Below are positions 1 to 51,557 of a stretch of DNA of 51,557 bases, piece after piece. The notes beneath the pieces were generated by a model. That model was given only the letters and a program-made list of their open reading frames with translations. It did not search any database and was not told the DNA's origin. The DNA is from a virus: the IMG/VR virus record IMGVR_UViG_3300008110_000439, positions 1 through 51,557 of that record; one strand, written 5' to 3'. A program made the translations under genes and the position numbers. How positions within the stretch are numbered: the first letter of the stretch is position 1; every line of letters begins with the position of its first letter.

Positions 1-182
1 CAAGCCGCAACGGTAAGGCTCAGCCACACCTGAACGGTAAAGCTCAGCCAAGCCGCAACGGTAAGGCTCAGCCACACCTGAACGGTAAGGCTCAGCCAAG
101 CCGCAACGGTAAGGCTCAGCCAAGCCGCAACGGTAAGGCTCAGCCACACCTGAATGGTAAGGCTCAGCCAAGCCGCAACGGT
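1..182. repeat. 24-bp tandem repeat array, two alternating variants
   Basis: Seven full 24-bp units and one partial unit run from the window edge. Variant A contains AGCCGCAACGGTAAGGCTC and variant B has CACACCTGAACGG in place of its first half; the order is A B A B A A B A. Units differ only by single bases within a variant (positions 50 and 155 region). The array probably continues beyond the window. There are no spacers, so it is not CRISPR. A degenerate fragment (AGTAAGGCTCAG) recurs near 257-269. Confidence 0.9.
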
Positions 183-383
183 TTAATTTATAAACCCTAC
201 CTCGTAACTTACACCGACACGTGCAATCGCATTGTCGCTAACACCTACTGCGCAGCAGTAAGGCTCAGTGACAGCTGCAATCGCACTTTTCCGGCATACC
301 TTACCGTACACCCCTATTTACAAACATTAGGGGCGCAGGCGCGGCCGCCAGGCGCCCCCGCGGGTGACGCTAAGTGGTGGTAG
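3..383 (+). other. open reading frame running in from the window edge through the repeats
   Basis: Reading from base 3, the + strand is open for 126 codons to a TAG at 381-383. It gives alternating 8-residue units SRNGKAQP and HLNGKAQP, then about 67 non-repetitive residues with four cysteines. A repeat unit divisible by three keeps a frame open cheaply, and two minus-strand frames through the units are also open. Only the unique 3' half is weak support for coding. It could be the C-terminus of a repeat protein starting outside the window, or chance. Confidence 0.25.
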
Positions 384-411
384 GGGAGGGGGTTTGTGGG
401 TAAGTGGGTGT

Positions 412-527
412 GGGAGTTTGTGTAAAAAAGAGTCTTAAGAACCCGAGGTTCCCAAGTCCCAAAATTTTTGGGAGTTTGTGTAAAAAAGAGTCTTAAGAAC
501 CCGAGGTTCGCGAGTTCCAAACTTTTT
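412..527. repeat. two directly adjacent 58-bp repeats
   Basis: Copy 1 (412-469) and copy 2 (470-527) are head-to-tail and match at 54 of 58 positions; the first 40 bases are identical. Each contains the short inverted repeat GAACC-CGA-GGTTC and ends in a T5 run. The block lies in gene-free DNA upstream of the HNH-AP2 gene. From 184 to 653 I see no convincing gene; the leftward open frames there are low in complexity and span the repeats. Confidence 0.85.
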
Positions 528-653
528 ACAATAAGTATGAGTAAATTTACGTAAAGACACGCGGGCAAGATTCCGCAGCAGCATGTTATGTTTTGTGTGC
601 CCCAGCGACGTTAGAGCGTCCTGAGGCGTGATCAACCCAAACGGACTGAGCTG

Positions 654-1178
654 ATGACGAATACTGTACCTGCTAAGCAGGATGGGCAAGAGCTGCTTGA
701 CTTTACTGATGTACTACGTTACGAGCCTGATACGGGCAACTTCTTCTGGCTTGTGGACAGGCCACGTAGGACCAAGGCGGGGGACCAGGCAGGTTACTTA
801 AACAACAAAGGCTACGTAGAAATACGGTTTAATTATAAAACATATCAAGCACATAGAATTGCATGGTATTTACATACAGGCCAAGACCCTAAGGGATTCC
901 ATATTGACCATATAAACAATGACGGAGCAGATAACCGTTTCTGTAATTTACGACTAGCTACCCCGCAACAGAATGCTTGTAATACTAGAAAACGCGTCGG
1001 TACGGTTTCAGCGTACAAAGGTGTATCTTGGTATAGAGCAAAACAGAAATGGATAGCCCAGATAAGAGTAAATAATAAGGCTACGCATCTAGGTTACTAC
1101 GCTGATGAGTACGAAGCCCACGTAGCTTACTGCAGAGCGGCTCGTAAATACCACGGCGAATTTGCAAACTTTGGATAA
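654..1178 (+). CDS. HNH endonuclease with AP2 DNA-binding domain (homing-type)
   Basis: 174 residues. The central HNH_3-type core reads HRIAWYLHTGQ then IDHINNDGADNRFCNLR (about 67-101), with the His-Asn/His signature of phage-borne HNH nucleases. The C-terminal half (about 115-174) is an AP2 domain: YKGVSWYRAKQKWIAQI, then HLGYYADEYEAHVAY. Such HNH-AP2 proteins nick or cut a target site and spread with it, often as free-standing or intron-borne homing endonucleases. The middle of the gene (about 820-1090) is clearly richer in A and T than its neighbours, which suggests transfer. It is isolated: repeats upstream and its own terminator downstream. ATG 654 fits; no strong Shine-Dalgarno is seen. 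Confidence 0.9.
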   Translation: MTNTVPAKQDGQELLDFTDVLRYEPDTGNFFWLVDRPRRTKAGDQAGYLNNKGYVEIRFNYKTYQAHRIAWYLHTGQDPKGFHIDHINNDGADNRFCNLRLATPQQNACNTRKRVGTVSAYKGVSWYRAKQKWIAQIRVNNKATHLGYYADEYEAHVAYCRAARKYHGEFANFG

Positions 1179-1184
1179 ACACAG

Positions 1185-1204
1185 GGGCGCTGAGGCGCCC
1201 TTTT
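1185..1204 (+). terminator. rho-independent terminator after HNH-AP2 gene
   Basis: Perfect 6-bp GC stem GGGCGC / GCGCCC (1185-1190 and 1195-1200) with a TGAG loop, followed by TTTT (1201-1204). It begins 7 bases after the stop codon. The gene and terminator form a self-contained cassette. Confidence 0.8.
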
Positions 1205-1225
1205 CTGTAATTTACTGGCGCCGCA

Positions 1226-1375
1226 TTAGGCATAGGCGGCCTCGATCTGCTCACCGCAGTGGGAGCAGTAGAGGTTGGTGTCTTCCCAGTTGACATCGAT
1301 AGCAATGACAGTCCAGCCGTCGGTGCCAGTGCTGAGCTGATCAGCTAGGCGTAGGGATTTGGATTGCGTGGTCAT
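1226..1375 (-). CDS. small CxxC protein, 49 aa
   Basis: Starts with ATG ACC ACG at 1375 and reads 49 codons to TAA at 1226. The C-terminal half has a CSHCGEQIE knuckle, typical of half a zinc ribbon. Preceding residues (TDGWTVIAIDVNWEDTNLYC) read like a small beta fold. It is last in the leftward run of small genes (3236, 2410, 1890, 1541, 1375). Function is unknown; a small metal-binding or nucleic-acid-binding protein is plausible. Confidence 0.55.
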   Translation of the reverse strand: MTTQSKSLRLADQLSTGTDGWTVIAIDVNWEDTNLYCSHCGEQIEAAYA

Positions 1376-1409
1376 TAGTTGCTAAGGGGTAAGGGGAGCG
1401 GGATAAGGC

Positions 1410-1541
1410 TTAGCGGCGGGGCGGTCTGCCTAGGCAGCGCTGCAGCTTACGTTCCAGCGCCTTCATGCGGAGGGTGAGCAGGATCTGGCTGATGCAGAAC
1501 ATGGCGCAAGCCACGCTGAGTGCAGTAATGGGTGAGGACAT
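1410..1541 (-). CDS. small membrane protein, 43 aa
   Basis: ATG at 1541, 43 codons, TAA at 1410. Residues 4-26 (PITALSVACAMFCISQILL) form one hydrophobic segment. It is followed by a strongly basic tail rich in K and R (KALERKLQRCLGRPPRR), which predicts N-out/C-in topology. It sits between two leftward small genes. Function is unknown; it could modify the host envelope or be a coupling peptide. Supported by its good fit in the operon only. Confidence 0.45.
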   Translation of the reverse strand: MSSPITALSVACAMFCISQILLTLRMKALERKLQRCLGRPPRR

Positions 1542-1599
1542 GGGGTGTAGTGCGGCCTAGCGGGTGAGACTCATGAGACTGGACTTGAGACAGCAATGC

Positions 1600-1890
1600 T
1601 TAGCTGCTTAGGGATGGGTTGGCGTAGCGGAAGAAGCTCTCTGCGGTTTCGTCGAGGGGGTCGACCGGGGAGAGGAGGTCTTCGCAGTTGTCCGCACCAC
1701 GACTAAGCAGGGTGGGGTAGGGCTGTGTGGCTGTCTCATTAGCTGTCTCATGAGTCTCACCTGGGAGGCTCACGCCCAACTCGTTACTTAGCCATTGCTG
1801 CACAGACTTAGGGGCGGTGCGGCCTAGGCGGGTAAGCACGTCGCGCATGAGTGCGAGCGCGATGTGGAGTGGCGTAATTGGTGCAGTCAT
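1600..1890 (-). CDS. hypothetical protein, 96 aa
   Basis: Begins MTAPITPLHIALALMRDVL, with an amphipathic N-terminal half (to about residue 45) and a polar, acidic, Thr/Glu-rich tail. Part of the tail (GETHETANETATQ) is encoded by the repeated GTCTCATGAG-like DNA at 1732-1762. It lies in the leftward run between the 103-aa and 43-aa genes. No family was recognised. Confidence 0.5.
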   Translation of the reverse strand: MTAPITPLHIALALMRDVLTRLGRTAPKSVQQWLSNELGVSLPGETHETANETATQPYPTLLSRGADNCEDLLSPVDPLDETAESFFRYANPSLSS

Positions 1891-1930
1891 TGGCGGAACA
1901 ACTTAGGGTCTGCGGAGTTGTGGTGCTGGT

Positions 1931-2116
1931 GTGCCTAGGGAGTGGGATAGCGAGGAGCGGGAACCATGGAATCCCAAGATTGCATCGATAATTAAGACTA
2001 TTGATCTACATAATGTGTACTACTTAAGTGGTGGCGGTGAACGCCACCTACTTATGGCGCAGATGCTACGGGAGTATATGTACGAATTAAAGGAGTGGCT
2101 AAGCGAGGCCAGTTAG
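1931..2116 (+). CDS. small protein, 61 aa, opposite to its neighbours
   Basis: GTG start at 1931 (GTG CCT AGG GAG TGG). The product has a compact, helical-looking sequence: IDLHNVYYLSGGGERHLLMA then QMLREYMYELKEWL. The DNA is less GC-rich than its surroundings, and the frame fits exactly between the leftward genes, overlapping the next one by 18 bp. The sequence looks like a real globular protein, but its orientation is unusual here. Function unknown. Confidence 0.5.
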   Translation: MPREWDSEEREPWNPKIASIIKTIDLHNVYYLSGGGERHLLMAQMLREYMYELKEWLSEAS

Positions 2117-2410
2117 ACGGTCCACGGTTGCGCGGTCCAGGTCTACAGCTTCGAGGACGGTGAGGGTGTTGTCGAGTTCATCGGCCGCGTAGACGTAGGT
2201 GTTGTCGAACCAGCCAAGGGTGCGGTAGAGGGGGCCGCGTGGGTTCTCTTGGCGGCTAAGCGTGGCGTGGATTGACCATTCGCTGGGAGCGATGTCTTTG
2301 AGGTAGGTGGTGCGTGCCACGTCCTGAGCCTCTTCAGGCGAGCTGGCTAAGACGAGGCACTCGCTAAGTAGTTCGACGGCGTAGAGGCGAAGGTTAAGCG
2401 GTGTGGACAT
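2099..2410 (-). CDS. hypothetical protein, 103 aa
   Basis: ATG at 2410; begins MSTPLNLRLYAVELLSECLV. A central region reads EEAQDVARTTYLKDIAPSEW, then a beta-like stretch WSIHATLSRQENPRGPLYRT and GWFDNTYVYAADEL. The alternation resembles small phage proteins that adapt a residue stream of one domain, but no family is assigned. It follows the ligase gene with a 55-bp gap and shares the leftward transcript. Confidence 0.6.
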   Translation of the reverse strand: MSTPLNLRLYAVELLSECLVLASSPEEAQDVARTTYLKDIAPSEWSIHATLSRQENPRGPLYRTLGWFDNTYVYAADELDNTLTVLEAVDLDRATVDRLTGLA

Positions 2411-2465
2411 TGGGGTAAGTACGAAAGTGGTAGGGCTTAATGGTGTGATTTAGCGGCTGCGCACC

Positions 2466-3236
2466 TTAACGCTTTAGCGCCAGCGCCCAGCGGGGTGCGC
2501 GGGTGGTGCTGCCTAGGTCAGCTTGGGCGGCGTGGCTTAGGTGCTTCACCACGATGCCGTCGGTGGGCCAGGAGCGGAACGTACCACCGCTTAGCCAGGC
2601 CGTGTGGAGCTGCTCGACCTCGGCCTGCTTAGTGCAGAGGAGGGTGTCGGGCACCTGGAAGGAAAGGCGGCTGAGTAGGTCGATGGTGGAGGTCTCGTCG
2701 GAGCGGGGGGTGTGGCTAAGGGGCGCGGTGTAAGCGCTGAAGTGGAGGCCGGTGCCGCTGAGCTGCTTCTTCCTTAGGGCGGCGGCGGGGGTGGATTGTT
2801 TGTGGTCGTCGGACCAGAGCTCGCCGGTCACGTCGAAGACGCCGCTGAGTGCTGTGGCGACACCGCTGAGGCGCTTGGGGATGTCGCTGATGAGGAGAGC
2901 CAGGGCCAGAGCACACTTACCGCTGCGGGTCCAGGCGGCTGTGAGGATGCCGTCTTCGTAGCGGAGGGCAAGGGCGATGCCATCGATCTTGGGCTGGACT
3001 ACGACGCCCACGGGCTTGGTGGCGTCCCACCAGTCACCTAGGTCGGAGCAGTCGAGACTTAGGAGGGCGGTGCCGCCGCCTGGTTGCTGGAGTTCGGGGG
3101 CGTGGGGGGCCACGCTGCGGAGCTGCGCGATGAGGGTGTCAAAGGCCTCGTCGCTCATCAGGGGCGTCCCAGCGCGGTAGGCAGCGTCGGCCTGGCGGAC
3201 TTGGTTGCGGAGCGATTCGACCGAAGCGGTAGGCAC
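2466..3236 (-). CDS. NAD+-type DNA ligase, adenylation domain only
   Basis: 256 residues, against about 670 for bacterial LigA. The N-terminus keeps the domain Ia signature (YRAGTPLMSDEAFDTL, 20-35). The nucleotidyltransferase motif PKIDG gives the adenylated lysine K83. Later motifs follow in order: YEDGILTAAWTR, VTGELW (about 133), TDGIVVK (about 226) and the closing PRWALALK. The protein stops at this last motif, so the OB, zinc, helix-hairpin-helix and BRCT parts are absent. By family it would seal nicks with NAD+, but the short form may act only with a partner or only self-adenylate. A promoter-like sequence lies just upstream (3290-3319). Confidence 0.85.
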   Translation of the reverse strand: MPTASVESLRNQVRQADAAYRAGTPLMSDEAFDTLIAQLRSVAPHAPELQQPGGGTALLSLDCSDLGDWWDATKPVGVVVQPKIDGIALALRYEDGILTAAWTRSGKCALALALLISDIPKRLSGVATALSGVFDVTGELWSDDHKQSTPAAALRKKQLSGTGLHFSAYTAPLSHTPRSDETSTIDLLSRLSFQVPDTLLCTKQAEVEQLHTAWLSGGTFRSWPTDGIVVKHLSHAAQADLGSTTRAPRWALALKR

Positions 3237-3289
3237 AAGTGGTAAGGGGGTAAGGGGGTAAGCGGCGCTGGGGGGCGTTGCTTGAGATC

Positions 3290-3319
3290 AATGTAGCACT
3301 AGGTGGCGCGGCTGCGCAA
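3290..3319 (-). promoter_or_regulatory. candidate promoter for the leftward ligase operon
   Basis: Read on the minus strand: TTGCGC (3319-3314), an 18-bp spacer, then the extended -10 TGCTACATT (TACATT at 3295-3290), about 54 bp before the ligase start. The block TAGTGCTACA is shared with the candidate promoter at 11974-12002, which supports a common phage promoter. Prediction by eye. Confidence 0.45.
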
Positions 3320-3336
3320 GCGGGCGGCGCCGCGAC

Positions 3337-4059
3337 TTAGCCCATCGCATCCCTTAGGGCCTGGGTTAGGAGCGTGGGCAGTAGGCGGTCTGACGTGGCC
3401 TTGGTGCGGCCGTAGAAGTCGAAGATGGTGGGTACGGTGGGTTCCTTGGTGGTGAGGCGGAAGAGTAAGTCGAGTTTTCTGTTCTTGACTTGGTAGATGC
3501 CGTTGGACAGGTGGTTGGCGCGTCTGGAGGGCTTGCGGCGGTCGGGGACAGAGAAATAACGCGGGGCGTTTTTGCCGGAGCCCATACCGGTGTCGCTTTT
3601 GAGGGCAGTTAGCACTTGCTGGTACTGTCCGCGGGACATGTTTCCCTGGATGAGCCGTACCCCACGGCCTTTTAGGAAAGGGATGGCGTACATCGAAGGG
3701 TCGATGATGCCGTTCTTGCGTAGGGCGCGTGTGAAGCGGGTGATGTACGCAGGCTTACCGCCGGTGCCGTCCTCGGTGCTGACTGGATAGAGGTAACGCG
3801 CAGGATCCTGACCATCGGGACCGTCAGTGCTGATGCTTATACGCAGCTCTAGGCCGTCTGCGGCGTAGCGAGGGGAGCGCAGGGTGAACTGCACTGGATT
3901 AGCGAACTGCTCGCCCATGTACTGGGCAAGGTCTTTGCGCAGCTCGAAGCCCAGCTTCTGCATGCTGCGCTTGCCGGCGTAGGGCAGCTGCACCGACTGC
4001 AGCGCCGTGACGTAGCCGATAAGTTGGTCGGCCTGGAAGGTGATGGACTGGTTGGCCAT
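3337..4059 (-). CDS. hypothetical phage protein, 240 aa
   Basis: Begins MANQSITFQADQLIGYVTAL. It is a basic protein with clustered Arg/Lys in the C-terminal third (PDRRKPSRRANHLSNGIYQV, then KNRKLDLLFRLTTKEPTVPT) and ends with a helix (LLPTLLTQALRDAMG). The plan resembles minor tail Z-type or head-completion proteins of other phages, but it lies among replication genes, so I do not assign that role. The neighbours are the exonuclease-like gene (26 bp upstream) and the ligase gene. Confidence 0.7.
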   Translation of the reverse strand: MANQSITFQADQLIGYVTALQSVQLPYAGKRSMQKLGFELRKDLAQYMGEQFANPVQFTLRSPRYAADGLELRISISTDGPDGQDPARYLYPVSTEDGTGGKPAYITRFTRALRKNGIIDPSMYAIPFLKGRGVRLIQGNMSRGQYQQVLTALKSDTGMGSGKNAPRYFSVPDRRKPSRRANHLSNGIYQVKNRKLDLLFRLTTKEPTVPTIFDFYGRTKATSDRLLPTLLTQALRDAMG

Positions 4060-4084
4060 AAGGTGCGCAGCTAAGTGCTGGTGC

Positions 4085-4900
4085 TTAGGTGCTTAGCCCT
4101 GCCGCAAGCTTATCGAAGTACTGTTCGCAGCGTTCTAGATAGCGGTATTCGGCGCCACGCAGTTCAAGCTCACTCAAGGGTCTTAGGTCTACGGGACCTG
4201 CGCGGCGGGCGATGACGATGTAGGCAGCTTTAGCTTGTATACCAGTAAGGTGCTTAAGTCCGAGACTATAGGCACCTAACTGATCTGTGTAATCAACCAG
4301 CATAGCTTCGCTGCGTCGATTGAAGGATGATTTCCAGTCGACCAAGGTTGGGCCTACGCCTTGTACGTCTAATAGAGCATCACAAGTACCGGCAAAGCCT
4401 GCAGGGTGGTGAATACTGAACTCGATGGCGTGGATGGCTGTGACGTTCTCCTCAATCCACGCAAGGAGGGACCGCTTATACCCATTAGCGCTGAAGCCTA
4501 CCTTCGGTGCATTAGGAAGAACGCGCTTGAGGGCCCAGCGGGTGAGGGGAGCTGGGGCACGCAACAAGCCGTCAGGCTTCTCATAGATAGAGCCTTTCTT
4601 CTTAGCGGTTTGATCAGCAAGCTTCTTAGCAGCCCGGAGCACGTACTCAGCAGAGTTGTGCATGCGTGTGCCGCGTTCGGCTGCCGTGTCGCGTTCCACG
4701 GCAGCACGCTCTTCGCCAAGGCGAGCTACCCAGGCTTCGAGGGCGGTTTTGCTGTCGCTGGTTTCTTTGAGGATGCGGGTGACGCTGTGGTAAATCTCAC
4801 CGGCGCTGTCGCGGTAAATGCGCCCATTGGGGTCGGTCTCGTCGTCCCTTTCGAGCTGGGAGCGCTTAAGAGCGGCAAGGCGTTCGTTGGGCGTGAGCAC
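4085..4900 (-). CDS. PD-(D/E)XK nuclease (RecB/Cas4-like exonuclease)
   Basis: 271 residues from a GTG start at 4900. The RecB-like signatures appear in order: GTRMHNSAEYVL (His motif), EFSIHHPAGFAGTCDALL (motif with the metal-binding Asp), TLVDWKSSF (D-x-K catalytic pair), and YTDQLGAYSLGL (Q-x3-Y motif). Proteins of this class resect DNA ends in phage recombination or degrade host DNA. It is the second half of the leftward SSB operon, after a terminator at 4944-4968 that may attenuate read-through. A role in recombination with the ssDNA-binding protein is inferred. Confidence 0.85.
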   Translation of the reverse strand: MLTPNERLAALKRSQLERDDETDPNGRIYRDSAGEIYHSVTRILKETSDSKTALEAWVARLGEERAAVERDTAAERGTRMHNSAEYVLRAAKKLADQTAKKKGSIYEKPDGLLRAPAPLTRWALKRVLPNAPKVGFSANGYKRSLLAWIEENVTAIHAIEFSIHHPAGFAGTCDALLDVQGVGPTLVDWKSSFNRRSEAMLVDYTDQLGAYSLGLKHLTGIQAKAAYIVIARRAGPVDLRPLSELELRGAEYRYLERCEQYFDKLAAGLST

Positions 4901-4943
4901 TAAGTGGGCGCGGGTAAGGGGAGCAGCGGATGGAGCGATAAAG

Positions 4944-4968
4944 AAAAAGCCCCCTAAGTGTGGGGGCT
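4944..4968 (-). terminator. rho-independent terminator between the Cys-rich gene and the nuclease gene
   Basis: Minus-strand stem AGCCCCC / GGGGGCT (7 bp; arms at 4962-4968 and 4948-4954, loop 4955-4961) followed by a T5 run (4948-4944). It sits 7 bp past the end of the 67-aa gene and before the GTG of the nuclease gene. It would end or attenuate transcripts from the SSB gene. Confidence 0.8.
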
Positions 4969-4975
4969 TGGCAGC

Positions 4976-5179
4976 TTATGTGAAACGGCTTGCCCACTCG
5001 CCACAGCCTTGAGAGCCGTGAACGACAGGCCAGAGGGTTCTGTAATTGGTGCCCTCTGGGAATGGGCCGCAAGTGGGAGCGTGGCGATGACACTCCCCCA
5101 AGGTGAAGGGAGGATCAAGGGATTGGTCCTCGAAGTGCCAGCCCCAGCGGCAAGTGCCGCAGATCTGGTGCTCCTTCAT
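4976..5179 (-). CDS. small cysteine-rich protein, 67 aa
   Basis: Pattern: CGTCRW near the start (C7, C10), then GECHRHAPTC (C30, C37), and CGEW at the end (C59). This layout (CxxCRW, a central CRxxP, and a terminal CGEW) matches a widespread family of small phage and bacterial proteins likely to bind Zn or an Fe-S cluster. It starts just past the stop of the SSB gene (ATG at 5179, SSB ends at 5181), so the two are probably translationally coupled. Function unknown. Confidence 0.75.
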   Translation of the reverse strand: MKEHQICGTCRWGWHFEDQSLDPPFTLGECHRHAPTCGPFPEGTNYRTLWPVVHGSQGCGEWASRFT

Positions 5180-5180
5180 G

Positions 5181-5765
5181 TCAAGCCTTGTCTTCCTTGA
5201 AGGGATTACCGCCTACGAGGAGGCGCTCCAGGGCAAAGCCGGCAGCCTTGGCCTCTTCCCACTTAGCAGCAATGTTGGCGTCGGCGCCTTTCTTGCGGGG
5301 GACGGGGAGCAGCTTGTACTCGGTGTTGAGGCCGCTGCCTTCCTTACCCAGCGTGAAGTCCGTTGCGGTGAGGTCTTCGTAATCCTCGGTCTGGCTGATC
5401 GAGTCAAGTTCGCGGATGATCGACTTCTGGGTCAGGTTGAACACCTGGACCTCGTCCGCCTCGTAGTTGTAGACGGGCAGGGCGATGGCGAACTTAATGG
5501 CTTCAGGGCCGGTGCCTTCGCGGTTCTGGCGGCGGGTGAAGTCGCCGAGCTCGAGGGCGATGTCGTCGGGGGTGGGCTCTTGGGCGAAGCGGAAGGGCTT
5601 GGCCTTGCCGTCCGGGCCCTCAGCCCAGAGTTCGTAGTACTCGACCGGCTCGTCGCTCAGCAGGGCGAAACGGACGGAGGAGCCAGCAGCGATTTTGCTG
5701 GGGTTCAGGTAACCACCGCCTGCGCCGGCAACAGCGGCTTGGGCGTTCTTAGAGAGGAGAGCCAT
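5181..5765 (-). CDS. probable single-stranded DNA-binding protein
   Basis: 194 residues. Several features fit phage SSBs of the gp32/gp2.5 kind: a basic and aromatic core (VRFALLSDEPVEYYELWAEG), a beta-strand run (VQVFNLTQKSIIRELDS), and the segment DFTLGKEGSGLNTEYKLLPV, which matches the DxxxxxxGxGxxTxYxV motif often seen in phage SSBs. A charged, partly acidic C-terminus (VGGNPFKEDKA) is as expected for partner contacts. It lies beside the octamer cluster and upstream of the nuclease gene. Assignment rests on motif and context, not on alignment. Confidence 0.65.
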   Translation of the reverse strand: MALLSKNAQAAVAGAGGGYLNPSKIAAGSSVRFALLSDEPVEYYELWAEGPDGKAKPFRFAQEPTPDDIALELGDFTRRQNREGTGPEAIKFAIALPVYNYEADEVQVFNLTQKSIIRELDSISQTEDYEDLTATDFTLGKEGSGLNTEYKLLPVPRKKGADANIAAKWEEAKAAGFALERLLVGGNPFKEDKA

Positions 5766-5953
5766 GAGTGGGTTGTGGGGTTGTGCAGCAGGCAGTGCCG
5801 TGAGGCGGTGCCGAGTGCTTGAGAAGCTTAGGCGGGTGAGCGGGAAGCGGCAAGACGTAAGCCGTGGAGGAGGAACGGCTGAGGCGCTGCTGAGGCGCTG
5901 CGGTACTGGTGTACCACTGCTGAGCGGCGCTGCTTAGCAGCTCAGAAGCGTGA

Positions 5954-6234
5954 ACCCGTGAGTAACCCGTGAGTAGTGAATTCACGGGTCTGGCGAGGAC
6001 AAGAACCTAGTCATAGGAAGGGATTAGAGAGAAAAAGAGAGTAAACCCGTGAACCCGTGAACTGTTTTTCACCAGCTCTGCTGTCAGTCTCATCAATCTC
6101 ACCCCCGCTCCCCCGATTTTTTCCTTCCTAGGCGCTCACGGGTCACGGGTTCACGGGTTGCACCAGACCCATTCCGGCGCAATCGTTTTGCCCACTCACG
6201 GGTTGGATTCAGACCCGTGACTTTTTACACGGGT
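5954..6234. repeat. octamer (iteron-like) cluster: candidate origin or operator array
   Basis: The octamer ACCCGTGA occurs ten times exactly in 267 bp: direct at 5954, 5965, 6045, 6053 and 6213; inverted (TCACGGGT) at 5982, 6136, 6143, 6151 and 6196. A near copy lies at 6227. The copies form paired groups, some separated by one to three bases. An AT-richer, purine-rich stretch (6004-6066) and a T-rich run (6116-6122) lie between groups. The whole 5766-6413 interval has no convincing gene. It is bounded by the SSB and primase-helicase genes, so a replication origin or a repressor/initiator binding array is likely. Confidence 0.8.
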
Positions 6235-6258
6235 TGACAAGGCCAAAAGTTGCCCCTA

Positions 6259-6381
6259 AGCTGCGTCAAGCAGCTCGACACGAAGCCGAGGCGAGCCGCC
6301 AAGAAACGGTGTCTTGAGTGAGTCTCATGAGACAGCGCATTTTTAAGGCCTGCTAAGCTGCGTAAAGCAGCTCAACAGGCC
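6259..6381. repeat. two related hairpins next to the octamer cluster
   Basis: Hairpin 1: AGCTGC (6259-6264), loop GTCAA, GCAGCT (6270-6275). Hairpin 2: AGCTGC (6356-6361), loop GTAAA, GCAGCT (6367-6372), extended by an outer stem GGCCTG (6347-6352) with CAGGCC (6376-6381). The core CTAAGCTGCGT(C/A)AAGCAGCTC is repeated about 97 bp apart. Between them is the 12-bp palindrome GTCTCATGAGAC (6322-6333). There is no T run on either side, so they are not typical terminators. Confidence 0.75.
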
Positions 6382-6413
6382 CGGCAAGCGCTACAGCTCA
6401 GCGACTTAGCCGC

Positions 6414-9056
6414 CTACTCAAGCTGCCAGCGCACTTGGTCGCGACGGACAGCGCGAACTAGACGACCAACGCCGTAGTCGTTGACCAGGCGTTCGAGCAT
6501 CTGCCTGGCCTCGCCTCCGCTGTTGGCCCACTTCTTCAGCACGAGGTCGCGATGGGTGACGGTGCCGGTCCCGTTGTCCTCGGCTAGGCGGACGATCTTG
6601 ACGACCCAATGGGGGAGATCGCCGCCACCCACCTGAGGAGCTAGCACGTCGAACTGGCAGATGAAGAAGCGGCAGAGCACCACGGCCCGTTCCATTACGT
6701 CCTTGGTGATCAACTCGCCCATGGCGTGCTCCGGGGCCTCTGCGGCGTAGTCAAGGGCGTGGAGCAGGCCAGCAGTACGCGCCAGGTAACCGCGCATCTT
6801 GCCGAGGAAGGCGGAGCGGCTGGCATAGGTGAGGTCGGCCTCAACGCTCCACTCGTCGCAGACCTGAGCAAAGAGCTCCCATGCCTCAGGATCCAGCCTC
6901 ACCACCTTGTGACGCCCAATAGAGGTGTCGAGCTCGTGAATTAGCTCGTGCAGCTCCTTCGTGATCTCAGCCTCGTTGAGGTTCTGCTTAGGAAAGACGT
7001 ATTCGGGGACGATCCAGAGGAAACGGGCCCAGAAGCCATCACCTGATTTGGCTGTGGCGTCATCACCGTGGAGCAGATCGGTGAGCTTGTCCTGCTGGAT
7101 GGCACCGAAGACGTTTACGGCAGTGCGGTCCACCATGATCGGGTCGCAGCCCTTGCGGACGATGTTGATCGAGCCGCCACTCCACATGCTGAGCCAGTGG
7201 GCCCGGTCACTATTGTTGCTGCGGTACTTGTCCATGTCACCGATGAACGCCGCAAGCTCGTCGTGGAAGCTGACGACGCCATGAACGTCCTCGCGCTCGA
7301 GAAGGGTGCAGAGGCCCTCAAGGGTGGCGTCTATCACGACACGTTGTCTAGGTAGGGCTGGGGGTTCTTCCCGGTCCTCCCTAGGCAGTGCTTTGTAGCG
7401 CATAAGGTCGCGCTTGTAAGCGCGTTGGTCTTGCCCGTCGAGAGTAAACAGGGGACCAAGAAACTGGTTGGCCACAGGTGTCTTTAGGGATGAGGCGGGA
7501 GCTACGGTGCCCATCCAAAAGACCAGTGGTTCGCGCCACCCCTCTTTGATCTGAACGCGAAAGCGCTTGCCCATCACTGCGCACATGGTGGTGATGAACG
7601 GTGCAATTAGCGCAGTATGGGCTACGGGGAAAGCATCAGCTCGGCCGCCTAAGAGGTCTGCGATACGTGGGTGGAATACAGATTGCAATTTGAGTTGAGT
7701 TGCGGCCGACTTAGACCACTGCTTAAAGCTGGTCTGGCGCAATTCTCTCAGTAGTTCGTCATCTTCGCTATTGCGCTGCTCCTTACGGATTTCGCGCAGA
7801 ACTGGCCATGGACGAGGCCAGCCGTTGTACTCAGCTGTATCGAAAACGTGGTAGATGCGCTTGTACGGAACACCTTGACGCTCATCGCTGCTTCGGCGGA
7901 TGGCCTCAGCTTGTTGTTCGAGGTTCCAGTGCTCGGTGGACCAGTTCGCGTTTACAGCAATGCTTATGGCTTGGTCTGCACCAAATTCATTAACTAGCGC
8001 TGCATAGATGCTGAAGGCGGCGCCATAGGTGTTGGTGCCTGGCTCAAGACGCTGAGGGCAGTAGGTAAGAGCAGTTATACAGAGCCGCACCTTTTCTTCG
8101 TGCGTGAGGCTGCTGTAGTGGGGGCCATTGGGCTTGTACTCGCTGTCGTAGGCCTCTTGGCTTTTGACGAAGGCGGCATAGGCCTTGGCATCAATGTCTC
8201 GATCAGGGAACTCAACAGCTTGCTGAGGAGCTGCAGTCTTAGGGAGTGCTTTGCCGAGCTGCTGACGAGCTGCGTTGCTAAGGAGGCCGCGCTTGCCTTC
8301 AGCAGTACGCAGGCTCAAGCCGGCTGCATCGCCGAGATGCTGCTCAGGGGGATCCGTCAGTGCAACCAGTTGACTTAGAGGGAAGCGCTCGCCGGTGGCA
8401 CTGATCACGCGGCTTAATTCGCCGGTTTCGGGATGCTTACCACCGGCCAGGCGCATGACACGAGCAGGATTGCAGAGTTTGGTGTCAATCTCTACGCCGG
8501 TAACGGTGCGCTTGACGTGGGCGAAGAGGCGCTTTTGAGCTTGGCGGAACTCGACGCCACTGCAGGGCTGGTCAAGGATCCAATAGTTGTGGACGGACTT
8601 TCCGCCTGTCCACATCTGCAGAGAGGGGTGGGGGAGACCAGCCTCTACCCATTGCTGCTTCTTTTCGTCGAGGTTGCTGAGGGGATTGTCGTCCTCGTAG
8701 AAAAGGGCGCGGCAGTAGGTGATCTCACTGTTCTTAGTTCCGCCCCAGTTTGGGATGTAGCCAAAGCCGTAGCCAGGACGTGCGGCAAGTTCCCGCTCGA
8801 TCCGTGCTTTGTCGAGGACCCCTTCAACGTCGATGTGGTGGCAGGGCAAGTCCTCTCCCTTTTTCTTTGGGGGGAAGAGGGCGATGAAGTAGCCCTCTTC
8901 GGCTGTGATGCCCAAGTGACTTAGCTGCTCTTCGACTTGGGTCCAATCCACCATGACCGGCTCGTGGGGTCCAAACACCATAACGGGAGTTGCCACGACT
9001 CGCAATGGGCTGTAGGATCGGTCCGTTCCGCTGGATTTGCCGGTGTCATCCGCCAA
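6414..9056 (-). CDS. primase with DUF3987-type helicase domain
   Basis: 880 residues. The N-terminal third looks like a RepB/AEP-type primase: YCRALFYEDDNPLSNLD (acidic metal-binding site, about 112-128), MWTGGKSVHNYWIL (His motif), and NPARVMRLAGGKH. The C-terminal half matches DUF3987 helicase-like proteins: a divergent Walker A (VAPASSLKTPVANQF), a Walker B-like FHDELAAFIGDMDKY and the NVFGAIQQDKLTDL motif. It would prime and unwind DNA for the phage polymerase. The start is TTG 9056; an internal ATG at 8981 is an alternative. The 5' end overlaps the divergent RHH gene. The gene ends next to the candidate origin. Confidence 0.85.
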   Translation of the reverse strand: MADDTGKSSGTDRSYSPLRVVATPVMVFGPHEPVMVDWTQVEEQLSHLGITAEEGYFIALFPPKKKGEDLPCHHIDVEGVLDKARIERELAARPGYGFGYIPNWGGTKNSEITYCRALFYEDDNPLSNLDEKKQQWVEAGLPHPSLQMWTGGKSVHNYWILDQPCSGVEFRQAQKRLFAHVKRTVTGVEIDTKLCNPARVMRLAGGKHPETGELSRVISATGERFPLSQLVALTDPPEQHLGDAAGLSLRTAEGKRGLLSNAARQQLGKALPKTAAPQQAVEFPDRDIDAKAYAAFVKSQEAYDSEYKPNGPHYSSLTHEEKVRLCITALTYCPQRLEPGTNTYGAAFSIYAALVNEFGADQAISIAVNANWSTEHWNLEQQAEAIRRSSDERQGVPYKRIYHVFDTAEYNGWPRPWPVLREIRKEQRNSEDDELLRELRQTSFKQWSKSAATQLKLQSVFHPRIADLLGGRADAFPVAHTALIAPFITTMCAVMGKRFRVQIKEGWREPLVFWMGTVAPASSLKTPVANQFLGPLFTLDGQDQRAYKRDLMRYKALPREDREEPPALPRQRVVIDATLEGLCTLLEREDVHGVVSFHDELAAFIGDMDKYRSNNSDRAHWLSMWSGGSINIVRKGCDPIMVDRTAVNVFGAIQQDKLTDLLHGDDATAKSGDGFWARFLWIVPEYVFPKQNLNEAEITKELHELIHELDTSIGRHKVVRLDPEAWELFAQVCDEWSVEADLTYASRSAFLGKMRGYLARTAGLLHALDYAAEAPEHAMGELITKDVMERAVVLCRFFICQFDVLAPQVGGGDLPHWVVKIVRLAEDNGTGTVTHRDLVLKKWANSGGEARQMLERLVNDYGVGRLVRAVRRDQVRWQLE

Positions 9057-9846
9057 GAGAGCCAGGATCCAGGCTTACCTGGAGCCAGAGCTAGCTGAAA
9101 TCATTCGTAAGCGTGCTGAGGAGGAGGATCGCCCCGAAAGCCGCGAGGTCACCAGGCTGGTACGCCTTGGTCTCGAGGCCGACGCTAAGAATTACGTCTT
9201 AGGCGGCAAGGCGTTTCGCACCAAGGCGGACATCCAGGCGCATGTACGGGCAGTGCGTGACGCAGCCGAGCTTGGTGAACGTATTACTGATCTTGTGGTG
9301 CTCGAGCTACTGGCACTCCACCCTGAGTGGGAGGAGAAGACAGCGGGCGGCGGATGGGTTGGCGCAGCGTTAATTAGTCATCCCGCCAAGAGGAAAGCCA
9401 CTAAGGAGATTGCGATCCTGTTTACAGGGGAGCAACGGGTGGTGGACATCAGCTGGACTAAGTTGCTGCCGTTTCTGCAGAAGGGCGTTAATGCCCCTAT
9501 TGCCGTGTGGGATTCACGTTTAAGTGAATTGCGCTTGGCTGCTAGGCAGGAAGTTGAGGCGCAGATACAGCCTCTGCGCAAGCCGGGGTGCGCTGTCGAT
9601 CACGTGTATCCACTCACCTTCGAGCAGTTGCTATACGACTGGCTCAGTGGAGAGGCCTTGAGGGTGGATGATGTGCCGCTGCGTGATGGTGTTGGTCAGG
9701 ACACCAGCCGCCATTTCTTAAAGCCCGAACAAGCTGAGTCTTGGCGGGATTACCACAGGCTCCATGCGCTACTCGACGTTATTTCTTACGAAGAGCACGC
9801 AAAGCGCACGGGCCGCGCTCACATCGATTGGACACCTTTTCTTTAA
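9043..9846 (+). CDS. RHH-like protein fused to DCL/DUF3223-type domain
   Basis: GTG at 9043 is preferred: GGA lies 7 bp upstream, while a TTG at 9037 is too close to it. Residues 5-50 (ARIQAYLEPELAEIIRKRAE, then TRLVRLGLEA) resemble a ribbon-helix-helix. The next region (about 55-165) has KAFRTKADIQAHVRAVRD and then GGGWVGAALISHPA. The C-terminal part (about 185-265) has AVDHVYPLTFEQLLYDWL and SWRDYHRLHALLDVIS, the pattern of DUF3223, which looks like a degraded HNH fold. It is the first gene of the rightward operon, directly before polA. Its role may be DNA binding or regulation; not certain. Confidence 0.7.
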   Translation: MSSAKRARIQAYLEPELAEIIRKRAEEEDRPESREVTRLVRLGLEADAKNYVLGGKAFRTKADIQAHVRAVRDAAELGERITDLVVLELLALHPEWEEKTAGGGWVGAALISHPAKRKATKEIAILFTGEQRVVDISWTKLLPFLQKGVNAPIAVWDSRLSELRLAARQEVEAQIQPLRKPGCAVDHVYPLTFEQLLYDWLSGEALRVDDVPLRDGVGQDTSRHFLKPEQAESWRDYHRLHALLDVISYEEHAKRTGRAHIDWTPFL

Positions 9847-9851
9847 AACTC

Positions 9852-11702
9852 ATGGACGTACTTTTTGGTATTGAGCACATTAACTGTTTGGATAGAGCAG
9901 AGGTAGTTGCATTCGACGTTGAGACCACTGGTCTAGTTCCCGTGGTAGGGGGTCTAAGGCTTTTGCAACTCACTGCTGCCGACAAGCCGGTGGTGGTTTT
10001 GGATATGTGGGAGTTAGTTAAAGAAGAGTGGGAGAGCCTGCGTAAGTGGTGCTTAGAGCGGGAGCGTGTGTGGGTTGCGCACAACGCGGTGTTCGACTTG
10101 GGGTGGTTACAGGAGCACCGCATCGAGCTGAATGGTGCTGTTCATTGCACCATGCTTGCTTCGCGGCTTACCTCTAATGGGACCCCAAACCTGCGTCACG
10201 GTCTAGCTCCAGTGCTGGAACGCCACATGGGTTTGACTATTAGTAAGGAAGAGCAACGATCAGACTGGAGCGCACCGTTGCTTAGCGAGTCGCAGCTTAC
10301 CTATGCAGCACGCGATGTTTATGAGCTAATTAGGCTGTACCCGCTGCTTATGAAGAAGCTTGAGAAGGGGAAGTTGTTGCGCGCTTTTGATATGGAGTGT
10401 GCCGCGCTGCCCGTACTCGCTCATATGCAGAGGAGCGGGCTGCCGTTTAGTAGGCAAAAGCTTGAAGAGCTTCAGGCTTATTACGAGGAGCGGATTGAGA
10501 CGCTGGGCAAAGACTTTGTTGAGCAGCTTGATTCCGCTCTGCCTGAAGAAGGGAAGTTGCCACGCGATCCTGATGGTACCTTTAACTTAAGGGCTAAGGC
10601 GGAAGGTAGTATTCGGGCTGGCACTAAAGTTGCAGCGGGGTTTAACCTCAACTCGCCTAAGCAGTTGGTTGATAAGTTTACGCTTTTATTAGGTGAGGCG
10701 CCATTAGATGAGAAGACGGGCAAGAAGAGTGTTTCTGTTAGTGCTCTTAGGGCTTACGCAGCCGATCATGTCGTTGTGCAGACGTACCTGGGCTGGAAGA
10801 AAGCAGAAAAGCGGAGGCAGATGGTAGTAGCACTTATGGAGCATCAACATGCAGATGGTTTTATTCGTGCTAGCTACATGCAGTTGGGTGCTGATACTGG
10901 CAGGATGTCTTGCCGTAACCCGAACCTTCAGCAAGTACCGAGAGACAAAGGTTTTAGGGCTGCAGCTGAGGCGCCCGAGGGATGGTCTTTTGTTGTCGCT
11001 GACTTTGGTCAGATGGAGTTACGTCTGGCCGCTGCGGTATCTATGGATAAGCGGATGATCGCGGCATTTAAGGACGGGGAGGATCTCCACACAATTACAG
11101 CTGCGGCTATTTATCCAGAAGCCACAGAAGATCCCGCTGAGATGAAGTTGCGCAGACAGGTTGCTAAGTCGGCAAACTTTGGTTTGTTGTACGGCTCAGG
11201 TGCAAAAGGCTTGCGTGCTTACGCGGGTGCTATGGGTATAACAATGACTTTGGATGAAGCGGATGCAATTCGCAGCACATTCCGCAATACTTACTGTGGG
11301 ATTGCTGATTGGCAGAGCCTAAATGCGGACGAGGCAAATCGCACCTACGGTGATAAATGGGCTGAGGTAAGGGTTCCTGGTAGTGAGCTTCGGCGGTATT
11401 TGCCAGGAGAGCTCAACCGCCTGACCACGCGGTGTAACACACCGATTCAAGGGGCTGGTGCTGCTGTGCTGAAAGTTGCCCTGGCTGAGTTGTGGCCCCA
11501 CTTGCGTCAAGCGGGTGAAGACACAGTGCAATTAGCAGCTGTAATCCATGATGAGGTGGTCCTATTAGTACGCGAGGGGCTGGAAGAACAATGGGCCAAG
11601 CTACTTAGTGGTGTGATGGAGAAGGCCGAAGCCAAATGGCTGGGCGATATTCCGCCCTTAGCTGAGGCGGCTTGGGGTAAGACGTGGGCCGACGCTAAGT
11701 AG
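9852..11702 (+). CDS. polA: family A DNA polymerase with 3'-5' exonuclease
   Basis: 616 residues from ATG 9852, 3 bp after the stop of the upstream gene. A longer in-frame start at 9741 would overlap that gene, so I reject it. Exonuclease motifs: FDVETTGL (D22, E24), WVAHNAVFDLGWL and YAARDVYEL. Polymerase motifs: A, VVADFGQMELRLAA (a variant of DYSQIELR); B (O helix), RRQVAKSANFGLLYG; C, AVIHDEVVLLV. There is no 5'-3' exonuclease domain. The nucleotide-selecting residue in motif B is Phe (ANFG). It would replicate the phage genome with the divergent primase-helicase. Confidence 0.95.
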   Translation: MDVLFGIEHINCLDRAEVVAFDVETTGLVPVVGGLRLLQLTAADKPVVVLDMWELVKEEWESLRKWCLERERVWVAHNAVFDLGWLQEHRIELNGAVHCTMLASRLTSNGTPNLRHGLAPVLERHMGLTISKEEQRSDWSAPLLSESQLTYAARDVYELIRLYPLLMKKLEKGKLLRAFDMECAALPVLAHMQRSGLPFSRQKLEELQAYYEERIETLGKDFVEQLDSALPEEGKLPRDPDGTFNLRAKAEGSIRAGTKVAAGFNLNSPKQLVDKFTLLLGEAPLDEKTGKKSVSVSALRAYAADHVVVQTYLGWKKAEKRRQMVVALMEHQHADGFIRASYMQLGADTGRMSCRNPNLQQVPRDKGFRAAAEAPEGWSFVVADFGQMELRLAAAVSMDKRMIAAFKDGEDLHTITAAAIYPEATEDPAEMKLRRQVAKSANFGLLYGSGAKGLRAYAGAMGITMTLDEADAIRSTFRNTYCGIADWQSLNADEANRTYGDKWAEVRVPGSELRRYLPGELNRLTTRCNTPIQGAGAAVLKVALAELWPHLRQAGEDTVQLAAVIHDEVVLLVREGLEEQWAKLLSGVMEKAEAKWLGDIPPLAEAAWGKTWADAK

Positions 11703-11740
11703 CGCTGCTGTGTTGGTGTCCCTTATGGTGACGCAACTTA

Positions 11741-11956
11741 GTGGCGCAGGTTGTGGGTCTTACGGGTAGGCAGCTTGTGGTGTCGTGGTTACACGAAGAG
11801 ATCAAGCAGGCCACCACGGCAGACCTGCAGCGAGCAGCACAGTTCCTTGAGTGGGCTAGAGACGTGCGTAAGGGATGCGCTAAGCAGCGGGGTAAGGCGC
11901 GGCGCAGTCAGGCTGAGGGGTGGCGTAAGTACGTTGACTCCTCGGTTACTTGGTAA
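11741..11956 (+). CDS. small hypothetical protein, 71 aa
   Basis: GTG start at 11741. The product begins MAQVVGLTGRQLVVSWLHEE, is mostly helical (DLQRAAQFLEWARDV) and ends in a strongly basic stretch (KGCAKQRGKARRSQAEGWRK). It lies 38 bp after polA on the same strand. A nucleic-acid-binding accessory is possible but unproven. Confidence 0.6.
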   Translation: MAQVVGLTGRQLVVSWLHEEIKQATTADLQRAAQFLEWARDVRKGCAKQRGKARRSQAEGWRKYVDSSVTW

Positions 11957-11973
11957 ATCGCGCCACCGGGTCC

Positions 11974-12002
11974 TTGGCAGCATCTCCACATAGTGCTACA
12001 CT
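11974..12002 (+). promoter_or_regulatory. candidate sigma-70-type promoter
   Basis: TTGGCA (11974-11979), a 17-bp spacer, then TACACT (11997-12002) in an extended -10 context (TGCTACACT). It lies about 25 bp before ATG 12027 of the next gene, between the 71-aa gene and the rightward small-gene cluster. The -10 block TAGTGCTACA is shared with the leftward candidate at 3290-3319. Confidence 0.55.
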
Positions 12003-12026
12003 GTTAGGGCACATCCGAGGGAACCT

Positions 12027-12272
12027 ATGTTCCACGGCCAGAAGCGCTACTACCAAGTCCTGCTAGATCCAGCACGAGCTGAACTACTCGATGCCTTAGC
12101 GGAGGATCGGGGGATGCGCCCCTCGGCACTACTTCGCAAGATCGCCTACGAGGCCCTTGAGCAGGCCTTTCCACCGTCGCTGTACGCCTTAGCTACAACA
12201 CAAGATGAGGCGTCTCGGTTGACATCGATCCGCAACCAAGTAGAAGGTAGACGTAAGCCTAAGTCGCAATGA
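12027..12272 (+). CDS. RHH-like DNA-binding protein, 81 aa
   Basis: The N-terminal part reads RYYQVLLDPARAELLDALAE followed by RPSALLRKIAYEAL: a short beta strand and two helices, as in ribbon-helix-helix repressors. The C-terminus is basic (RRKPKSQ). It is the first gene after the candidate promoter and could regulate its own operon. It ends in an ATGA overlap with the next tiny gene. Confidence 0.65.
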   Translation: MFHGQKRYYQVLLDPARAELLDALAEDRGMRPSALLRKIAYEALEQAFPPSLYALATTQDEASRLTSIRNQVEGRRKPKSQ

Positions 12273-12358
12273 CTGTTTACCAACTCCTGGAATTCCTGCT
12301 TATGTACATGGTGCTATGCAGTGTAGCACTAATTATTGCATCTAAAGTTTTACCTTGA
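12269..12358 (+). CDS. tiny membrane protein, 29 aa (copy 1 of a pair)
   Basis: ATG 12269 overlaps the previous stop (ATGA); 29 codons to TGA 12356-12358. Almost the whole chain is hydrophobic (LLEFLLMYMVLCSVALIIA) with a terminal SKVLP: one transmembrane helix. It has the same length and start as the product of 15710-15799, and 15 of 29 residues match, including the ASKxLP end. Its stop overlaps the ATG of the AP2 gene. Function unknown. Confidence 0.7.
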   Translation: MTVYQLLEFLLMYMVLCSVALIIASKVLP

Positions 12359-12636
12359 TGGCCTATTTTAAAAGCTCCCTTAGTGAAAAGGACTTCTATT
12401 TGTCCTTAGCTAATCGGCCTCGCAAGGCCGGTGTAAGCAGTGCATTTAGAGGTGTTTCTCGCATTTCACGCTCTCCCGACAAATGGAGGGCAGGTCTGAC
12501 TTACAAGGGCCGGCGCTATTACTTGGGGTCCCACGACACCGAGATAGAAGCTGCTAAGGCTTACAACAAAGCTGCCCTAGCCATTATCGGCGACCACGCT
12601 GTAATTAACCCCTTACCTGAACCTGCCGATGCCTGA
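12358..12636 (+). CDS. AP2-domain protein, 92 aa
   Basis: ATG 12358 follows the previous stop by TGATG overlap. Residues 25-80 form an AP2 domain: FRGVSRISRSPDKWRAGLTY then YYLGSHDTEIEAAKAYNKAA. Unlike the HNH-AP2 protein at 654, no HNH part is present. AP2 domains bind DNA. It may be a remnant of a homing endonuclease or a transcription factor. It overlaps the next gene's start by 8 bp. Confidence 0.85.
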   Translation: MAYFKSSLSEKDFYLSLANRPRKAGVSSAFRGVSRISRSPDKWRAGLTYKGRRYYLGSHDTEIEAAKAYNKAALAIIGDHAVINPLPEPADA

Positions 12637-12865
12637 TCAACAAACATTAAATGAACAGCCAGCCGAAACGTTTATAACGGGGTACCTCGTCTATCAAGTT
12701 GGTTGTATCGAATGCGGAGTTAGTTCTTACCCGATAAAAGTTTGTGCAACTATCGAAGAAGCAGAGCAAGTAAAAAAGTCTCACCCAAACACGTGGGACA
12801 CAGAAGGCGGCGATGGTTACGTCACTATTATCAATCTTCAAACTTGCACAACAGAATACAAATGA
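12629..12865 (+). CDS. hypothetical protein with a CxxC motif, 78 aa
   Basis: ATG 12629. A beta-rich sequence with a CIECG knuckle (C26, C29) and later single cysteines; then EEAEQVKKSHPNTWDTEGGD and a final strand (YVTIINLQ). The plan suggests a small one-domain protein. It overlaps the following gene by ATGA and belongs to the coupled chain of small genes. Confidence 0.65.
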   Translation: MPDQQTLNEQPAETFITGYLVYQVGCIECGVSSYPIKVCATIEEAEQVKKSHPNTWDTEGGDGYVTIINLQTCTTEYK

Positions 12866-13584
12866 CCACTTACAAGGCAACAAGTGATCAGTGGGCGTAC
12901 CAGGACCACTGGGCTAAGGAGGACGGGGATGCTGCCTGCTTACTTGAGTTGCGTTCCAGGGTCGAACAACTGGAAGCCAACACCAAGCAGTGGCGCACAG
13001 ATCACCTCCGCCTCGCCAACACATGCGCCTCGCTGGCCCCAGATCGCCTGAGCTTCTTTGACGCCCTGCTGCCAGACGACGAGGACTCCCAGCCAACTCC
13101 TAATTCACTCCCAATTAGGAGTTCGCTAGTGGAGCGGGTACACAGCTGCATCGTTGGCGAACCGGAATGCATCCTCGAGCTTCGCGCCAGGGTGGAGACG
13201 TTGGAAGGTGCTGCTCACAAGCACATCGTTGAAACCAGCGCCAACATTTTGGCCTTGGCCAGTCGGGTCGAGTCGCTGGAAGCTGCCGAGCGCCCAGCAT
13301 CAAAGGTCTATGAAATCAGCAAGCCGCTGAAACTCACTGCAAAGCAGCAAAAAGAGTTAAACGCACTGCTGCAACCCAACTCCAAGCCAACTCCTAATCC
13401 AAGCCAAATTAGGAGTTCGCTGGTGGAGCGGGTGCAAGCGGCGATCAATGACGTGGAGTTTCCTCATAGCAACGATGAGGCCCGCGCCGCGATCCACGAG
13501 GTGGCGATGTGGATGACCAGCAACCCCGATGTGTATTTTCCGCCTGCGCTTGTCTTTGCGCTTGAGCAGGAGGCCGAGCGATGA
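12862..13584 (+). CDS. coiled-coil protein with two internal repeats, 240 aa
   Basis: ATG 12862 overlaps the previous stop (ATGA). Heptad-like stretches, LLELRSRVEQLEANT, LELRARVETLEGA and ILALASRVESLEAAE, predict a coiled coil. Two segments of the form PTPN...IRSSLVERV occur near residues 78-95 and 175-195; the DNA at each is a near-identical palindrome-bearing repeat (13092-13139 and 13386-13432). The C-terminus reads AAIHEVAMWMTSNPDVYFPP. No family recognised. Confidence 0.7.
   Translation: MTTYKATSDQWAYQDHWAKEDGDAACLLELRSRVEQLEANTKQWRTDHLRLANTCASLAPDRLSFFDALLPDDEDSQPTPNSLPIRSSLVERVHSCIVGEPECILELRARVETLEGAAHKHIVETSANILALASRVESLEAAERPASKVYEISKPLKLTAKQQKELNALLQPNSKPTPNPSQIRSSLVERVQAAINDVEFPHSNDEARAAIHEVAMWMTSNPDVYFPPALVFALEQEAER
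13092..13139. repeat. palindrome-bearing repeat, copy 1
   Basis: Contains a perfect 11-bp inverted repeat, AACTCCTAATT (13095-13105) and AATTAGGAGTT (13113-13123), loop CACTCCC, followed by CGCTAGTGGAGCGGGT. It lies in frame inside the coiled-coil gene and recurs at 13386-13432. Confidence 0.8.
13386..13432. repeat. palindrome-bearing repeat, copy 2
   Basis: Stem AACTCCTAAT (13389-13398) and ATTAGGAGTT (13408-13417), a 10-bp stem, then CGCTGGTGGAGCGGGT. Compared with copy 1 the loop is different and the arms are kept, so conservation of the stem is stronger than that of the loop. Confidence 0.8.
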
Positions 13585-13796
13585 CCGACATCACCCGCTA
13601 CAAGCTCGACGCTGCGTTCGCATCCCTGCGCACGTTCGACCACCTCGCCAAGCCCGATGACTTCATCGAAGTGTCGCTATGGCACAACGGTGAAGGCTTT
13701 GATGCTCACCTGAGCAGTCATGCCGAACAGTGCATCAGGCTCTCGTGGGGAGAGTTCAAGGCCCTGAAGAAACTTGTTAAGGAGCTGGATCAGTGA
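13581..13796 (+). CDS. hypothetical protein, 71 aa
   Basis: ATG 13581, ATGA overlap with the preceding stop. Sequence: MTDITRYKLDAAFASLRTFD, then IEVSLWHNGEGFDAHLSSHA and a helical tail (LSWGEFKALKKLVKELDQ). It looks like a real alpha/beta small protein. Its stop overlaps the GTG of the next gene. Confidence 0.65.
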   Translation: MTDITRYKLDAAFASLRTFDHLAKPDDFIEVSLWHNGEGFDAHLSSHAEQCIRLSWGEFKALKKLVKELDQ

Positions 13797-14068
13797 CACG
13801 CCTTATTTCCCCGCCCGCTGCAGTCATCCGCCAATGGGAAGCCGAATGGGACACCAACGGCGCCGCCCATTGCGACAAAGCCCTCTACATCGCCGCTAAG
13901 GCTGCAACCTGGAGCGCGAAGGCTGCCATTGAGTGCGCCCTGAAGGACACTGCCTCATGTCATTGGCGTGTTGCCGATGGCCCCGAAGATGGAGTGCAGC
14001 TTGTGCGAGCCAGTGATCTGGTGGCTTGGGCTGCTGCCATTGGCAAGCGTTACGAGGTTGAAGAATGA
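13793..14068 (+). CDS. ISPP-type small protein, 91 aa (family member A)
   Basis: GTG at 13793 overlaps the previous stop. Begins MTRLISPPAAVIRQWEAEWD and continues DKALYIAAKAATWSAKAAIE. The opening matches MTAITPPPELVQQW of the next gene: Pro-rich start, then helix with QW. It lacks the shared C-terminal PPSLKEQ block of the other members. It is the most divergent of three adjacent paralogues. Confidence 0.7.
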   Translation: MTRLISPPAAVIRQWEAEWDTNGAAHCDKALYIAAKAATWSAKAAIECALKDTASCHWRVADGPEDGVQLVRASDLVAWAAAIGKRYEVEE

Positions 14069-14430
14069 CTGCCATCACCCCACCGCCGGAGCTGGTGCAG
14101 CAGTGGATGGAAGAGCTATACGGCGGTCCAGTTTCTGTGATTAGCCCGTTTGATCAACGCGTCCTTATAGCTGCCGCCCAATGGGGCGCGGACCAGCAAC
14201 TTGCAGAGGATGCAAAATGGCTGGATCACAATGCTCTAAATGAACCGCATCTGCGGATCACTCCAGTAGGTGAATCGTTAAAAGAAGCAATGCGCCCCAA
14301 GCCACCGAGCTTGAAGGAGCAGGTGCAACAGGCGTTGGGCCGGTTCAACGCCAATGCTCATACAAGTGCTGACGAAATGGTGAACGACTTCGGCACCATC
14401 CGCCGCGCCCTGGAGGCACTTCCCGAATGA
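14065..14430 (+). CDS. ITPPPEL-type small protein, 121 aa (family member B)
   Basis: Opens MTAITPPPELVQQWMEELYG. Middle: RVLIAAAQWGADQQLAEDAK. The C-terminal block RPKPPSLKEQVQQALGRF, then TIRRALEALPE, matches the neighbouring member at 14516 almost segment by segment. ATGA overlaps link it to both neighbours. No biochemical function is known to me. Confidence 0.75.
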   Translation: MTAITPPPELVQQWMEELYGGPVSVISPFDQRVLIAAAQWGADQQLAEDAKWLDHNALNEPHLRITPVGESLKEAMRPKPPSLKEQVQQALGRFNANAHTSADEMVNDFGTIRRALEALPE

Positions 14431-14519
14431 CTGAGTCGCTGGATAAGGTTGACTCCTTGCTGTGTCTGATCTTCTTCTTTGGTTTCCTTGTTGGCTTATT
14501 TGTAGGTAGCATCCGATGA
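14427..14519 (+). CDS. tiny membrane protein, 30 aa
   Basis: ATG 14427 overlaps the stop of the preceding gene; TGA at 14517-14519 overlaps the ATG of the next. After a polar N-terminus (TESLDKVD), one hydrophobic helix (LLCLIFFFGFLVGLFVGS) and a final IR. It lies exactly between two soluble paralogues. Confidence 0.6.
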   Translation: MTESLDKVDSLLCLIFFFGFLVGLFVGSIR

Positions 14520-14893
14520 CTGACCACCCGATCACTCCGCCGCCAGAGCTGGTGGGCGAGTGGCTGTGCGACGACGGCTACCCCTGGGATCCGTCTGAAC
14601 AGGTCACGATCACGATCACTACCAACCGACTACGCAATGTCGCCACCCAAGCCGCCCGCTGGGGGAGCGACCAGGAGCTGGAGGCGTGCGGCGCGTACCT
14701 AGAACGTTGTGCGCAATGGGAACCGGAGGACATTGACGAACTCCGCGCCGCCCGCCGCCCCAAGCCGCCGAGCCTGAAGGAGCAGGCGCTTGCTGCGCTT
14801 CCCAAAAGGCTTGACAACGGCTTTATGACAACAGTCAACGACGAGGAACTCGACACCATCCGCCTCGCCCTGGAGGCACTGCCCGATGACTGA
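14516..14893 (+). CDS. ITPPPEL-type small protein, 125 aa (family member C)
   Basis: Opens MTDHPITPPPELVGEWLCDD. The central helix reads NVATQAARWGSDQELEACGA. C-terminal RPKPPSLKEQALAALPKRL, then LDTIRLALEALPDD. It is clearly homologous to the gene at 14065 (same blocks in the same order). The next gene starts inside its 3' end (8-bp overlap). Confidence 0.75.
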   Translation: MTDHPITPPPELVGEWLCDDGYPWDPSEQVTITITTNRLRNVATQAARWGSDQELEACGAYLERCAQWEPEDIDELRAARRPKPPSLKEQALAALPKRLDNGFMTTVNDEELDTIRLALEALPDD

Positions 14894-15029
14894 TCAACAA
14901 CTGTTTCTCCTTTGCGGAACAATTGCTCTTTGCGCAGGTTCAATTGCAAATTCACTTGGCCTAGCAATTTTCGCAATTGCCTGCTTCCTTGCCTTTCTCG
15001 CTCTTTTGTATAAGCAGATCGTTGACTGA
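14886..15029 (+). CDS. small two-helix membrane protein, 47 aa
   Basis: ATG 14886 to TGA 15027-15029. Two hydrophobic helices: LFLLCGTIALCAGSIA and LGLAIFAIACFLAFLALLY, then a basic end (KQIVD). A third tiny membrane protein in this gene chain. It ends in an 8-bp overlap with the next gene's TTG start. Confidence 0.6.
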   Translation: MTDQQLFLLCGTIALCAGSIANSLGLAIFAIACFLAFLALLYKQIVD

Positions 15030-15483
15030 CCTAACCCCCACCGATTTCCGAGCGCTGTGCGCTGAGCTGGTTGACAATCTGGAGCGCTATCAGTCCTGGT
15101 ACATCGAGGACAATGGCTACGGCATCGACGACCTTGAGGCCCTGCTGCGTCGCGCTGACGCCGCCCTGGCCCAGCCCGAGCCGCAGGGGCCGACGGATAA
15201 GGAGCTTGGCGAGACATATCGCGCTGCATATTACGCTTGTGAAAACCGTCAGGGTCCTGCCGCACAGGTATTTGGGCTGCGTGCCGTCCTTGCCCGCTGG
15301 GGTCGCCCCGCCATCGAGCCGGTGCCCGTCGCTGAGCGCCTGCCGGGACCGGGGGATTGCGATGCGGAGGGCTGGTGCTGGTGGTTTGACGGGTTCAATT
15401 GGATGCTCGGTAGGTTTGAAGAGTGGTACACCCACTGGCTCCCCCACCACGCGTTGCCCGTGCCGCAGCAGGAGGCTGAGTGA
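15022..15483 (+). CDS. hypothetical protein, 153 aa
   Basis: A TTG start at 15022 (LTDLTPTDFRALCAELVDN) is preferred over an upstream ATG that would overlap the membrane gene. It has a helical N-terminal part (LEALLRRADAALAQ) and a Trp-rich C-terminal part (WCWWFDGFNWMLGRFEEWYT, then HWLPHHALPVP). The HWLPhxALPxP ending resembles DUF551-like phage proteins. No role assigned. Confidence 0.65.
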   Translation: MTDLTPTDFRALCAELVDNLERYQSWYIEDNGYGIDDLEALLRRADAALAQPEPQGPTDKELGETYRAAYYACENRQGPAAQVFGLRAVLARWGRPAIEPVPVAERLPGPGDCDAEGWCWWFDGFNWMLGRFEEWYTHWLPHHALPVPQQEAE

Positions 15484-15713
15484 TGGCTGAGCTATCAAAA
15501 GAGGCGCAAGCCGTGCTGGATGCTGCCTTCACACTGGCCGACAACCTTGACCGTGATGTCACCGATACGGAGATGATCGCCGCCGCCCTCCGCGCTGCTG
15601 CGGATCAGGTGGTGCCACACGAGTATTTGATCGGAGTTGATGCTGCAGTAGAAGCTCGGCAACTGACCCGCCTTCGTCTCCTCGCCATCGCCGCCGAGCT
15701 TCAAGCCGAATGA
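15483..15713 (+). CDS. hypothetical protein, 76 aa
   Basis: ATG 15483 overlaps the previous stop by one base. Begins MAELSKEAQAVLDAAFTLAD, then TEMIAAALRAAADQVVPHEY; an all-helical protein with a run of Ala and Leu. The C-terminus (LLAIAAELQAE) overlaps the next ATG. Its Ala-rich helix (ALRAAADQV) is common in small phage proteins of this sort. Confidence 0.65.
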   Translation: MAELSKEAQAVLDAAFTLADNLDRDVTDTEMIAAALRAAADQVVPHEYLIGVDAAVEARQLTRLRLLAIAAELQAE

Positions 15714-15799
15714 CACCCCACCTGCTGTTCGAGCTGCTGGTCGTCTACGTCGTGGCGTGCTGCTTGGCGCTGTGGCTGGCGTCCAAGCTGCTGCCGTGA
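15710..15799 (+). CDS. tiny membrane protein, 29 aa (copy 2 of a pair)
   Basis: ATG 15710 (ATGA overlap), TGA 15797-15799. One transmembrane helix (LLFELLVVYVVACCLALWLA) ending SKLLP. It has the same length as the product of 12269-12358 and shares 15 of 29 residues with it, at fixed positions, including Glu8, Tyr13 and the ASKxLP tail. Each copy sits at the end of a run of coupled genes. No gene is seen from 15800 to 15963. Confidence 0.7.
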   Translation: MTPHLLFELLVVYVVACCLALWLASKLLP

Positions 15800-15963
15800 T
15801 TGGGGTGGGGAGGTGGCGCCGGCTCTCGCGCCTGCACGCCTCACCGCAGCCTCCACACTGCGGAATGCCCAGCGATTGAATCGTTGGATAAGCAGCGTAG
15901 CGGATAAGCGGCGGTTGCGTGCCAGGCGAACATTACCCCTACTGATCAACCCACTTACACCTC

Positions 15964-16200
15964 ATGAACTTAGGTGAACAGCGCTGCCCGCAATGCCATG
16001 GCGTGATGCGCCTGGTAATGCAGGAGCAGACCTACAACGGCAGAGCCAAGCGGCGCCGGAACCAGTGCTACGACTGCAAGCACCGCACCACCAGCTACGT
16101 GCTTAGCGAGGAGTTCTTCACGCAGCTCGTGGCTGCCCACGACATCGTGGAGCGTCTTCAGGGCTTCTACTTTGATCACTGCGATCCTGAGCAGGACTAG
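15964..16200 (+). CDS. zinc-ribbon protein, 78 aa
   Basis: Four cysteines as CPQC (8-11) and CYDC (35-38), separated by a basic stretch (NGRAKRRRN): a zinc ribbon like that of the NrdR repressor. A helical tail follows (QLVAAHDIVERLQ). It is homologous in plan to the N-terminal part of the protein at 18786. DNA or nucleotide binding is likely; the ATP-cone of true NrdR is absent. Confidence 0.75.
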   Translation: MNLGEQRCPQCHGVMRLVMQEQTYNGRAKRRRNQCYDCKHRTTSYVLSEEFFTQLVAAHDIVERLQGFYFDHCDPEQD

Positions 16201-16210
16201 GGTTGCGCCA

Positions 16211-16230
16211 TACACTTTGCTTAGCTAAGC
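16211..16230 (+). promoter_or_regulatory. TACACT element and 12-bp palindrome
   Basis: TACACT (16211-16216), identical to the -10 at 11997, stands just before the perfect palindrome GCTTAGCTAAGC (16219-16230), in the gap before ATG 16270. A -35 match is poor (TGAGCA, 17-bp spacer). The palindrome is made of two facing CTTAG pentamers and would overlap the transcription start, as an operator might. Confidence 0.4.
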
Positions 16231-16269
16231 TGGTGGTGCTCTAAGCTACTCAACAAACCACACAAACTT

Positions 16270-16446
16270 ATGGATGCGCCACCTAGCGGGCGGTACACAG
16301 AGCGTTATGAAGTCACGCTTAGACATCGGGTCAGCAGGTTACTGCGCACCCAGGTGGTCGAGGCGGAAGACATGTACCACGCCATGATCTGCGCTAAGGA
16401 GCAGTACCTTGGCCATACCGTGGTCCGCATCACAGCACTTGACTAG
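16270..16446 (+). CDS. small hypothetical protein, 58 aa
   Basis: ATG 16270 to TAG 16444. Reads RYTERYEVTLRHRVSRLLRT then VEAEDMYHAMICAKEQYLGH and a last beta strand (VVRITAL). It looks like a compact beta-alpha-beta fold that could bind RNA or DNA. Preceded by the TACACT/palindrome element. Confidence 0.6.
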   Translation: MDAPPSGRYTERYEVTLRHRVSRLLRTQVVEAEDMYHAMICAKEQYLGHTVVRITALD

Positions 16447-16462
16447 TTCTACCAAGCAACCT

Positions 16463-16612
16463 ATGCAACTTAAGCGTTTTGTTTTTCACTTCCCTAAGTT
16501 AAATCTTTTTGAAGTGATTTCCGCTTCCTGCTTAGCTGAAGCGCGACAAAAGTTGATTGAGAGTCGCTTAGCCCCTTTCTACAACCAAGCTGTACTAATT
16601 AGCAATGACTGA
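16463..16612 (+). CDS. small hypothetical protein, 49 aa
   Basis: ATG 16463 (a farther start would run into the previous gene). Begins MQLKRFVFHFPKLNLFEVIS and continues LAEARQKLIESRLAPF. Plan and length resemble the 58-aa neighbour, so they may be related. It overlaps the next gene by 8 bp. Confidence 0.55.
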   Translation: MQLKRFVFHFPKLNLFEVISASCLAEARQKLIESRLAPFYNQAVLISND

Positions 16613-16838
16613 ACGCTTAGCCATTTACTTACTAAGACTTAATTGCGATCGACCAGTAAGGGTTACGCGGATACCTGGATCGCGCCATGGCGTAGCGGTC
16701 CAAGGCCTAGACCCACGGGACCTAGGTCGAGCGGGATTAAGTCTGCGCATTCAGGCCGCGCTTCGGCTTCTGTACTTAGTTAACCCTTTAGCTGGGGTGG
16801 TGTTTTTCAAGCATGTCGTTGAGGTGACCTTGCCATGA
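16605..16838 (+). CDS. small hypothetical protein, 77 aa
   Basis: ATG 16605. Basic N-terminus (LRLNCDRPVRVTRIPGSRHG) and a more hydrophobic C-terminal half (LRLLYLVNPLAGVVFF). It ends in an ATGA overlap with the HTH gene at 16835. No family recognised. Confidence 0.5.
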   Translation: MTERLAIYLLRLNCDRPVRVTRIPGSRHGVAVQGLDPRDLGRAGLSLRIQAALRLLYLVNPLAGVVFFKHVVEVTLP

Positions 16839-17209
16839 GCCGAGCACGCATTTCTATTTATCGAGAAGATCGGATCTGGGATCTACGGTGCCAGGGCTAT
16901 GACTACGACTCGATTGCCCGCATCGTGAATGTTTCGCCCAGTCTCACGGGGGTAATTCGGCGTATTAGGCGGCGTCCCAGCGTGGAGGTAGATCCTGTTA
17001 GGCGCGGACGCCGGTGCAACTTCCTAAGCGATGCGCAGCTTGAGGACATAAAGCTGCGATACGCCAATGGGCAGCGACAAGGCGACATCGGCAAGGTGTA
17101 CGGACTTAGCAATTCGGCAATTAGCCACATTTGTACTGGTCGTACCTATACAGAACCCGAGCCTGGCTACAACTACGACTTCACCAACCGACTACTTAGG
17201 CGCAGCTGA
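16835..17209 (+). CDS. protein with two HTH-like segments, 124 aa
   Basis: Two similar helix-turn-helix candidates: residues 9-43 (REDRIWDLRCQGYDYDSIAR then IVNVSPSLTGVIRRIRRRP) and 65-105 (LSDAQLEDIKLRYANGQRQG then YGLSNSAISHICTGRTY). The inter-domain stretch is very basic (RRGRRCNF). This resembles resolvase/transposase-like HTH DNA-binding proteins. A transcription regulator of the operon is likely. Its 3' end overlaps a leftward HTH gene by 18 bp. Confidence 0.75.
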   Translation: MSRARISIYREDRIWDLRCQGYDYDSIARIVNVSPSLTGVIRRIRRRPSVEVDPVRRGRRCNFLSDAQLEDIKLRYANGQRQGDIGKVYGLSNSAISHICTGRTYTEPEPGYNYDFTNRLLRRS

Positions 17210-17338
17210 CTTGATCCAGCGGAGAACGCGGCTGTAAGGAATGCGCAGTGCAGCCGCAATGGACTTAGCACTCATGCCGCCTTTATGCATAAAGAGTACG
17301 AGCTTGGGGTCCGGCGGTGCTGGTGTTTCGCTGGTCAT
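17192..17338 (-). CDS. small HTH protein, 48 aa, leftward
   Basis: ATG 17338, 48 codons, TAG at 17192. Residues 19-44 (GGMSAKSIAAALRIPYSRVL then RWIKS) form a helix-turn-helix. It faces right-going genes on both sides: convergent with the end of the 16835 gene, divergent from the one at 17419. The size is too small for a CI-type repressor but fits a Cro-like or transposase-fragment regulator. Confidence 0.65.
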   Translation of the reverse strand: MTSETPAPPDPKLVLFMHKGGMSAKSIAAALRIPYSRVLRWIKSAAPK

Positions 17339-17418
17339 GGGCGTATGCGCAGCAATGCAAGCAGTTTAGCGCGTTAAGTGTAAGCTGTTTGTTGGTTCCT
17401 CTTACCACTTCAAAACAT
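17339..17418. promoter_or_regulatory. divergent intergenic region with near-palindrome
   Basis: 80 bp between the leftward HTH gene and the rightward gene at 17419. It has a near-palindrome TTAGCGCGTTAA (10 of 12 positions match its reverse complement) at about 17366-17377, a plausible operator for the adjacent HTH protein. No clear -10/-35 pair is seen. Confidence 0.35.
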
Positions 17419-17700
17419 ATGGCAGACTTTGAGTCCGTTTCGTTGGCGGAAGTGAAGGTTCGCACTGGTCGCAAGTGCAAAACGGCCCCTCTGCGGGAAG
17501 CCGTGGCTGCGCTGCAGGTGGGTGATGCTTTCTTCGTGCCCTACTCCAGTGAGGAGGTCAAGGAGGGCTACCGGCCCAGCACCGTTACCCAGGTGGTTGG
17601 GACAATGAGCCGCGCCAATCCGGCGGTGCGTTACTCCGTTCGGCGTGACGCCAAGCAGGCGGGGTGCTTTGTGGTGTGCGTTGCTCGCCCCCAAGCCTGA
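17419..17700 (+). CDS. hypothetical protein, 93 aa
   Basis: ATG 17419 (an upstream start at 17317 would lie inside the divergent HTH gene). Begins MADFESVSLAEVKVRTGRKC and continues PLREAVAALQVGDAFFVPYS; a beta-rich C-terminal half (TVTQVVGTMSRANPAVRYSV) with many basic residues. It looks like a small OB- or winged-like DNA-binding protein, but no family is assigned. Confidence 0.6.
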   Translation: MADFESVSLAEVKVRTGRKCKTAPLREAVAALQVGDAFFVPYSSEEVKEGYRPSTVTQVVGTMSRANPAVRYSVRRDAKQAGCFVVCVARPQA

Positions 17701-17785
17701 CCACGATGTAGTACGCTATGGGTCCCGGCGCAAGCTGGGGCCTTAGCCCTACCACTTAAACCACGTAAATCTCACAGCAAGTCTT

Positions 17786-18199
17786 ATGGGTCTCACGTTC
17801 CTTAGTAAAAGCCTCGAACGCACAGTCGATCTCGATGGCCTTAGCTCCTTACCCCTTAGTGATGTGCGGGCACTCCACGCCGAGCTGGTGGTGGCGGTGC
17901 AGTCGATGGACGACAGCGTGAACGAAGCGCTCAAGATGCAAGAGCTCAGCGGCATCTCCGCTGATATGGACTGGGTGCATCGCGTGCGTAAAAAGCGCCG
18001 CATCTGTGTGGCATTTGCTGCACAGGCCAAGCAGCTACTAGACACGAAGTCGAATGACAGCACGTTCCAGGGCGCTTACACGCAGCATCTAGACGCGCTG
18101 ATTCTTAAAGAACTTGGTGCGACGGTCTATGGCGAGATCAAGGATGAGGCGCGGGAGCTTGCGCTTGCTGATCTTCAAGCAGGGACTCCAGCCGCATAA
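17786..18199 (+). CDS. hypothetical alpha-helical protein, 137 aa
   Basis: ATG 17786. All-helical: DVRALHAELVVAVQSMDDSV, then a basic core (WVHRVRKKRRICVAFAAQAK) and a C-terminal helix (EIKDEARELALADLQAGTPA). The 3' end overlaps the leftward 67-aa gene by 62 bp. Function unknown; the helical bundle with a basic patch could contact DNA. Confidence 0.65.
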   Translation: MGLTFLSKSLERTVDLDGLSSLPLSDVRALHAELVVAVQSMDDSVNEALKMQELSGISADMDWVHRVRKKRRICVAFAAQAKQLLDTKSNDSTFQGAYTQHLDALILKELGATVYGEIKDEARELALADLQAGTPAA

Positions 18200-18341
18200 T
18201 CTCCCACACAGCCTGCTGCAGCATCTCCTGGTAGCTGATGCAGGCACGGTAAAGCGCTGCTTCCCGTGGTGGCATTGACCGTACTGCTAATTCGATTTGT
18301 AACTCACGTTCTGGTGTTACAGATCGCTTAAGCCATTCCAT
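18138..18341 (-). CDS. small helical protein, 67 aa, leftward
   Basis: ATG 18341. Begins MEWLKRSVTPERELQIELAV, then AALYRACISYQEMLQQAVWE and a Pro-Ala rich end (QQAQAPAPHP). The amphipathic helices look real. It diverges from the gene at 18400 across a 58-bp gap with a perfect palindrome, and overlaps the end of the rightward gene before it. Function unknown; an antisense-oriented regulator is possible. Confidence 0.55.
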   Translation of the reverse strand: MEWLKRSVTPERELQIELAVRSMPPREAALYRACISYQEMLQQAVWEIMRLESLLEDQQAQAPAPHP

Positions 18342-18366
18342 AGGTCGAGTCTTGCTTAAGGTAGCC

Positions 18367-18378
18367 TAGGCCGGCCTA
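18367..18378. promoter_or_regulatory. perfect 12-bp palindrome in a divergent gap
   Basis: TAGGCCGGCCTA, a perfect dyad between the leftward 67-aa gene (start 18341) and the rightward 77-aa gene (start 18400). Position and symmetry suggest an operator site. Confidence 0.45.
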
Positions 18379-18399
18379 CGTTGTTTTCTACGCTTACTA

Positions 18400-18633
18400 A
18401 TGACTGAATTTCGTGCCACGCTCCAGTGGATTGAGGATGAGGAGGAGAAGAGCCGCCATGGAGAAGGTGTAAGCCGCGCTCCAGCAGGTTCCAAAACCAA
18501 GGAATTTCGCCTCGTGGTCAAGCAGGCTGGAACGAAACCGATGACGCTCATTATGCGGGCAGAGTCGAAGCGAAAAGCTCAGCAATATGCGCAAGCCCGG
18601 TGGCCGAGTGCCCAGGTGGAGGTAATTGGATGA
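18400..18633 (+). CDS. hypothetical protein, 77 aa
   Basis: ATG 18400. A charged N-terminal half (WIEDEEEKSRHGEGVSRAPA) and a beta-alpha-beta C-terminal half (FRLVVKQAGTKPMTLIMRAE then SKRKAQQYAQARWPSAQVEV), which resembles small phage proteins of the 'WPSAxVEV' type. It ends in an ATGA overlap with the next gene. Confidence 0.65.
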   Translation: MTEFRATLQWIEDEEEKSRHGEGVSRAPAGSKTKEFRLVVKQAGTKPMTLIMRAESKRKAQQYAQARWPSAQVEVIG

Positions 18634-18785
18634 ATTGGTGGCGCGTAATGGCGAAGGCCTTAGGAGAGAAGGCGCATCCTGATCCTCGCGTAGCCGATCA
18701 AGTAGCCCTAATTCGTTTTGCAATCCTTTTAGCTTATATGCTTACTAACTTACACATTGTTCTTAATACGTGGAGGCATTGGTAG
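18630..18785 (+). CDS. small membrane protein, 51 aa
   Basis: ATG 18630 overlaps the previous stop. After a polar N-terminus (VMAKALGEKAHPDPRVADQ) there is one hydrophobic helix (VALIRFAILLAYMLTNLHIV) and a short polar end (LNTWRHW). Another in the set of small membrane proteins of this operon. TAG is followed directly by the GTG of the next gene. Confidence 0.55.
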   Translation: MNWWRVMAKALGEKAHPDPRVADQVALIRFAILLAYMLTNLHIVLNTWRHW

Positions 18786-19133
18786 GTGAATCGCCTATGT
18801 GAAAAGTGCAAAAGCTCTAGGCTGCGCATGACCGAATCCCATATGATCAGCGGCAATCGCGTACGTAGGGTTAGGCGAGTCTGTAGAGACTGTGGGCATC
18901 GCCACACGCTCTACGAAGTAAGCAAGGAGGTTCTTGAGGAACTTGACGAAAGCGTGGCGTTGCTTAAGCAACTTCGCAACATCTTAGGCGTGGATCAGCG
19001 CCTACCTTTAATTCAATGTGATTCTTGTACTTACTGGGGTGACAATGGGTGCTCGATGGACTTCCCGGAGGCTGGCGGCAAGTTTGCTGGCGAATGCTCC
19101 GTATACACGTCCCAAAGGGAAGAAGCAGTGTGA
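18786..19133 (+). CDS. zinc-ribbon plus four-cysteine module protein, 115 aa
   Basis: GTG 18786, directly after the previous TAG. Two parts: an NrdR-like zinc ribbon (C5, C8, C33, C36) and, after a helical linker (LEELDESVALLKQLRNIL), a second cluster (C78, C81, C89, C104; CDSCTYWGDNGCSMDFPEAG) like that at the end of the 19045 and 20533 products. The first part matches the protein at 15964. Nucleic-acid binding plus a metal- or Fe-S-binding tail is inferred. Confidence 0.75.
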   Translation: MNRLCEKCKSSRLRMTESHMISGNRVRRVRRVCRDCGHRHTLYEVSKEVLEELDESVALLKQLRNILGVDQRLPLIQCDSCTYWGDNGCSMDFPEAGGKFAGECSVYTSQREEAV

Positions 19134-19374
19134 GCAGTGCGGCAACCCTATGCACGGATTGCGGCTTTGCTCGGAGTGCTTCGGCAGATCTGAGGATGGG
19201 CGCAGGGAAAGGGCGCTTAAGTATCTGCAGGACAAGTGTGTTCCGCTGGAAAACGGAGGCCCTTGTGCTGCATGCGTTCACTGGGCCGGTAAGTGCGACC
19301 TAGGCTTGCCTGAGGCAGGCTCCACCTATGCCGCTAATTGTCCCGCCATGCTTACCGAGTGCTTAAGCCAATGA
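19045..19374 (+). CDS. cysteine-rich protein with four-cysteine module
   Basis: Certain part: from about 19120 on, CEQCGNPMHGLRLCSECFG (four Cys as CxxC and CxxC), then CAACVHWAGKCDLGLPEAGS and YAANC. The start is uncertain: ATG 19045 overlaps the upstream gene by 89 bp, while TTG 19084 overlaps it by 50 bp. The final module is the same C-x2-C-x6-C-x14-C design found in the neighbours. It ends with an ATGA overlap to 19371. Confidence 0.6.
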   Translation: MGARWTSRRLAASLLANAPYTRPKGKKQCEQCGNPMHGLRLCSECFGRSEDGRRERALKYLQDKCVPLENGGPCAACVHWAGKCDLGLPEAGSTYAANCPAMLTECLSQ

Positions 19375-19649
19375 CGCATCCTTTTCTGAACCGCCTAGAA
19401 GTAGCGCTTATCCGCTTACTGGTTAGATCGCCCAATATCGGCTTCATCATGGTGAAGCACAGAGGAAGCAACGTGAGCTGGGTTCTGCATGACCTGAGCG
19501 ATCCAGCGCCTGGTGATCCTTATGAGGATGCCGAGGAAGCCCCGTCCTATGCCGATCAGCTCCATGGGGAGCCAACTTGTGAAGAAGATGGGGAGCCTTT
19601 GTCGATGCAGTTCGAGCGGCTCTACCATTTACCCGACGCAGAGCGTTAG
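19371..19649 (+). CDS. hypothetical acidic protein, 92 aa
   Basis: ATG 19371 overlaps the previous stop. Begins MTHPFLNRLEVALIRLLVRS and has an acidic second half (PAPGDPYEDAEEAPSYADQL). It could be a small DNA-mimic or a linker protein; no family recognised. A short hairpin (CCCAC-TTGT-GTGGG at 19693-19706) follows it without a T run. Confidence 0.55.
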   Translation: MTHPFLNRLEVALIRLLVRSPNIGFIMVKHRGSNVSWVLHDLSDPAPGDPYEDAEEAPSYADQLHGEPTCEEDGEPLSMQFERLYHLPDAER

Positions 19650-19739
19650 GCGTGTATCTGCCCACGACGGGCCACGGATCTTTCGGGGTCCACCCACTTG
19701 TGTGGGGGCTTGACACCTACTACAAACCTTGGTTTTTCG

Positions 19740-19985
19740 ATGGACACTCAGTTTATTGGGGCACTCCAGCAGTTGAGCGCTGCGAAGCTTTGCGAAGAGC
19801 TGAAGCCATGGCAAATCGAGAACGGTAAGGCTGCGTTTCTTGATTACCTGTACGAACTGTACGAGCGAGGTTCAGCCGAACCAGGCTTGCGTGGCACGTA
19901 CACGGGTCTAGTCGAACGCTTCAAGCACGACACTTTTGAAATCATCCGCGCTGGTTTTATCAGTAGCGGCACTAATCCTGCTTAG
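19740..19985 (+). CDS. hypothetical protein, 81 aa
   Basis: ATG 19740. All-helical: DTQFIGALQQLSAAKLCEEL then KAAFLDYLYELYERGSAEPG and FKHDTFEIIRAGFIS. It begins after a 90-bp gap that also holds the TTGACA hexamer (19710-19715), a possible -35 box, with no convincing -10. It lies just before the dNMP kinase gene. Confidence 0.6.
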   Translation: MDTQFIGALQQLSAAKLCEELKPWQIENGKAAFLDYLYELYERGSAEPGLRGTYTGLVERFKHDTFEIIRAGFISSGTNPA

Positions 19986-19990
19986 ACCTT

Positions 19991-20533
19991 GTGAAAAAAC
20001 TTATCGGTTTGTACAGCCCGGCTGCACAGTCGGGAAAATCTTCTGTCGCTAAGTTTTTAGCGCAGGAGTGTGGCTATGAAGTTGTACCTTTTGCGCAAAC
20101 GCTTAAGGAGATGCTTATTCCTGTACTTAATGCACTGGGATATAACAACGACGATGCTTACCGCTTAGTTCATGTGGACAAAGCTATCGTCGTGCCAAGG
20201 GCGGAGGTAAGTGTTCGGCATATGCTGCGCACGCTGGGTACAGAATGGGGTAGGCAGTGTGTCCATCCCGATATCTGGCTTAGGTGTTGGGAAGAACGCA
20301 TTAAGCCACATGATTTAGTTGTAGCGGATGACGTGCGTTTCCCTAATGAGGCGGAGTTAATCCGTCGCCTAGGGGGTGAGTTGTGGTGCGTTGAGCGACC
20401 GGGCGTGCTGCGTACCCATGAACATGCCAGCGAAGGGAGCTTGGACACGTACCAGCACTTCACGAAGCTTATTGCGAATAACGGGTCGCTTAGTGACTTA
20501 GTTGATAAGCTGCGTGAAATTGCGCAGCCTTAG
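19991..20533 (+). CDS. deoxynucleoside monophosphate kinase
   Basis: 180 residues, GTG start. The Walker A-like loop SPAAQSGKSSVAKFLAQE (K16) and the DVRFPNEAELIRRLGG motif (about 116-131) match the T4 gene 1-type dNMP kinase family. The segment VSVRHMLRTLGTEWGRQ is the family's DxxxxxLGTEW block. It phosphorylates dNMPs (including modified ones in some phages) to feed dNTP pools. With the dCTP deaminase-like gene on the other strand it forms a nucleotide-supply pair. Confidence 0.9.
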   Translation: MKKLIGLYSPAAQSGKSSVAKFLAQECGYEVVPFAQTLKEMLIPVLNALGYNNDDAYRLVHVDKAIVVPRAEVSVRHMLRTLGTEWGRQCVHPDIWLRCWEERIKPHDLVVADDVRFPNEAELIRRLGGELWCVERPGVLRTHEHASEGSLDTYQHFTKLIANNGSLSDLVDKLREIAQP

Positions 20534-20841
20534 TGGCAAGTCTGCGGTATCACGCCGGTCGGATGGTTCTCTACGAGGGAACTGATGGCTGGCGTGTCCG
20601 CATTAAAAGCCATACGACCAAGCTTGATCTGCCGCTCAGCTGCGCTGACTTAGAGGAGGCGATACTCGAAGCGGAACAGCTCTATGCGGATGCGCGGGCT
20701 GTGACGAATACAGCTCCGAAGTGCTATCAGTGCGTTCATTGGAAGCCAAGCAAAGCAGAATGTGGATTGGACTTTCCTGAGGGCCGTTCCAGTGGAGGAA
20801 ACTACGCCAAGTACTGCTGCGCTTTCTGGGCTAAGCCTTAA
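20533..20841 (+). CDS. protein with C-terminal four-cysteine module, 102 aa
   Basis: GTG 20533 shares a base with the preceding TAG. The N-terminal half is beta-rich (RMVLYEGTDGWRVRIKSHTT) with a helix (LEEAILEAEQLYADA), resembling small DNA-interacting folds. The C-terminus carries C64, C67, C77, C95/C96 (CYQCVHWKPSKAECGLDFPE), the same module as in 18786 and 19045. The operon context suggests a shared function of these modules. Confidence 0.65.
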   Translation: MASLRYHAGRMVLYEGTDGWRVRIKSHTTKLDLPLSCADLEEAILEAEQLYADARAVTNTAPKCYQCVHWKPSKAECGLDFPEGRSSGGNYAKYCCAFWAKP

Positions 20842-20845
20842 TGCG

Positions 20846-21043
20846 GTGCCAGACGATGCAATTGATTGTGGTGATGGGTTCTATATAGAGCAGAGTACGG
20901 AACCGTGCGGAGAACCTAGGTACAGGAGTTGTAGTCCTGGTGGTGCAATAGGTCGGTATTCCAATGACTTATGGCAGGCTCAGATCTATATCGAGCATCT
21001 GAAGGGGAATCTACCGGGCGGATCCAGTCATATAACCGCTTAG
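20846..21043 (+). CDS. small hypothetical protein, 65 aa
   Basis: GTG 20846, 5 bp after the previous stop. Sequence: VPDDAIDCGDGFYIEQSTEP, then CGEPRYRSCSPGGAIGRYSN and DLWQAQIYIEHLKGN. The pattern (strand, loop, strand, helix) looks natural, like a small virion or regulatory protein. Its 3' half overlaps the end of the leftward HNH gene. It is the last rightward gene. Confidence 0.5.
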   Translation: MPDDAIDCGDGFYIEQSTEPCGEPRYRSCSPGGAIGRYSNDLWQAQIYIEHLKGNLPGGSSHITA

Positions 21044-21311
21044 CGCGAATGAGATCCCAATGAAGTTGGGACATCCACCAAAGCCATACAGGTGAGTGCG
21101 CTTTACTGATGTTGCAATCGAGGCAGGCTGGAACGCAATTTTCCGGTGATGTGGCTCCGCCCTTTGCCTTAGGCCTTACGTGATCGATGGTTGTGGCGTA
21201 GGTGCCACAGTAGGCACAGGTATGGTCCCAAGCGGAGAAGATTGAGGCTCTGAACTTTTGCCTAGTGGCTTTTTTGCTAAGCAGATGCGTGCCATCAATC
21301 TGATGCTCCAT
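20916..21311 (-). CDS. HNH endonuclease
   Basis: 131 residues. HNH core: CAYCGTYATTIDHVRPKAKG (about 35-54), then ENCVPACLDCNISKAHSP, so the two CxxC knuckles and the central DH are present. A Trp-rich extension follows (WLWWMSQLHWDL). Free-standing HNH nucleases in phages act as homing enzymes or in packaging; with a terminase at the other end of this operon, packaging help is possible but unsupported. The C-terminal 43 codons overlap the rightward 65-aa frame. Confidence 0.8.
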   Translation of the reverse strand: MEHQIDGTHLLSKKATRQKFRASIFSAWDHTCAYCGTYATTIDHVRPKAKGGATSPENCVPACLDCNISKAHSPVWLWWMSQLHWDLIRAKRLYDWIRPVDSPSDARYRSEPAISHWNTDLLHHQDYNSCT

Positions 21312-21471
21312 GGACGGGAAGCATGTAGGTGTCTATCTCTATGTCAATGATGTCGTCGTCGCTCTTAAAGCACTCGCTTATGCGCGCGTAAACGTCGCCC
21401 GCAATGTTGTCGGGCTCCTGGGCCGTCTCTAGGTAGAACTTACCTCGTATCTCGATGAGGTAGCGCTCCAT
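21295..21471 (-). CDS. small hypothetical protein, 58 aa
   Basis: ATG 21471 to TGA 21295. Sequence: MERYLIEIRGKFYLETAQEP, then AGDVYARISECFKSDDDIID and IEIDTYMLPV: a beta-alpha-beta plan. It overlaps the HNH gene start by 17 bp and follows the dCTP deaminase-like gene by 28 bp. Function unknown. Confidence 0.6.
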   Translation of the reverse strand: MERYLIEIRGKFYLETAQEPDNIAGDVYARISECFKSDDDIIDIEIDTYMLPVHGASD

Positions 21472-21499
21472 GGAGGAGAGACGGCTGATATAAGCCTAG

Positions 21500-22024
21500 C
21501 TAGGCCGACTGCTGCCAACTCGGCATCACGCGGGTTTGATTGTTGTAATGACCTGTAAGTGCGTAGTCTAGTGTCGGCTTACTGGACATAAGCAGGAATA
21601 CCATTTGACCTATTAGAAGGCCAGGGTAAAGGGGTAGATTATGGTATGTGCGGTTATTTTTTAGTTCCAATGTGAGCTTACTGCCAGTCCAATTGCAGTC
21701 AGCGAAGCCTGCATGGCTATGCTCATAACCTTCGCGCGCACGAGAAGACTTAAGACAGAATATTCCGCAAATGTCTTCGGGCATAATGAAGACCTCTTCC
21801 GTTTCAGCTAAGAGGAATTCTCCCGGTGCTAGGTAGTAAGGCTTCTGCTTAGTGCAGTGACTTATGTCGAGCAGTTGCAGCTCTGGAGTGTGGCTTACCT
21901 CGACCATTAGGTGCGCACCAAGGCGCAGATCAAGGGAGGCGGGATTTAAGAGGGCTTCCTCGAAAGGAGTGACCATAGCCTCGTCACAGCAAAGGCGCTT
22001 AATTTCGTCGTCGTGCAGAATCAC
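21500..22024 (-). CDS. dcd: dCTP deaminase / dUTPase-like protein
   Basis: 174 residues. Family landmarks in order: NPASLDLRLG; LAPGEFLLAETEEVFIMPED; FCLKSSRAREGYEHSHAGFA then DCNWTGSKLTLELKN, where the Glu of TLELKN is the usual catalytic residue; and PLYPGLLIGQMVFLLMSS. By family it deaminates dCTP to dUTP (or also hydrolyses dUTP in the bifunctional form), feeding thymidylate synthesis. It sits between the endolysin gene and a 58-aa gene. Confidence 0.85.
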   Translation of the reverse strand: MILHDDEIKRLCCDEAMVTPFEEALLNPASLDLRLGAHLMVEVSHTPELQLLDISHCTKQKPYYLAPGEFLLAETEEVFIMPEDICGIFCLKSSRAREGYEHSHAGFADCNWTGSKLTLELKNNRTYHNLPLYPGLLIGQMVFLLMSSKPTLDYALTGHYNNQTRVMPSWQQSA

Positions 22025-22042
22025 AAGTTTAAGCGCGTAAGC

Positions 22043-23110
22043 TTAGTAGTCCCATTGTACCTTAGGTCTACCAGTTCGGATACCGGTATGGATGAATCCC
22101 TTGGGTGCGCCTAGGCCTGTGCTATAGGGCCAGTTTTTAACGCACCAGTCCTGTAGTTTATAAATGTCTACGCCCTCGATATACCAGTCCACAGCCCCGA
22201 CATTGGGGGCGTTGTACAGGTGCTCCGAGTTGCTGGCCCCGCCAACAGAATCGTTGATGGCCTTAGGCCTGTAACCACTCGTAATAATCACAGGTTTATT
22301 ACCGAAGGCGGTGCGGGCGCGTTCTAGAAAAGCCGCAAGTTCGGCAGCAGTATCAATTTGATGCTGGACCGTAAAGCGGCGTGCCTCTTGGCCTAGGGCA
22401 AATTCGCTTAAGGTAATGTGAGGAGTTAGGTGAGCAGTAAAAGGAGAGTTGGGCGTCAGACGACCTGGCTGCTGTGTAACTTTGGGTGCTTGTTGCGTAC
22501 CAAGGAACAGGCTTAGTTCAGCAGCACGACGGCGGACTAGGCCCGGCAGCACTTTGCCATCACCTTTGTTCCATTTCGGCAGCTCTTCCGCAGCCACTTT
22601 GCCGGGGACCTCGCCAGCTAGAAGACGCTTGCGTAGTGTCGATTCTTCGACCGCACCAAGGCCCACGTTGTAGGCCCAGCTAATTAGGGCAGCTTGCTGA
22701 TTAGTGGGAAACTTAGCAAGTGGAGGAATTAGCTGAAACAGCCGCTTAGCGTAAGTACTTTGTACTTGTGCGCTTAGTAGTTGTTCGGCTTTTTCTTTGC
22801 TTACCTTATCGCCTAAGCGAACGGAGCGGCCGTCAAGGATTGTGGTGCCGTAGCCAATGGTGGGGATGCCGGCTGGGCAGATGTAGGCGTCCAGGCGCAA
22901 GCCCTCGAATTCGCGAATCAACTTGAGCGCCGGTTCGAGCCAGGCTGGATCGGGAGATGCCTTGACTGGAGGTGCAGCACGAAACAGTTCTAGGAATTCC
23001 GTCTGCTGCTCAGCGCTTAGCCAAGCCCAGGCTGCGTTCCAGGCAGCTATTTGGTGTGGTTGGGGGGCTTGCTTGTCGGTCCACTTGGCAGCTGTCAGAA
23101 AGTTGCTCAT
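22043..23110 (-). CDS. endolysin: GH24 lysozyme plus M15 peptidase
   Basis: 355 residues. After a 50-residue Trp-rich N-terminal extension (KWTDKQAPQPHQIAAWNAAW), a T4-lysozyme-type domain (about 58-205) has the catalytic Glu in REFEGLRL (E69) and GIPTIGYGTTILDG. The C-terminal part (about 225-355) is M15-like: IITSGYRPKAINDSVGGAS then SEHLYNAPNVGAVDWYIEGV and GFIHTGI, giving the zinc ligands His, Asp, His. It would cut both the glycan and the peptide of host peptidoglycan. Next to small membrane proteins that could be holins. Confidence 0.9.
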   Translation of the reverse strand: MSNFLTAAKWTDKQAPQPHQIAAWNAAWAWLSAEQQTEFLELFRAAPPVKASPDPAWLEPALKLIREFEGLRLDAYICPAGIPTIGYGTTILDGRSVRLGDKVSKEKAEQLLSAQVQSTYAKRLFQLIPPLAKFPTNQQAALISWAYNVGLGAVEESTLRKRLLAGEVPGKVAAEELPKWNKGDGKVLPGLVRRRAAELSLFLGTQQAPKVTQQPGRLTPNSPFTAHLTPHITLSEFALGQEARRFTVQHQIDTAAELAAFLERARTAFGNKPVIITSGYRPKAINDSVGGASNSEHLYNAPNVGAVDWYIEGVDIYKLQDWCVKNWPYSTGLGAPKGFIHTGIRTGRPKVQWDY

Positions 23111-23370
23111 CGGTGGCTTAAGGCAGCTTTGATGGGGTCATAGGCCAGTACCACAAGGTCCAGCATGTCCTTATTTAACTTTCCGCCCGTGCTTTTAACA
23201 ATGGCGCTGCTTATTGCACTTTGCACGACAGAAGGTGGGGCCTGGTTCATAAGCAACTTTGGCACCTCTGCGTCGAGTTGCTTGTAGATCTTGGGTAGCG
23301 CTTGCTCTAGGGCTTTGTCCATAGCCAACTTAAGCAGCACTTTGGCTAGGCGGATAAGTAGATGCTTCAT
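23107..23370 (-). CDS. small protein of the lysis region, 87 aa
   Basis: ATG 23370; ATGA overlap with the endolysin. A basic amphipathic N-terminal helix (MKHLLIRLAKVLLKLAMDKA) and further helices (LLMNQAPPSVVQSAISSAIV). It could be a membrane-active accessory lysis protein, but no typical holin transmembrane pattern is present. Confidence 0.65.
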   Translation of the reverse strand: MKHLLIRLAKVLLKLAMDKALEQALPKIYKQLDAEVPKLLMNQAPPSVVQSAISSAIVKSTGGKLNKDMLDLVVLAYDPIKAALSHR

Positions 23371-23372
23371 GG

Positions 23373-23627
23373 TCAGTCGGCCTTCCTACTAAGGCTAATC
23401 AGTGTGGTGAGTACGCCCATCAAAACGGTGACGGTACGAGCATCAACGTCGTTGCAGCCCAGTGGTGCGGGGTCAATATTGGCGCCATCGGCAGTACCAC
23501 TGTATTTGGCGTACCAGGGCCAGACCTGAGGGAGGACGTAGAAGCGACAGGCACCCCACTGCAGGATGGCGACCAAGGTGAGCACTCCGGCTACACCGAC
23601 AATTGACCTCCACAGCCAATTAGGCAT
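23373..23627 (-). CDS. holin-like membrane protein, 84 aa
   Basis: ATG 23627. Begins with a hydrophobic segment (LWRSIVGVAGVLTLVAILQW) and ends with a second one (TVTVLMGVLTTLISL) before a charged tail (SRKAD). Two transmembrane helices near an endolysin gene fit a holin, or a spanin-like accessory. Cysteines at 27 and 58 could link the loop. Overlaps the previous gene by one base. Confidence 0.65.
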   Translation of the reverse strand: MPNWLWRSIVGVAGVLTLVAILQWGACRFYVLPQVWPWYAKYSGTADGANIDPAPLGCNDVDARTVTVLMGVLTTLISLSRKAD

Positions 23628-23890
23628 CAGCGAACCTGTGCAGAGGGGCTGTGCTCAAAATGCAGTTTGGGTGAAGCGGCGTTGATAGCGAAGGGAATAA
23701 GGAAGCTCAAACCGATGGCGAGACCTACGCCGATAGCTACCCGGGTTTCAATTTCGCGGAGGCGGGAGAACACAGCAGCCATATCGCCGCGTTTTTCGCT
23801 GAGTTGGATCAGCACAGTTTCGAGCTTGCCCTCTAAAGAACCAAGCTTGTGGTAAATGTCCCCATGCGAGACATCATCTGCTGGTGGCAT
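23627..23890 (-). CDS. coiled-coil plus transmembrane protein, 87 aa (lysis region)
   Basis: ATG 23890 is preferred to a TTG at 23923, which overlaps the upstream gene. A coiled-coil part (DIYHKLGSLEGKLETVLIQL) is followed by a helix (VFSRLREIETRVA) and one strong transmembrane segment (IGVGLAIGLSFLIPFAIN). This layout resembles phage holin-accessory/hemolysin XhlA-like proteins. Topology: N-terminal coiled coil in the cytoplasm, likely. Confidence 0.7.
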   Translation of the reverse strand: MPPADDVSHGDIYHKLGSLEGKLETVLIQLSEKRGDMAAVFSRLREIETRVAIGVGLAIGLSFLIPFAINAASPKLHFEHSPSAQVR

Positions 23891-23916
23891 GGGGATAATT
23901 ACGCCTCGGTAGTAGC

Positions 23917-24117
23917 CTAGCAATCCACAGCGTCAGCATATTCGGGCTGGGTTTTGAGCCAGGCGTAGCCGATGGCTAGCGGGTTGTCGCCGGGCTGTAG
24001 TTCGCTGGTGGGTGCGAACACTGTGCGGTCGTAGACCGGGCTGGCATTCTCGTTGCGGGCATCAGCGTTGGCGTAATGCGAAACCTGCATCAGCGTCTGC
24101 TCTTTGTCGCAGCGCAT
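23917..24117 (-). CDS. small hypothetical protein, 66 aa
   Basis: ATG 24117; an internal ATG nine codons later (MQVSHYANADARNENASPVY) may be the true start. Reads TVFAPTSELQPGDNPLAIGY then AWLKTQPEYADAVDC. Its position between fibre and holin genes suggests a fibre-assembly or lysis accessory. No family recognised. Confidence 0.6.
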   Translation of the reverse strand: MRCDKEQTLMQVSHYANADARNENASPVYDRTVFAPTSELQPGDNPLAIGYAWLKTQPEYADAVDC

Positions 24118-24148
24118 CAGGGTGATGCGGAAATTATGGGTGCGTGAC

Positions 24149-25243
24149 CTAGAAGGTCATTTCGACAGTATCTAGTCTACATACCCACCTGATAGGAGTC
24201 GCAGCTGCCCCATACGCATAAACCTCTAAACAGTTTAAGGTTGAATTTAGACCCAAACCCACGTACCAATTTACGGTATTGGTATCGCCGTGTGTTTTGT
24301 TGACTTGCGCAGGAGACATTATGGTTATGCTGCCCAAAGTGGACCCACATTTCACAACTACTTCAAAACTCCAGCGGGCAGCGTCGCCCCCATCGGTGAC
24401 ACCAGCGATTACGTCACCGCGTACTGAGTACAAGCTATTCAGTGGCACGGTTAATTGATTGCTGGACGATGGAGAGCTTGTATTAGATTTTAACAACATT
24501 GGAGTAGAATCTGTGGTTTGTCCTCCGAGAACTAGTGTTGCCGTTTGTGAGGTGCCATAGTTATATGACCCAAGCGGATTTGCACTCGCTGGATTAACGC
24601 AATAGCCTACAATGCCGCGCGTTGTTCCATAAACTCCTCCTACCACAGCAGAAGCTTCACTATTTGCAAGGTGTGCCTCTCCGCCAATGACAACAGCTTT
24701 GTCGGCTGTTATTTGGCTGGATGAGCCGCCAACGCACGTCGAGTAGAGTCCACTGACATAGTTGCCGTAACCAATAGCTACTGACGCAAAATTACTTGCC
24801 GTACACCCGTCTCCATAACTAAGTGATACCATCCCAGAAGAAATATTATACTGACCTCCGATAATGGAGGACGCAAAACCGCTTGCTGAGTTATATCTAC
24901 CCCCGAGGATACTGGCATAGTCTCCGGTTGCCGCTTCAGTTCCTAACCAGCGGCTTTTTTGAAAGTCTGTCGCGTATTCTCCCCTCTTGTTGCCGCCTGT
25001 AGCTGTTCCGTCGGGTACTTGCGCTAGTGTTGCACCGGTACCCTTTGCAGCAAGTGCAACATCAAGGTTGCTGTAGCTCGCGTCAGTAGCAGTTAAGGCA
25101 TCAACTGGTCTCGTGTTATTGGGTGAGGCGGTACCTTCACTTTCGACAAAATGGGTGAGACCTCCTCCTGCAAAGTTGGGTAAGTTAAGTGTGCCAGTTG
25201 TTGCTGTAATGGTGTCTGTCTTGTGGTTGATGTTGATAGCCAT
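24149..25243 (-). CDS. tail fibre with YadA-head-like repeats, 364 aa (paralogue 2)
   Basis: N-terminal: DVALAAKGTGATLAQVPDGT then GGNKRGEYATDFQKSR (about 57-97). Middle (about 100-215): repeats of the SASGFASSIIGGQYN kind with a near-14-residue period (GG-x-x-N-x-A-S), as in the left-handed beta-roll head of YadA adhesins. The C-terminal domain has VIAGVTDGGDAARWSFEVVV and ends IRWVCRLDTVEMTF. It shares layout and end with the next fibre gene. Part of the gene is AT-richer than its ends, which suggests exchange of receptor-binding DNA. Confidence 0.8.
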   Translation of the reverse strand: MAININHKTDTITATTGTLNLPNFAGGGLTHFVESEGTASPNNTRPVDALTATDASYSNLDVALAAKGTGATLAQVPDGTATGGNKRGEYATDFQKSRWLGTEAATGDYASILGGRYNSASGFASSIIGGQYNISSGMVSLSYGDGCTASNFASVAIGYGNYVSGLYSTCVGGSSSQITADKAVVIGGEAHLANSEASAVVGGVYGTTRGIVGYCVNPASANPLGSYNYGTSQTATLVLGGQTTDSTPMLLKSNTSSPSSSNQLTVPLNSLYSVRGDVIAGVTDGGDAARWSFEVVVKCGSTLGSITIMSPAQVNKTHGDTNTVNWYVGLGLNSTLNCLEVYAYGAAATPIRWVCRLDTVEMTF

Positions 25244-26436
25244 CAGTAGGTCATCTCCGTAGTGTTGATTTTGCAGACCCAGCGGATTGTGGTGGCTGCT
25301 GCGCCTGTGACGGTGACGGCAATGCCGCCATTGGTGGTGTCAGCGGTGACGGCAACGGTCCAAGCGGTAGCGCCGGTGTCATAGGCAATGCGATCCAAAA
25401 CGACCGTGCCCACGACGGCGGTACTAGCAGCGGTGGCGCCGCGCTTGATCGCGCCTTTGAAGTTCCATGCGGCTGTATCACCAGCACCGGTCACGCCAGC
25501 GATCACCTCACCCGAGAAGCTGTAGGCGCTGTTATTGGGAAGGATGACTTGGTTGGTGGTGCCTGCGGCGCTGGTGTTGCTGGTGAGGACTGTTGCGGTG
25601 GCGTCAGTGGTTTGGCGGCCTAGGAGAAGGAGGGCAGATTGGGTGACGCCACCAGTAGAAGCAATAGGTGCGTTGCAAGCGGCAAAAACGTGATAGCCCG
25701 TAATTTGTCGAGAAAGTCCAAATCTTCCTCCAGGAATTACACTATATATTCCGTTTGCGAGATTTTCCGATCCTCCGCCAACGGTTGATGAATTAAAAGA
25801 AGCAGTATTGCTAAAACCTCCCGCAACCGTTGTATATGCGTTGCTTGCCAAATTGCTTTGTCCACCCCCCACAAACGAATACTGCCCACTCGCCGTATTG
25901 GTGCTCCCCCCGCACACCGTTGCGTGGGTGCCGGTTTGAGCAACGTTGTTGAAGCCGCCGCCGACGAAGCTGTAGTTGCTTGAGGCGGTGTTACTTGCGC
26001 CGCTGCCGACGAAGCTGTAGGTACCAGAGGCAAGGTTGCTAGTACCTCCGGCAACAGTTGCATACGAGGCACTGGCAGTGTTTCTTTCGCCACCGCCAAC
26101 AGTGGGAGCAAATGCTGCGGCTGTAGAAGCAGTGTTGTATGAGCCACCAGCAATAGTTGCGTTTCTTGCAGACGCAACTTGCGAAGCGGTATCCCGCACC
26201 TTTTGCCAATCTGTCGCGCCAGTGCCACGCTTGTTGCCACCAACAATGGTTTCATCCGGCACCTGAGCCAGCGTTGCGCCTGTGCCTTTGGCCACCAGTG
26301 CGATGTCAGCGTTAGCCACACCAACTGGCGCTTCGCTGATCGCCGTCACCGGCACCGCACTATTTACGCCGCTGTTGAACAGCCTGGCAACAATCCGCAG
26401 TGACGATGACGCCCAGCCGACTGGGTTCAGGTTCAT
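25243..26436 (-). CDS. tail fibre with YadA-head-like repeats, 397 aa (paralogue 1)
   Basis: Repeats of NTASASYATVAGGTSNLASG and NTASGQYSFVGGGQSNLASN (about 105-240) with a 14-residue period give a YadA-like left-handed beta-roll, trimeric in known cases. N-terminal block DIALVAKGTGATLAQVPDET and C-terminal VIAGVTGAGDTAAWNFKGAI, IRWVCKINTTEMTY match the next gene. It starts 4 bp inside the previous gene's stop. A likely host-binding fibre. Confidence 0.85.
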   Translation of the reverse strand: MNLNPVGWASSSLRIVARLFNSGVNSAVPVTAISEAPVGVANADIALVAKGTGATLAQVPDETIVGGNKRGTGATDWQKVRDTASQVASARNATIAGGSYNTASTAAAFAPTVGGGERNTASASYATVAGGTSNLASGTYSFVGSGASNTASSNYSFVGGGFNNVAQTGTHATVCGGSTNTASGQYSFVGGGQSNLASNAYTTVAGGFSNTASFNSSTVGGGSENLANGIYSVIPGGRFGLSRQITGYHVFAACNAPIASTGGVTQSALLLLGRQTTDATATVLTSNTSAAGTTNQVILPNNSAYSFSGEVIAGVTGAGDTAAWNFKGAIKRGATAASTAVVGTVVLDRIAYDTGATAWTVAVTADTTNGGIAVTVTGAAATTIRWVCKINTTEMTY

Positions 26437-26834
26437 GTCAGGTCACCCCCGAACGCCAGCACACGCACCGTACCGGTGGTGGGTGCAACCGTGATCGTGG
26501 CACCAAGCTTGTAGTTTGCGTTAGGTAGCACCAGATCGGTGTAGGCCGTCACCAGGCGGTAAGCCTTGACGGTGTTGCTACCGGTCGCGGCGCTGATCGT
26601 GATCTGATCGAACAGGTCCCAGTTGGCGCCGCCGTTAGGAGACAGAAACAAGTTGACAAGCGATGCCACTGTGGTCGCGGTGCCCTGCACGTTGACGCTC
26701 AGAATCCTGGTGCCAGCCGAGGCGCCAACAATCAGATCGCTGATCGTGCCGGTGCCATCGGTGGCGGTGTTTGCCGTGCTAAGCGATAGGCGGCCGATGC
26801 GTGGCGTGGAGATGAAGGCGGGTGAAGCAGCCAT
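26433..26834 (-). CDS. virion protein, 133 aa (tail fibre connector)
   Basis: ATG 26834. Begins MAASPAFISTPRIGRLSLST and continues GTGTISDLIVGASAGTRILS, then a beta-rich run (LPNANYKLGATITVAPTTGT). The sequence looks like a small beta-sandwich that would sit between fibres. Coupled to the next gene by a TGACATG overlap. No family recognised. Confidence 0.7.
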   Translation of the reverse strand: MAASPAFISTPRIGRLSLSTANTATDGTGTISDLIVGASAGTRILSVNVQGTATTVASLVNLFLSPNGGANWDLFDQITISAATGSNTVKAYRLVTAYTDLVLPNANYKLGATITVAPTTGTVRVLAFGGDLT

Positions 26835-26837
26835 GGC

Positions 26838-27038
26838 TCAGATGCAGTTGCTGTTGAGGTAAAGGTTGTCACCAACGGAGCTGCCACCTCCGCCGGCAGT
26901 GCCGATCTCCACCATCGCGCCAGCGGCGTTCTTGATGTACAGCTTGCCGGCCGTTTTGTCCCACGCAGGTTCACCAACGGCAAATGATCCTGCAGATGGG
27001 GTGGTGGTGCCCTGCCGTAGCAGGATAGTGTTGGCCAT
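26838..27038 (-). CDS. small fibre-attachment-like protein, 66 aa
   Basis: Begins MANTILLRQGTTTPSAGSFA and continues VGEPAWDKTAGKLYIKNAAG. The 'GEPAWDKTAGKLYIKNA' block is typical of phage fibre N-terminal/minor tail domains. Its ATG overlaps the previous stop (TGATG), with a GGAGG Shine-Dalgarno encoded by the end of the upstream gene. Confidence 0.75.
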   Translation of the reverse strand: MANTILLRQGTTTPSAGSFAVGEPAWDKTAGKLYIKNAAGAMVEIGTAGGGGSSVGDNLYLNSNCI

Positions 27039-28366
27039 CAGAATGTGCCTCCGTCAATCGTTGCGTTGGGACTTAGGTAATCGGTGCCATCAACCGCTGC
27101 GGTGAAAGCGGAGGTGCCGTTGCCCTTGAGGATGCCGGTCAAAGTGGTGGCGCCGGTGCCCCCGTAGGCGACGGTCAGAGTGCTGCCGTTCCAGGTACCA
27201 GTTGTAATAGTGCCCAGCGTGGTAATGCTGGTTTGACCGACGTAGGTAGGGGCAATGTCAACGCCAGAACCGCTGACGCTGATCCGGTTACTTGTACCGC
27301 TGACCGAGAAGGTGTTGCCGGTCAGGCCCAGGCCGTTACCAGCCAGGTAAGTGCCAGCCCCCGAGAATTGCGCAAAGGCGACCGAGGTGCTGCCCAAGGT
27401 GCCGCCGGGGTCAGCGGTACAAACCCAGCCAGTGTCGCCGTTGACAGTGCCTTGCTCGACAAAGGTGAAGGCCGAGATGAACTCAGCCCAGGCATCCATG
27501 TCGGTGGATCGGGTCCAGGCGCCAGCCGCAACGATGTAGATGCCGTTCTGGCTGGCGGTGCTCTGGTTCTTGACCAGAACACGGTCGCCGGCAATCACGC
27601 TGATGCCGTCGATCGTCTGCGTGGCGGACAGGGTGATGCTTGCCGTGGTTGCCACCCTCACCGAGCTCTTCACGTCAAGGCCCTGGGCCACCGAGTCGAC
27701 GTACCCCTTGTTTGCCGCGTCGCTATCGGCCGTACAAAGCGCCAGGTTGGTGATTTTCTGGCTGTTGGCGGACACTGCGGCGGTGGGCGCCGCCATCTGA
27801 TCCAGACGGCTGGTGCGAACCTGGGTGTCGAAGTCGCTGATCTTGGCGGCGGTCAGCGTCGGGATGTCGGTCGCGCTGAGGGTGGTGCCGCTGGTGGCAC
27901 GCCCCTTAGCGTCGACGGTCACTTTGGTGTAAGTTCCGGCCGTGACACCACTGTTGGCCAGGGTCAACGTGACTGAGGTGCTGCCAGAGCCAGTCGCATC
28001 ACCCGTGAAGGTGATGTTCTGGTTGCCGGTGATGTACAACTGAGCCTTAACAAAGGCTGTGGTGGCGACCTTGGTGCTGTTGTCAGCAGTGAGCTGTGTT
28101 GAGGCAGTGGCGGTCGCGCCCGTGAGATCAACACTGCCCGTGAAGGTCTTATTACCGGAGACTGTCTGTGCGCTGCTTAGGGTTAAAAAGGCCCCTGAGC
28201 CGGCGATTGCTGGGGTAGTTGTCGCAGTGCCACCAGCACCGCCGGTGCCTTTGCCGTAGTAGAGGACATCATCGACCTCGTTGTAGGCGAGCTCGGCGTT
28301 GTCCAACGATGTGGGAGCACCGGGTGCGCCGCTGGTCCGTCGTTTAATGCGAAGTGTGTTGGCCAT
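27038..28366 (-). CDS. tail fibre protein, 442 aa
   Basis: N-terminus LRIKRRTSGAPGAPTSLDNA, then ELAYNEVDDVLYYGKG; a helical/coiled region (VSGNKTFTGSVDLTG); then DSDAANKGYVDSVAQGLDVK and a beta domain (NGIYIVAAGAWTRSTDMDAW). The last third repeats beta motifs and ends YLSPNATIDGGTF. Such proteins are side or tail fibres, with the N-terminus joining the tail and the C-terminus contacting the host. The gene ends in the xDGGxF motif whose codons supply the GGAGG of the next gene. Confidence 0.85.
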   Translation of the reverse strand: MANTLRIKRRTSGAPGAPTSLDNAELAYNEVDDVLYYGKGTGGAGGTATTTPAIAGSGAFLTLSSAQTVSGNKTFTGSVDLTGATATASTQLTADNSTKVATTAFVKAQLYITGNQNITFTGDATGSGSTSVTLTLANSGVTAGTYTKVTVDAKGRATSGTTLSATDIPTLTAAKISDFDTQVRTSRLDQMAAPTAAVSANSQKITNLALCTADSDAANKGYVDSVAQGLDVKSSVRVATTASITLSATQTIDGISVIAGDRVLVKNQSTASQNGIYIVAAGAWTRSTDMDAWAEFISAFTFVEQGTVNGDTGWVCTADPGGTLGSTSVAFAQFSGAGTYLAGNGLGLTGNTFSVSGTSNRISVSGSGVDIAPTYVGQTSITTLGTITTGTWNGSTLTVAYGGTGATTLTGILKGNGTSAFTAAVDGTDYLSPNATIDGGTF

Positions 28367-28638
28367 CAGAAGTTGCCTCCGTCAGCGAGGGTGGGGACGG
28401 TCCAGGTTGAATCCGCTTTGAAAACGGCGGAAGCGGCGTCGTAGTACACGATGCTTTTGTCTATTTTACTGACTTCATCAACCACAAGACCGCCTGGGCC
28501 AGTAGGGCCAGTAGGGCCTTGCGGTCCAACTGTGACTGCAGTGACGGTTGAAGTTACGGGGACAGTTACTACGGTGCTGCTGCCGTTTTCGGTGACGGTG
28601 ACGGTATTGGTTACGGCACTGACGTTGACGGTGGTCAT
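28366..28638 (-). CDS. collagen-like fibre protein, 90 aa
   Basis: Beta-rich N-terminal half (VSAVTNTVTVTENGSSTVVT), then a short Gly-x-Pro triplet run (GPQGPTGPTGPGG) and a C-terminal half (DKSIVYYDAASAVFKADSTW). The end DGGNF is the same motif as in the next gene. Collagen-like triplets trimerise fibres. TGATG overlap with the next ATG. Confidence 0.75.
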   Translation of the reverse strand: MTTVNVSAVTNTVTVTENGSSTVVTVPVTSTVTAVTVGPQGPTGPTGPGGLVVDEVSKIDKSIVYYDAASAVFKADSTWTVPTLADGGNF

Positions 28639-29045
28639 GCTGTGTAGCCCTCGGACACGTACACGATGCCCTCGAGGTAATACTCCTTCAGGCCGGAGGG
28701 GTTGGTGAGCAGTACGTCGTAGTACGCCTCGTCAGGGAATATGGCCGTTTGGTCGTCGGTTAGGGCGATGGCGATAGTGCCAGTAAGGCGGTTGGTGTAG
28801 GTAACCGTGAAGTCGGCGTATTTGCTGGTGCGGGCTTGGTTCCAGGCTTGGGCGGCGACGGTCCAGCCGGTCAGGTTGATTGCTGCGTCAGTGCTGTCTT
28901 TGAACTGCAGCGTGATGCTGTAGTCCGCCCGGCGCTGCAGGCTGATGTTGTAAGTGCCGGGCGAGATAGCCATGAACTGCAGCGTGATGCTGTAGTCCGC
29001 CCGGCGCTGCAGGCTGATGTTGTAAGTGCCGGGCGAGATAGCCAT
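28635..29045 (-). CDS. fibre/baseplate-type protein with duplicated N-terminus, 136 aa
   Basis: The first 24 residues (MAISPGTYNISLQRRADYSI, then TLQF) are repeated exactly as residues 25-48, because a 72-bp block is duplicated. The rest (AAINLTGWTVAAQAWNQART, then SKYADFTVTYTNRLTGTIAI and ALTDDQTAIFPDEAYYDVLL) resembles BppU-like N-terminal domains that join fibre parts to the tail. Starting at the second ATG (28973) would give the ancestral-looking 112 residues; either start is possible. Confidence 0.8.
   Translation of the reverse strand: MAISPGTYNISLQRRADYSITLQFMAISPGTYNISLQRRADYSITLQFKDSTDAAINLTGWTVAAQAWNQARTSKYADFTVTYTNRLTGTIAIALTDDQTAIFPDEAYYDVLLTNPSGLKEYYLEGIVYVSEGYTA
28902..29045. 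repeat. exact 72-bp tandem duplication
   Basis: 28902-28973 and 28974-29045 are identical base for base. Each copy holds the first 24 codons of the gene at 28635-29045, including its start codon. Perfect identity implies a recent event or active homogenisation. Confidence 0.95.
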
Positions 29046-29054
29046 AAGTTCAGC

Positions 29055-29192
29055 TTAGCGTCCTTGACCTCTCCAAACTTTCTTACCGCGGCGCCGGGGA
29101 CGGCTGCGGGCGCCTTGGCCGATGCTGGTGGTTTTGGGCACCGGCTCTTTGCGGATGGTGCCGGAAAGGCCGGCTTTTGCTTTGACTGCCAT
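29055..29192 (-). CDS. small basic virion-type protein, 45 aa
   Basis: ATG 29192 (overlapping the stop of the gene before); TAA at 29055. MAVKAKAGLSGTIRKEPVPK, then a run TTSIGQGARSRPRRRGKK: highly basic. Proteins of this length and sequence (KAKxGLxGTIRK, then SIGxG..SRPxxKxKR) recur beside tail genes in cyanophage-type genomes, so it is likely a small virion or DNA-contact protein. Function not proven. Confidence 0.7.
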   Translation of the reverse strand: MAVKAKAGLSGTIRKEPVPKTTSIGQGARSRPRRRGKKVWRGQGR

Positions 29193-29389
29193 CAGTCTTC
29201 AGAAGTGGGGAGACCAAGCAGCTCGCGCAGCTCGGCGACGGACAGCCCGGCTGCTTCCAGTTTTTGTTCGGCGCTGAGTACTGGAGCTGGTTCGGGTTGT
29301 GGACGTGCTTCAATCTCAGCGATCTCTTCGGCAGTCAGCGGAATGGTTTCCTGTTCGCCGGTTTGGACGTTGATAACAGCGCGATACAT
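29192..29389 (-). CDS. small acidic protein, 65 aa (tail-fibre region)
   Basis: ATG 29389. Begins MYRAVINVQTGEQETIPLTA, then EEIAEIEARPQPEPAPVLSA and a helix (EQKLEAAGLSVAELRELLGL). The last part is a LexA/SAP-like helix-loop-helix often found as a C-terminal element of phage proteins. A chaperone for the neighbouring fibre is possible. Function unknown. Confidence 0.65.
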   Translation of the reverse strand: MYRAVINVQTGEQETIPLTAEEIAEIEARPQPEPAPVLSAEQKLEAAGLSVAELRELLGLPTSED

Positions 29390-29392
29390 GGT

Positions 29393-30418
29393 TCAGCCCT
29401 CGTAGAAAACGTTGATGTTGCCAGCGTCAAAAGTACCTGCTGCTGTTAGGGCAAGGCGAATGGATGTAAGTGGGTTAGCTAGTAGTATTTGAGCCGTTGT
29501 CCAACATGTGTACCCTGAGATATTGTCAAACATATACTGCCCGGTAATTACCCAAAGATTGCCACCTATGTTGTGTGCAACGACGGAACCCGATATACTG
29601 TTTGCGGTTCCTCCTCCCCACATAATAGCGCCGAGCCCACTGGTCAAGCCAGCGCTTGTTACACCACCTTGCAGTATATTTGTATTGCCAATATAATTGA
29701 TGACCTCAAAACCGTATGAAGTGCCTAGCTGAACCAGAAAATGATCCGAACTAGAACAGCTCATGGTTCTAAACACTAAAGTTACACGCTTAGCCCAAGT
29801 GGGTATGCCAAGAAATTCTACTGTTGTGGGTGTAAAGACAGGAGCAGTGGGATTCTGCATAGTGCCGCGGTTAAGCAGCCCTGAACCACCGTTAAGGGTG
29901 GATGCTCCTAAAGCAGTAAATGTGCCATCAACGCTGACCGTATCTGTTCCTGCATCTACTTTGAATAGATCGGGCTTGGTATCGCCCTCAATCCTGAAGT
30001 CAACGTCAGCGCCGCCATCGTTGAACACCACCTCGGTGGAGCCGAGGAAGTTGACGCGCTGGACGCCCGCGGTGGTAATGGCTACTTGGTCAGTGCCAGG
30101 GCTATAGACGCCGGTATCGGTACCGCTGTCCTTGAAGTACAGCGACGGTGCAGCAGCCGTGCCGTTTTCCAAGGCAATGCTTGTCCACTCACCATCGAGC
30201 TGATACAGCGTGATCCAGCCGCTGTTGGCACCGTTGCGGATTTTGTAAAGCCCTGTTGAGGTATCCGCCCACGGCATGTAGGCGACTGTTTCTGGTGGTG
30301 CGGTCGCGCTGCTGTTTTGTGAGAACAGCGCCAAGAAGGCATCGTTCAGGTCTGCGCGTACAGCCGAGCCATTCCCGTTAGGGATTACGTCTGTACCAGT
30401 CCAGTCGTAGGTGGCCAT
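29393..30418 (-). CDS. tail fibre protein, 341 aa
   Basis: N-terminal MATYDWTGTDVIPNGNGSAV and TGLYKIRNGANSGWITLYQL, a recurring phage fibre domain; a beta-helix-like middle (GVYSPGTDQVAITTAGVQRV, then NFLGSTEVVFNDGGADVDFR). The C-terminal part (from about 190) is encoded by DNA that is visibly richer in A and T than the 5' part, which suggests that the receptor-binding end was exchanged. It lies just after the J-like gene, as in other siphoviruses. Confidence 0.8.
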   Translation of the reverse strand: MATYDWTGTDVIPNGNGSAVRADLNDAFLALFSQNSSATAPPETVAYMPWADTSTGLYKIRNGANSGWITLYQLDGEWTSIALENGTAAAPSLYFKDSGTDTGVYSPGTDQVAITTAGVQRVNFLGSTEVVFNDGGADVDFRIEGDTKPDLFKVDAGTDTVSVDGTFTALGASTLNGGSGLLNRGTMQNPTAPVFTPTTVEFLGIPTWAKRVTLVFRTMSCSSSDHFLVQLGTSYGFEVINYIGNTNILQGGVTSAGLTSGLGAIMWGGGTANSISGSVVAHNIGGNLWVITGQYMFDNISGYTCWTTAQILLANPLTSIRLALTAAGTFDAGNINVFYEG

Positions 30419-30421
30419 GAA

Positions 30422-33400
30422 CTACGCGCCTTTGCCGTATCCTAACGCCGACCATGCAAACAGTCGATCTACTGCGGTTCCGCCACTGTTGCGGAAGGTC
30501 ACGTCGAAGCCGTTTTTAGTGACGTTGGTTACGTTGAAGTAGTCGCCGGATTGCAGGTTCTGAGCGGTAATGCCGATGGACGGTAGAACGGTGTTAACTC
30601 CGCCCAGCACAGCTGTGCCGGTCCAGTAGGGGTTGTCAAAGGTGATGCTCTTGGTGCCCGCTCCGCTCTGCACTGCAACTATGGAGCTTTCGATGCGGCG
30701 CTGGAAGGATGCCTTGTAGCCCAGCTCGTAACAGGCATACGCTTGTGCCGGATCAGACATTGCGGCGTCGAGCTTGAACTGGAATGCGCGTGCTGTGAAA
30801 GTACCGTTGCCGAACTCTTGGTAATTACTCCACGTTGGCGATCCAGTCGGGTCATCGTCGGTGGTGCGCACGCAGATCTTGGAGTTCGCCTGACCGGCCA
30901 CGGCACTTTCAAAGTTTGTCCACGTATCAATGAGTTCGGTTCGTGCGTCGATCAGGTCAGACGGGTAGAAACCGCCACCAACAAGATGACGACGAATGTC
31001 TAATGAATATTTAGCCCCAAGATCTAGGATGTCGTTAAAGACGTATGTGCCAGTTGTTGCAGTATCGCCGTAATAGTCTAAGTCTGCAAGTAAGTCGAAA
31101 TCTGGAATAGTATCAAATAATGCCGTGCCGCCGAGCGTCAAAGCTTGGTACGCAGCACTATAGAAAAGATTTGTACTTTCACCTAGAAATGGTGGAACGG
31201 TTGTGTCCTCCCGCCTGTCGATGACAGGTAATGCGCTGAGTGGATCAGGCAGGTCAGCAATGACGCTGGCTTCGGCGAGGCTCTGTTTGCCGCTGCTGTC
31301 TTCAAATTTGACGATATATTCGCCTTCAACCATTGGCACAATTGCCTCAGTGCTGTAGCCAGGCACTGCAGGGATGAGATCCTGCGAGGTGGCCCATGTG
31401 CCAGTGCCGTCTACGACGCTGGTGTGGCGAATGTGGACACGGCCACCCACTTTTACGTCGAGGTCAGTCGTAGCGTCCCAGCGCAATCGGGCTGAGTTGG
31501 CGCTGATCTGCTCAAGGGTGAGGTTTTGTACGCCAGCCGGTTCAATTAGTTTGCCGCGTGCGGATACATCTAGTCGGGCTGCTACTACCGAGGGGAACTT
31601 TCCGGCATTCAGTCCATAAACAAGAACTTCGTAATCGCCTGGTGCGGTGTCATAAATGACGTACTCTTGCGTGGTGACTGTGCCCTGTGTCCAGTTGCCG
31701 TCTTTTCGGCGCCACTGCACGCGATATTCGACGGCATTTACTTGGCCGCGTTCGTTGACAGGTGCGTTGACAGGTGCTAGCCAGCTAATAATGAGTTTGG
31801 AAAGGACTTGCCCTGTTTCTTCATACAAAATCTCCGAAAATGTAAGTGCCCTAGGTGTGCCGGCTGGTTCGTTTAAATTGGTAATGTCGCGTTCTTCTAG
31901 CGCTGTGCCGCGTTCGATGTAGTCGTACTTGCTGGCGTTGTAGGCAATAGCGCTGATGGCATAGGTGGTGCCGTCTTGCTCTTGTACGCTGAGCACTCGC
32001 CAAGTTGAGGTTTCAATGTCGTCGGTCTGGTAGATCCAGACACTGTTGGAATTGGGGGTTACGGAGAAGGCAGTGTCAACTGTGATGACGTTGCCTGTGA
32101 TGCCTGCAATGCTGCGTGTCTCGACACTGCCATTAGGCAGGATGACTGATAGATCAGCCCCTGGCACCGTTAGGCCAATGGCATCATCAACCGTGATGGT
32201 TGTTGTAGTTGCGCTGGAAATGCGTCCACCACGTCTGGCGCCCGCTCTTACAGGATCCGCTACTTCAATGATCTGTCCGGGGCGCACCAGCACGCCGGCT
32301 TCGATGGAAGCATTGAAACTGATGATTTCACCTTCGTAGCGTTCAGAGTACAGAAGCCATTCACCAATGCGATAAGCCTGACCGCGACTGGTACAGGCAA
32401 AAGCACTGATTTCAGTTTTTACAACGCCATACTTTTGGATGCCCTCGGCATCTTCAACTACTTCATAAGCAATATCGCGACTGTCGATATCTAGGTAACT
32501 AACTACACAAACTGTGGGGCGCGTTTTGCGGCTAGCACCTTGGTAACTAAAACCATCCTCGGTAACATTTGCCAGCGTAAACAGATAGGCCGTATCTGCA
32601 GGTTTATCTTGGCTGATGGTTAGTGCGCCAGTGCTCCAGTACGGCATGGCCCGGAACACTGAGCACATGTCGTTGATCAGCTTGTATGCCTCTTCTGCTG
32701 TCTGGATGTTGATGTTGCAGGAGAAGCGCGGCTCGAAACCGCCAAAACCGTCAGGTACCAACGCCGAGGCGTACTGGCTCGCGGCATAGAACGCAAACTT
32801 ATCTAGTTGGACAGCTTGGATATGGTCGCCGAATCCGTAGCGTTTGCTGGTAAGCAGGTCCCATAAAATCCAGGCCGGATCAGAGCACCACTGCGCCGCG
32901 CCGAGGGTGCCGTTCCAGATGCCGGCATAAATCAAACGGCCTGTAACAGGATCTACCGTCGCATTACTTGGAATGCGTACCTTGATACCGCGGATCAGGT
33001 AGGAACGGGAAGGTATGCTGCTGAACTGTTCAGCGTCAATGCGTAGCCAAACTAGTGCGCTGTTTGGGTATTTGAGTTTGCCGTAAACAATCTCTGTGTA
33101 AGAAGTCCAGTTGAACGCATTAACAACTTTGGGATCTGTGCTGTCAGGTCGGTCGCGCTCTACCTTGATAGTCAGGGGGTAAACAGGTGCCAGATTGATT
33201 AGGTAGTCGCGCTGATACGCGTCAGCGGTCCGGCCGATAAAGGTATCCGTAACGGCTAGCGTGTCACCGCCACCATTGTAATTTACATAAATACGCAGGC
33301 CAACTTGTGATCCAAGGACATCGCCTTCGTTTGTGAATGTCTGCAGCTGCGGAACCGTAATGGTTATGCGGACTGCATTTACAGACGTGTCACTAATGGT

Positions 33401-33760
33401 TTTAACAACTGGTACCCCGTATTGCACTTGAACGCCGACGGTCTTTTCGTCTTCAATGTCGCTAGTACCAGGGATGTACGCCTGACCTTGCGTACCGTTT
33501 CGCGTGGTAATCGTTACATTTTGAAAGTTGTAGGTGCCGTTGGCGTTTTGCAACGGCGTATTGTCAAGGAAGACGGACTGATAACCGTTCTTGAGGCCCT
33601 GAATTTCGCCTTCACTGATCAGGTCAAGGACTTGGGCGTATTGCTTGGAATTAAGGCTGTCGCCCTCTGTCGTAGGTGTACGTGGTGTTGGCTGCGCTTG
33701 CGCTCCACCGCCACCGCCGCCTTTGCCACCACCGCCACCTGCGCCATAGATGCGTGCCAT
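30422..33760 (-). CDS. J: tip attachment protein J (host specificity)
   Basis: 1112 residues, near the lambda gpJ length. A Gly-rich start (GAGGGGGKGGGGGGAQAQPT), then the conserved J opening (LNSKQYAQVLDLISEGEIQG), a long N-terminal part with VRITITVPQLQTFTNEGDVL, and WCSDPAWILWDLLTSKRYGF. A fibronectin type III-like stretch (about 630-760) includes YRVQWRRKDGNWTQGTVTTQ. J proteins sit at the tail tip and start DNA ejection. It is preceded by I-, K- and L-like genes. Confidence 0.92.
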   Translation of the reverse strand: MARIYGAGGGGGKGGGGGGAQAQPTPRTPTTEGDSLNSKQYAQVLDLISEGEIQGLKNGYQSVFLDNTPLQNANGTYNFQNVTITTRNGTQGQAYIPGTSDIEDEKTVGVQVQYGVPVVKTISDTSVNAVRITITVPQLQTFTNEGDVLGSQVGLRIYVNYNGGGDTLAVTDTFIGRTADAYQRDYLINLAPVYPLTIKVERDRPDSTDPKVVNAFNWTSYTEIVYGKLKYPNSALVWLRIDAEQFSSIPSRSYLIRGIKVRIPSNATVDPVTGRLIYAGIWNGTLGAAQWCSDPAWILWDLLTSKRYGFGDHIQAVQLDKFAFYAASQYASALVPDGFGGFEPRFSCNINIQTAEEAYKLINDMCSVFRAMPYWSTGALTISQDKPADTAYLFTLANVTEDGFSYQGASRKTRPTVCVVSYLDIDSRDIAYEVVEDAEGIQKYGVVKTEISAFACTSRGQAYRIGEWLLYSERYEGEIISFNASIEAGVLVRPGQIIEVADPVRAGARRGGRISSATTTTITVDDAIGLTVPGADLSVILPNGSVETRSIAGITGNVITVDTAFSVTPNSNSVWIYQTDDIETSTWRVLSVQEQDGTTYAISAIAYNASKYDYIERGTALEERDITNLNEPAGTPRALTFSEILYEETGQVLSKLIISWLAPVNAPVNERGQVNAVEYRVQWRRKDGNWTQGTVTTQEYVIYDTAPGDYEVLVYGLNAGKFPSVVAARLDVSARGKLIEPAGVQNLTLEQISANSARLRWDATTDLDVKVGGRVHIRHTSVVDGTGTWATSQDLIPAVPGYSTEAIVPMVEGEYIVKFEDSSGKQSLAEASVIADLPDPLSALPVIDRREDTTVPPFLGESTNLFYSAAYQALTLGGTALFDTIPDFDLLADLDYYGDTATTGTYVFNDILDLGAKYSLDIRRHLVGGGFYPSDLIDARTELIDTWTNFESAVAGQANSKICVRTTDDDPTGSPTWSNYQEFGNGTFTARAFQFKLDAAMSDPAQAYACYELGYKASFQRRIESSIVAVQSGAGTKSITFDNPYWTGTAVLGGVNTVLPSIGITAQNLQSGDYFNVTNVTKNGFDVTFRNSGGTAVDRLFAWSALGYGKGA

Positions 33761-34368
33761 CAGCCGATCACCTGAACAGTGTCAATGCCAGCCGAAATCA
33801 CAACCGAGCCCACCAGCGTCTCGCCGTAAACAATCGGCACCGGCACGCCCTGGCGGCTGGTCTGCTGGATGCCGGAGAAGCTGTAGGACTTACGCGGGTC
33901 TTGGTTGGTGTCTGACCCAGTGGCTCCAAGCGTTGGGCCGATTTTTGGCACCGGCGTGAGCAGTTGCGCTACGCCGCCGAGTACCAGGGTGGCGCCGATA
34001 CCAGCAAGCACGGTGCTAACGGCAACGGGAGCCGCAAGACCTAATAGGCCAATAGTTGCGCCACCCGTAAAGAAAGCTGCGGCAATTAAGCCCACGCCCG
34101 CAATAATCCGACCTGTGGCACCAGCACCTGCGAGCACGGGTACGATCTTAATTTGCTGCTGGCCTGCTGGGTCGTAAATTTCCTCGAGGCTTAGGTCATA
34201 GCTGCCGACGCTGACCCGGTAGTGCTGGTCGGCCATGTGCTTCTCCAGCTGCGGGAAGTTGGCCAGCAGGAACCGCATTGCCTCGGCAGCACTGGCGACA
34301 TCTGCCTCAAATACACGCCGGCTGAGGAACTTGGCGAGTCGGCCGTAAACGCGGATCTTACGCAACAT
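33760..34368 (-). CDS. I: tail assembly protein I
   Basis: 202 residues, overlapping J by one base. An N-terminal ubiquitin-like start (KIRVYGRLAKFLSRRVFEAD), a hydrophobic Gly/Ala-rich middle (RIIAGVGLIAAAFFTGGATI), and a polar end with SYSFSGIQQTSRQGVPVPIV, typical of lambda gpI. It helps assemble the tail tip and is not a main virion component. Confidence 0.85.
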   Translation of the reverse strand: MLRKIRVYGRLAKFLSRRVFEADVASAAEAMRFLLANFPQLEKHMADQHYRVSVGSYDLSLEEIYDPAGQQQIKIVPVLAGAGATGRIIAGVGLIAAAFFTGGATIGLLGLAAPVAVSTVLAGIGATLVLGGVAQLLTPVPKIGPTLGATGSDTNQDPRKSYSFSGIQQTSRQGVPVPIVYGETLVGSVVISAGIDTVQVIG

Positions 34369-34376
34369 GGCCCAGC

Positions 34377-35102
34377 TCAGCCTCTATCTATGGTAACGAG
34401 GTCGGGATGGCGCAGTCTACGACCTGTGCATTTTTGTAGCCAGCCCCCACCACCATAAAGATCGCGGCTACTTAGGCGTCCGCGAATGTGATGTAGTACC
34501 AGGCAGTCGCCGATGTAGACGCCGCAGTGGTTTAAGCCCTTGCCACTGATGTTCATAAGTAAAAAGTCGCCTTTCTGTAACTCTTCCTCGTCTTCCAGTT
34601 CGCGAAAGCCTGTCGTGGCCCAGCAGTCGTCAAACATTGGCGCGGTCTCGAATTGCTCTGGCGTTAAGGGGCGCTCCCAATCTGGGAGGTTTAAGCCGTG
34701 CTCTGCGTACCAGTCACGCGCCAGTGTCCAACAGTCGCTAATTCCCCATGTCCACTGCCGACCAATCAAGGGGGCTTTATAGCCCGAGGGTTTGCAGGTG
34801 CCCCACGCTTCGGTTTTTGGGTTGACGATGTGCCATGGCAAGCCGCTTACTTCGCAACCCATGAGATCCGGCTGGCTTGGTACTGGTGGTGTCATCGGAT
34901 GCGAATGCACCACCGCAATGATCTCGCCGGTGTCCTCTGCCGCTGCATAGTCGTCCGGGTCAAGGATGAACTGATCCGTGCCAGTGCAGAGATTTCGACA
35001 TGGCCAGTAACGCTCACGGCCTTTGATAACCAGTAACAAACCGCAGGCTTCGCGTGGATCCTCGGCCTTGGCGTGGTCCAGTGCTGCGATGCGCCAGGTC
35101 AT
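34377..35102 (-). CDS. K: tail tip protein K: JAMM metallopeptidase plus NlpC/P60 hydrolase
   Basis: 241 residues. Domain 1 (about 1-100): E18 of REACGLL, the HSHP motif (H66, H68), S76 and D79, so a JAMM zinc site. Domain 2 (about 115-240): catalytic Cys124 in [12 protein letters not shown], His192 in [10 protein letters not shown], and HHIRGRL. Such proteins cleave host wall peptides during DNA entry or trim tail parts. ATGA overlap with the L gene. Confidence 0.9.
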
Positions 35103-35776
35103 GCGAAGTAAACGCCAATACCCGGGTAGGACCCGAATGGCAATTCAGATGTCGCACCAAAATGGGCCTTGCAGTCGGTCAGTGTTTTTAGGCAGGTAGG
35201 TAGTGGACCGCTGTAGCTGCACTCGGTTGATTTGTACACCCACTGGCAAATGTTGGCAATGCACTGCCGCTTAGGTGCGCTGACACCAGCAAGGTCAAAT
35301 GCGGCGGCAAGTTCAAACTCAACTACGGCGCGATTTTCGACTGTCTTGCGATCAACGTAATAAACTTCTCGTGGAAATTCGGCGGTAGGATCCGGGCTGT
35401 AGGGGCTCACCCCACCAGGGAAATTAGCCGCATCGATATATCGGGCTAGAGTGCGAATGCGTGTAAACTTAGCGCCCTCTAGACCATCAGGCAGTCCCAA
35501 GAGCAGTGCAGTAATTGTGTTAAGGATGTTGCTCACTCGGACCTTGGGACGCGGTAATTGCCCATTTCCGCTGTACTCAAAACCATCGGCTTCGAGAGGC
35601 AAACGTTCGTAGCTATTACCGTTCCACACCACCTCGCCATTGTTGTTGAGGCTTGTACCGGCGTGGAAACGGCGTGTTTCGCTGATCCCATGTTGTGCCA
35701 AGTTCAGCTCTAGTTCGAACAGCTCTATGAGAGCACCTGGCGCTACTTCTTGTAGGGCTGAAACGGGGACAGTCAT
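35099..35776 (-). CDS. L: tail tip protein L
   Basis: 225 residues. Matches lambda gp[41 protein letters not shown], and a C-terminal Cys cluster (C172, C177, C186, C195, C202) of the kind known in lambda gpL to hold an Fe-S cluster. It organises the tail tip together with the M-like and K-like proteins. Overlaps both neighbours by 4 bp. Confidence 0.85.
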
Positions 35777-36474
35777 GGTTCAAACACTCTCTTAAAACTA
35801 GCCTGAACATCATTATTATTATGATTATTAAATGTGGTCGTCCAATCAGTGCAGATGTATTTACCCAATACGCCGGTCAAAGGGTCAGTCCACGCAAATG
35901 CTGTCTGCCCACGTGCTTGCCTAAGGAAAGTTCTGATCTCGTCGCGTTCTGTGTTTGTACGGTTGCGTAATTGCAGATTCCAAGATTCAGCTTGAGCATT
36001 TAATCCAAACTTTAGTCGTTTAGTATAACCTTCCCCGTATTTAAATGTATTAGTGTTTGCTTGGTATTTATGATCTGCAGTGAAATCAGGTATCCAGGTA
36101 AACGTGGTTGCAGTACCAGCAGGAATGGCTGCATTAGTTGCAGAGGGCTCGTAACGAAGCTCGAAGGTAGCGGTGACGGTCCTGTAATCGCAGGACTCAA
36201 GACGTACATCCCATTCATTACAGATAAACTGGGCAGTCTCACTAAAAGGTGTTAGCCACTCAAATGTTTCTAGACCGTCACGCGCTTTGAGGAATGTGAC
36301 TATACCTGCAATGTCCGATATACTGCGATTGCTAAACGTTAAATTCCAGGTGTCGCGAAAAGGATTTATTCCAAATGTTGTTCGCTCTTCATAAGTACCG
36401 AGGCGTACTTGATCTAGTCGAGGCTGAGATACCTCGCTTGCTGGACGATCTGGTGTATAGGTAAAGGTTGTCAT
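35773..36474 (-). CDS. double M-like tail tip protein, 233 aa
   Basis: Lambda gpM is about 109 residues. Here two M-like halves occur in one chain: residues 1-115 (QPRLDQVRLGTYEERTTFGI, then NPFRDTWNLTFSNRS) and 120-233 (FKYGEGYTKRLKFGLNAQAE, then SWNLQLRNRTNTERDEIRTF). The halves share the pattern [Y/F]...R..FG[IL]N...[D/E][TS]WNL.[LF].NR. The gene is richer in A and T than its neighbours. It may make a pseudo-symmetric tip. Confidence 0.75.
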   Translation of the reverse strand: MTTFTYTPDRPASEVSQPRLDQVRLGTYEERTTFGINPFRDTWNLTFSNRSISDIAGIVTFLKARDGLETFEWLTPFSETAQFICNEWDVRLESCDYRTVTATFELRYEPSATNAAIPAGTATTFTWIPDFTADHKYQANTNTFKYGEGYTKRLKFGLNAQAESWNLQLRNRTNTERDEIRTFLRQARGQTAFAWTDPLTGVLGKYICTDWTTTFNNHNNNDVQASFKRVFEP

Positions 36475-39400
36475 CAGGCCAACAGGCCTCCGGGCCGTTT
36501 TTGCTTAATCAGCTCAACCTGTACGGCTGCTGCAATTACCATACCCAACTGTTGACTGCGAGTATCATCACCTTGAGCTTGCGTGCCCTGCGCGTCTACA
36601 TTCACGGTCACATTGGTGGTATTACCACCCCCAGCTACACCAAGCTTACCATCAGCACCACGCCTTAAGGGAATGATGGCTTCGGGGCCGGCTTCGCCCA
36701 TAAGCCCCGTGCCAGGGACGCCGCCGTTGGCGAATTTGAATAGTGTCGGCTTGTTGACGATGCCGCCCATGGCGAAGGGGACGATGCCGTTGGCTGCGTA
36801 GGCGTTGCCTAGGGCGTTCATTTTGAGCTTGGAGAAGAAACCGCCTCCCTGGGATGCCCAATCGGTAGTGCCAGCGATTGAAGCACCTCCGCTTAGTGCG
36901 CCCGCACCAGTCAAACCAGATAGACCTGGCACGGCCGCGCTGGAGCCAAACTTAGGCCCGCTGGGGAATAGTTGAAGGATTGAATTAAGGATCGCCATTT
37001 CAATCCACTTAGCGATTATTCTCCCAGCCATCTCTAGGAAGTAATTAGCAATGTTGCTAAAGAAGGAGCCAAGGGCTTGTTGTGCGGAAGCTGTGCCGTT
37101 GATGACACTGGTGAACGACGAAGAGAATGTACTACCGATAGCTTCTGCTGCGGTGAGGATTTGGCCAAGCGGGTTAATGAGTGCTTGAAGCTCTTTGCCC
37201 AGCTCCTTTATGCGCTCGATTCCCCGCTGATCAGTAAGGCTCTTGAAGGATTCTTCTTCACCGGTGAACGCACCAGGGAATACGCCGCCTACTACGCCGC
37301 TAGTCAGCAAACCACCAGGCCCGCCAGCTGTAGGAGCAAAAGCCTGGGTAAGCGCATCCTTGATTTGTGTAGCTAAGGTTGCCTGCTTTTCTAGTTGTGC
37401 TGTTGTTTCTTTTGTGCTGTCGTAGTTGATTTGTTTTAGTTCTGCGTTGACAGTGTCTAGGCGATTCTGTACAGCCTGGGCGTCGAGACCTTTGGCGCGA
37501 GCTTCGGCGAGTTTTTGCTGCAGGGAGGCTTTCTCCGACAGTAAAACTTCTTCCGTGATATCTAGGGCAGCTGCTTTCTGCTTAAGTTTTAGATCTTCAG
37601 CCAGAAGTAGGTTATTCTGCTTATAGGCTTTTTGTATCTTTGCTTCGTAATCTAGGAGCGTCTCATACAGCGTGTCCTTAGCTACGGCATTGAACTGCCT
37701 ACCTAGTTGCGTGATTGTGCCATCAAAATCGCTCTGCAGCTTGCGCATAAGCGATTCCTGAGCCTTAGCGGCTTTGTCCGCAGACTTGTCTGGTGGAGAA
37801 GGGAAATTAGTAGAAAGGTCTTTAAAGTCGAGCTTTACATTACCTAGGCCACCAGAGATACCACTTTCAATATCTTTGACTATCTTTTTAATAATTTCAC
37901 CAATGCCTACAACAGCGCCAATACCGGCAGCGCCACCTAATACGGCGCCCACAACACGACCCTTTGTTGCACCAGCACTTAGGCCGGCGATGAGGGTTTG
38001 TGCGGCGAGTCGAGCGCTCTCAATAACAAGTAGCGCCTTCTCAATGGAAAGCATTGTGCGGAGTACAACTAAGACACCTTTAATAGCAGTAGTGAATGTG
38101 GCTATATTATTAGCGACAAATACACCAGCAGAAACGCCACCAAAGACAATAAGTACCTTGGTTACATTTACAATAAGATCACGTAATTGTCCAAGCAGTC
38201 CAAAACCGGACGCAATAATTTTGTACATATTTAGTATTCCTGCTGCCACGCCATTTACAGCGGCGGTAAGAGCAGGTGTGATATTTGTGATGAAATTAGC
38301 GAATGCATTTTGGAATTCAGCGCCTAAGGGTTGCAGGGCTTTACCAACACTTAGTCGCATGCCATCGAAGGCAACGCGCAGACGAGCGCCAGCGTCTTCC
38401 GAAGACTTAGCAATGTCTCTTGCAGTGCCTGAGTAGCGATCACGCAGAATTGCAAGGAACTTCATGAGGTCGTTAAGACCGACCTGACCTTGCTCTAGGG
38501 CTTTCTGTAGTTCGGGGCCTGTTTTGCCGGCGGCTTGCGCAAATAGGGTGAACGTGCCAGGCAAGCGTTCAGCAATTTGGTTGAGTTCCTCGGCACTTAC
38601 TTTGCCTTTGGAGAAGACCTGTGTGAGGGCAAGAACGGCGCCGTCGGCCTGCTGAGCGTTGCCTCCAGTAGCTTTTACAGCTTCGTTGATGGCGCGGAAT
38701 GCAAAGCTGGAATCCATAACGGTCCCGCCTGCACCTTTTACCGCAGCGGTAAGGCGTGTGAGCCCGCCGATGGCTTCTTCCTGGGGAATGTTGAGCTCAC
38801 GTGTTGCGCCTGCTGCGACTCGTAGAGCGGTTTCGTAGTCTTGTTGACTTCCAACGATGCCGCGCAGGGCGATTTGAAGTTTGCCGATTTGTGCGGCGTA
38901 ATTTGCGGTGCCTGCGATTTGTTGGCGGAACATACCCACCTGAGCACCAACGGCTGCACCAGCAAAGGCACCGCCGACCGTACCAAGGCCAGGAATAGCG
39001 GAGCCGATAGCCGCACCACCGATACCGCCTAAGAAGCCTTCCGGGCCACCGAAGATGCCGCCGGAGATGGCTGCGCCGGCTGCTTGGATGGCTTGGCCTG
39101 CTGTAAGTCGGCCACGGCGTTTGCGGTCACGCGCCTCGAGCTGACGATCGAATGCAGTTAGCTCATCGCGGAAGGCCTTGTCGCGAATCTGTCCCTCTAA
39201 GTCAAGGCCTTGGAGCAGTTTGTCTGTATAGATATTGTCATACTTAGTTTGTATCTCGGCACGTTGAACTTTAGAGTTTTCGTAGATGCGGTTTACGTCG
39301 TCTAGAGCGCTTTTGATGCTTTCCTGAGCACGGCGGCCGGCTTCAGGGAACGCCTGAGGACCGATGGGCTGAGCGTAGGCAGCTTCGTCTACGCGGATAC

Positions 39401-40568
39401 GGTCAGGTGTACGCGCTCCACGGGCGATCATTGCCCCTGTTGCGGGATCGCGGTAACCGCCTACGCCAGGAGCTAAGGGGCCTTGAGTGCTGTAATACTC
39501 CTGGATGCCTGCTACCTTCTGGCCGCGGCGTTCAGTAGCGGACTGGGCACGGGCAAGACGTTCAAAAGCCTCGGCCGTACCAGTCAGCTCGCGTCTTAGT
39601 TCGCGTTGAACGTCAGCGATACGATTAGATACATTGACATAATCCGTGCTGCCTCGCACAGTATTAGCTAGGCGTTCGCTTAACTCGCTTAGCTCTTGAC
39701 TTAAGGCAGCGGTGGTATTAGGTAATTCACCGAAGCGACGATCTATCCCTTCGGGACTTAGTAAACTAGGATCAGCGAAAGCGGCCGCACCAGCACGGAC
39801 AGTTTCGCGGCCTGCCCGAATGGATTCTTGATAAGTGAGCTGGCGCTGCTGAGCTAGAGCGCGGTTTAGGCGATCTTGTGCATTGGCACGTGTCTCAACA
39901 TTGCTGGTTAAGCGCCGTTCGCGTTGTGACAGCGTGTCGATAGTGTCAATCGCTTGGCGCTGCTCCGCGATAAGTGACTGCAGGTCTTGGAGTTGTCGTC
40001 TCGCACCAGCAGAGGTGGAGGCCAAGGCCTGCCCTAAAACACGCCCAAAGGCACGGCTGGTCTGTACCGTCTGCGCTTCAGCTTGCTGAAGGCGGCCAGT
40101 AAGCTCTGCGATATCCTGACCTAAGGCAGTAAATGTGTTGCCGGTAAGGGACGCTTCTGTGCGAAGTTTACCTAAGTCAGTGATGTAACTTCTTAGGGAA
40201 GCTTGTGACTGATTAGTGCCTGAAGATATAGCTAAGATTCCTTGTCTTAGTGTTTCTAATTCGCTGTCTGTACGGCGGGAGGCTTGGCGGAATTGCTCGA
40301 TGTCTGCGGCGAGCTGGGCCCAGGTTGAGGAGCCGCGTTCCACCTGAGATTGCAGACCGCGCAGTGCGTCGATCTGACCCTTAATTACTTGTTCGGTATT
40401 ACGGCTGTCGCGGCCGTAATCGATGATGCTCTGCCTGGCCCGCTCGATTGCAGCATTATTAGGGCCGATGGACTTTTCAAGCTCGCGAAAAGCACCCTTC
40501 AGCTTGTCAAGGCCCTCAACACCTTGAAGGCCAAGCTTGATTAGGATCTCGCTTACCTGCTTAGCCAT
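36474..40568 (-). CDS. H: tail tape measure protein
   Basis: 1364 residues. Long coiled-coil start (about 1-350; IERARQSIIDYGRDSRNTEQ); a tape-measure domain (about 560-770) with AAGATRELNIPQEEAIGGLT and SAEELNQIAERLPGTFTLFA; then hydrophobic segments (VLIVFGGVSAGVFVANNIAT and VLGGAAGIGAVVGIGEI); the C-terminus has the lambda gpH-type motif GEAGPEAIIPLRRGADGKLG. It sets tail length; a chain of this size implies a long flexible tail. Confidence 0.95.
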   Translation of the reverse strand: MAKQVSEILIKLGLQGVEGLDKLKGAFRELEKSIGPNNAAIERARQSIIDYGRDSRNTEQVIKGQIDALRGLQSQVERGSSTWAQLAADIEQFRQASRRTDSELETLRQGILAISSGTNQSQASLRSYITDLGKLRTEASLTGNTFTALGQDIAELTGRLQQAEAQTVQTSRAFGRVLGQALASTSAGARRQLQDLQSLIAEQRQAIDTIDTLSQRERRLTSNVETRANAQDRLNRALAQQRQLTYQESIRAGRETVRAGAAAFADPSLLSPEGIDRRFGELPNTTAALSQELSELSERLANTVRGSTDYVNVSNRIADVQRELRRELTGTAEAFERLARAQSATERRGQKVAGIQEYYSTQGPLAPGVGGYRDPATGAMIARGARTPDRIRVDEAAYAQPIGPQAFPEAGRRAQESIKSALDDVNRIYENSKVQRAEIQTKYDNIYTDKLLQGLDLEGQIRDKAFRDELTAFDRQLEARDRKRRGRLTAGQAIQAAGAAISGGIFGGPEGFLGGIGGAAIGSAIPGLGTVGGAFAGAAVGAQVGMFRQQIAGTANYAAQIGKLQIALRGIVGSQQDYETALRVAAGATRELNIPQEEAIGGLTRLTAAVKGAGGTVMDSSFAFRAINEAVKATGGNAQQADGAVLALTQVFSKGKVSAEELNQIAERLPGTFTLFAQAAGKTGPELQKALEQGQVGLNDLMKFLAILRDRYSGTARDIAKSSEDAGARLRVAFDGMRLSVGKALQPLGAEFQNAFANFITNITPALTAAVNGVAAGILNMYKIIASGFGLLGQLRDLIVNVTKVLIVFGGVSAGVFVANNIATFTTAIKGVLVVLRTMLSIEKALLVIESARLAAQTLIAGLSAGATKGRVVGAVLGGAAGIGAVVGIGEIIKKIVKDIESGISGGLGNVKLDFKDLSTNFPSPPDKSADKAAKAQESLMRKLQSDFDGTITQLGRQFNAVAKDTLYETLLDYEAKIQKAYKQNNLLLAEDLKLKQKAAALDITEEVLLSEKASLQQKLAEARAKGLDAQAVQNRLDTVNAELKQINYDSTKETTAQLEKQATLATQIKDALTQAFAPTAGGPGGLLTSGVVGGVFPGAFTGEEESFKSLTDQRGIERIKELGKELQALINPLGQILTAAEAIGSTFSSSFTSVINGTASAQQALGSFFSNIANYFLEMAGRIIAKWIEMAILNSILQLFPSGPKFGSSAAVPGLSGLTGAGALSGGASIAGTTDWASQGGGFFSKLKMNALGNAYAANGIVPFAMGGIVNKPTLFKFANGGVPGTGLMGEAGPEAIIPLRRGADGKLGVAGGGNTTNVTVNVDAQGTQAQGDDTRSQQLGMVIAAAVQVELIKQKRPGGLLA

Positions 40569-40875
40569 CGGCCTCCTTGGCCAACTCGCTCAGTGCTGCG
40601 GTCTCCATGATTTGGAGATCCTCAAGCATTTCGCGTGGATTAGCCACATTGTAGAGGGCGAATAAGCCTCCAGGACCGAGCAGGATCTCGTACTTCAGAC
40701 CCATGTAGCCGGCCATAGTGGTAGACCACTGAGTCTGCATACGCAGGAACATCATGACGGTGTCCCAGTTTTCCTCCCACACCTCATAGGTGCTGCCGTC
40801 ATCCTCTGGCTCGATGGATGGAGGCGGAAGACTTAAGCCAAACGCCTTAGCGTCGTCGTTGGTTTTGTCCTCCAC
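40561..40875 (-). CDS. T-like downstream frame of the tail chaperone (GT product)
   Basis: This 104-residue frame opens at a GTG at 40875 but is best read as the -1 frameshift extension of the gene at 40914-41240. The slip at GGGAAAC makes a fusion of about 226 residues, equivalent to lambda gpGT. It carries EDDGSTYEVWEENWDTVMMF and LRMQTQWSTTMAGYMGLKYE, then a helical end (LEDLQIMETAALSELAKEAD). GT chaperones bind the tape measure and tail tube during assembly. It overlaps the tape measure start by 8 bp. Confidence 0.8.
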   Translation of the reverse strand: MEDKTNDDAKAFGLSLPPPSIEPEDDGSTYEVWEENWDTVMMFLRMQTQWSTTMAGYMGLKYEILLGPGGLFALYNVANPREMLEDLQIMETAALSELAKEADG

Positions 40876-40913
40876 CCGCTTACCACCACCGGTCCAGTGG
40901 ATAGCGGCGCCTT

Positions 40914-40923
40914 TTAGTTTCCC
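40914..40923 (-). promoter_or_regulatory. programmed -1 frameshift site (GGGAAAC) before the G stop codon
   Basis: On the minus strand: CAG GGA AAC TAA. The heptamer GGGAAAC (40923-40917) lies right before the TAA stop (40916-40914) of the G-like frame and obeys X XXY YYZ. A shift of -1 reads GGG AAA CTA AAA GGC and stays open through 40561. This is the same design as lambda G/GT, where the slip site is GGGAAAG. Confidence 0.8.
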
Positions 40924-41240
40924 TGCTTAGCGCCGTCGAAGGTTTCGGTATAGGCGCGGAGCACACCACGAATCCAGTACGGATCGTCGCTGAGTTCCTT
41001 GGCAGCTTCGATGGAATAGGGCACAGCTTTGCCGGATTCGTCATCGATGCCGTCCCAGCCCACTAGGACTGCTTTGAGCAGCTCAAACTCGCCTTTGTCG
41101 CTGAGCTTGGCGAATTCGTTGCGGCCCACGCGCTTAAAGGTAGCGTCGAAGGTCGAGCTGTCGAACGTGCCGCCGTCTGTGGGCTCTTCAACCGTTACAG
41201 GCCATTTGAAGGTTTTGACCTTCTTACGGACGAACGCCAT
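40914..41240 (-). CDS. G: tail assembly chaperone G
   Basis: 108 residues. MAFVRKKVKTFKWPVTVEEP, then FDATFKRVGRNEFAKLSDKG and VGWDGIDDESGKAVPYSIEA. Size, order (between tail tube and tape measure) and the slip site fit lambda gpG-type chaperones. The unshifted product is the major form; a minority shifts into the T-like frame. Confidence 0.8.
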   Translation of the reverse strand: MAFVRKKVKTFKWPVTVEEPTDGGTFDSSTFDATFKRVGRNEFAKLSDKGEFELLKAVLVGWDGIDDESGKAVPYSIEAAKELSDDPYWIRGVLRAYTETFDGAKQGN

Positions 41241-41282
41241 AAGTTGTGTGGGTGATAACTCCTCTAGCTTAGCTGCTAAGTG

Positions 41283-41313
41283 AAAAAGCCACTAAGCGGT
41301 GAAGCTTAGTGGC
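41283..41313 (-). terminator. rho-independent terminator after the tail tube gene
   Basis: Perfect 10-bp stem GCCACTAAGC / GCTTAGTGGC (41288-41297 and 41304-41313, loop GGTGAA) followed on the minus strand by T5 (41287-41283). It lies in a 110-bp gap between the tail tube gene and the G gene and would reduce downstream tail gene expression relative to the tube. Its arms contain the CTTAG pentamer. Confidence 0.85.
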
Positions 41314-41350
41314 TAAGTGGCGTGGGGTCTAAGTGGCGTTTAAGCGCGGC

Positions 41351-42286
41351 TTAGGTGTAGACGATGCTGAATTCGTCGTTGCCAGCAGTCGAGGGAACTG
41401 CGGTGTAGGGGATGGTCAGCATGGCGATACCGTCTTGGTCGCCATAGCTCACGTCGCCGATGTCGATCTTCGTGGAGGCGAAATCGACAATGTTGCCGGG
41501 AGTTTGACCGTGCTGGAAGAGCAGGTTGCCCAGGCTGGAATCAGTGAGGGCGGCCGTGAAGTAGTTCTTCGTGGCCATGTTCACGGCTTCCAGGGTGACG
41601 GAACCGGTAGAGCGGCGGTCGGTAAGCAGGGTCTGCTTGGCACAGCCCACCAGCTCGCGGTACACCAAGGTGTTGCCGATGTCGAAAGACACCGACTGCA
41701 GGCAGCCGGCGTAAGACAGAAGTTGGAAGTCTGTGGTGTTGCCGGCCTTGAAGATGACCGGTGTGGCCTGGTTGGCGTAGGTAGGTGTGGGAGCTGCAGT
41801 ATCCGTGGGGGTGTTGTAGATACCGGTGAAGGTGAAGTCGATCGTGGGGATCTGACCAACAGTGCCATTCAGTGTGAAGGTGCCACGGGCACCGGTCACT
41901 TTGTGCAGCACGCCATCGATGTTGTAGTAGATGGTGACGCTGGAGAAGCTGGCGCTAACCGGCGCGTAGGTCACGCTAGTGGTGGATACCACTGTTTCAC
42001 TCAGGCCACATGCCTTGAGTGCTTTGCCGTAGGCAGGAGCAGTGCCGGCGGTGCCAGAACCAGCAAGCTCAACGCTGAAGGTGCATTCAACGCGGGTGTT
42101 AGCCAGTAGCTGTTCCGAGGCGCCGAGATAGGGACGGACAAGATCGCGGCTCACCACATCGCTCTGCAGCGGAGTGATGTTGAGATCGCGTACCAGCACG
42201 GCGTCGGCGCCGTCGGGAAGTGGATCAGTGCCGTAGGTGGCTTCTGTCTCAATGAGGATGAGACGCTTACGCAGAAGAAGGGGCAT
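41351..42286 (-). CDS. major tail tube protein
   Basis: 311 residues. Opening MPLLLRKRLILIETEATYGT and DPLPDGADAVLVRDLNITPL are typical of Siphoviridae tail tube proteins; a beta-sandwich core follows (RGTFTLNGTVGQIPTIDFTF). C-terminal segment ends AGNDEFSIVYT. A Shine-Dalgarno-like GAGAGG is upstream. Its terminator just downstream suits a high-copy protein. Confidence 0.85.
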   Translation of the reverse strand: MPLLLRKRLILIETEATYGTDPLPDGADAVLVRDLNITPLQSDVVSRDLVRPYLGASEQLLANTRVECTFSVELAGSGTAGTAPAYGKALKACGLSETVVSTTSVTYAPVSASFSSVTIYYNIDGVLHKVTGARGTFTLNGTVGQIPTIDFTFTGIYNTPTDTAAPTPTYANQATPVIFKAGNTTDFQLLSYAGCLQSVSFDIGNTLVYRELVGCAKQTLLTDRRSTGSVTLEAVNMATKNYFTAALTDSSLGNLLFQHGQTPGNIVDFASTKIDIGDVSYGDQDGIAMLTIPYTAVPSTAGNDEFSIVYT

Positions 42287-42322
42287 TGGAGTTACCTCTC
42301 GGGGTAAGTGGGAAACATCCGC

Positions 42323-42514
42323 TTACGCGGAAATGCGGGTGCGAATGCCTGTTTCAGGGTCGAGGAGGTAAGTACCACCGTGCCCATGGAACTCATCGAC
42401 AACGCTAGGCGAAGGGGGTTGCGAGGCCTCGACGGCGGCTTCGCTAAGTGGCGCTACAGATTGTTCATCCACCACCTCAGTAATTTGCTCGGTGGAATCA
42501 GAAGTCTTAGCCAT
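42323..42514 (-). CDS. small hypothetical protein, 63 aa
   Basis: MAKTSDSTEQITEVVDEQSV and a Pro-rich middle (VEASQPPSPSVVDEFHGHGG), ending TYLLDPETGIRTRIS. A disordered, acidic N-terminal half with a compact end, as in small decoration or tail-tip accessory proteins. It lies between the tail tube gene (37 bp downstream) and the tail terminator gene. Function unknown. Confidence 0.6.
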   Translation of the reverse strand: MAKTSDSTEQITEVVDEQSVAPLSEAAVEASQPPSPSVVDEFHGHGGTYLLDPETGIRTRISA

Positions 42515-42585
42515 AAGTTGCTTAGCGGACAGTCTCAGGCTAAGTCGTGGTGCTGCTTAGGCGTACCAGGACACAGTGGCGCTAC

Positions 42586-43005
42586 TTAGGTGAGGCTGCT
42601 TACGGCCGTGCGGTAGCGCACGTCGAATTCGCAGAAAATTACGCCAGCGGGTTGGTCAGCTTCGAGGAGGTTGAACGTGACTTGGGTGGGTTGGATGTCG
42701 ATTGCAAGGCCGCCCAGGGTTAGGTCGGCCATGAGCTTGCTATGGAGACTTTCGATAGTGGGGTCGGCCAGCTGATCAGGGATGTTGCCTCGGACGATGA
42801 CGACGATGCGGACGCGAAGAGTCCAGTCGAGGGTGGGGAGGCTGGTGTTCTGCTCGGCAGTGTCGCTGACGGGCTCGACGATAATGGCGGGCGATTCTGC
42901 CCTGGCCATAGGCTCTACACGGCTGCGGTAGATGCGCGTGCTAACGCCGACCGTACCAGTCAAGGTGGTGCGGATCGCAGCAAGGATCTGCTCACGTCTG
43001 GACAT
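42586..43005 (-). CDS. tail terminator protein U-like
   Basis: 139 residues. MSRREQILAAIRTTLTGTVG and RIYRSRVEPMARAESPAIIV then WTLRVRIVVIVRGNIPDQLA and EADQPAGVIFCEFDVRYRTA are typical of lambda gpU-type terminators that cap the tail tube. Gene order (after the connector, before the tail tube) agrees. Confidence 0.8.
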   Translation of the reverse strand: MSRREQILAAIRTTLTGTVGVSTRIYRSRVEPMARAESPAIIVEPVSDTAEQNTSLPTLDWTLRVRIVVIVRGNIPDQLADPTIESLHSKLMADLTLGGLAIDIQPTQVTFNLLEADQPAGVIFCEFDVRYRTAVSSLT

Positions 43006-43046
43006 AGGTTTGCTGCGAGTGCTTTAGCCCAGCGTAAGTCGCTGGG

Positions 43047-43367
43047 TCAATTACACGCCATGCTTACGGTGAGAGTGCGGCCCGCTAGTTGAGTAGTAGT
43101 TACGACGCGAACGTAACGAACGACGTACCCGGTGTAGAAGTCGCCATGCGTACCAGCGGCTTTTGTCTTGGCCGTGTCCAGTGATGCCCAGGTGGTGCCG
43201 TTGTGAGAACCCTGGATCTCCCACGTAATGTCGCCGCCAGTTACGGTACAGATAAAGGACAAATTACTACCACGTACTTCTACGGTTTCTGACGTACCTA
43301 CCGCCGTAAGCGTGGTAAAAGTATAAATGTTGCTGCTGATGTCAGCACTTTGCCCATAAATAGTCAT
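43047..43367 (-). CDS. hypothetical virion protein, 106 aa
   Basis: All-beta: ADISSNIYTFTTLTAVGTSE, then GGDITWEIQGSHNGTTWASL and DTAKTKAAGTHGDFYTGYVV. The plan (a beta-sandwich with a carbohydrate-binding look) is similar to head decoration or neck accessory proteins. No family recognised. Confidence 0.65.
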   Translation of the reverse strand: MTIYGQSADISSNIYTFTTLTAVGTSETVEVRGSNLSFICTVTGGDITWEIQGSHNGTTWASLDTAKTKAAGTHGDFYTGYVVRYVRVVTTTQLAGRTLTVSMACN

Positions 43368-43392
43368 GACCTATTCCGCTGTTTAACGCAGT

Positions 43393-43542
43393 CTACTTAG
43401 CTGGGAGTGAGCCGAATGGGCCTGGATCAGGGGCGCCGTTGGTGATGGCTACAGCGCGACGGTATAGATGGCAGTCGAGTTTACCGGCTGCCTCTAAGGC
43501 CGCGCGTACCTTTACCCAGTTATCTCGGGTGTGGTTGTCCAT
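43393..43542 (-). CDS. small hypothetical protein, 49 aa
   Basis: ATG 43542 shares one base with the preceding stop (TAATG); TAG at 43393. Reads MDNHTRDNWVKVRAALEAAG then KLDCHLYRRAVAITNGAPDP and GPFGSLPAK. A helix followed by a Pro/Gly-rich tail. Seen in the connector region of other siphoviruses as a tiny linker protein; function unknown. Confidence 0.6.
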   Translation of the reverse strand: MDNHTRDNWVKVRAALEAAGKLDCHLYRRAVAITNGAPDPGPFGSLPAK

Positions 43543-43820
43543 TACGTTTTCTGGAGGGCAATTTGGATGAACGCGCCATCGTCGATGAGCATGGTTTCGC
43601 GCACTGTGTAGGCCGTACCAGCGACGGTGATCGTTGCGCCGTAAATCAGCGTGCCGAAATCCGATGCGCGAGCGGTAAGCGTGTAGTCCGTGGTCAAGAC
43701 CGTTCCATCGCTGACGATTTCGCTGGGCATGTCCAGGATGCCCAGGGCGGTGGTACGGCCGCTGGTACAGGTGACACCAAAGTCGTTGAGGAACAGGTTG
43801 AGATCTTCGCTTAGCGCCAT
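43542..43820 (-). CDS. head-tail connector FII-like protein
   Basis: 92 residues. MALSEDLNLFLNDFGVTCTS, then GTLIYGATITVAGTAYTVRE and TMLIDDGAFIQIALQKT. The small beta barrel layout and the position before the tail terminator match lambda gpFII-like connectors (attach head to tail). Confidence 0.75.
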   Translation of the reverse strand: MALSEDLNLFLNDFGVTCTSGRTTALGILDMPSEIVSDGTVLTTDYTLTARASDFGTLIYGATITVAGTAYTVRETMLIDDGAFIQIALQKT

Positions 43821-43861
43821 TGTTTCGATTGATGTGATGGAAGTCTAGGTAGAACGCAAAG

Positions 43862-43891
43862 AAAAGCCCCAGACCACTTAGGCCTGGGGCT
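43862..43891 (-). terminator. rho-independent terminator after the 137-aa gene
   Basis: Minus strand: stem AGCCCCAG / CTGGGGCT (8 bp; 43884-43891 and 43865-43872), loop with a CTTAG/CTAAG pentamer, then TTTTCTTTG. It lies between the 137-aa gene and the connector gene and likely tunes head against tail gene expression. Confidence 0.8.
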
Positions 43892-43914
43892 CGGGGACGC
43901 TTTCCGCTAAAAGC

Positions 43915-44328
43915 TTAGGCGTACTTCTTCACGGCGACAGCGTTGATGCTGTAGGTGTGAGAAGAGGAGGAGGTGGTGCTCACAGCCTTGACGTAGCGCT
44001 TGGCGGCGCCTTTGGGGAACACGATGTACTGCTTGGAAGCAGTGGTGCTCACCTGGCTGAAGGCCACAGCGGAGGACGCAACTTCGGAACCACCGCGGTA
44101 GAAGACGGTAGTCACGTCGCCGTAGCTGCCGCCTTGGAGGGTGTCGGCGCTTTGGATCTTGACATCGAGGGTGCTGGTGCCGCCATTGGCAACATCCAGG
44201 ATCAACACTACGTCGCCTTCGTAGTCGTTGAGGTCAACGGCGGTGCCGTCGAGGTTGCTGGTACGGACAGCGGTGGGGGCCAGAGCCAGGTGCTCCAGCT
44301 TTTCCAGGCCGGTAGACAGGATGGACAT
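43915..44328 (-). CDS. head decoration-like protein, 137 aa
   Basis: MSILSTGLEKLEHLALAPTA, then GDVVLILDVANGGTSTLDVK and an all-beta, Ser/Thr-rich second half (VSTTASKQYIVFPKGAAKRY). It comes right after the capsid and a 82-aa gene, as decoration proteins (lambda gpD-like position) do. A terminator follows. The role is inferred from position and beta character. Confidence 0.7.
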   Translation of the reverse strand: MSILSTGLEKLEHLALAPTAVRTSNLDGTAVDLNDYEGDVVLILDVANGGTSTLDVKIQSADTLQGGSYGDVTTVFYRGGSEVASSAVAFSQVSTTASKQYIVFPKGAAKRYVKAVSTTSSSSHTYSINAVAVKKYA

Positions 44329-44331
44329 GGA

Positions 44332-44580
44332 TCAGTCCTCGGTGGGTTGAGGGGCAGGTTTGGCAGCCTTGGCCTTGGTGGCCGGAGGCTTAGCGGGCTT
44401 GGCTTCAGCTTCGACGGAAGGGGCGGGCACCTCGGTGGGTGCGACCTCTTCAGCCTTGGCGCGTTCAGCTTTGCCGCTGCTAAGTAGAAGGGTGGCGTCG
44501 GCGTCAGCGATGTCCAGGGTGGAGCCGGCGGTGGCCGGCTCTCCTGAGATCATCACCTGCCTAAGCAAGGTGATTCGCAT
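44332..44580 (-). CDS. small head accessory protein with disordered tail, 82 aa
   Basis: MRITLLRQVMISGEPATAGS, then LDIADADATLLLSSGKAERA; then a low-complexity Ala/Lys/Pro/Glu tail (VEAEAKPAKPPATKAKAAKP). The N-terminal part has the plan of phage proteins that follow the capsid gene. The tail may be flexible in the virion. Function unknown. Confidence 0.65.
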   Translation of the reverse strand: MRITLLRQVMISGEPATAGSTLDIADADATLLLSSGKAERAKAEEVAPTEVPAPSVEAEAKPAKPPATKAKAAKPAPQPTED

Positions 44581-44611
44581 CGTTACTCAGCGATAGTGCA
44601 ACTGCTTAGGC

Positions 44612-47600
44612 TCAGGTGCCGTAGCAGAAGGCGCCAGGCTGCTTGACGGCGAAGTCAACGTCCTGCAGAGCGATGATGCGGACGGTGCCTGCGGTGGCGC
44701 CGGCGTAGGGATCGACGGTCAGGTCGAGGCCGGACCACATGCCCATGATCATCATCGAGAAGTCACCAAACAGTGCGTCGTTGTTGAGCAGCTGGTTGGA
44801 GACGATGGCTGGATAGCCGTTGATCTCGTCGTTCTCGTACACGAAGCCAGCAGCCACGGCGGTGGCGGACTTGGCGGTGGACTTGAGAGCGCCACGGGCA
44901 GCAGCGTTGATGATGTAGCGCATGGAGCCGGCATCGGCGTTAGCGCTGGCCACATCGGTTTCCATGCCGATGTACTCGGCGAAGGTGCCGAAAGTGCTGA
45001 TGGTCTGGCTGCCGACGCCGGTGGTGTTCACCAGGCCCAGAGGCTGGTTGCTGGAACCGGTGCCGTAGATGCCAGCGCGGTCCAGCTCGAGGGCGATCAC
45101 GCGGGCGAGGTCGTTGCGCACCATGCCTTCCACATCGATGGAGGACTGGAGCAGCAGGCGACGGCTGTAGTCAACGAATGCACCCACTGTCTTGGGGGTC
45201 ATGTTGACTTGGTCGATGGACTGCTGAGATTCCGTGGGAGCCACGTTCTCACCAACCCAGTAAGCCGTGCTGGCCGAGGCTTGGCGGGGGATGCTGATGT
45301 TGCCCTGCAGGCCGCTCAGCATGGTCACACCGGCGTTGGCCAGAGCGAGACGATTGCGGAGCAGGTCGATGAAGGAACCGCTCAGCAGCTCGTCGGCGAC
45401 GAGGTTGCCACCAGCAGAGGGAGTACCAGCGACGAGGTCACGACGCAGCACCTCGTTGGGCACCACGATGCCGTTGGAGGAACGCTCGTACTTCTTAGCG
45501 GCGGCTTCGCCGACTTCGATCTCGAATTCGGCAGCACGGCGGGCCGAGGCATCGCCTTGGTTTGCCAGGAAGTTGAGGGCGCGAACGAAGCTGAAGCGCT
45601 TGGTCTCTTTATCCGACAGACCCACGTCGTTGGTGGTGATGTCAGCGGAGCGGATGGGTTGTTCCATGGGGGTAGAGCCGAGTTTGTCGAGGACGGCGGC
45701 GCGAGCCTCATCGAGGGTGCGACCACCTTCGATCAGTTCACGGGCCAGGTCTTGCATCTGGTGCTTAGAGCCCAGTGCGGTGATGGCGGCGATGCGGGTC
45801 CGCTCGGCCTCAGCGGCCTTGGACCGGATCACCTCCAGATCAGGGGTGTTTTCCATTTCGGGAATGGGGGTAGATGCGGTTTGGGCCGCTTGGCGTTGGT
45901 CCTGCATCTCCTCTACTTCCGTAGGGGGAACAGGCGCTTCATTAGTGATAATAGGTGTGGCGCCTTCACAGTCCCCAGTAAGTTGCGTGGTTGCGCTGCG
46001 AAGTTCAGGCACAACGTCGGTAATTAGTGAGCGCCCGATTCCAATGGTGGGATCAGCTGGGATACTCACCACGCTTACCTCGTGGGGGGACCACTTAGTT
46101 GCTACGTAGTCGCCATTGCGCTCTTCCATCTTGTCGATGGCGTAGCCGAAGCTGATGCCCCGAAGGATGCCATCCTTCACATCATCCAGCACTTCTTGGG
46201 CGAATTTGTTGCGGGAGAAGCGGACCTTGGCATAGCCACGCTTGTCTTTGTCGTTGATGTAGGCACGCTCTACTACACCGACAACCTTGTCGGGATTGTG
46301 GTTGAACAGCAGAGGGGCGCCGTCATTGAGGCGGGCTAGGTCAGCTGCGTCACCTTCGTGGCTGAGTACTTCGTTGCCGAAGTAACGGGCCACGGGATAC
46401 TCAGAGCTGAAGGGGAACTCGAAGGTCCGCTCCTCAAGTGCGCGGAAGTGAGTGGCTTCGGTTCGGGTATAAGTGCCGCTTAGGTCGCGCTGGGCGGTTT
46501 CAAGAGTGCGAAGAGCTTCGATTTTGCGCAGCGTCGAGAACTTGTGGCCGACAAGAGTTTCGGTGGCGTCCCAGCCGTCAGCACCTTCGCGGTAGATGCG
46601 AATTAGAGCAGCGGGATCTTCGGCGGTGGCGTTGATGCTGAACTCGGAGTCGGGGACGCCGAGGGTGCCTTCGCGCATCACGTGTTCGATACGGCCGCGT
46701 GCCGTACCACCGGAGCTGTTCCAGCTAACGAAATCGCCTGTACTTAGGTCGGAGGGCTTAGCGCGTTCCACGGATTCATCAGCGGCACTTAGTTCTTCAA
46801 CCTTAATGCGCTCGCCTGTTGCTTCCTCGAATTGAATCGGGGTGTAATCGTGCTCGCGAAGCCATTGACGGGCCTCGGAAGCCGTGAATTCACTTAGGCG
46901 GAAGCGGATTGCTTGAAGATCGGTGCCTTGCTCACCTGTTTTGATGCCGAAGATGAAATCGACACCCTTACCTGCGGCGTTGTTGCGGCGGCGGAAGCGG
47001 TCGTAAGCCGAGGGGTCCTTCAGGCGAGCGGCGTGCTCTTGCGGGTAGGGACGACCCTCATTAGGTTCTTCGGCCTCGGACATTAGGCGCTCAGGGACGA
47101 TCCAAAATTTGCAGACGCCTGCCGGATCGATGTCGCCGCTGACGATTTCGCAGGCGCGGGGACCGGCATAGAAGGCGCAGTTTGCGCAGACCATGCCATC
47201 AGAAGCGAAGGGGCTTTCGCTCATGTAATGGGCACCGTGAGCACCAGAACCCTGGTCGAAGGCGCCGAGGTCTTCGGCGATCTCTTCGAGGGCTTCGTAT
47301 AGCGCGACTTGCGGGGCTTTTAGCTCCGCAGTCAGTTCGCGGTCTTTGTCGATGGTGCTCATGATGTTGTCACTCCAGGATTTGCCGGGATCGCCACCCC
47401 ATGCTGCCCAGGCGACCCGGCCAGGAGAGGGGTAGCCTTCTTCGCCTGGACTGAAGCCTTGGCCCTGTTTGTCTACTTCGTGGCGGGCGAACCACGCGGA
47501 CATGGTTCGGACGGTCTCAGCGCTAAGGGGGTCGCCGCTAAGTATTTGGGAGGCGCGGTTGGCTGCGACTTCCGTGCCACCGGCATTGCCTTCTGCCTTC

Positions 47601-47656
47601 CAAGCCCGGTAGCGCTGAGCTTCCTCGCGCATCGCAGCGGTAGGTAAGTAGCTCAT
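44612..47656 (-). CDS. head polyprotein: N-terminal modules, prohead protease and major capsid protein
   Basis: 1014 residues. Order: a conserved module (1-95; FARHEVDKQGQGFSPGEEGY, GRVAWAAWGGDPGKSW); a four-cysteine HiPIP-like cluster (C157, C160, C169, C182); a linker domain (about 230-280; IRFRLSEFTASEARQWLREH); a Tudor-like DUF2945-type domain (300-380; DFVSWNSSGGTARGRIEHVM); an HK97-type U35 protease (about 405-545) with catalytic-type H453 (LLFNHNPDKVVG) and S502 (ILRGISFGYAID), ending HEVSVVSIPADP; a coiled scaffold-like segment (600-670); then the capsid domain (about 680-1014). Protease and capsid in one chain, with extra N-terminal domains, is unusual. It must be cut to build a head. 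Confidence 0.9.
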   Translation of the reverse strand: MSYLPTAAMREEAQRYRAWKAEGNAGGTEVAANRASQILSGDPLSAETVRTMSAWFARHEVDKQGQGFSPGEEGYPSPGRVAWAAWGGDPGKSWSDNIMSTIDKDRELTAELKAPQVALYEALEEIAEDLGAFDQGSGAHGAHYMSESPFASDGMVCANCAFYAGPRACEIVSGDIDPAGVCKFWIVPERLMSEAEEPNEGRPYPQEHAARLKDPSAYDRFRRRNNAAGKGVDFIFGIKTGEQGTDLQAIRFRLSEFTASEARQWLREHDYTPIQFEEATGERIKVEELSAADESVERAKPSDLSTGDFVSWNSSGGTARGRIEHVMREGTLGVPDSEFSINATAEDPAALIRIYREGADGWDATETLVGHKFSTLRKIEALRTLETAQRDLSGTYTRTEATHFRALEERTFEFPFSSEYPVARYFGNEVLSHEGDAADLARLNDGAPLLFNHNPDKVVGVVERAYINDKDKRGYAKVRFSRNKFAQEVLDDVKDGILRGISFGYAIDKMEERNGDYVATKWSPHEVSVVSIPADPTIGIGRSLITDVVPELRSATTQLTGDCEGATPIITNEAPVPPTEVEEMQDQRQAAQTASTPIPEMENTPDLEVIRSKAAEAERTRIAAITALGSKHQMQDLARELIEGGRTLDEARAAVLDKLGSTPMEQPIRSADITTNDVGLSDKETKRFSFVRALNFLANQGDASARRAAEFEIEVGEAAAKKYERSSNGIVVPNEVLRRDLVAGTPSAGGNLVADELLSGSFIDLLRNRLALANAGVTMLSGLQGNISIPRQASASTAYWVGENVAPTESQQSIDQVNMTPKTVGAFVDYSRRLLLQSSIDVEGMVRNDLARVIALELDRAGIYGTGSSNQPLGLVNTTGVGSQTISTFGTFAEYIGMETDVASANADAGSMRYIINAAARGALKSTAKSATAVAAGFVYENDEINGYPAIVSNQLLNNDALFGDFSMMIMGMWSGLDLTVDPYAGATAGTVRIIALQDVDFAVKQPGAFCYGT

Positions 47657-49170
47657 AGGTTTGGCTCAGTAAACGGATCTGGGGAGGAGGGCGTAGGGGA
47701 AGAGGCGGGAATTAGACCTAGGTCCTTATCGAGGGTCAAACCCGCATCCTTAGCGAGTTGCTGTTCGCGGGCCAGTTCGCTGACGTTGTCGTCGTAGTCG
47801 CCGCCGCTTTGGGCGATGATCTGGGACTTGGTCATGTAGCCGGCTTGCTCGGCTTCGCGGTAGGCCTTGACTTCCTTGAGCGGATCGACCCAGGTCCAAC
47901 CCCGTGGCATCCAGTGAGGACTGTCATAGCGCTCGGGACGAAGCTCGTAATCCGGGAAGCTAAGTTCACCGCTAAGAACGGCGAGGCTTAGCCACTCGCG
48001 GAAGACGCGCATGTGGAAGTTTTCAATTAGGTAGTTCTGGACTACGCGCCAGTGCTCGCGATCTTCTAAGAGGCTGAGGCGCGAACTTGAGTAATTAGTG
48101 TCGGAAAAGTCGCGGCTCAAGGTTTCGTAGCTGCAGCCGAAGCCGGAGGCGAAACGGCGCACCTTGTTGCGCACGAACATCTCGAACTGTTGGTCTGGGG
48201 AATCGATCGAGGGAACGGTGACATTTTCGCCGGGCGCTAGATACTTAAACGTACCAGGTTCGAATTCACTAATTCGTTGATTATTCTCTATGTCGTCGGC
48301 TGTAAGTTCCCCTTCATTATTAGTGACGAAACCCATTAGCGAAGCACCGGCGCGGGCACGGATGACTGCGGCTTCCTCGTAGCCCTGCAGCTGATGCGCG
48401 TCGGACATCACCGGGTGGAACCAGGGCACTCCACGGTTTTGTGAAGGCCGCTCTGGCAAGAAAAGGTGAATTACGTCTTCGGCGGGTAGGAAGACGTGTT
48501 TGGCGTTGTTCTGGGGGACGTTCTGGAACCAGTAGTCGCCGGGGTGCCTTGTGAGCATGGCGTAGCGCACTGGGCGGCCCCACTCGTTGACCTCAACGCC
48601 GTTGCGCCATTCGTTGGCTGGGGCGAGGGTGGTGCCGTTGTACTCCTCGTCTAGAAGGTCGCTTTCGAGGATCTGTAGCGCGAGGGGGACCTTGGAGCCG
48701 CCAAAGGAGCGCCTAATGATGCGGAAAATGGCTTCGCCGGATTCGGGGAGGGCTCCGGTGGCTAGCCATTCGAGTTGGTGGAAGCTGTAACGGCCGGCTA
48801 CGTCGCAGTGCTCGGCGCGGGTCCAGACCTGCCACTTGGCCTCGATGAGTTTATTGATGCGGTCGTCGCGCTTGTTGCCACGTAGTTGCTGCACCTGGCT
48901 TTGCAGCTTGATGCCCGTGCCAACGACGTTGATCTGGGTGGTGCGCTTGGCCTGTTTGGCGTAAGGGTTGTTGCGGACCAGCTCGCGGGAGCGGTCGCGC
49001 AGTTTGCGCAGGCTGGTGCGAATCTCCGCGTCAGCGCTGGTTTGATTAGCGAGCCAGTCGGCCGTGAGGCGGGAGATGATGGCGCCTTGGTACTGGCGGC
49101 GTGCAGTGCGTGCCGGGGCGACGGGCTTGGCGAAGCCGAGTGCGCGAAGGAGGTTAGTGCGGATGCCCAT
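47653..49170 (-). CDS. portal protein (lambda B family)
   Basis: 505 residues from ATG 49170 (a longer start at 49218 would overlap the upstream gene). MGIRTNLLRALGFAKPVAPA, SRLTADWLANQTSADAEIRT, then FLPERPSQNRGVPWFHPVMS and GCSYETLSRDFSDTNYSSSR; the C-terminal part has YREAEQAGYMTKSQIIAQSG. These are the marks of the Phage_portal_2 (lambda) family. It forms the 12-subunit ring for DNA passage. It overlaps the capsid gene by 4 bp. Confidence 0.92.
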   Translation of the reverse strand: MGIRTNLLRALGFAKPVAPARTARRQYQGAIISRLTADWLANQTSADAEIRTSLRKLRDRSRELVRNNPYAKQAKRTTQINVVGTGIKLQSQVQQLRGNKRDDRINKLIEAKWQVWTRAEHCDVAGRYSFHQLEWLATGALPESGEAIFRIIRRSFGGSKVPLALQILESDLLDEEYNGTTLAPANEWRNGVEVNEWGRPVRYAMLTRHPGDYWFQNVPQNNAKHVFLPAEDVIHLFLPERPSQNRGVPWFHPVMSDAHQLQGYEEAAVIRARAGASLMGFVTNNEGELTADDIENNQRISEFEPGTFKYLAPGENVTVPSIDSPDQQFEMFVRNKVRRFASGFGCSYETLSRDFSDTNYSSSRLSLLEDREHWRVVQNYLIENFHMRVFREWLSLAVLSGELSFPDYELRPERYDSPHWMPRGWTWVDPLKEVKAYREAEQAGYMTKSQIIAQSGGDYDDNVSELAREQQLAKDAGLTLDKDLGLIPASSPTPSSPDPFTEPNL

Positions 49171-49174
49171 CGTC

Positions 49175-49747
49175 TTAGTTGAAGCGGACGAACATGTTGC
49201 GCGGGTTGCCGAGGCCATTGGCCATGAGTTGCGCCGCTTCTTCGCGTTTTACGTCAGCTTTTAGCTTTGCTTCAAGCTGAAGTAGGTCGGCGAGGTCGTA
49301 CTTCTTCAGATTACGGGTGCCGATGCGATATTCCTGGACAGCTCCACCGCTCAGGATGGTGCGGATCGCGGCCTGGACGGCATCAAGGTCTTTCTGGGAT
49401 TGGGTGCGACCGTCGTAAGCGGTGGGAATGCCGGCATAAGTGAGTGCAGGCAGCACTTCGGTGGAGCCCGTACCGACGGTGATGGTGGAGCCGGCCTTAG
49501 TGGCAATGGCCTGCCAGTACCAAGTGCCGGCATCGAAAGGTGCGCTGGTAGCGGCAGAGATGGTGAACTGCCAGCCACTTCCGTAGGCGCTACCTACAAC
49601 GGTTGAGCCTTCGGCTGCAGTATTAGTGCGTAGGTAATAGGTGAGCGTGTAATCGGTGCTGCTTATGGGGTTACCGAGGTTATCGACGGTGGCCTCGTCG
49701 CGCCACGTGATGGTGTCGCCGGCTTGGATCTGGGAGGGAATCTGCAC
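49175..49747 (-). CDS. head-tail joining protein W-like with N-terminal beta domain
   Basis: 190 residues from GTG 49747, 4 bases past the terminase TGA; a longer in-frame ATG at 49831 would overlap the terminase gene. The N-terminal half is beta-rich (TITWRDEATVDNLGNPISST, GSGWQFTISAATSAPFDAGT). The last 70 residues (DAVQAAIRTILSGGAVQEYR, then KYDLADLLQLEAKLKADVKR) match lambda gpW (about 68 residues), which fills the portal. The extra beta domain is unusual. Confidence 0.75.
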   Translation of the reverse strand: MQIPSQIQAGDTITWRDEATVDNLGNPISSTDYTLTYYLRTNTAAEGSTVVGSAYGSGWQFTISAATSAPFDAGTWYWQAIATKAGSTITVGTGSTEVLPALTYAGIPTAYDGRTQSQKDLDAVQAAIRTILSGGAVQEYRIGTRNLKKYDLADLLQLEAKLKADVKREEAAQLMANGLGNPRNMFVRFN

Positions 49748-49751
49748 GGGC

Positions 49752-51557
49752 TCACCAGCTCTTGACGAAATTGCCTCGTTTAGGGGCGTTTTGTTGTTGT
49801 GATCGTAGCGGAGCTGCCTGCTTAGGTTCATTACGGCGCTCTAGTTGGTCCCAGATGGTGCGTCTGTCGTATTTCTGATAGAGGCGATGCAAAGCTGCGT
49901 AGGCGTAATTCATCTCGTCAAGGGCTTCGTTTGCTGCTTGGCTTTTCTTTACCCAAATGCGTTCGGGGAAGCCGTTGCGGAAACGCAGGATTTGTTTCTC
50001 GGCTGTGAGTTCCTCAAAGTAGTCGGTGCCGATGGTGGGGTAAAAGTGCAGGTAGCCGGGTCCAGGGTCGTTGTGCTTGAGGCGGCCAAACAAAAGAGAC
50101 TTGATACCGTCCGAGCCAACAGGGAAGAGCTGTGCCCCCTTCTTTAGGGCTTTGCCTTTGAAGTTCACGTCCACCTTTGTGGCCTTGCCTAGGGGTGGTT
50201 TGCCCTTCTGGCTTTGGCCCTTGATGGCGATGACGCCGATGTTGGCGCGTTCGCGGGCGTATTGGTAGACCTCCTGGGTGTGGTGGCCGCCTGAGTCGAT
50301 GGCGCAGCAGAGCACGCTCATTTCCTCGCCGGTTTCGTTGGTGTAGGGCTTACCAAGCACCTCGTCGAGCTGTTTCCAGACTTCAGGGCGGCTTGGGCTG
50401 CCGTAGATCTTGACGCGGTCAATCAACCAGCCCTCTTCTTCCCGGCCCCAGGCCCAGACGCTCAGACTGAGACGGTCGTCCTGAACGTCGCAGCCCACGG
50501 TGAGGGCAAGCGCTTCTGGTGGCGGGCAGTGCTGCTTATAGGTCTCCTTACCGGCGCGTTCCATAAGCGAATCCGCGCCGATCTTGGAGGCGTACTCGTC
50601 CTCCCACGTCTCGCCTAGGACGGTGTTGACGAAGGTTTTTAGTTGCTCAGCGTCGTGCTTAGTATCCAAAAACTCCTCCACCAGATTAGGCCAAGTGGCG
50701 TTGGGGGAGTAGCTGTAGGCGGCCCAGATATGGAAGCCGATGTGCTTGCCGTTGCCAGGGGAGGTGGGGCGCCATTCACCGCGCTCGACCATCCAGCGCT
50801 TCTTGGAGTGAGGTATTAAAGTGCTACAGCTCTCGCACTTATATGTGGCGGTGGCGGGGTCGTTGTCGCTCCACGTCATTTGGGGCCAGCGGAGGTACTG
50901 CATGTGGTTGCAGTAGGGGCATGGGACGAAGTAGCGGCGCTGATCGGTCTGCTGGAACATCCGCTCGACGCGGCTGAAGTCTTTGACCGTGGGGGTGGAG
51001 CCGGCGACGATCTTGCGATTCCAGTAGTACTCGGTACGGCGGATGCCGAGCTTGATCTGGTCGCCCTCTGCACCAGCAGAGGCGGGGTAACCGTCGATTT
51101 CGTCGAAGAGGACGATGCGCCGGCTGACTCGGCGGAAGCCGCGGGGTGAATTAGCGCCCACGAGACTTAGCGTTCCACCGGGGAACTGTTTCTGGAGGAT
51201 CGTGTTAGCGCCGTCTTTGGCTTTGCTGTCGCTGACAAGGCCGCGGAGGCACGGGGTGTCGCGCAGCATGGGCGCGATTTCTTCTTTGGAGTAGCCCTGC
51301 GCGTCCTCGATGGTGGGCAGGACGAGCATTATGGGGGCAGGGTCTTGGTGTACGTGGTAGGCGATAACGTGGTTGAGTATTTTGCTGTAGCCCACGCGGG
51401 CTGATTTCATTACCGTTACTTGTTCTACGTTATTGCTGCTTATTGCGTCCATAATGCCCTTTTGGTAGGGCAAAGTGTGCCAACGGCCGCCTTCTGCGCT
51501 GCTTTCGGCGCTAAGGAAGGCGTAGGTGTCGGCCCACTCGCTGAGGGTGAGCTTGCG
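49752..51557 (-). CDS. large terminase subunit (lambda gpA family), 5' end outside window
   Basis: 601 codons are visible and the frame is open to the window edge, so the start is missing. LSEWADTYAFLSAESSAEGG and WHTLPYQKGIMDA precede the ATPase. A Walker A-like KSARVGYSK (lambda gpA type), the acidic Walker B DEID (RRIVLFDEIDGYP), and the nuclease part LTVGCDVQDDRLSLSVWAWG, CAIDSGGHHTQEVYQYARER. It cuts and packages concatemers. It starts the late operon in this window. Confidence 0.95.
   Translation of the reverse strand, partial: RKLTLSEWADTYAFLSAESSAEGGRWHTLPYQKGIMDAISSNNVEQVTVMKSARVGYSKILNHVIAYHVHQDPAPIMLVLPTIEDAQGYSKEEIAPMLRDTPCLRGLVSDSKAKDGANTILQKQFPGGTLSLVGANSPRGFRRVSRRIVLFDEIDGYPASAGAEGDQIKLGIRRTEYYWNRKIVAGSTPTVKDFSRVERMFQQTDQRRYFVPCPYCNHMQYLRWPQMTWSDNDPATATYKCESCSTLIPHSKKRWMVERGEWRPTSPGNGKHIGFHIWAAYSYSPNATWPNLVEEFLDTKHDAEQLKTFVNTVLGETWEDEYASKIGADSLMERAGKETYKQHCPPPEALALTVGCDVQDDRLSLSVWAWGREEEGWLIDRVKIYGSPSRPEVWKQLDEVLGKPYTNETGEEMSVLCCAIDSGGHHTQEVYQYARERANIGVIAIKGQSQKGKPPLGKATKVDVNFKGKALKKGAQLFPVGSDGIKSLLFGRLKHNDPGPGYLHFYPTIGTDYFEELTAEKQILRFRNGFPERIWVKKSQAANEALDEMNYAYAALHRLYQKYDRRTIWDQLERRNEPKQAAPLRSQQQNAPKRGNFVKSW

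Follow-up and report, generated by a model that had tools for sequence, protein, structure and literature searches.

The replication origin of a tailed phage probably lies in an array of short direct and inverted repeats of the octamer ACCCGTGA, situated directly behind the gene of a PrimPol-helicase in a 51,557-base stretch of viral DNA (the window, a whole virus record). The octamers would act as iterons bound by the PrimPol-helicase encoded beside them, in an organization like that of the PICI/SaPI origins. Since the layout of the array is kept in relatives while the repeated word follows the enzyme, genome copying most likely starts at the array.

The window carries the gene set of a tailed phage, i.e. 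terminase, portal, head, tail and endolysin genes, and on the strength of an S-2L-like AEP domain the virus appears to be of cyanobacterial type. Named phage genomes gave no DNA match to positions 5100-9100, and no isolate among them had a PrimPol closely related to that of the window; bacterial genomes gave two distant matches only. An earlier, sequence-only reading of this DNA had placed the array between divergent replication genes. This was wrong, as the SSB and primase-helicase genes are both on the - strand, so that the array directly follows the 3' end of the primase-helicase gene and lies on the 5' side of the SSB gene (Table 1). The actual divergent junction is at about 9040, between the primase-helicase and PolA genes. 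Homologs suggest that the PrimPol-helicase starts at the ATG at 8954 instead of the TTG. The same reading had put forward an RHH-DUF3223 protein as a possible binding partner, a suggestion for which no support was obtained, and none was obtained for another DNA-binding protein of the window: of the 20 window proteins scanned with Pfam, none matched RHH or DUF3223. Its proposal of an iteron-type origin with the primase-helicase as partner turned out to be the best-supported part, because the array is kept in the close relative L009 and follows the primase-helicase.

Table 1. Replication genes and array elements of the window, and repeat copies in related loci.
Feature	Position	Strand	Remarks
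SSB-like gene	5181..5765	-	downstream of array, same strand
Exact ACCCGTGA copies (starts)	5954+, 5965+, 5982-, 6045+, 6053+, 6136-, 6143-, 6151-, 6196-, 6213+		
Distal iteron group	5954..5989		5954-5961 (+), 5965-5972 (+), 5982-5989 (-)
Conserved non-iteron block, CCCTTxxTATGAC-like	6000..6027	-	separates distal from inner iterons; can be discerned in most of the eight loci (alignment)
Inner tandem octamer pair	6045..6060	+	8-bp spacing; left of core
Core, 75 bp	6061..6135		between opposed inner iteron groups; conserved in part in L009; possible site of melting
Inner group of three octamers (6136, 6143, 6151)	6136..6158	-	faces the 6045-6060 pair
Conserved non-iteron block, CAAAACGATTGCGCCGGAATGGGTCTGG on - strand	6163..6190	-	form common to the eight loci (alignments)
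Primase-proximal iteron group	6196..6234		6196-6203 (-), 6213-6220 (+), near copy 6227-6234 (-)
Near copy ACCCGTGT	6227..6234	-	eleventh copy beside the ten exact ACCCGTGA
Codons for C-terminal 78 aa of PrimPol-helicase	6414..6650	-	predicted winged helix, candidate octamer-binding domain
PrimPol-helicase gene	6414..9056	-	880 aa from TTG; N-terminal AEP primase-polymerase, DUF3987 helicase, C-terminal winged helix (predicted); proposed initiator
Family A DNA polymerase (PolA) gene	9741..11702	+	divergent from PrimPol-helicase gene; in replication module
Window sites, from primase stop codon	254+ 262+ / 353- 361- / 423+ 441- 452-		
L009 sites, from primase stop codon	459+ 467+ / 558- 566- / 628+ 646- 657-		
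L103 sites, from primase stop codon	94+ 102+ / 182- 190- / 242+ 258- 269-		
L011 sites, from primase stop codon	64+ 73+ / 182- / 234+ 251- 262-		
Words of L010, L011, L018, L103, L109, L110 (in this order)			AACYGCTGA, AACTGTTAG, AAAAGGTGA, AACTGTCGA (12 copies), AAAGTGCGG, AAAGCGCGG

Exact counting on both strands confirmed the ten copies of ACCCGTGA reported at 5954-6220, five per strand, together with the near copy. The size given for the interval, 648 bp (5766-6413), was right, and the chance estimate of 0.008 matches per 267 bp agrees with the expectation of about 0.007 derived from shuffles. In dinucleotide-preserving shuffles of the whole record the mean was 1.35 copies per 51.6 kb, and 11 were never reached. 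The octamer could have been common throughout the genome; outside the array the 51.6-kb record holds a single exact copy, at 28001. A 9-mer with a preceding A or G, AACCCGTGA, fits the repeat slightly better than the octamer does. The copies at 6136 and 6143 overlap by 1 base, and the 6136..6158 group forms with the pair at 6045-6060 a 22-nt inverted repeat that is 91% complementary. Seen from the primase side (- strand) the distal group reads as a '+ 18 - 11 -' triple, a geometry kept in L009, L011 and L103. A mechanically called 78-aa ORF (5749-5985, -) overlaps the SSB end of the interval and was treated as spurious because its stretch is only 45% identical in L009. A search of Rfam returned nothing near gathering scores and an RNA element was rejected. 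The single terminator-like hit, on the + strand, is the inverted octamer pair at 6196-6220 with the T-rich stretch behind it; chance alone would give 0.9 such hits.

The PrimPol-helicase of L009 is 79% identical to that of the window, and nine exact copies of ACCCGTGA are present in the same interval of this relative. When the two intervals were aligned, the octamer sites were better conserved than the DNA between them: 84 of the 87 octamer columns were identical (97%), compared with 139 of 199 (70%) for the other columns of the block and 83 of 183 and 106 of 179 (45-59%) for the two flanks. L009 also has a separate tandem GCTAAGCC array (GCTAAGC repeat) between the PrimPol stop and the octamers; this array sets the top 9-mer score of the interval, while ACCCGTGA ranks first in the locus when exact octamers are counted.

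Six further loci (L010, L011, L018, L103, L109 and L110) encode a PrimPol that is about 47-53% identical to the window protein and have a repeat array at the same place, made of another word (Table 1). All eight members of the family have the array immediately behind the 3' end of the PrimPol-helicase gene, and in seven of them the 9-mer repeat score at this place tops every other stretch of the locus, although in L009 the score is set by the GCTAAGC array. Copy order, strand and spacing are partly superimposable between the window and the six distant relatives, and both non-iteron blocks (6000-6027 and 6163-6190) can be traced through most of the eight sequences. The arrangement '++ (8 bp) ... 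-- (8 bp)' is common to the window, L009 and L103, and the triple '+ 16-18 - 11 -' to these three and L011; for random placements of ten sites the probabilities are 0.0017 and 0.0032 per locus, respectively, the geometry having been compared after the data were seen and the pattern taken from these same loci. The layouts of L109 and L110 are related, not identical, and L110 is without the opposed inner group. The array of L018 is weak, with just five clear copies, and that of L010 is weak and degenerate, no higher than control windows. Across the eight loci seven words occur on related layouts, which is concerted replacement. Scanning of viral contigs with DNA patterns retrieved seven contigs with AACCCGTGAACCCGTGA and five with AACTGTCGAACTGTCGAA. 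In each set a dense array was present in one contig, the sole encoder of the DUF3987-type PrimPol family; in the remaining contigs the tandem word formed a lone pair, accompanied by no more than one additional copy. By exact counts no array above chance was detected in S-2L, L020 and L014/L061, and L021 has a short suggestive array at which the contig ends. In L010, L011 and L103 a gene without a Pfam match (e.g. L011 10744-11454) sits between the array and the SSB gene. It was considered as binding partner and rejected, no homolog being detected in the window or L009.

A natural swap of the primase gene is provided by L012, in which SSB, exonuclease and PolA are 74%, 70% and 63% identical to those of the window, and by L024 (71%, 71% and 63%); the corresponding values for L009 are 71%, 70% and 71%. 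A tblastn search for a DUF3987-type PrimPol in L012 and L024 found none, and the PrimPol of these phages bears an AAA_25 domain. ACCCGTGA is absent from L012 and neither phage has an array of it. Instead, both have a ATGGGACA array that occupies the final few hundred bases of the AAA_25-type PrimPol gene. As phages with similar SSB, exonuclease and PolA and another primase family are without ACCCGTGA and possess a different array, the array follows the primase-helicase. This association rests on the swap comparison and not on tree-counted recombination events, because several replication genes are linked. Conservation of the copies in relatives with the flanking genes, as the sequence-only reading expected, therefore held in L009 but not where the SSB gene is kept and the primase-helicase gene is not. 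Their loss from the latter phages implies that the primase-helicase is the likely partner. In a set of 16 AAA_25-type loci, dereplicated at 80% protein identity, 11 had the highest octamer count of the locus in the last 400 bp of the PrimPol gene, where about 0.8 were expected. The words vary, among them GGTGGACA, TTGGGACA, CCGGGACA and ATGCGACA. The copies inside the ORF, followed in eight examples, use all three codon phases and both strands, and many form -/+ pairs with a distance of 43-45 bp, which indicates selection on the DNA and not on the peptide. Octamer arrays of this kind, spread over several phases and both strands, were seen in the last 100-400 bp of the AAA_25-type PrimPol ORF in L023-L102 (about 75 loci); their words differ by lineage and mostly share GACA.

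These phages bear on the explanation that the octamers are operators, bound by a repressor or by the PrimPol-helicase itself for control of the SSB-exonuclease operon or for autoregulation, with no origin function, which we regard as unlikely. The array is located upstream of the SSB gene on the coding strand, and upstream of PolA in the AAA_25 family; because it precedes the next replication gene in both branches, a regulatory role is conceivable. However, in the AAA_25-type phages, where the SSB and primase genes are arranged head-to-head, the array occupies the far (3') end of the primase gene, inside the ORF. This shows that the array tracks the 3' end of the primase gene and not the SSB promoter. 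In addition, no promoter-like site was found when 5700-6450 was searched with the sigma-70 consensus. It would also be unusual for operators to number five on each strand within 280 bp and to form opposed groups about a core.

Like the PrimQH/All3500-like proteins, the proposed initiator joins an AEP domain to a helicase domain and a C-terminal winged helix, the latter being predicted. Its N-terminus is matched by the solved AEP domain of the S-2L PrimPol (6zp9) with an E value of 5.8e-24 in a search with a profile of four relatives, and its DUF3987 domain by Pfam with an E value of 4.8e-48. In the PrimQH/All3500 families AEP is likewise combined with helicase domains, including DUF3987 and RepA-like ones; DUF3987 beside AEP domains is predicted to be a helicase, and the C-terminal winged helix of such proteins is predicted to recognise the origin, with no DNA site proposed (PMC5862659). 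The present arrays are candidates for such sites. The C-terminal 78 residues of the window protein were modelled as helix-strand-helix-helix-strand-strand (H-E-H-H-E-E) with a mean pLDDT of 82.2. A Foldseek search with this model pointed to a resemblance to winged-helix proteins such as MarR relatives, no match being individually significant (best E 0.049). The full-length AlphaFold model, built from four sequences, had a pLDDT of 41.6 and was not usable. In cyanophage S-2L (MW334946), which has the homologous AEP domain, TGTGCC-like repeats are visible by eye downstream of the PrimPol gene but do not exceed shuffles.

In the origin that we propose, the octamers would be iterons for the PrimPol-helicase that the phage itself encodes just upstream, on the same strand, and would most likely be recognised by the C-terminal winged helix of this protein. 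The opposed inner groups (6045-6060 and 6136-6158) around the core suggest that a pair of initiator oligomers could be loaded in opposite orientations, in line with a proposal made for SaPI Rep (PMC7581432), and replication may then be bidirectional. The core would be opened by the DUF3987 helicase domain and primed by the AEP domain, after which synthesis could be handed over to the PolA and SSB encoded next door. Some observations count against an origin: the core has an AT content of 47% compared with 44% for the record and so is barely AT-richer, the L010 and L018 arrays are weak, and L110 has no opposed inner group. Cumulative GC-skew, which had been suggested as a check, was positive over nearly the whole record with no switch at the array, and is uninformative for an origin.

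PICI/SaPI origins (PMC6092414, PMC7581432) likewise consist of short iterons directly 3' of the initiator gene (Rep or Pri-Rep), grouped on both sides of a core, with an initiator that has a helicase domain and with words that differ between elements. Putative iterons immediately 3' of the proposed initiator gene were found in the window and seven relatives. In SaPI Rep the iterons are recognised by the C-terminal domain, to which the predicted winged helix would correspond. In PICIs two iteron sets flank an AT-rich region, whereas here the opposed groups flank a core that is not clearly AT-rich and further groups lie outside them. Moreover, those elements are satellites, whereas the array described here belongs to a 51.6-kb tailed phage, has more than two groups and would be served by an AEP-DUF3987-winged-helix fusion. 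With its own terminase, portal, head and tail genes the phage would possess an origin that works like that of a PICI without being a PICI. 

P4 alpha combines primase, helicase and origin-binding domains in one protein and uses short repeats as its sites (ori/crr), and in these respects would resemble the present system. P4 needs two separated sites, whereas the window yielded a single array. PMC6092414 refers to P4 alpha and to its ori site.

It is also improbable, though to be weighed, that the octamers are template priming sites, read as single-stranded DNA by the AEP domain and not as double-stranded sites by the winged helix. NrS-1 PrimPol is a phage PrimPol with a helicase-type C-terminus and an 8-nt DNA word (PMC7102993, PMC8718748), and it reads TTTGGTTA or GTGA/GTGG as template (PMC8718748). 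ACCCGTGA ends in GTGA, and the AEP domain of the window protein is of the S-2L type. However, neither TTTGGTTA nor GTG/GTGA characterizes the family, as the words of L010, L011, L103 and L110 contain no GTG, and the fixed spacings and opposed groups suit double-stranded binding. The NrS-1 genome has just two copies of its site (PMC7102993), compared with the eleven clustered here, and its PrimPol has another helicase domain.

A stem-loop origin of the pRN1 type, in which a long stem-loop formed by the opposed inner groups and not the repeated word would be the functional element, is very unlikely. The pRN1 origin lies directly downstream of the gene for ORF904, also an AEP-helicase-winged-helix protein, and has a 21-nt stem and a 58-nt loop (PMC4234260). 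The arrays of the window, L009 and L103 do form a long stem, with folds that beat every shuffle (z -4.3, -5.2 and -7.5). Those of L011, L010 and L110 are not clearly better than shuffles (z 0.4, -0.8 and -1.3), yet the word is clear in L011 and L110. The pRN1 element is a stem-loop of poorly conserved sequence, whereas here the repeated word is constant and the stem is not conserved, which makes the latter look like a by-product of opposed repeats. Chance, or a mobile or structural repeat family without a replication role, is hardly credible and already largely refuted, since in spite of other short repeats in the record and its relatives (GCTTAGC/GCTAAGC and TAAGGCTCA, see below) the shuffles, the L009 footprint, the PrimPol-adjacent position in eight loci, the layout and the restriction of dense arrays to encoders of the DUF3987-type PrimPol family all speak against it.

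Iteron origins 3' of the initiator gene are known already from PICIs, and other forms from P4 and pRN1. New would be their occurrence in tailed phages, the PrimPol-DUF3987 initiator, the kept layout with replaced words and the version embedded in coding sequence in the sister system. Full-text searches of open-licence papers gave no description of iterons in cyanophages with PrimPol-type enzymes. Few origins are known for tailed phages with PrimPol-type replication, and origin recognition by the winged helix has so far merely been predicted. A candidate site can now be assigned to each enzyme, and the differing words of the related enzymes offer a direct test of how an initiator and all of its sites shift their specificity jointly. 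If the array is an origin, a layout described as exclusive to phage satellites extends to tailed phages, and a repeated word at the 3' end of a PrimPol gene becomes a simple origin finder. More tentatively, phage PrimPol-helicases as a class might each be served by a private origin located where their gene ends (3'), with a lineage-specific octamer that is exchanged in all copies at once, the spacing and the flanking blocks being kept. In the AAA_25 type this origin would lie inside the coding tail. Gene and origin might then move as one cassette, and the private word might prevent cross-use by related phages or satellites.

Other features of the window were noted in passing. Positions 1-400 contain a tandem array of alternating units with TAAGGCTCA in seven exact copies, which may be the genome end or an assembly edge. 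The words GCTTAGC/GCTAAGC are dispersed at 34 places in the window (e.g. 5932, 6352 and 16219), and also occur 34 times in L009 (18.6 kb) and 14 times in L012 (9.4 kb), in part in a hairpin-like form, CTAAGCTGCGTxAAGCAGCTC. At 2466-3236 (-) a 256-aa protein is encoded with an NAD-dependent DNA ligase adenylation domain only, and at 654-1178 (+) an HNH endonuclease that also has an AP2 domain and is probably of the homing type.
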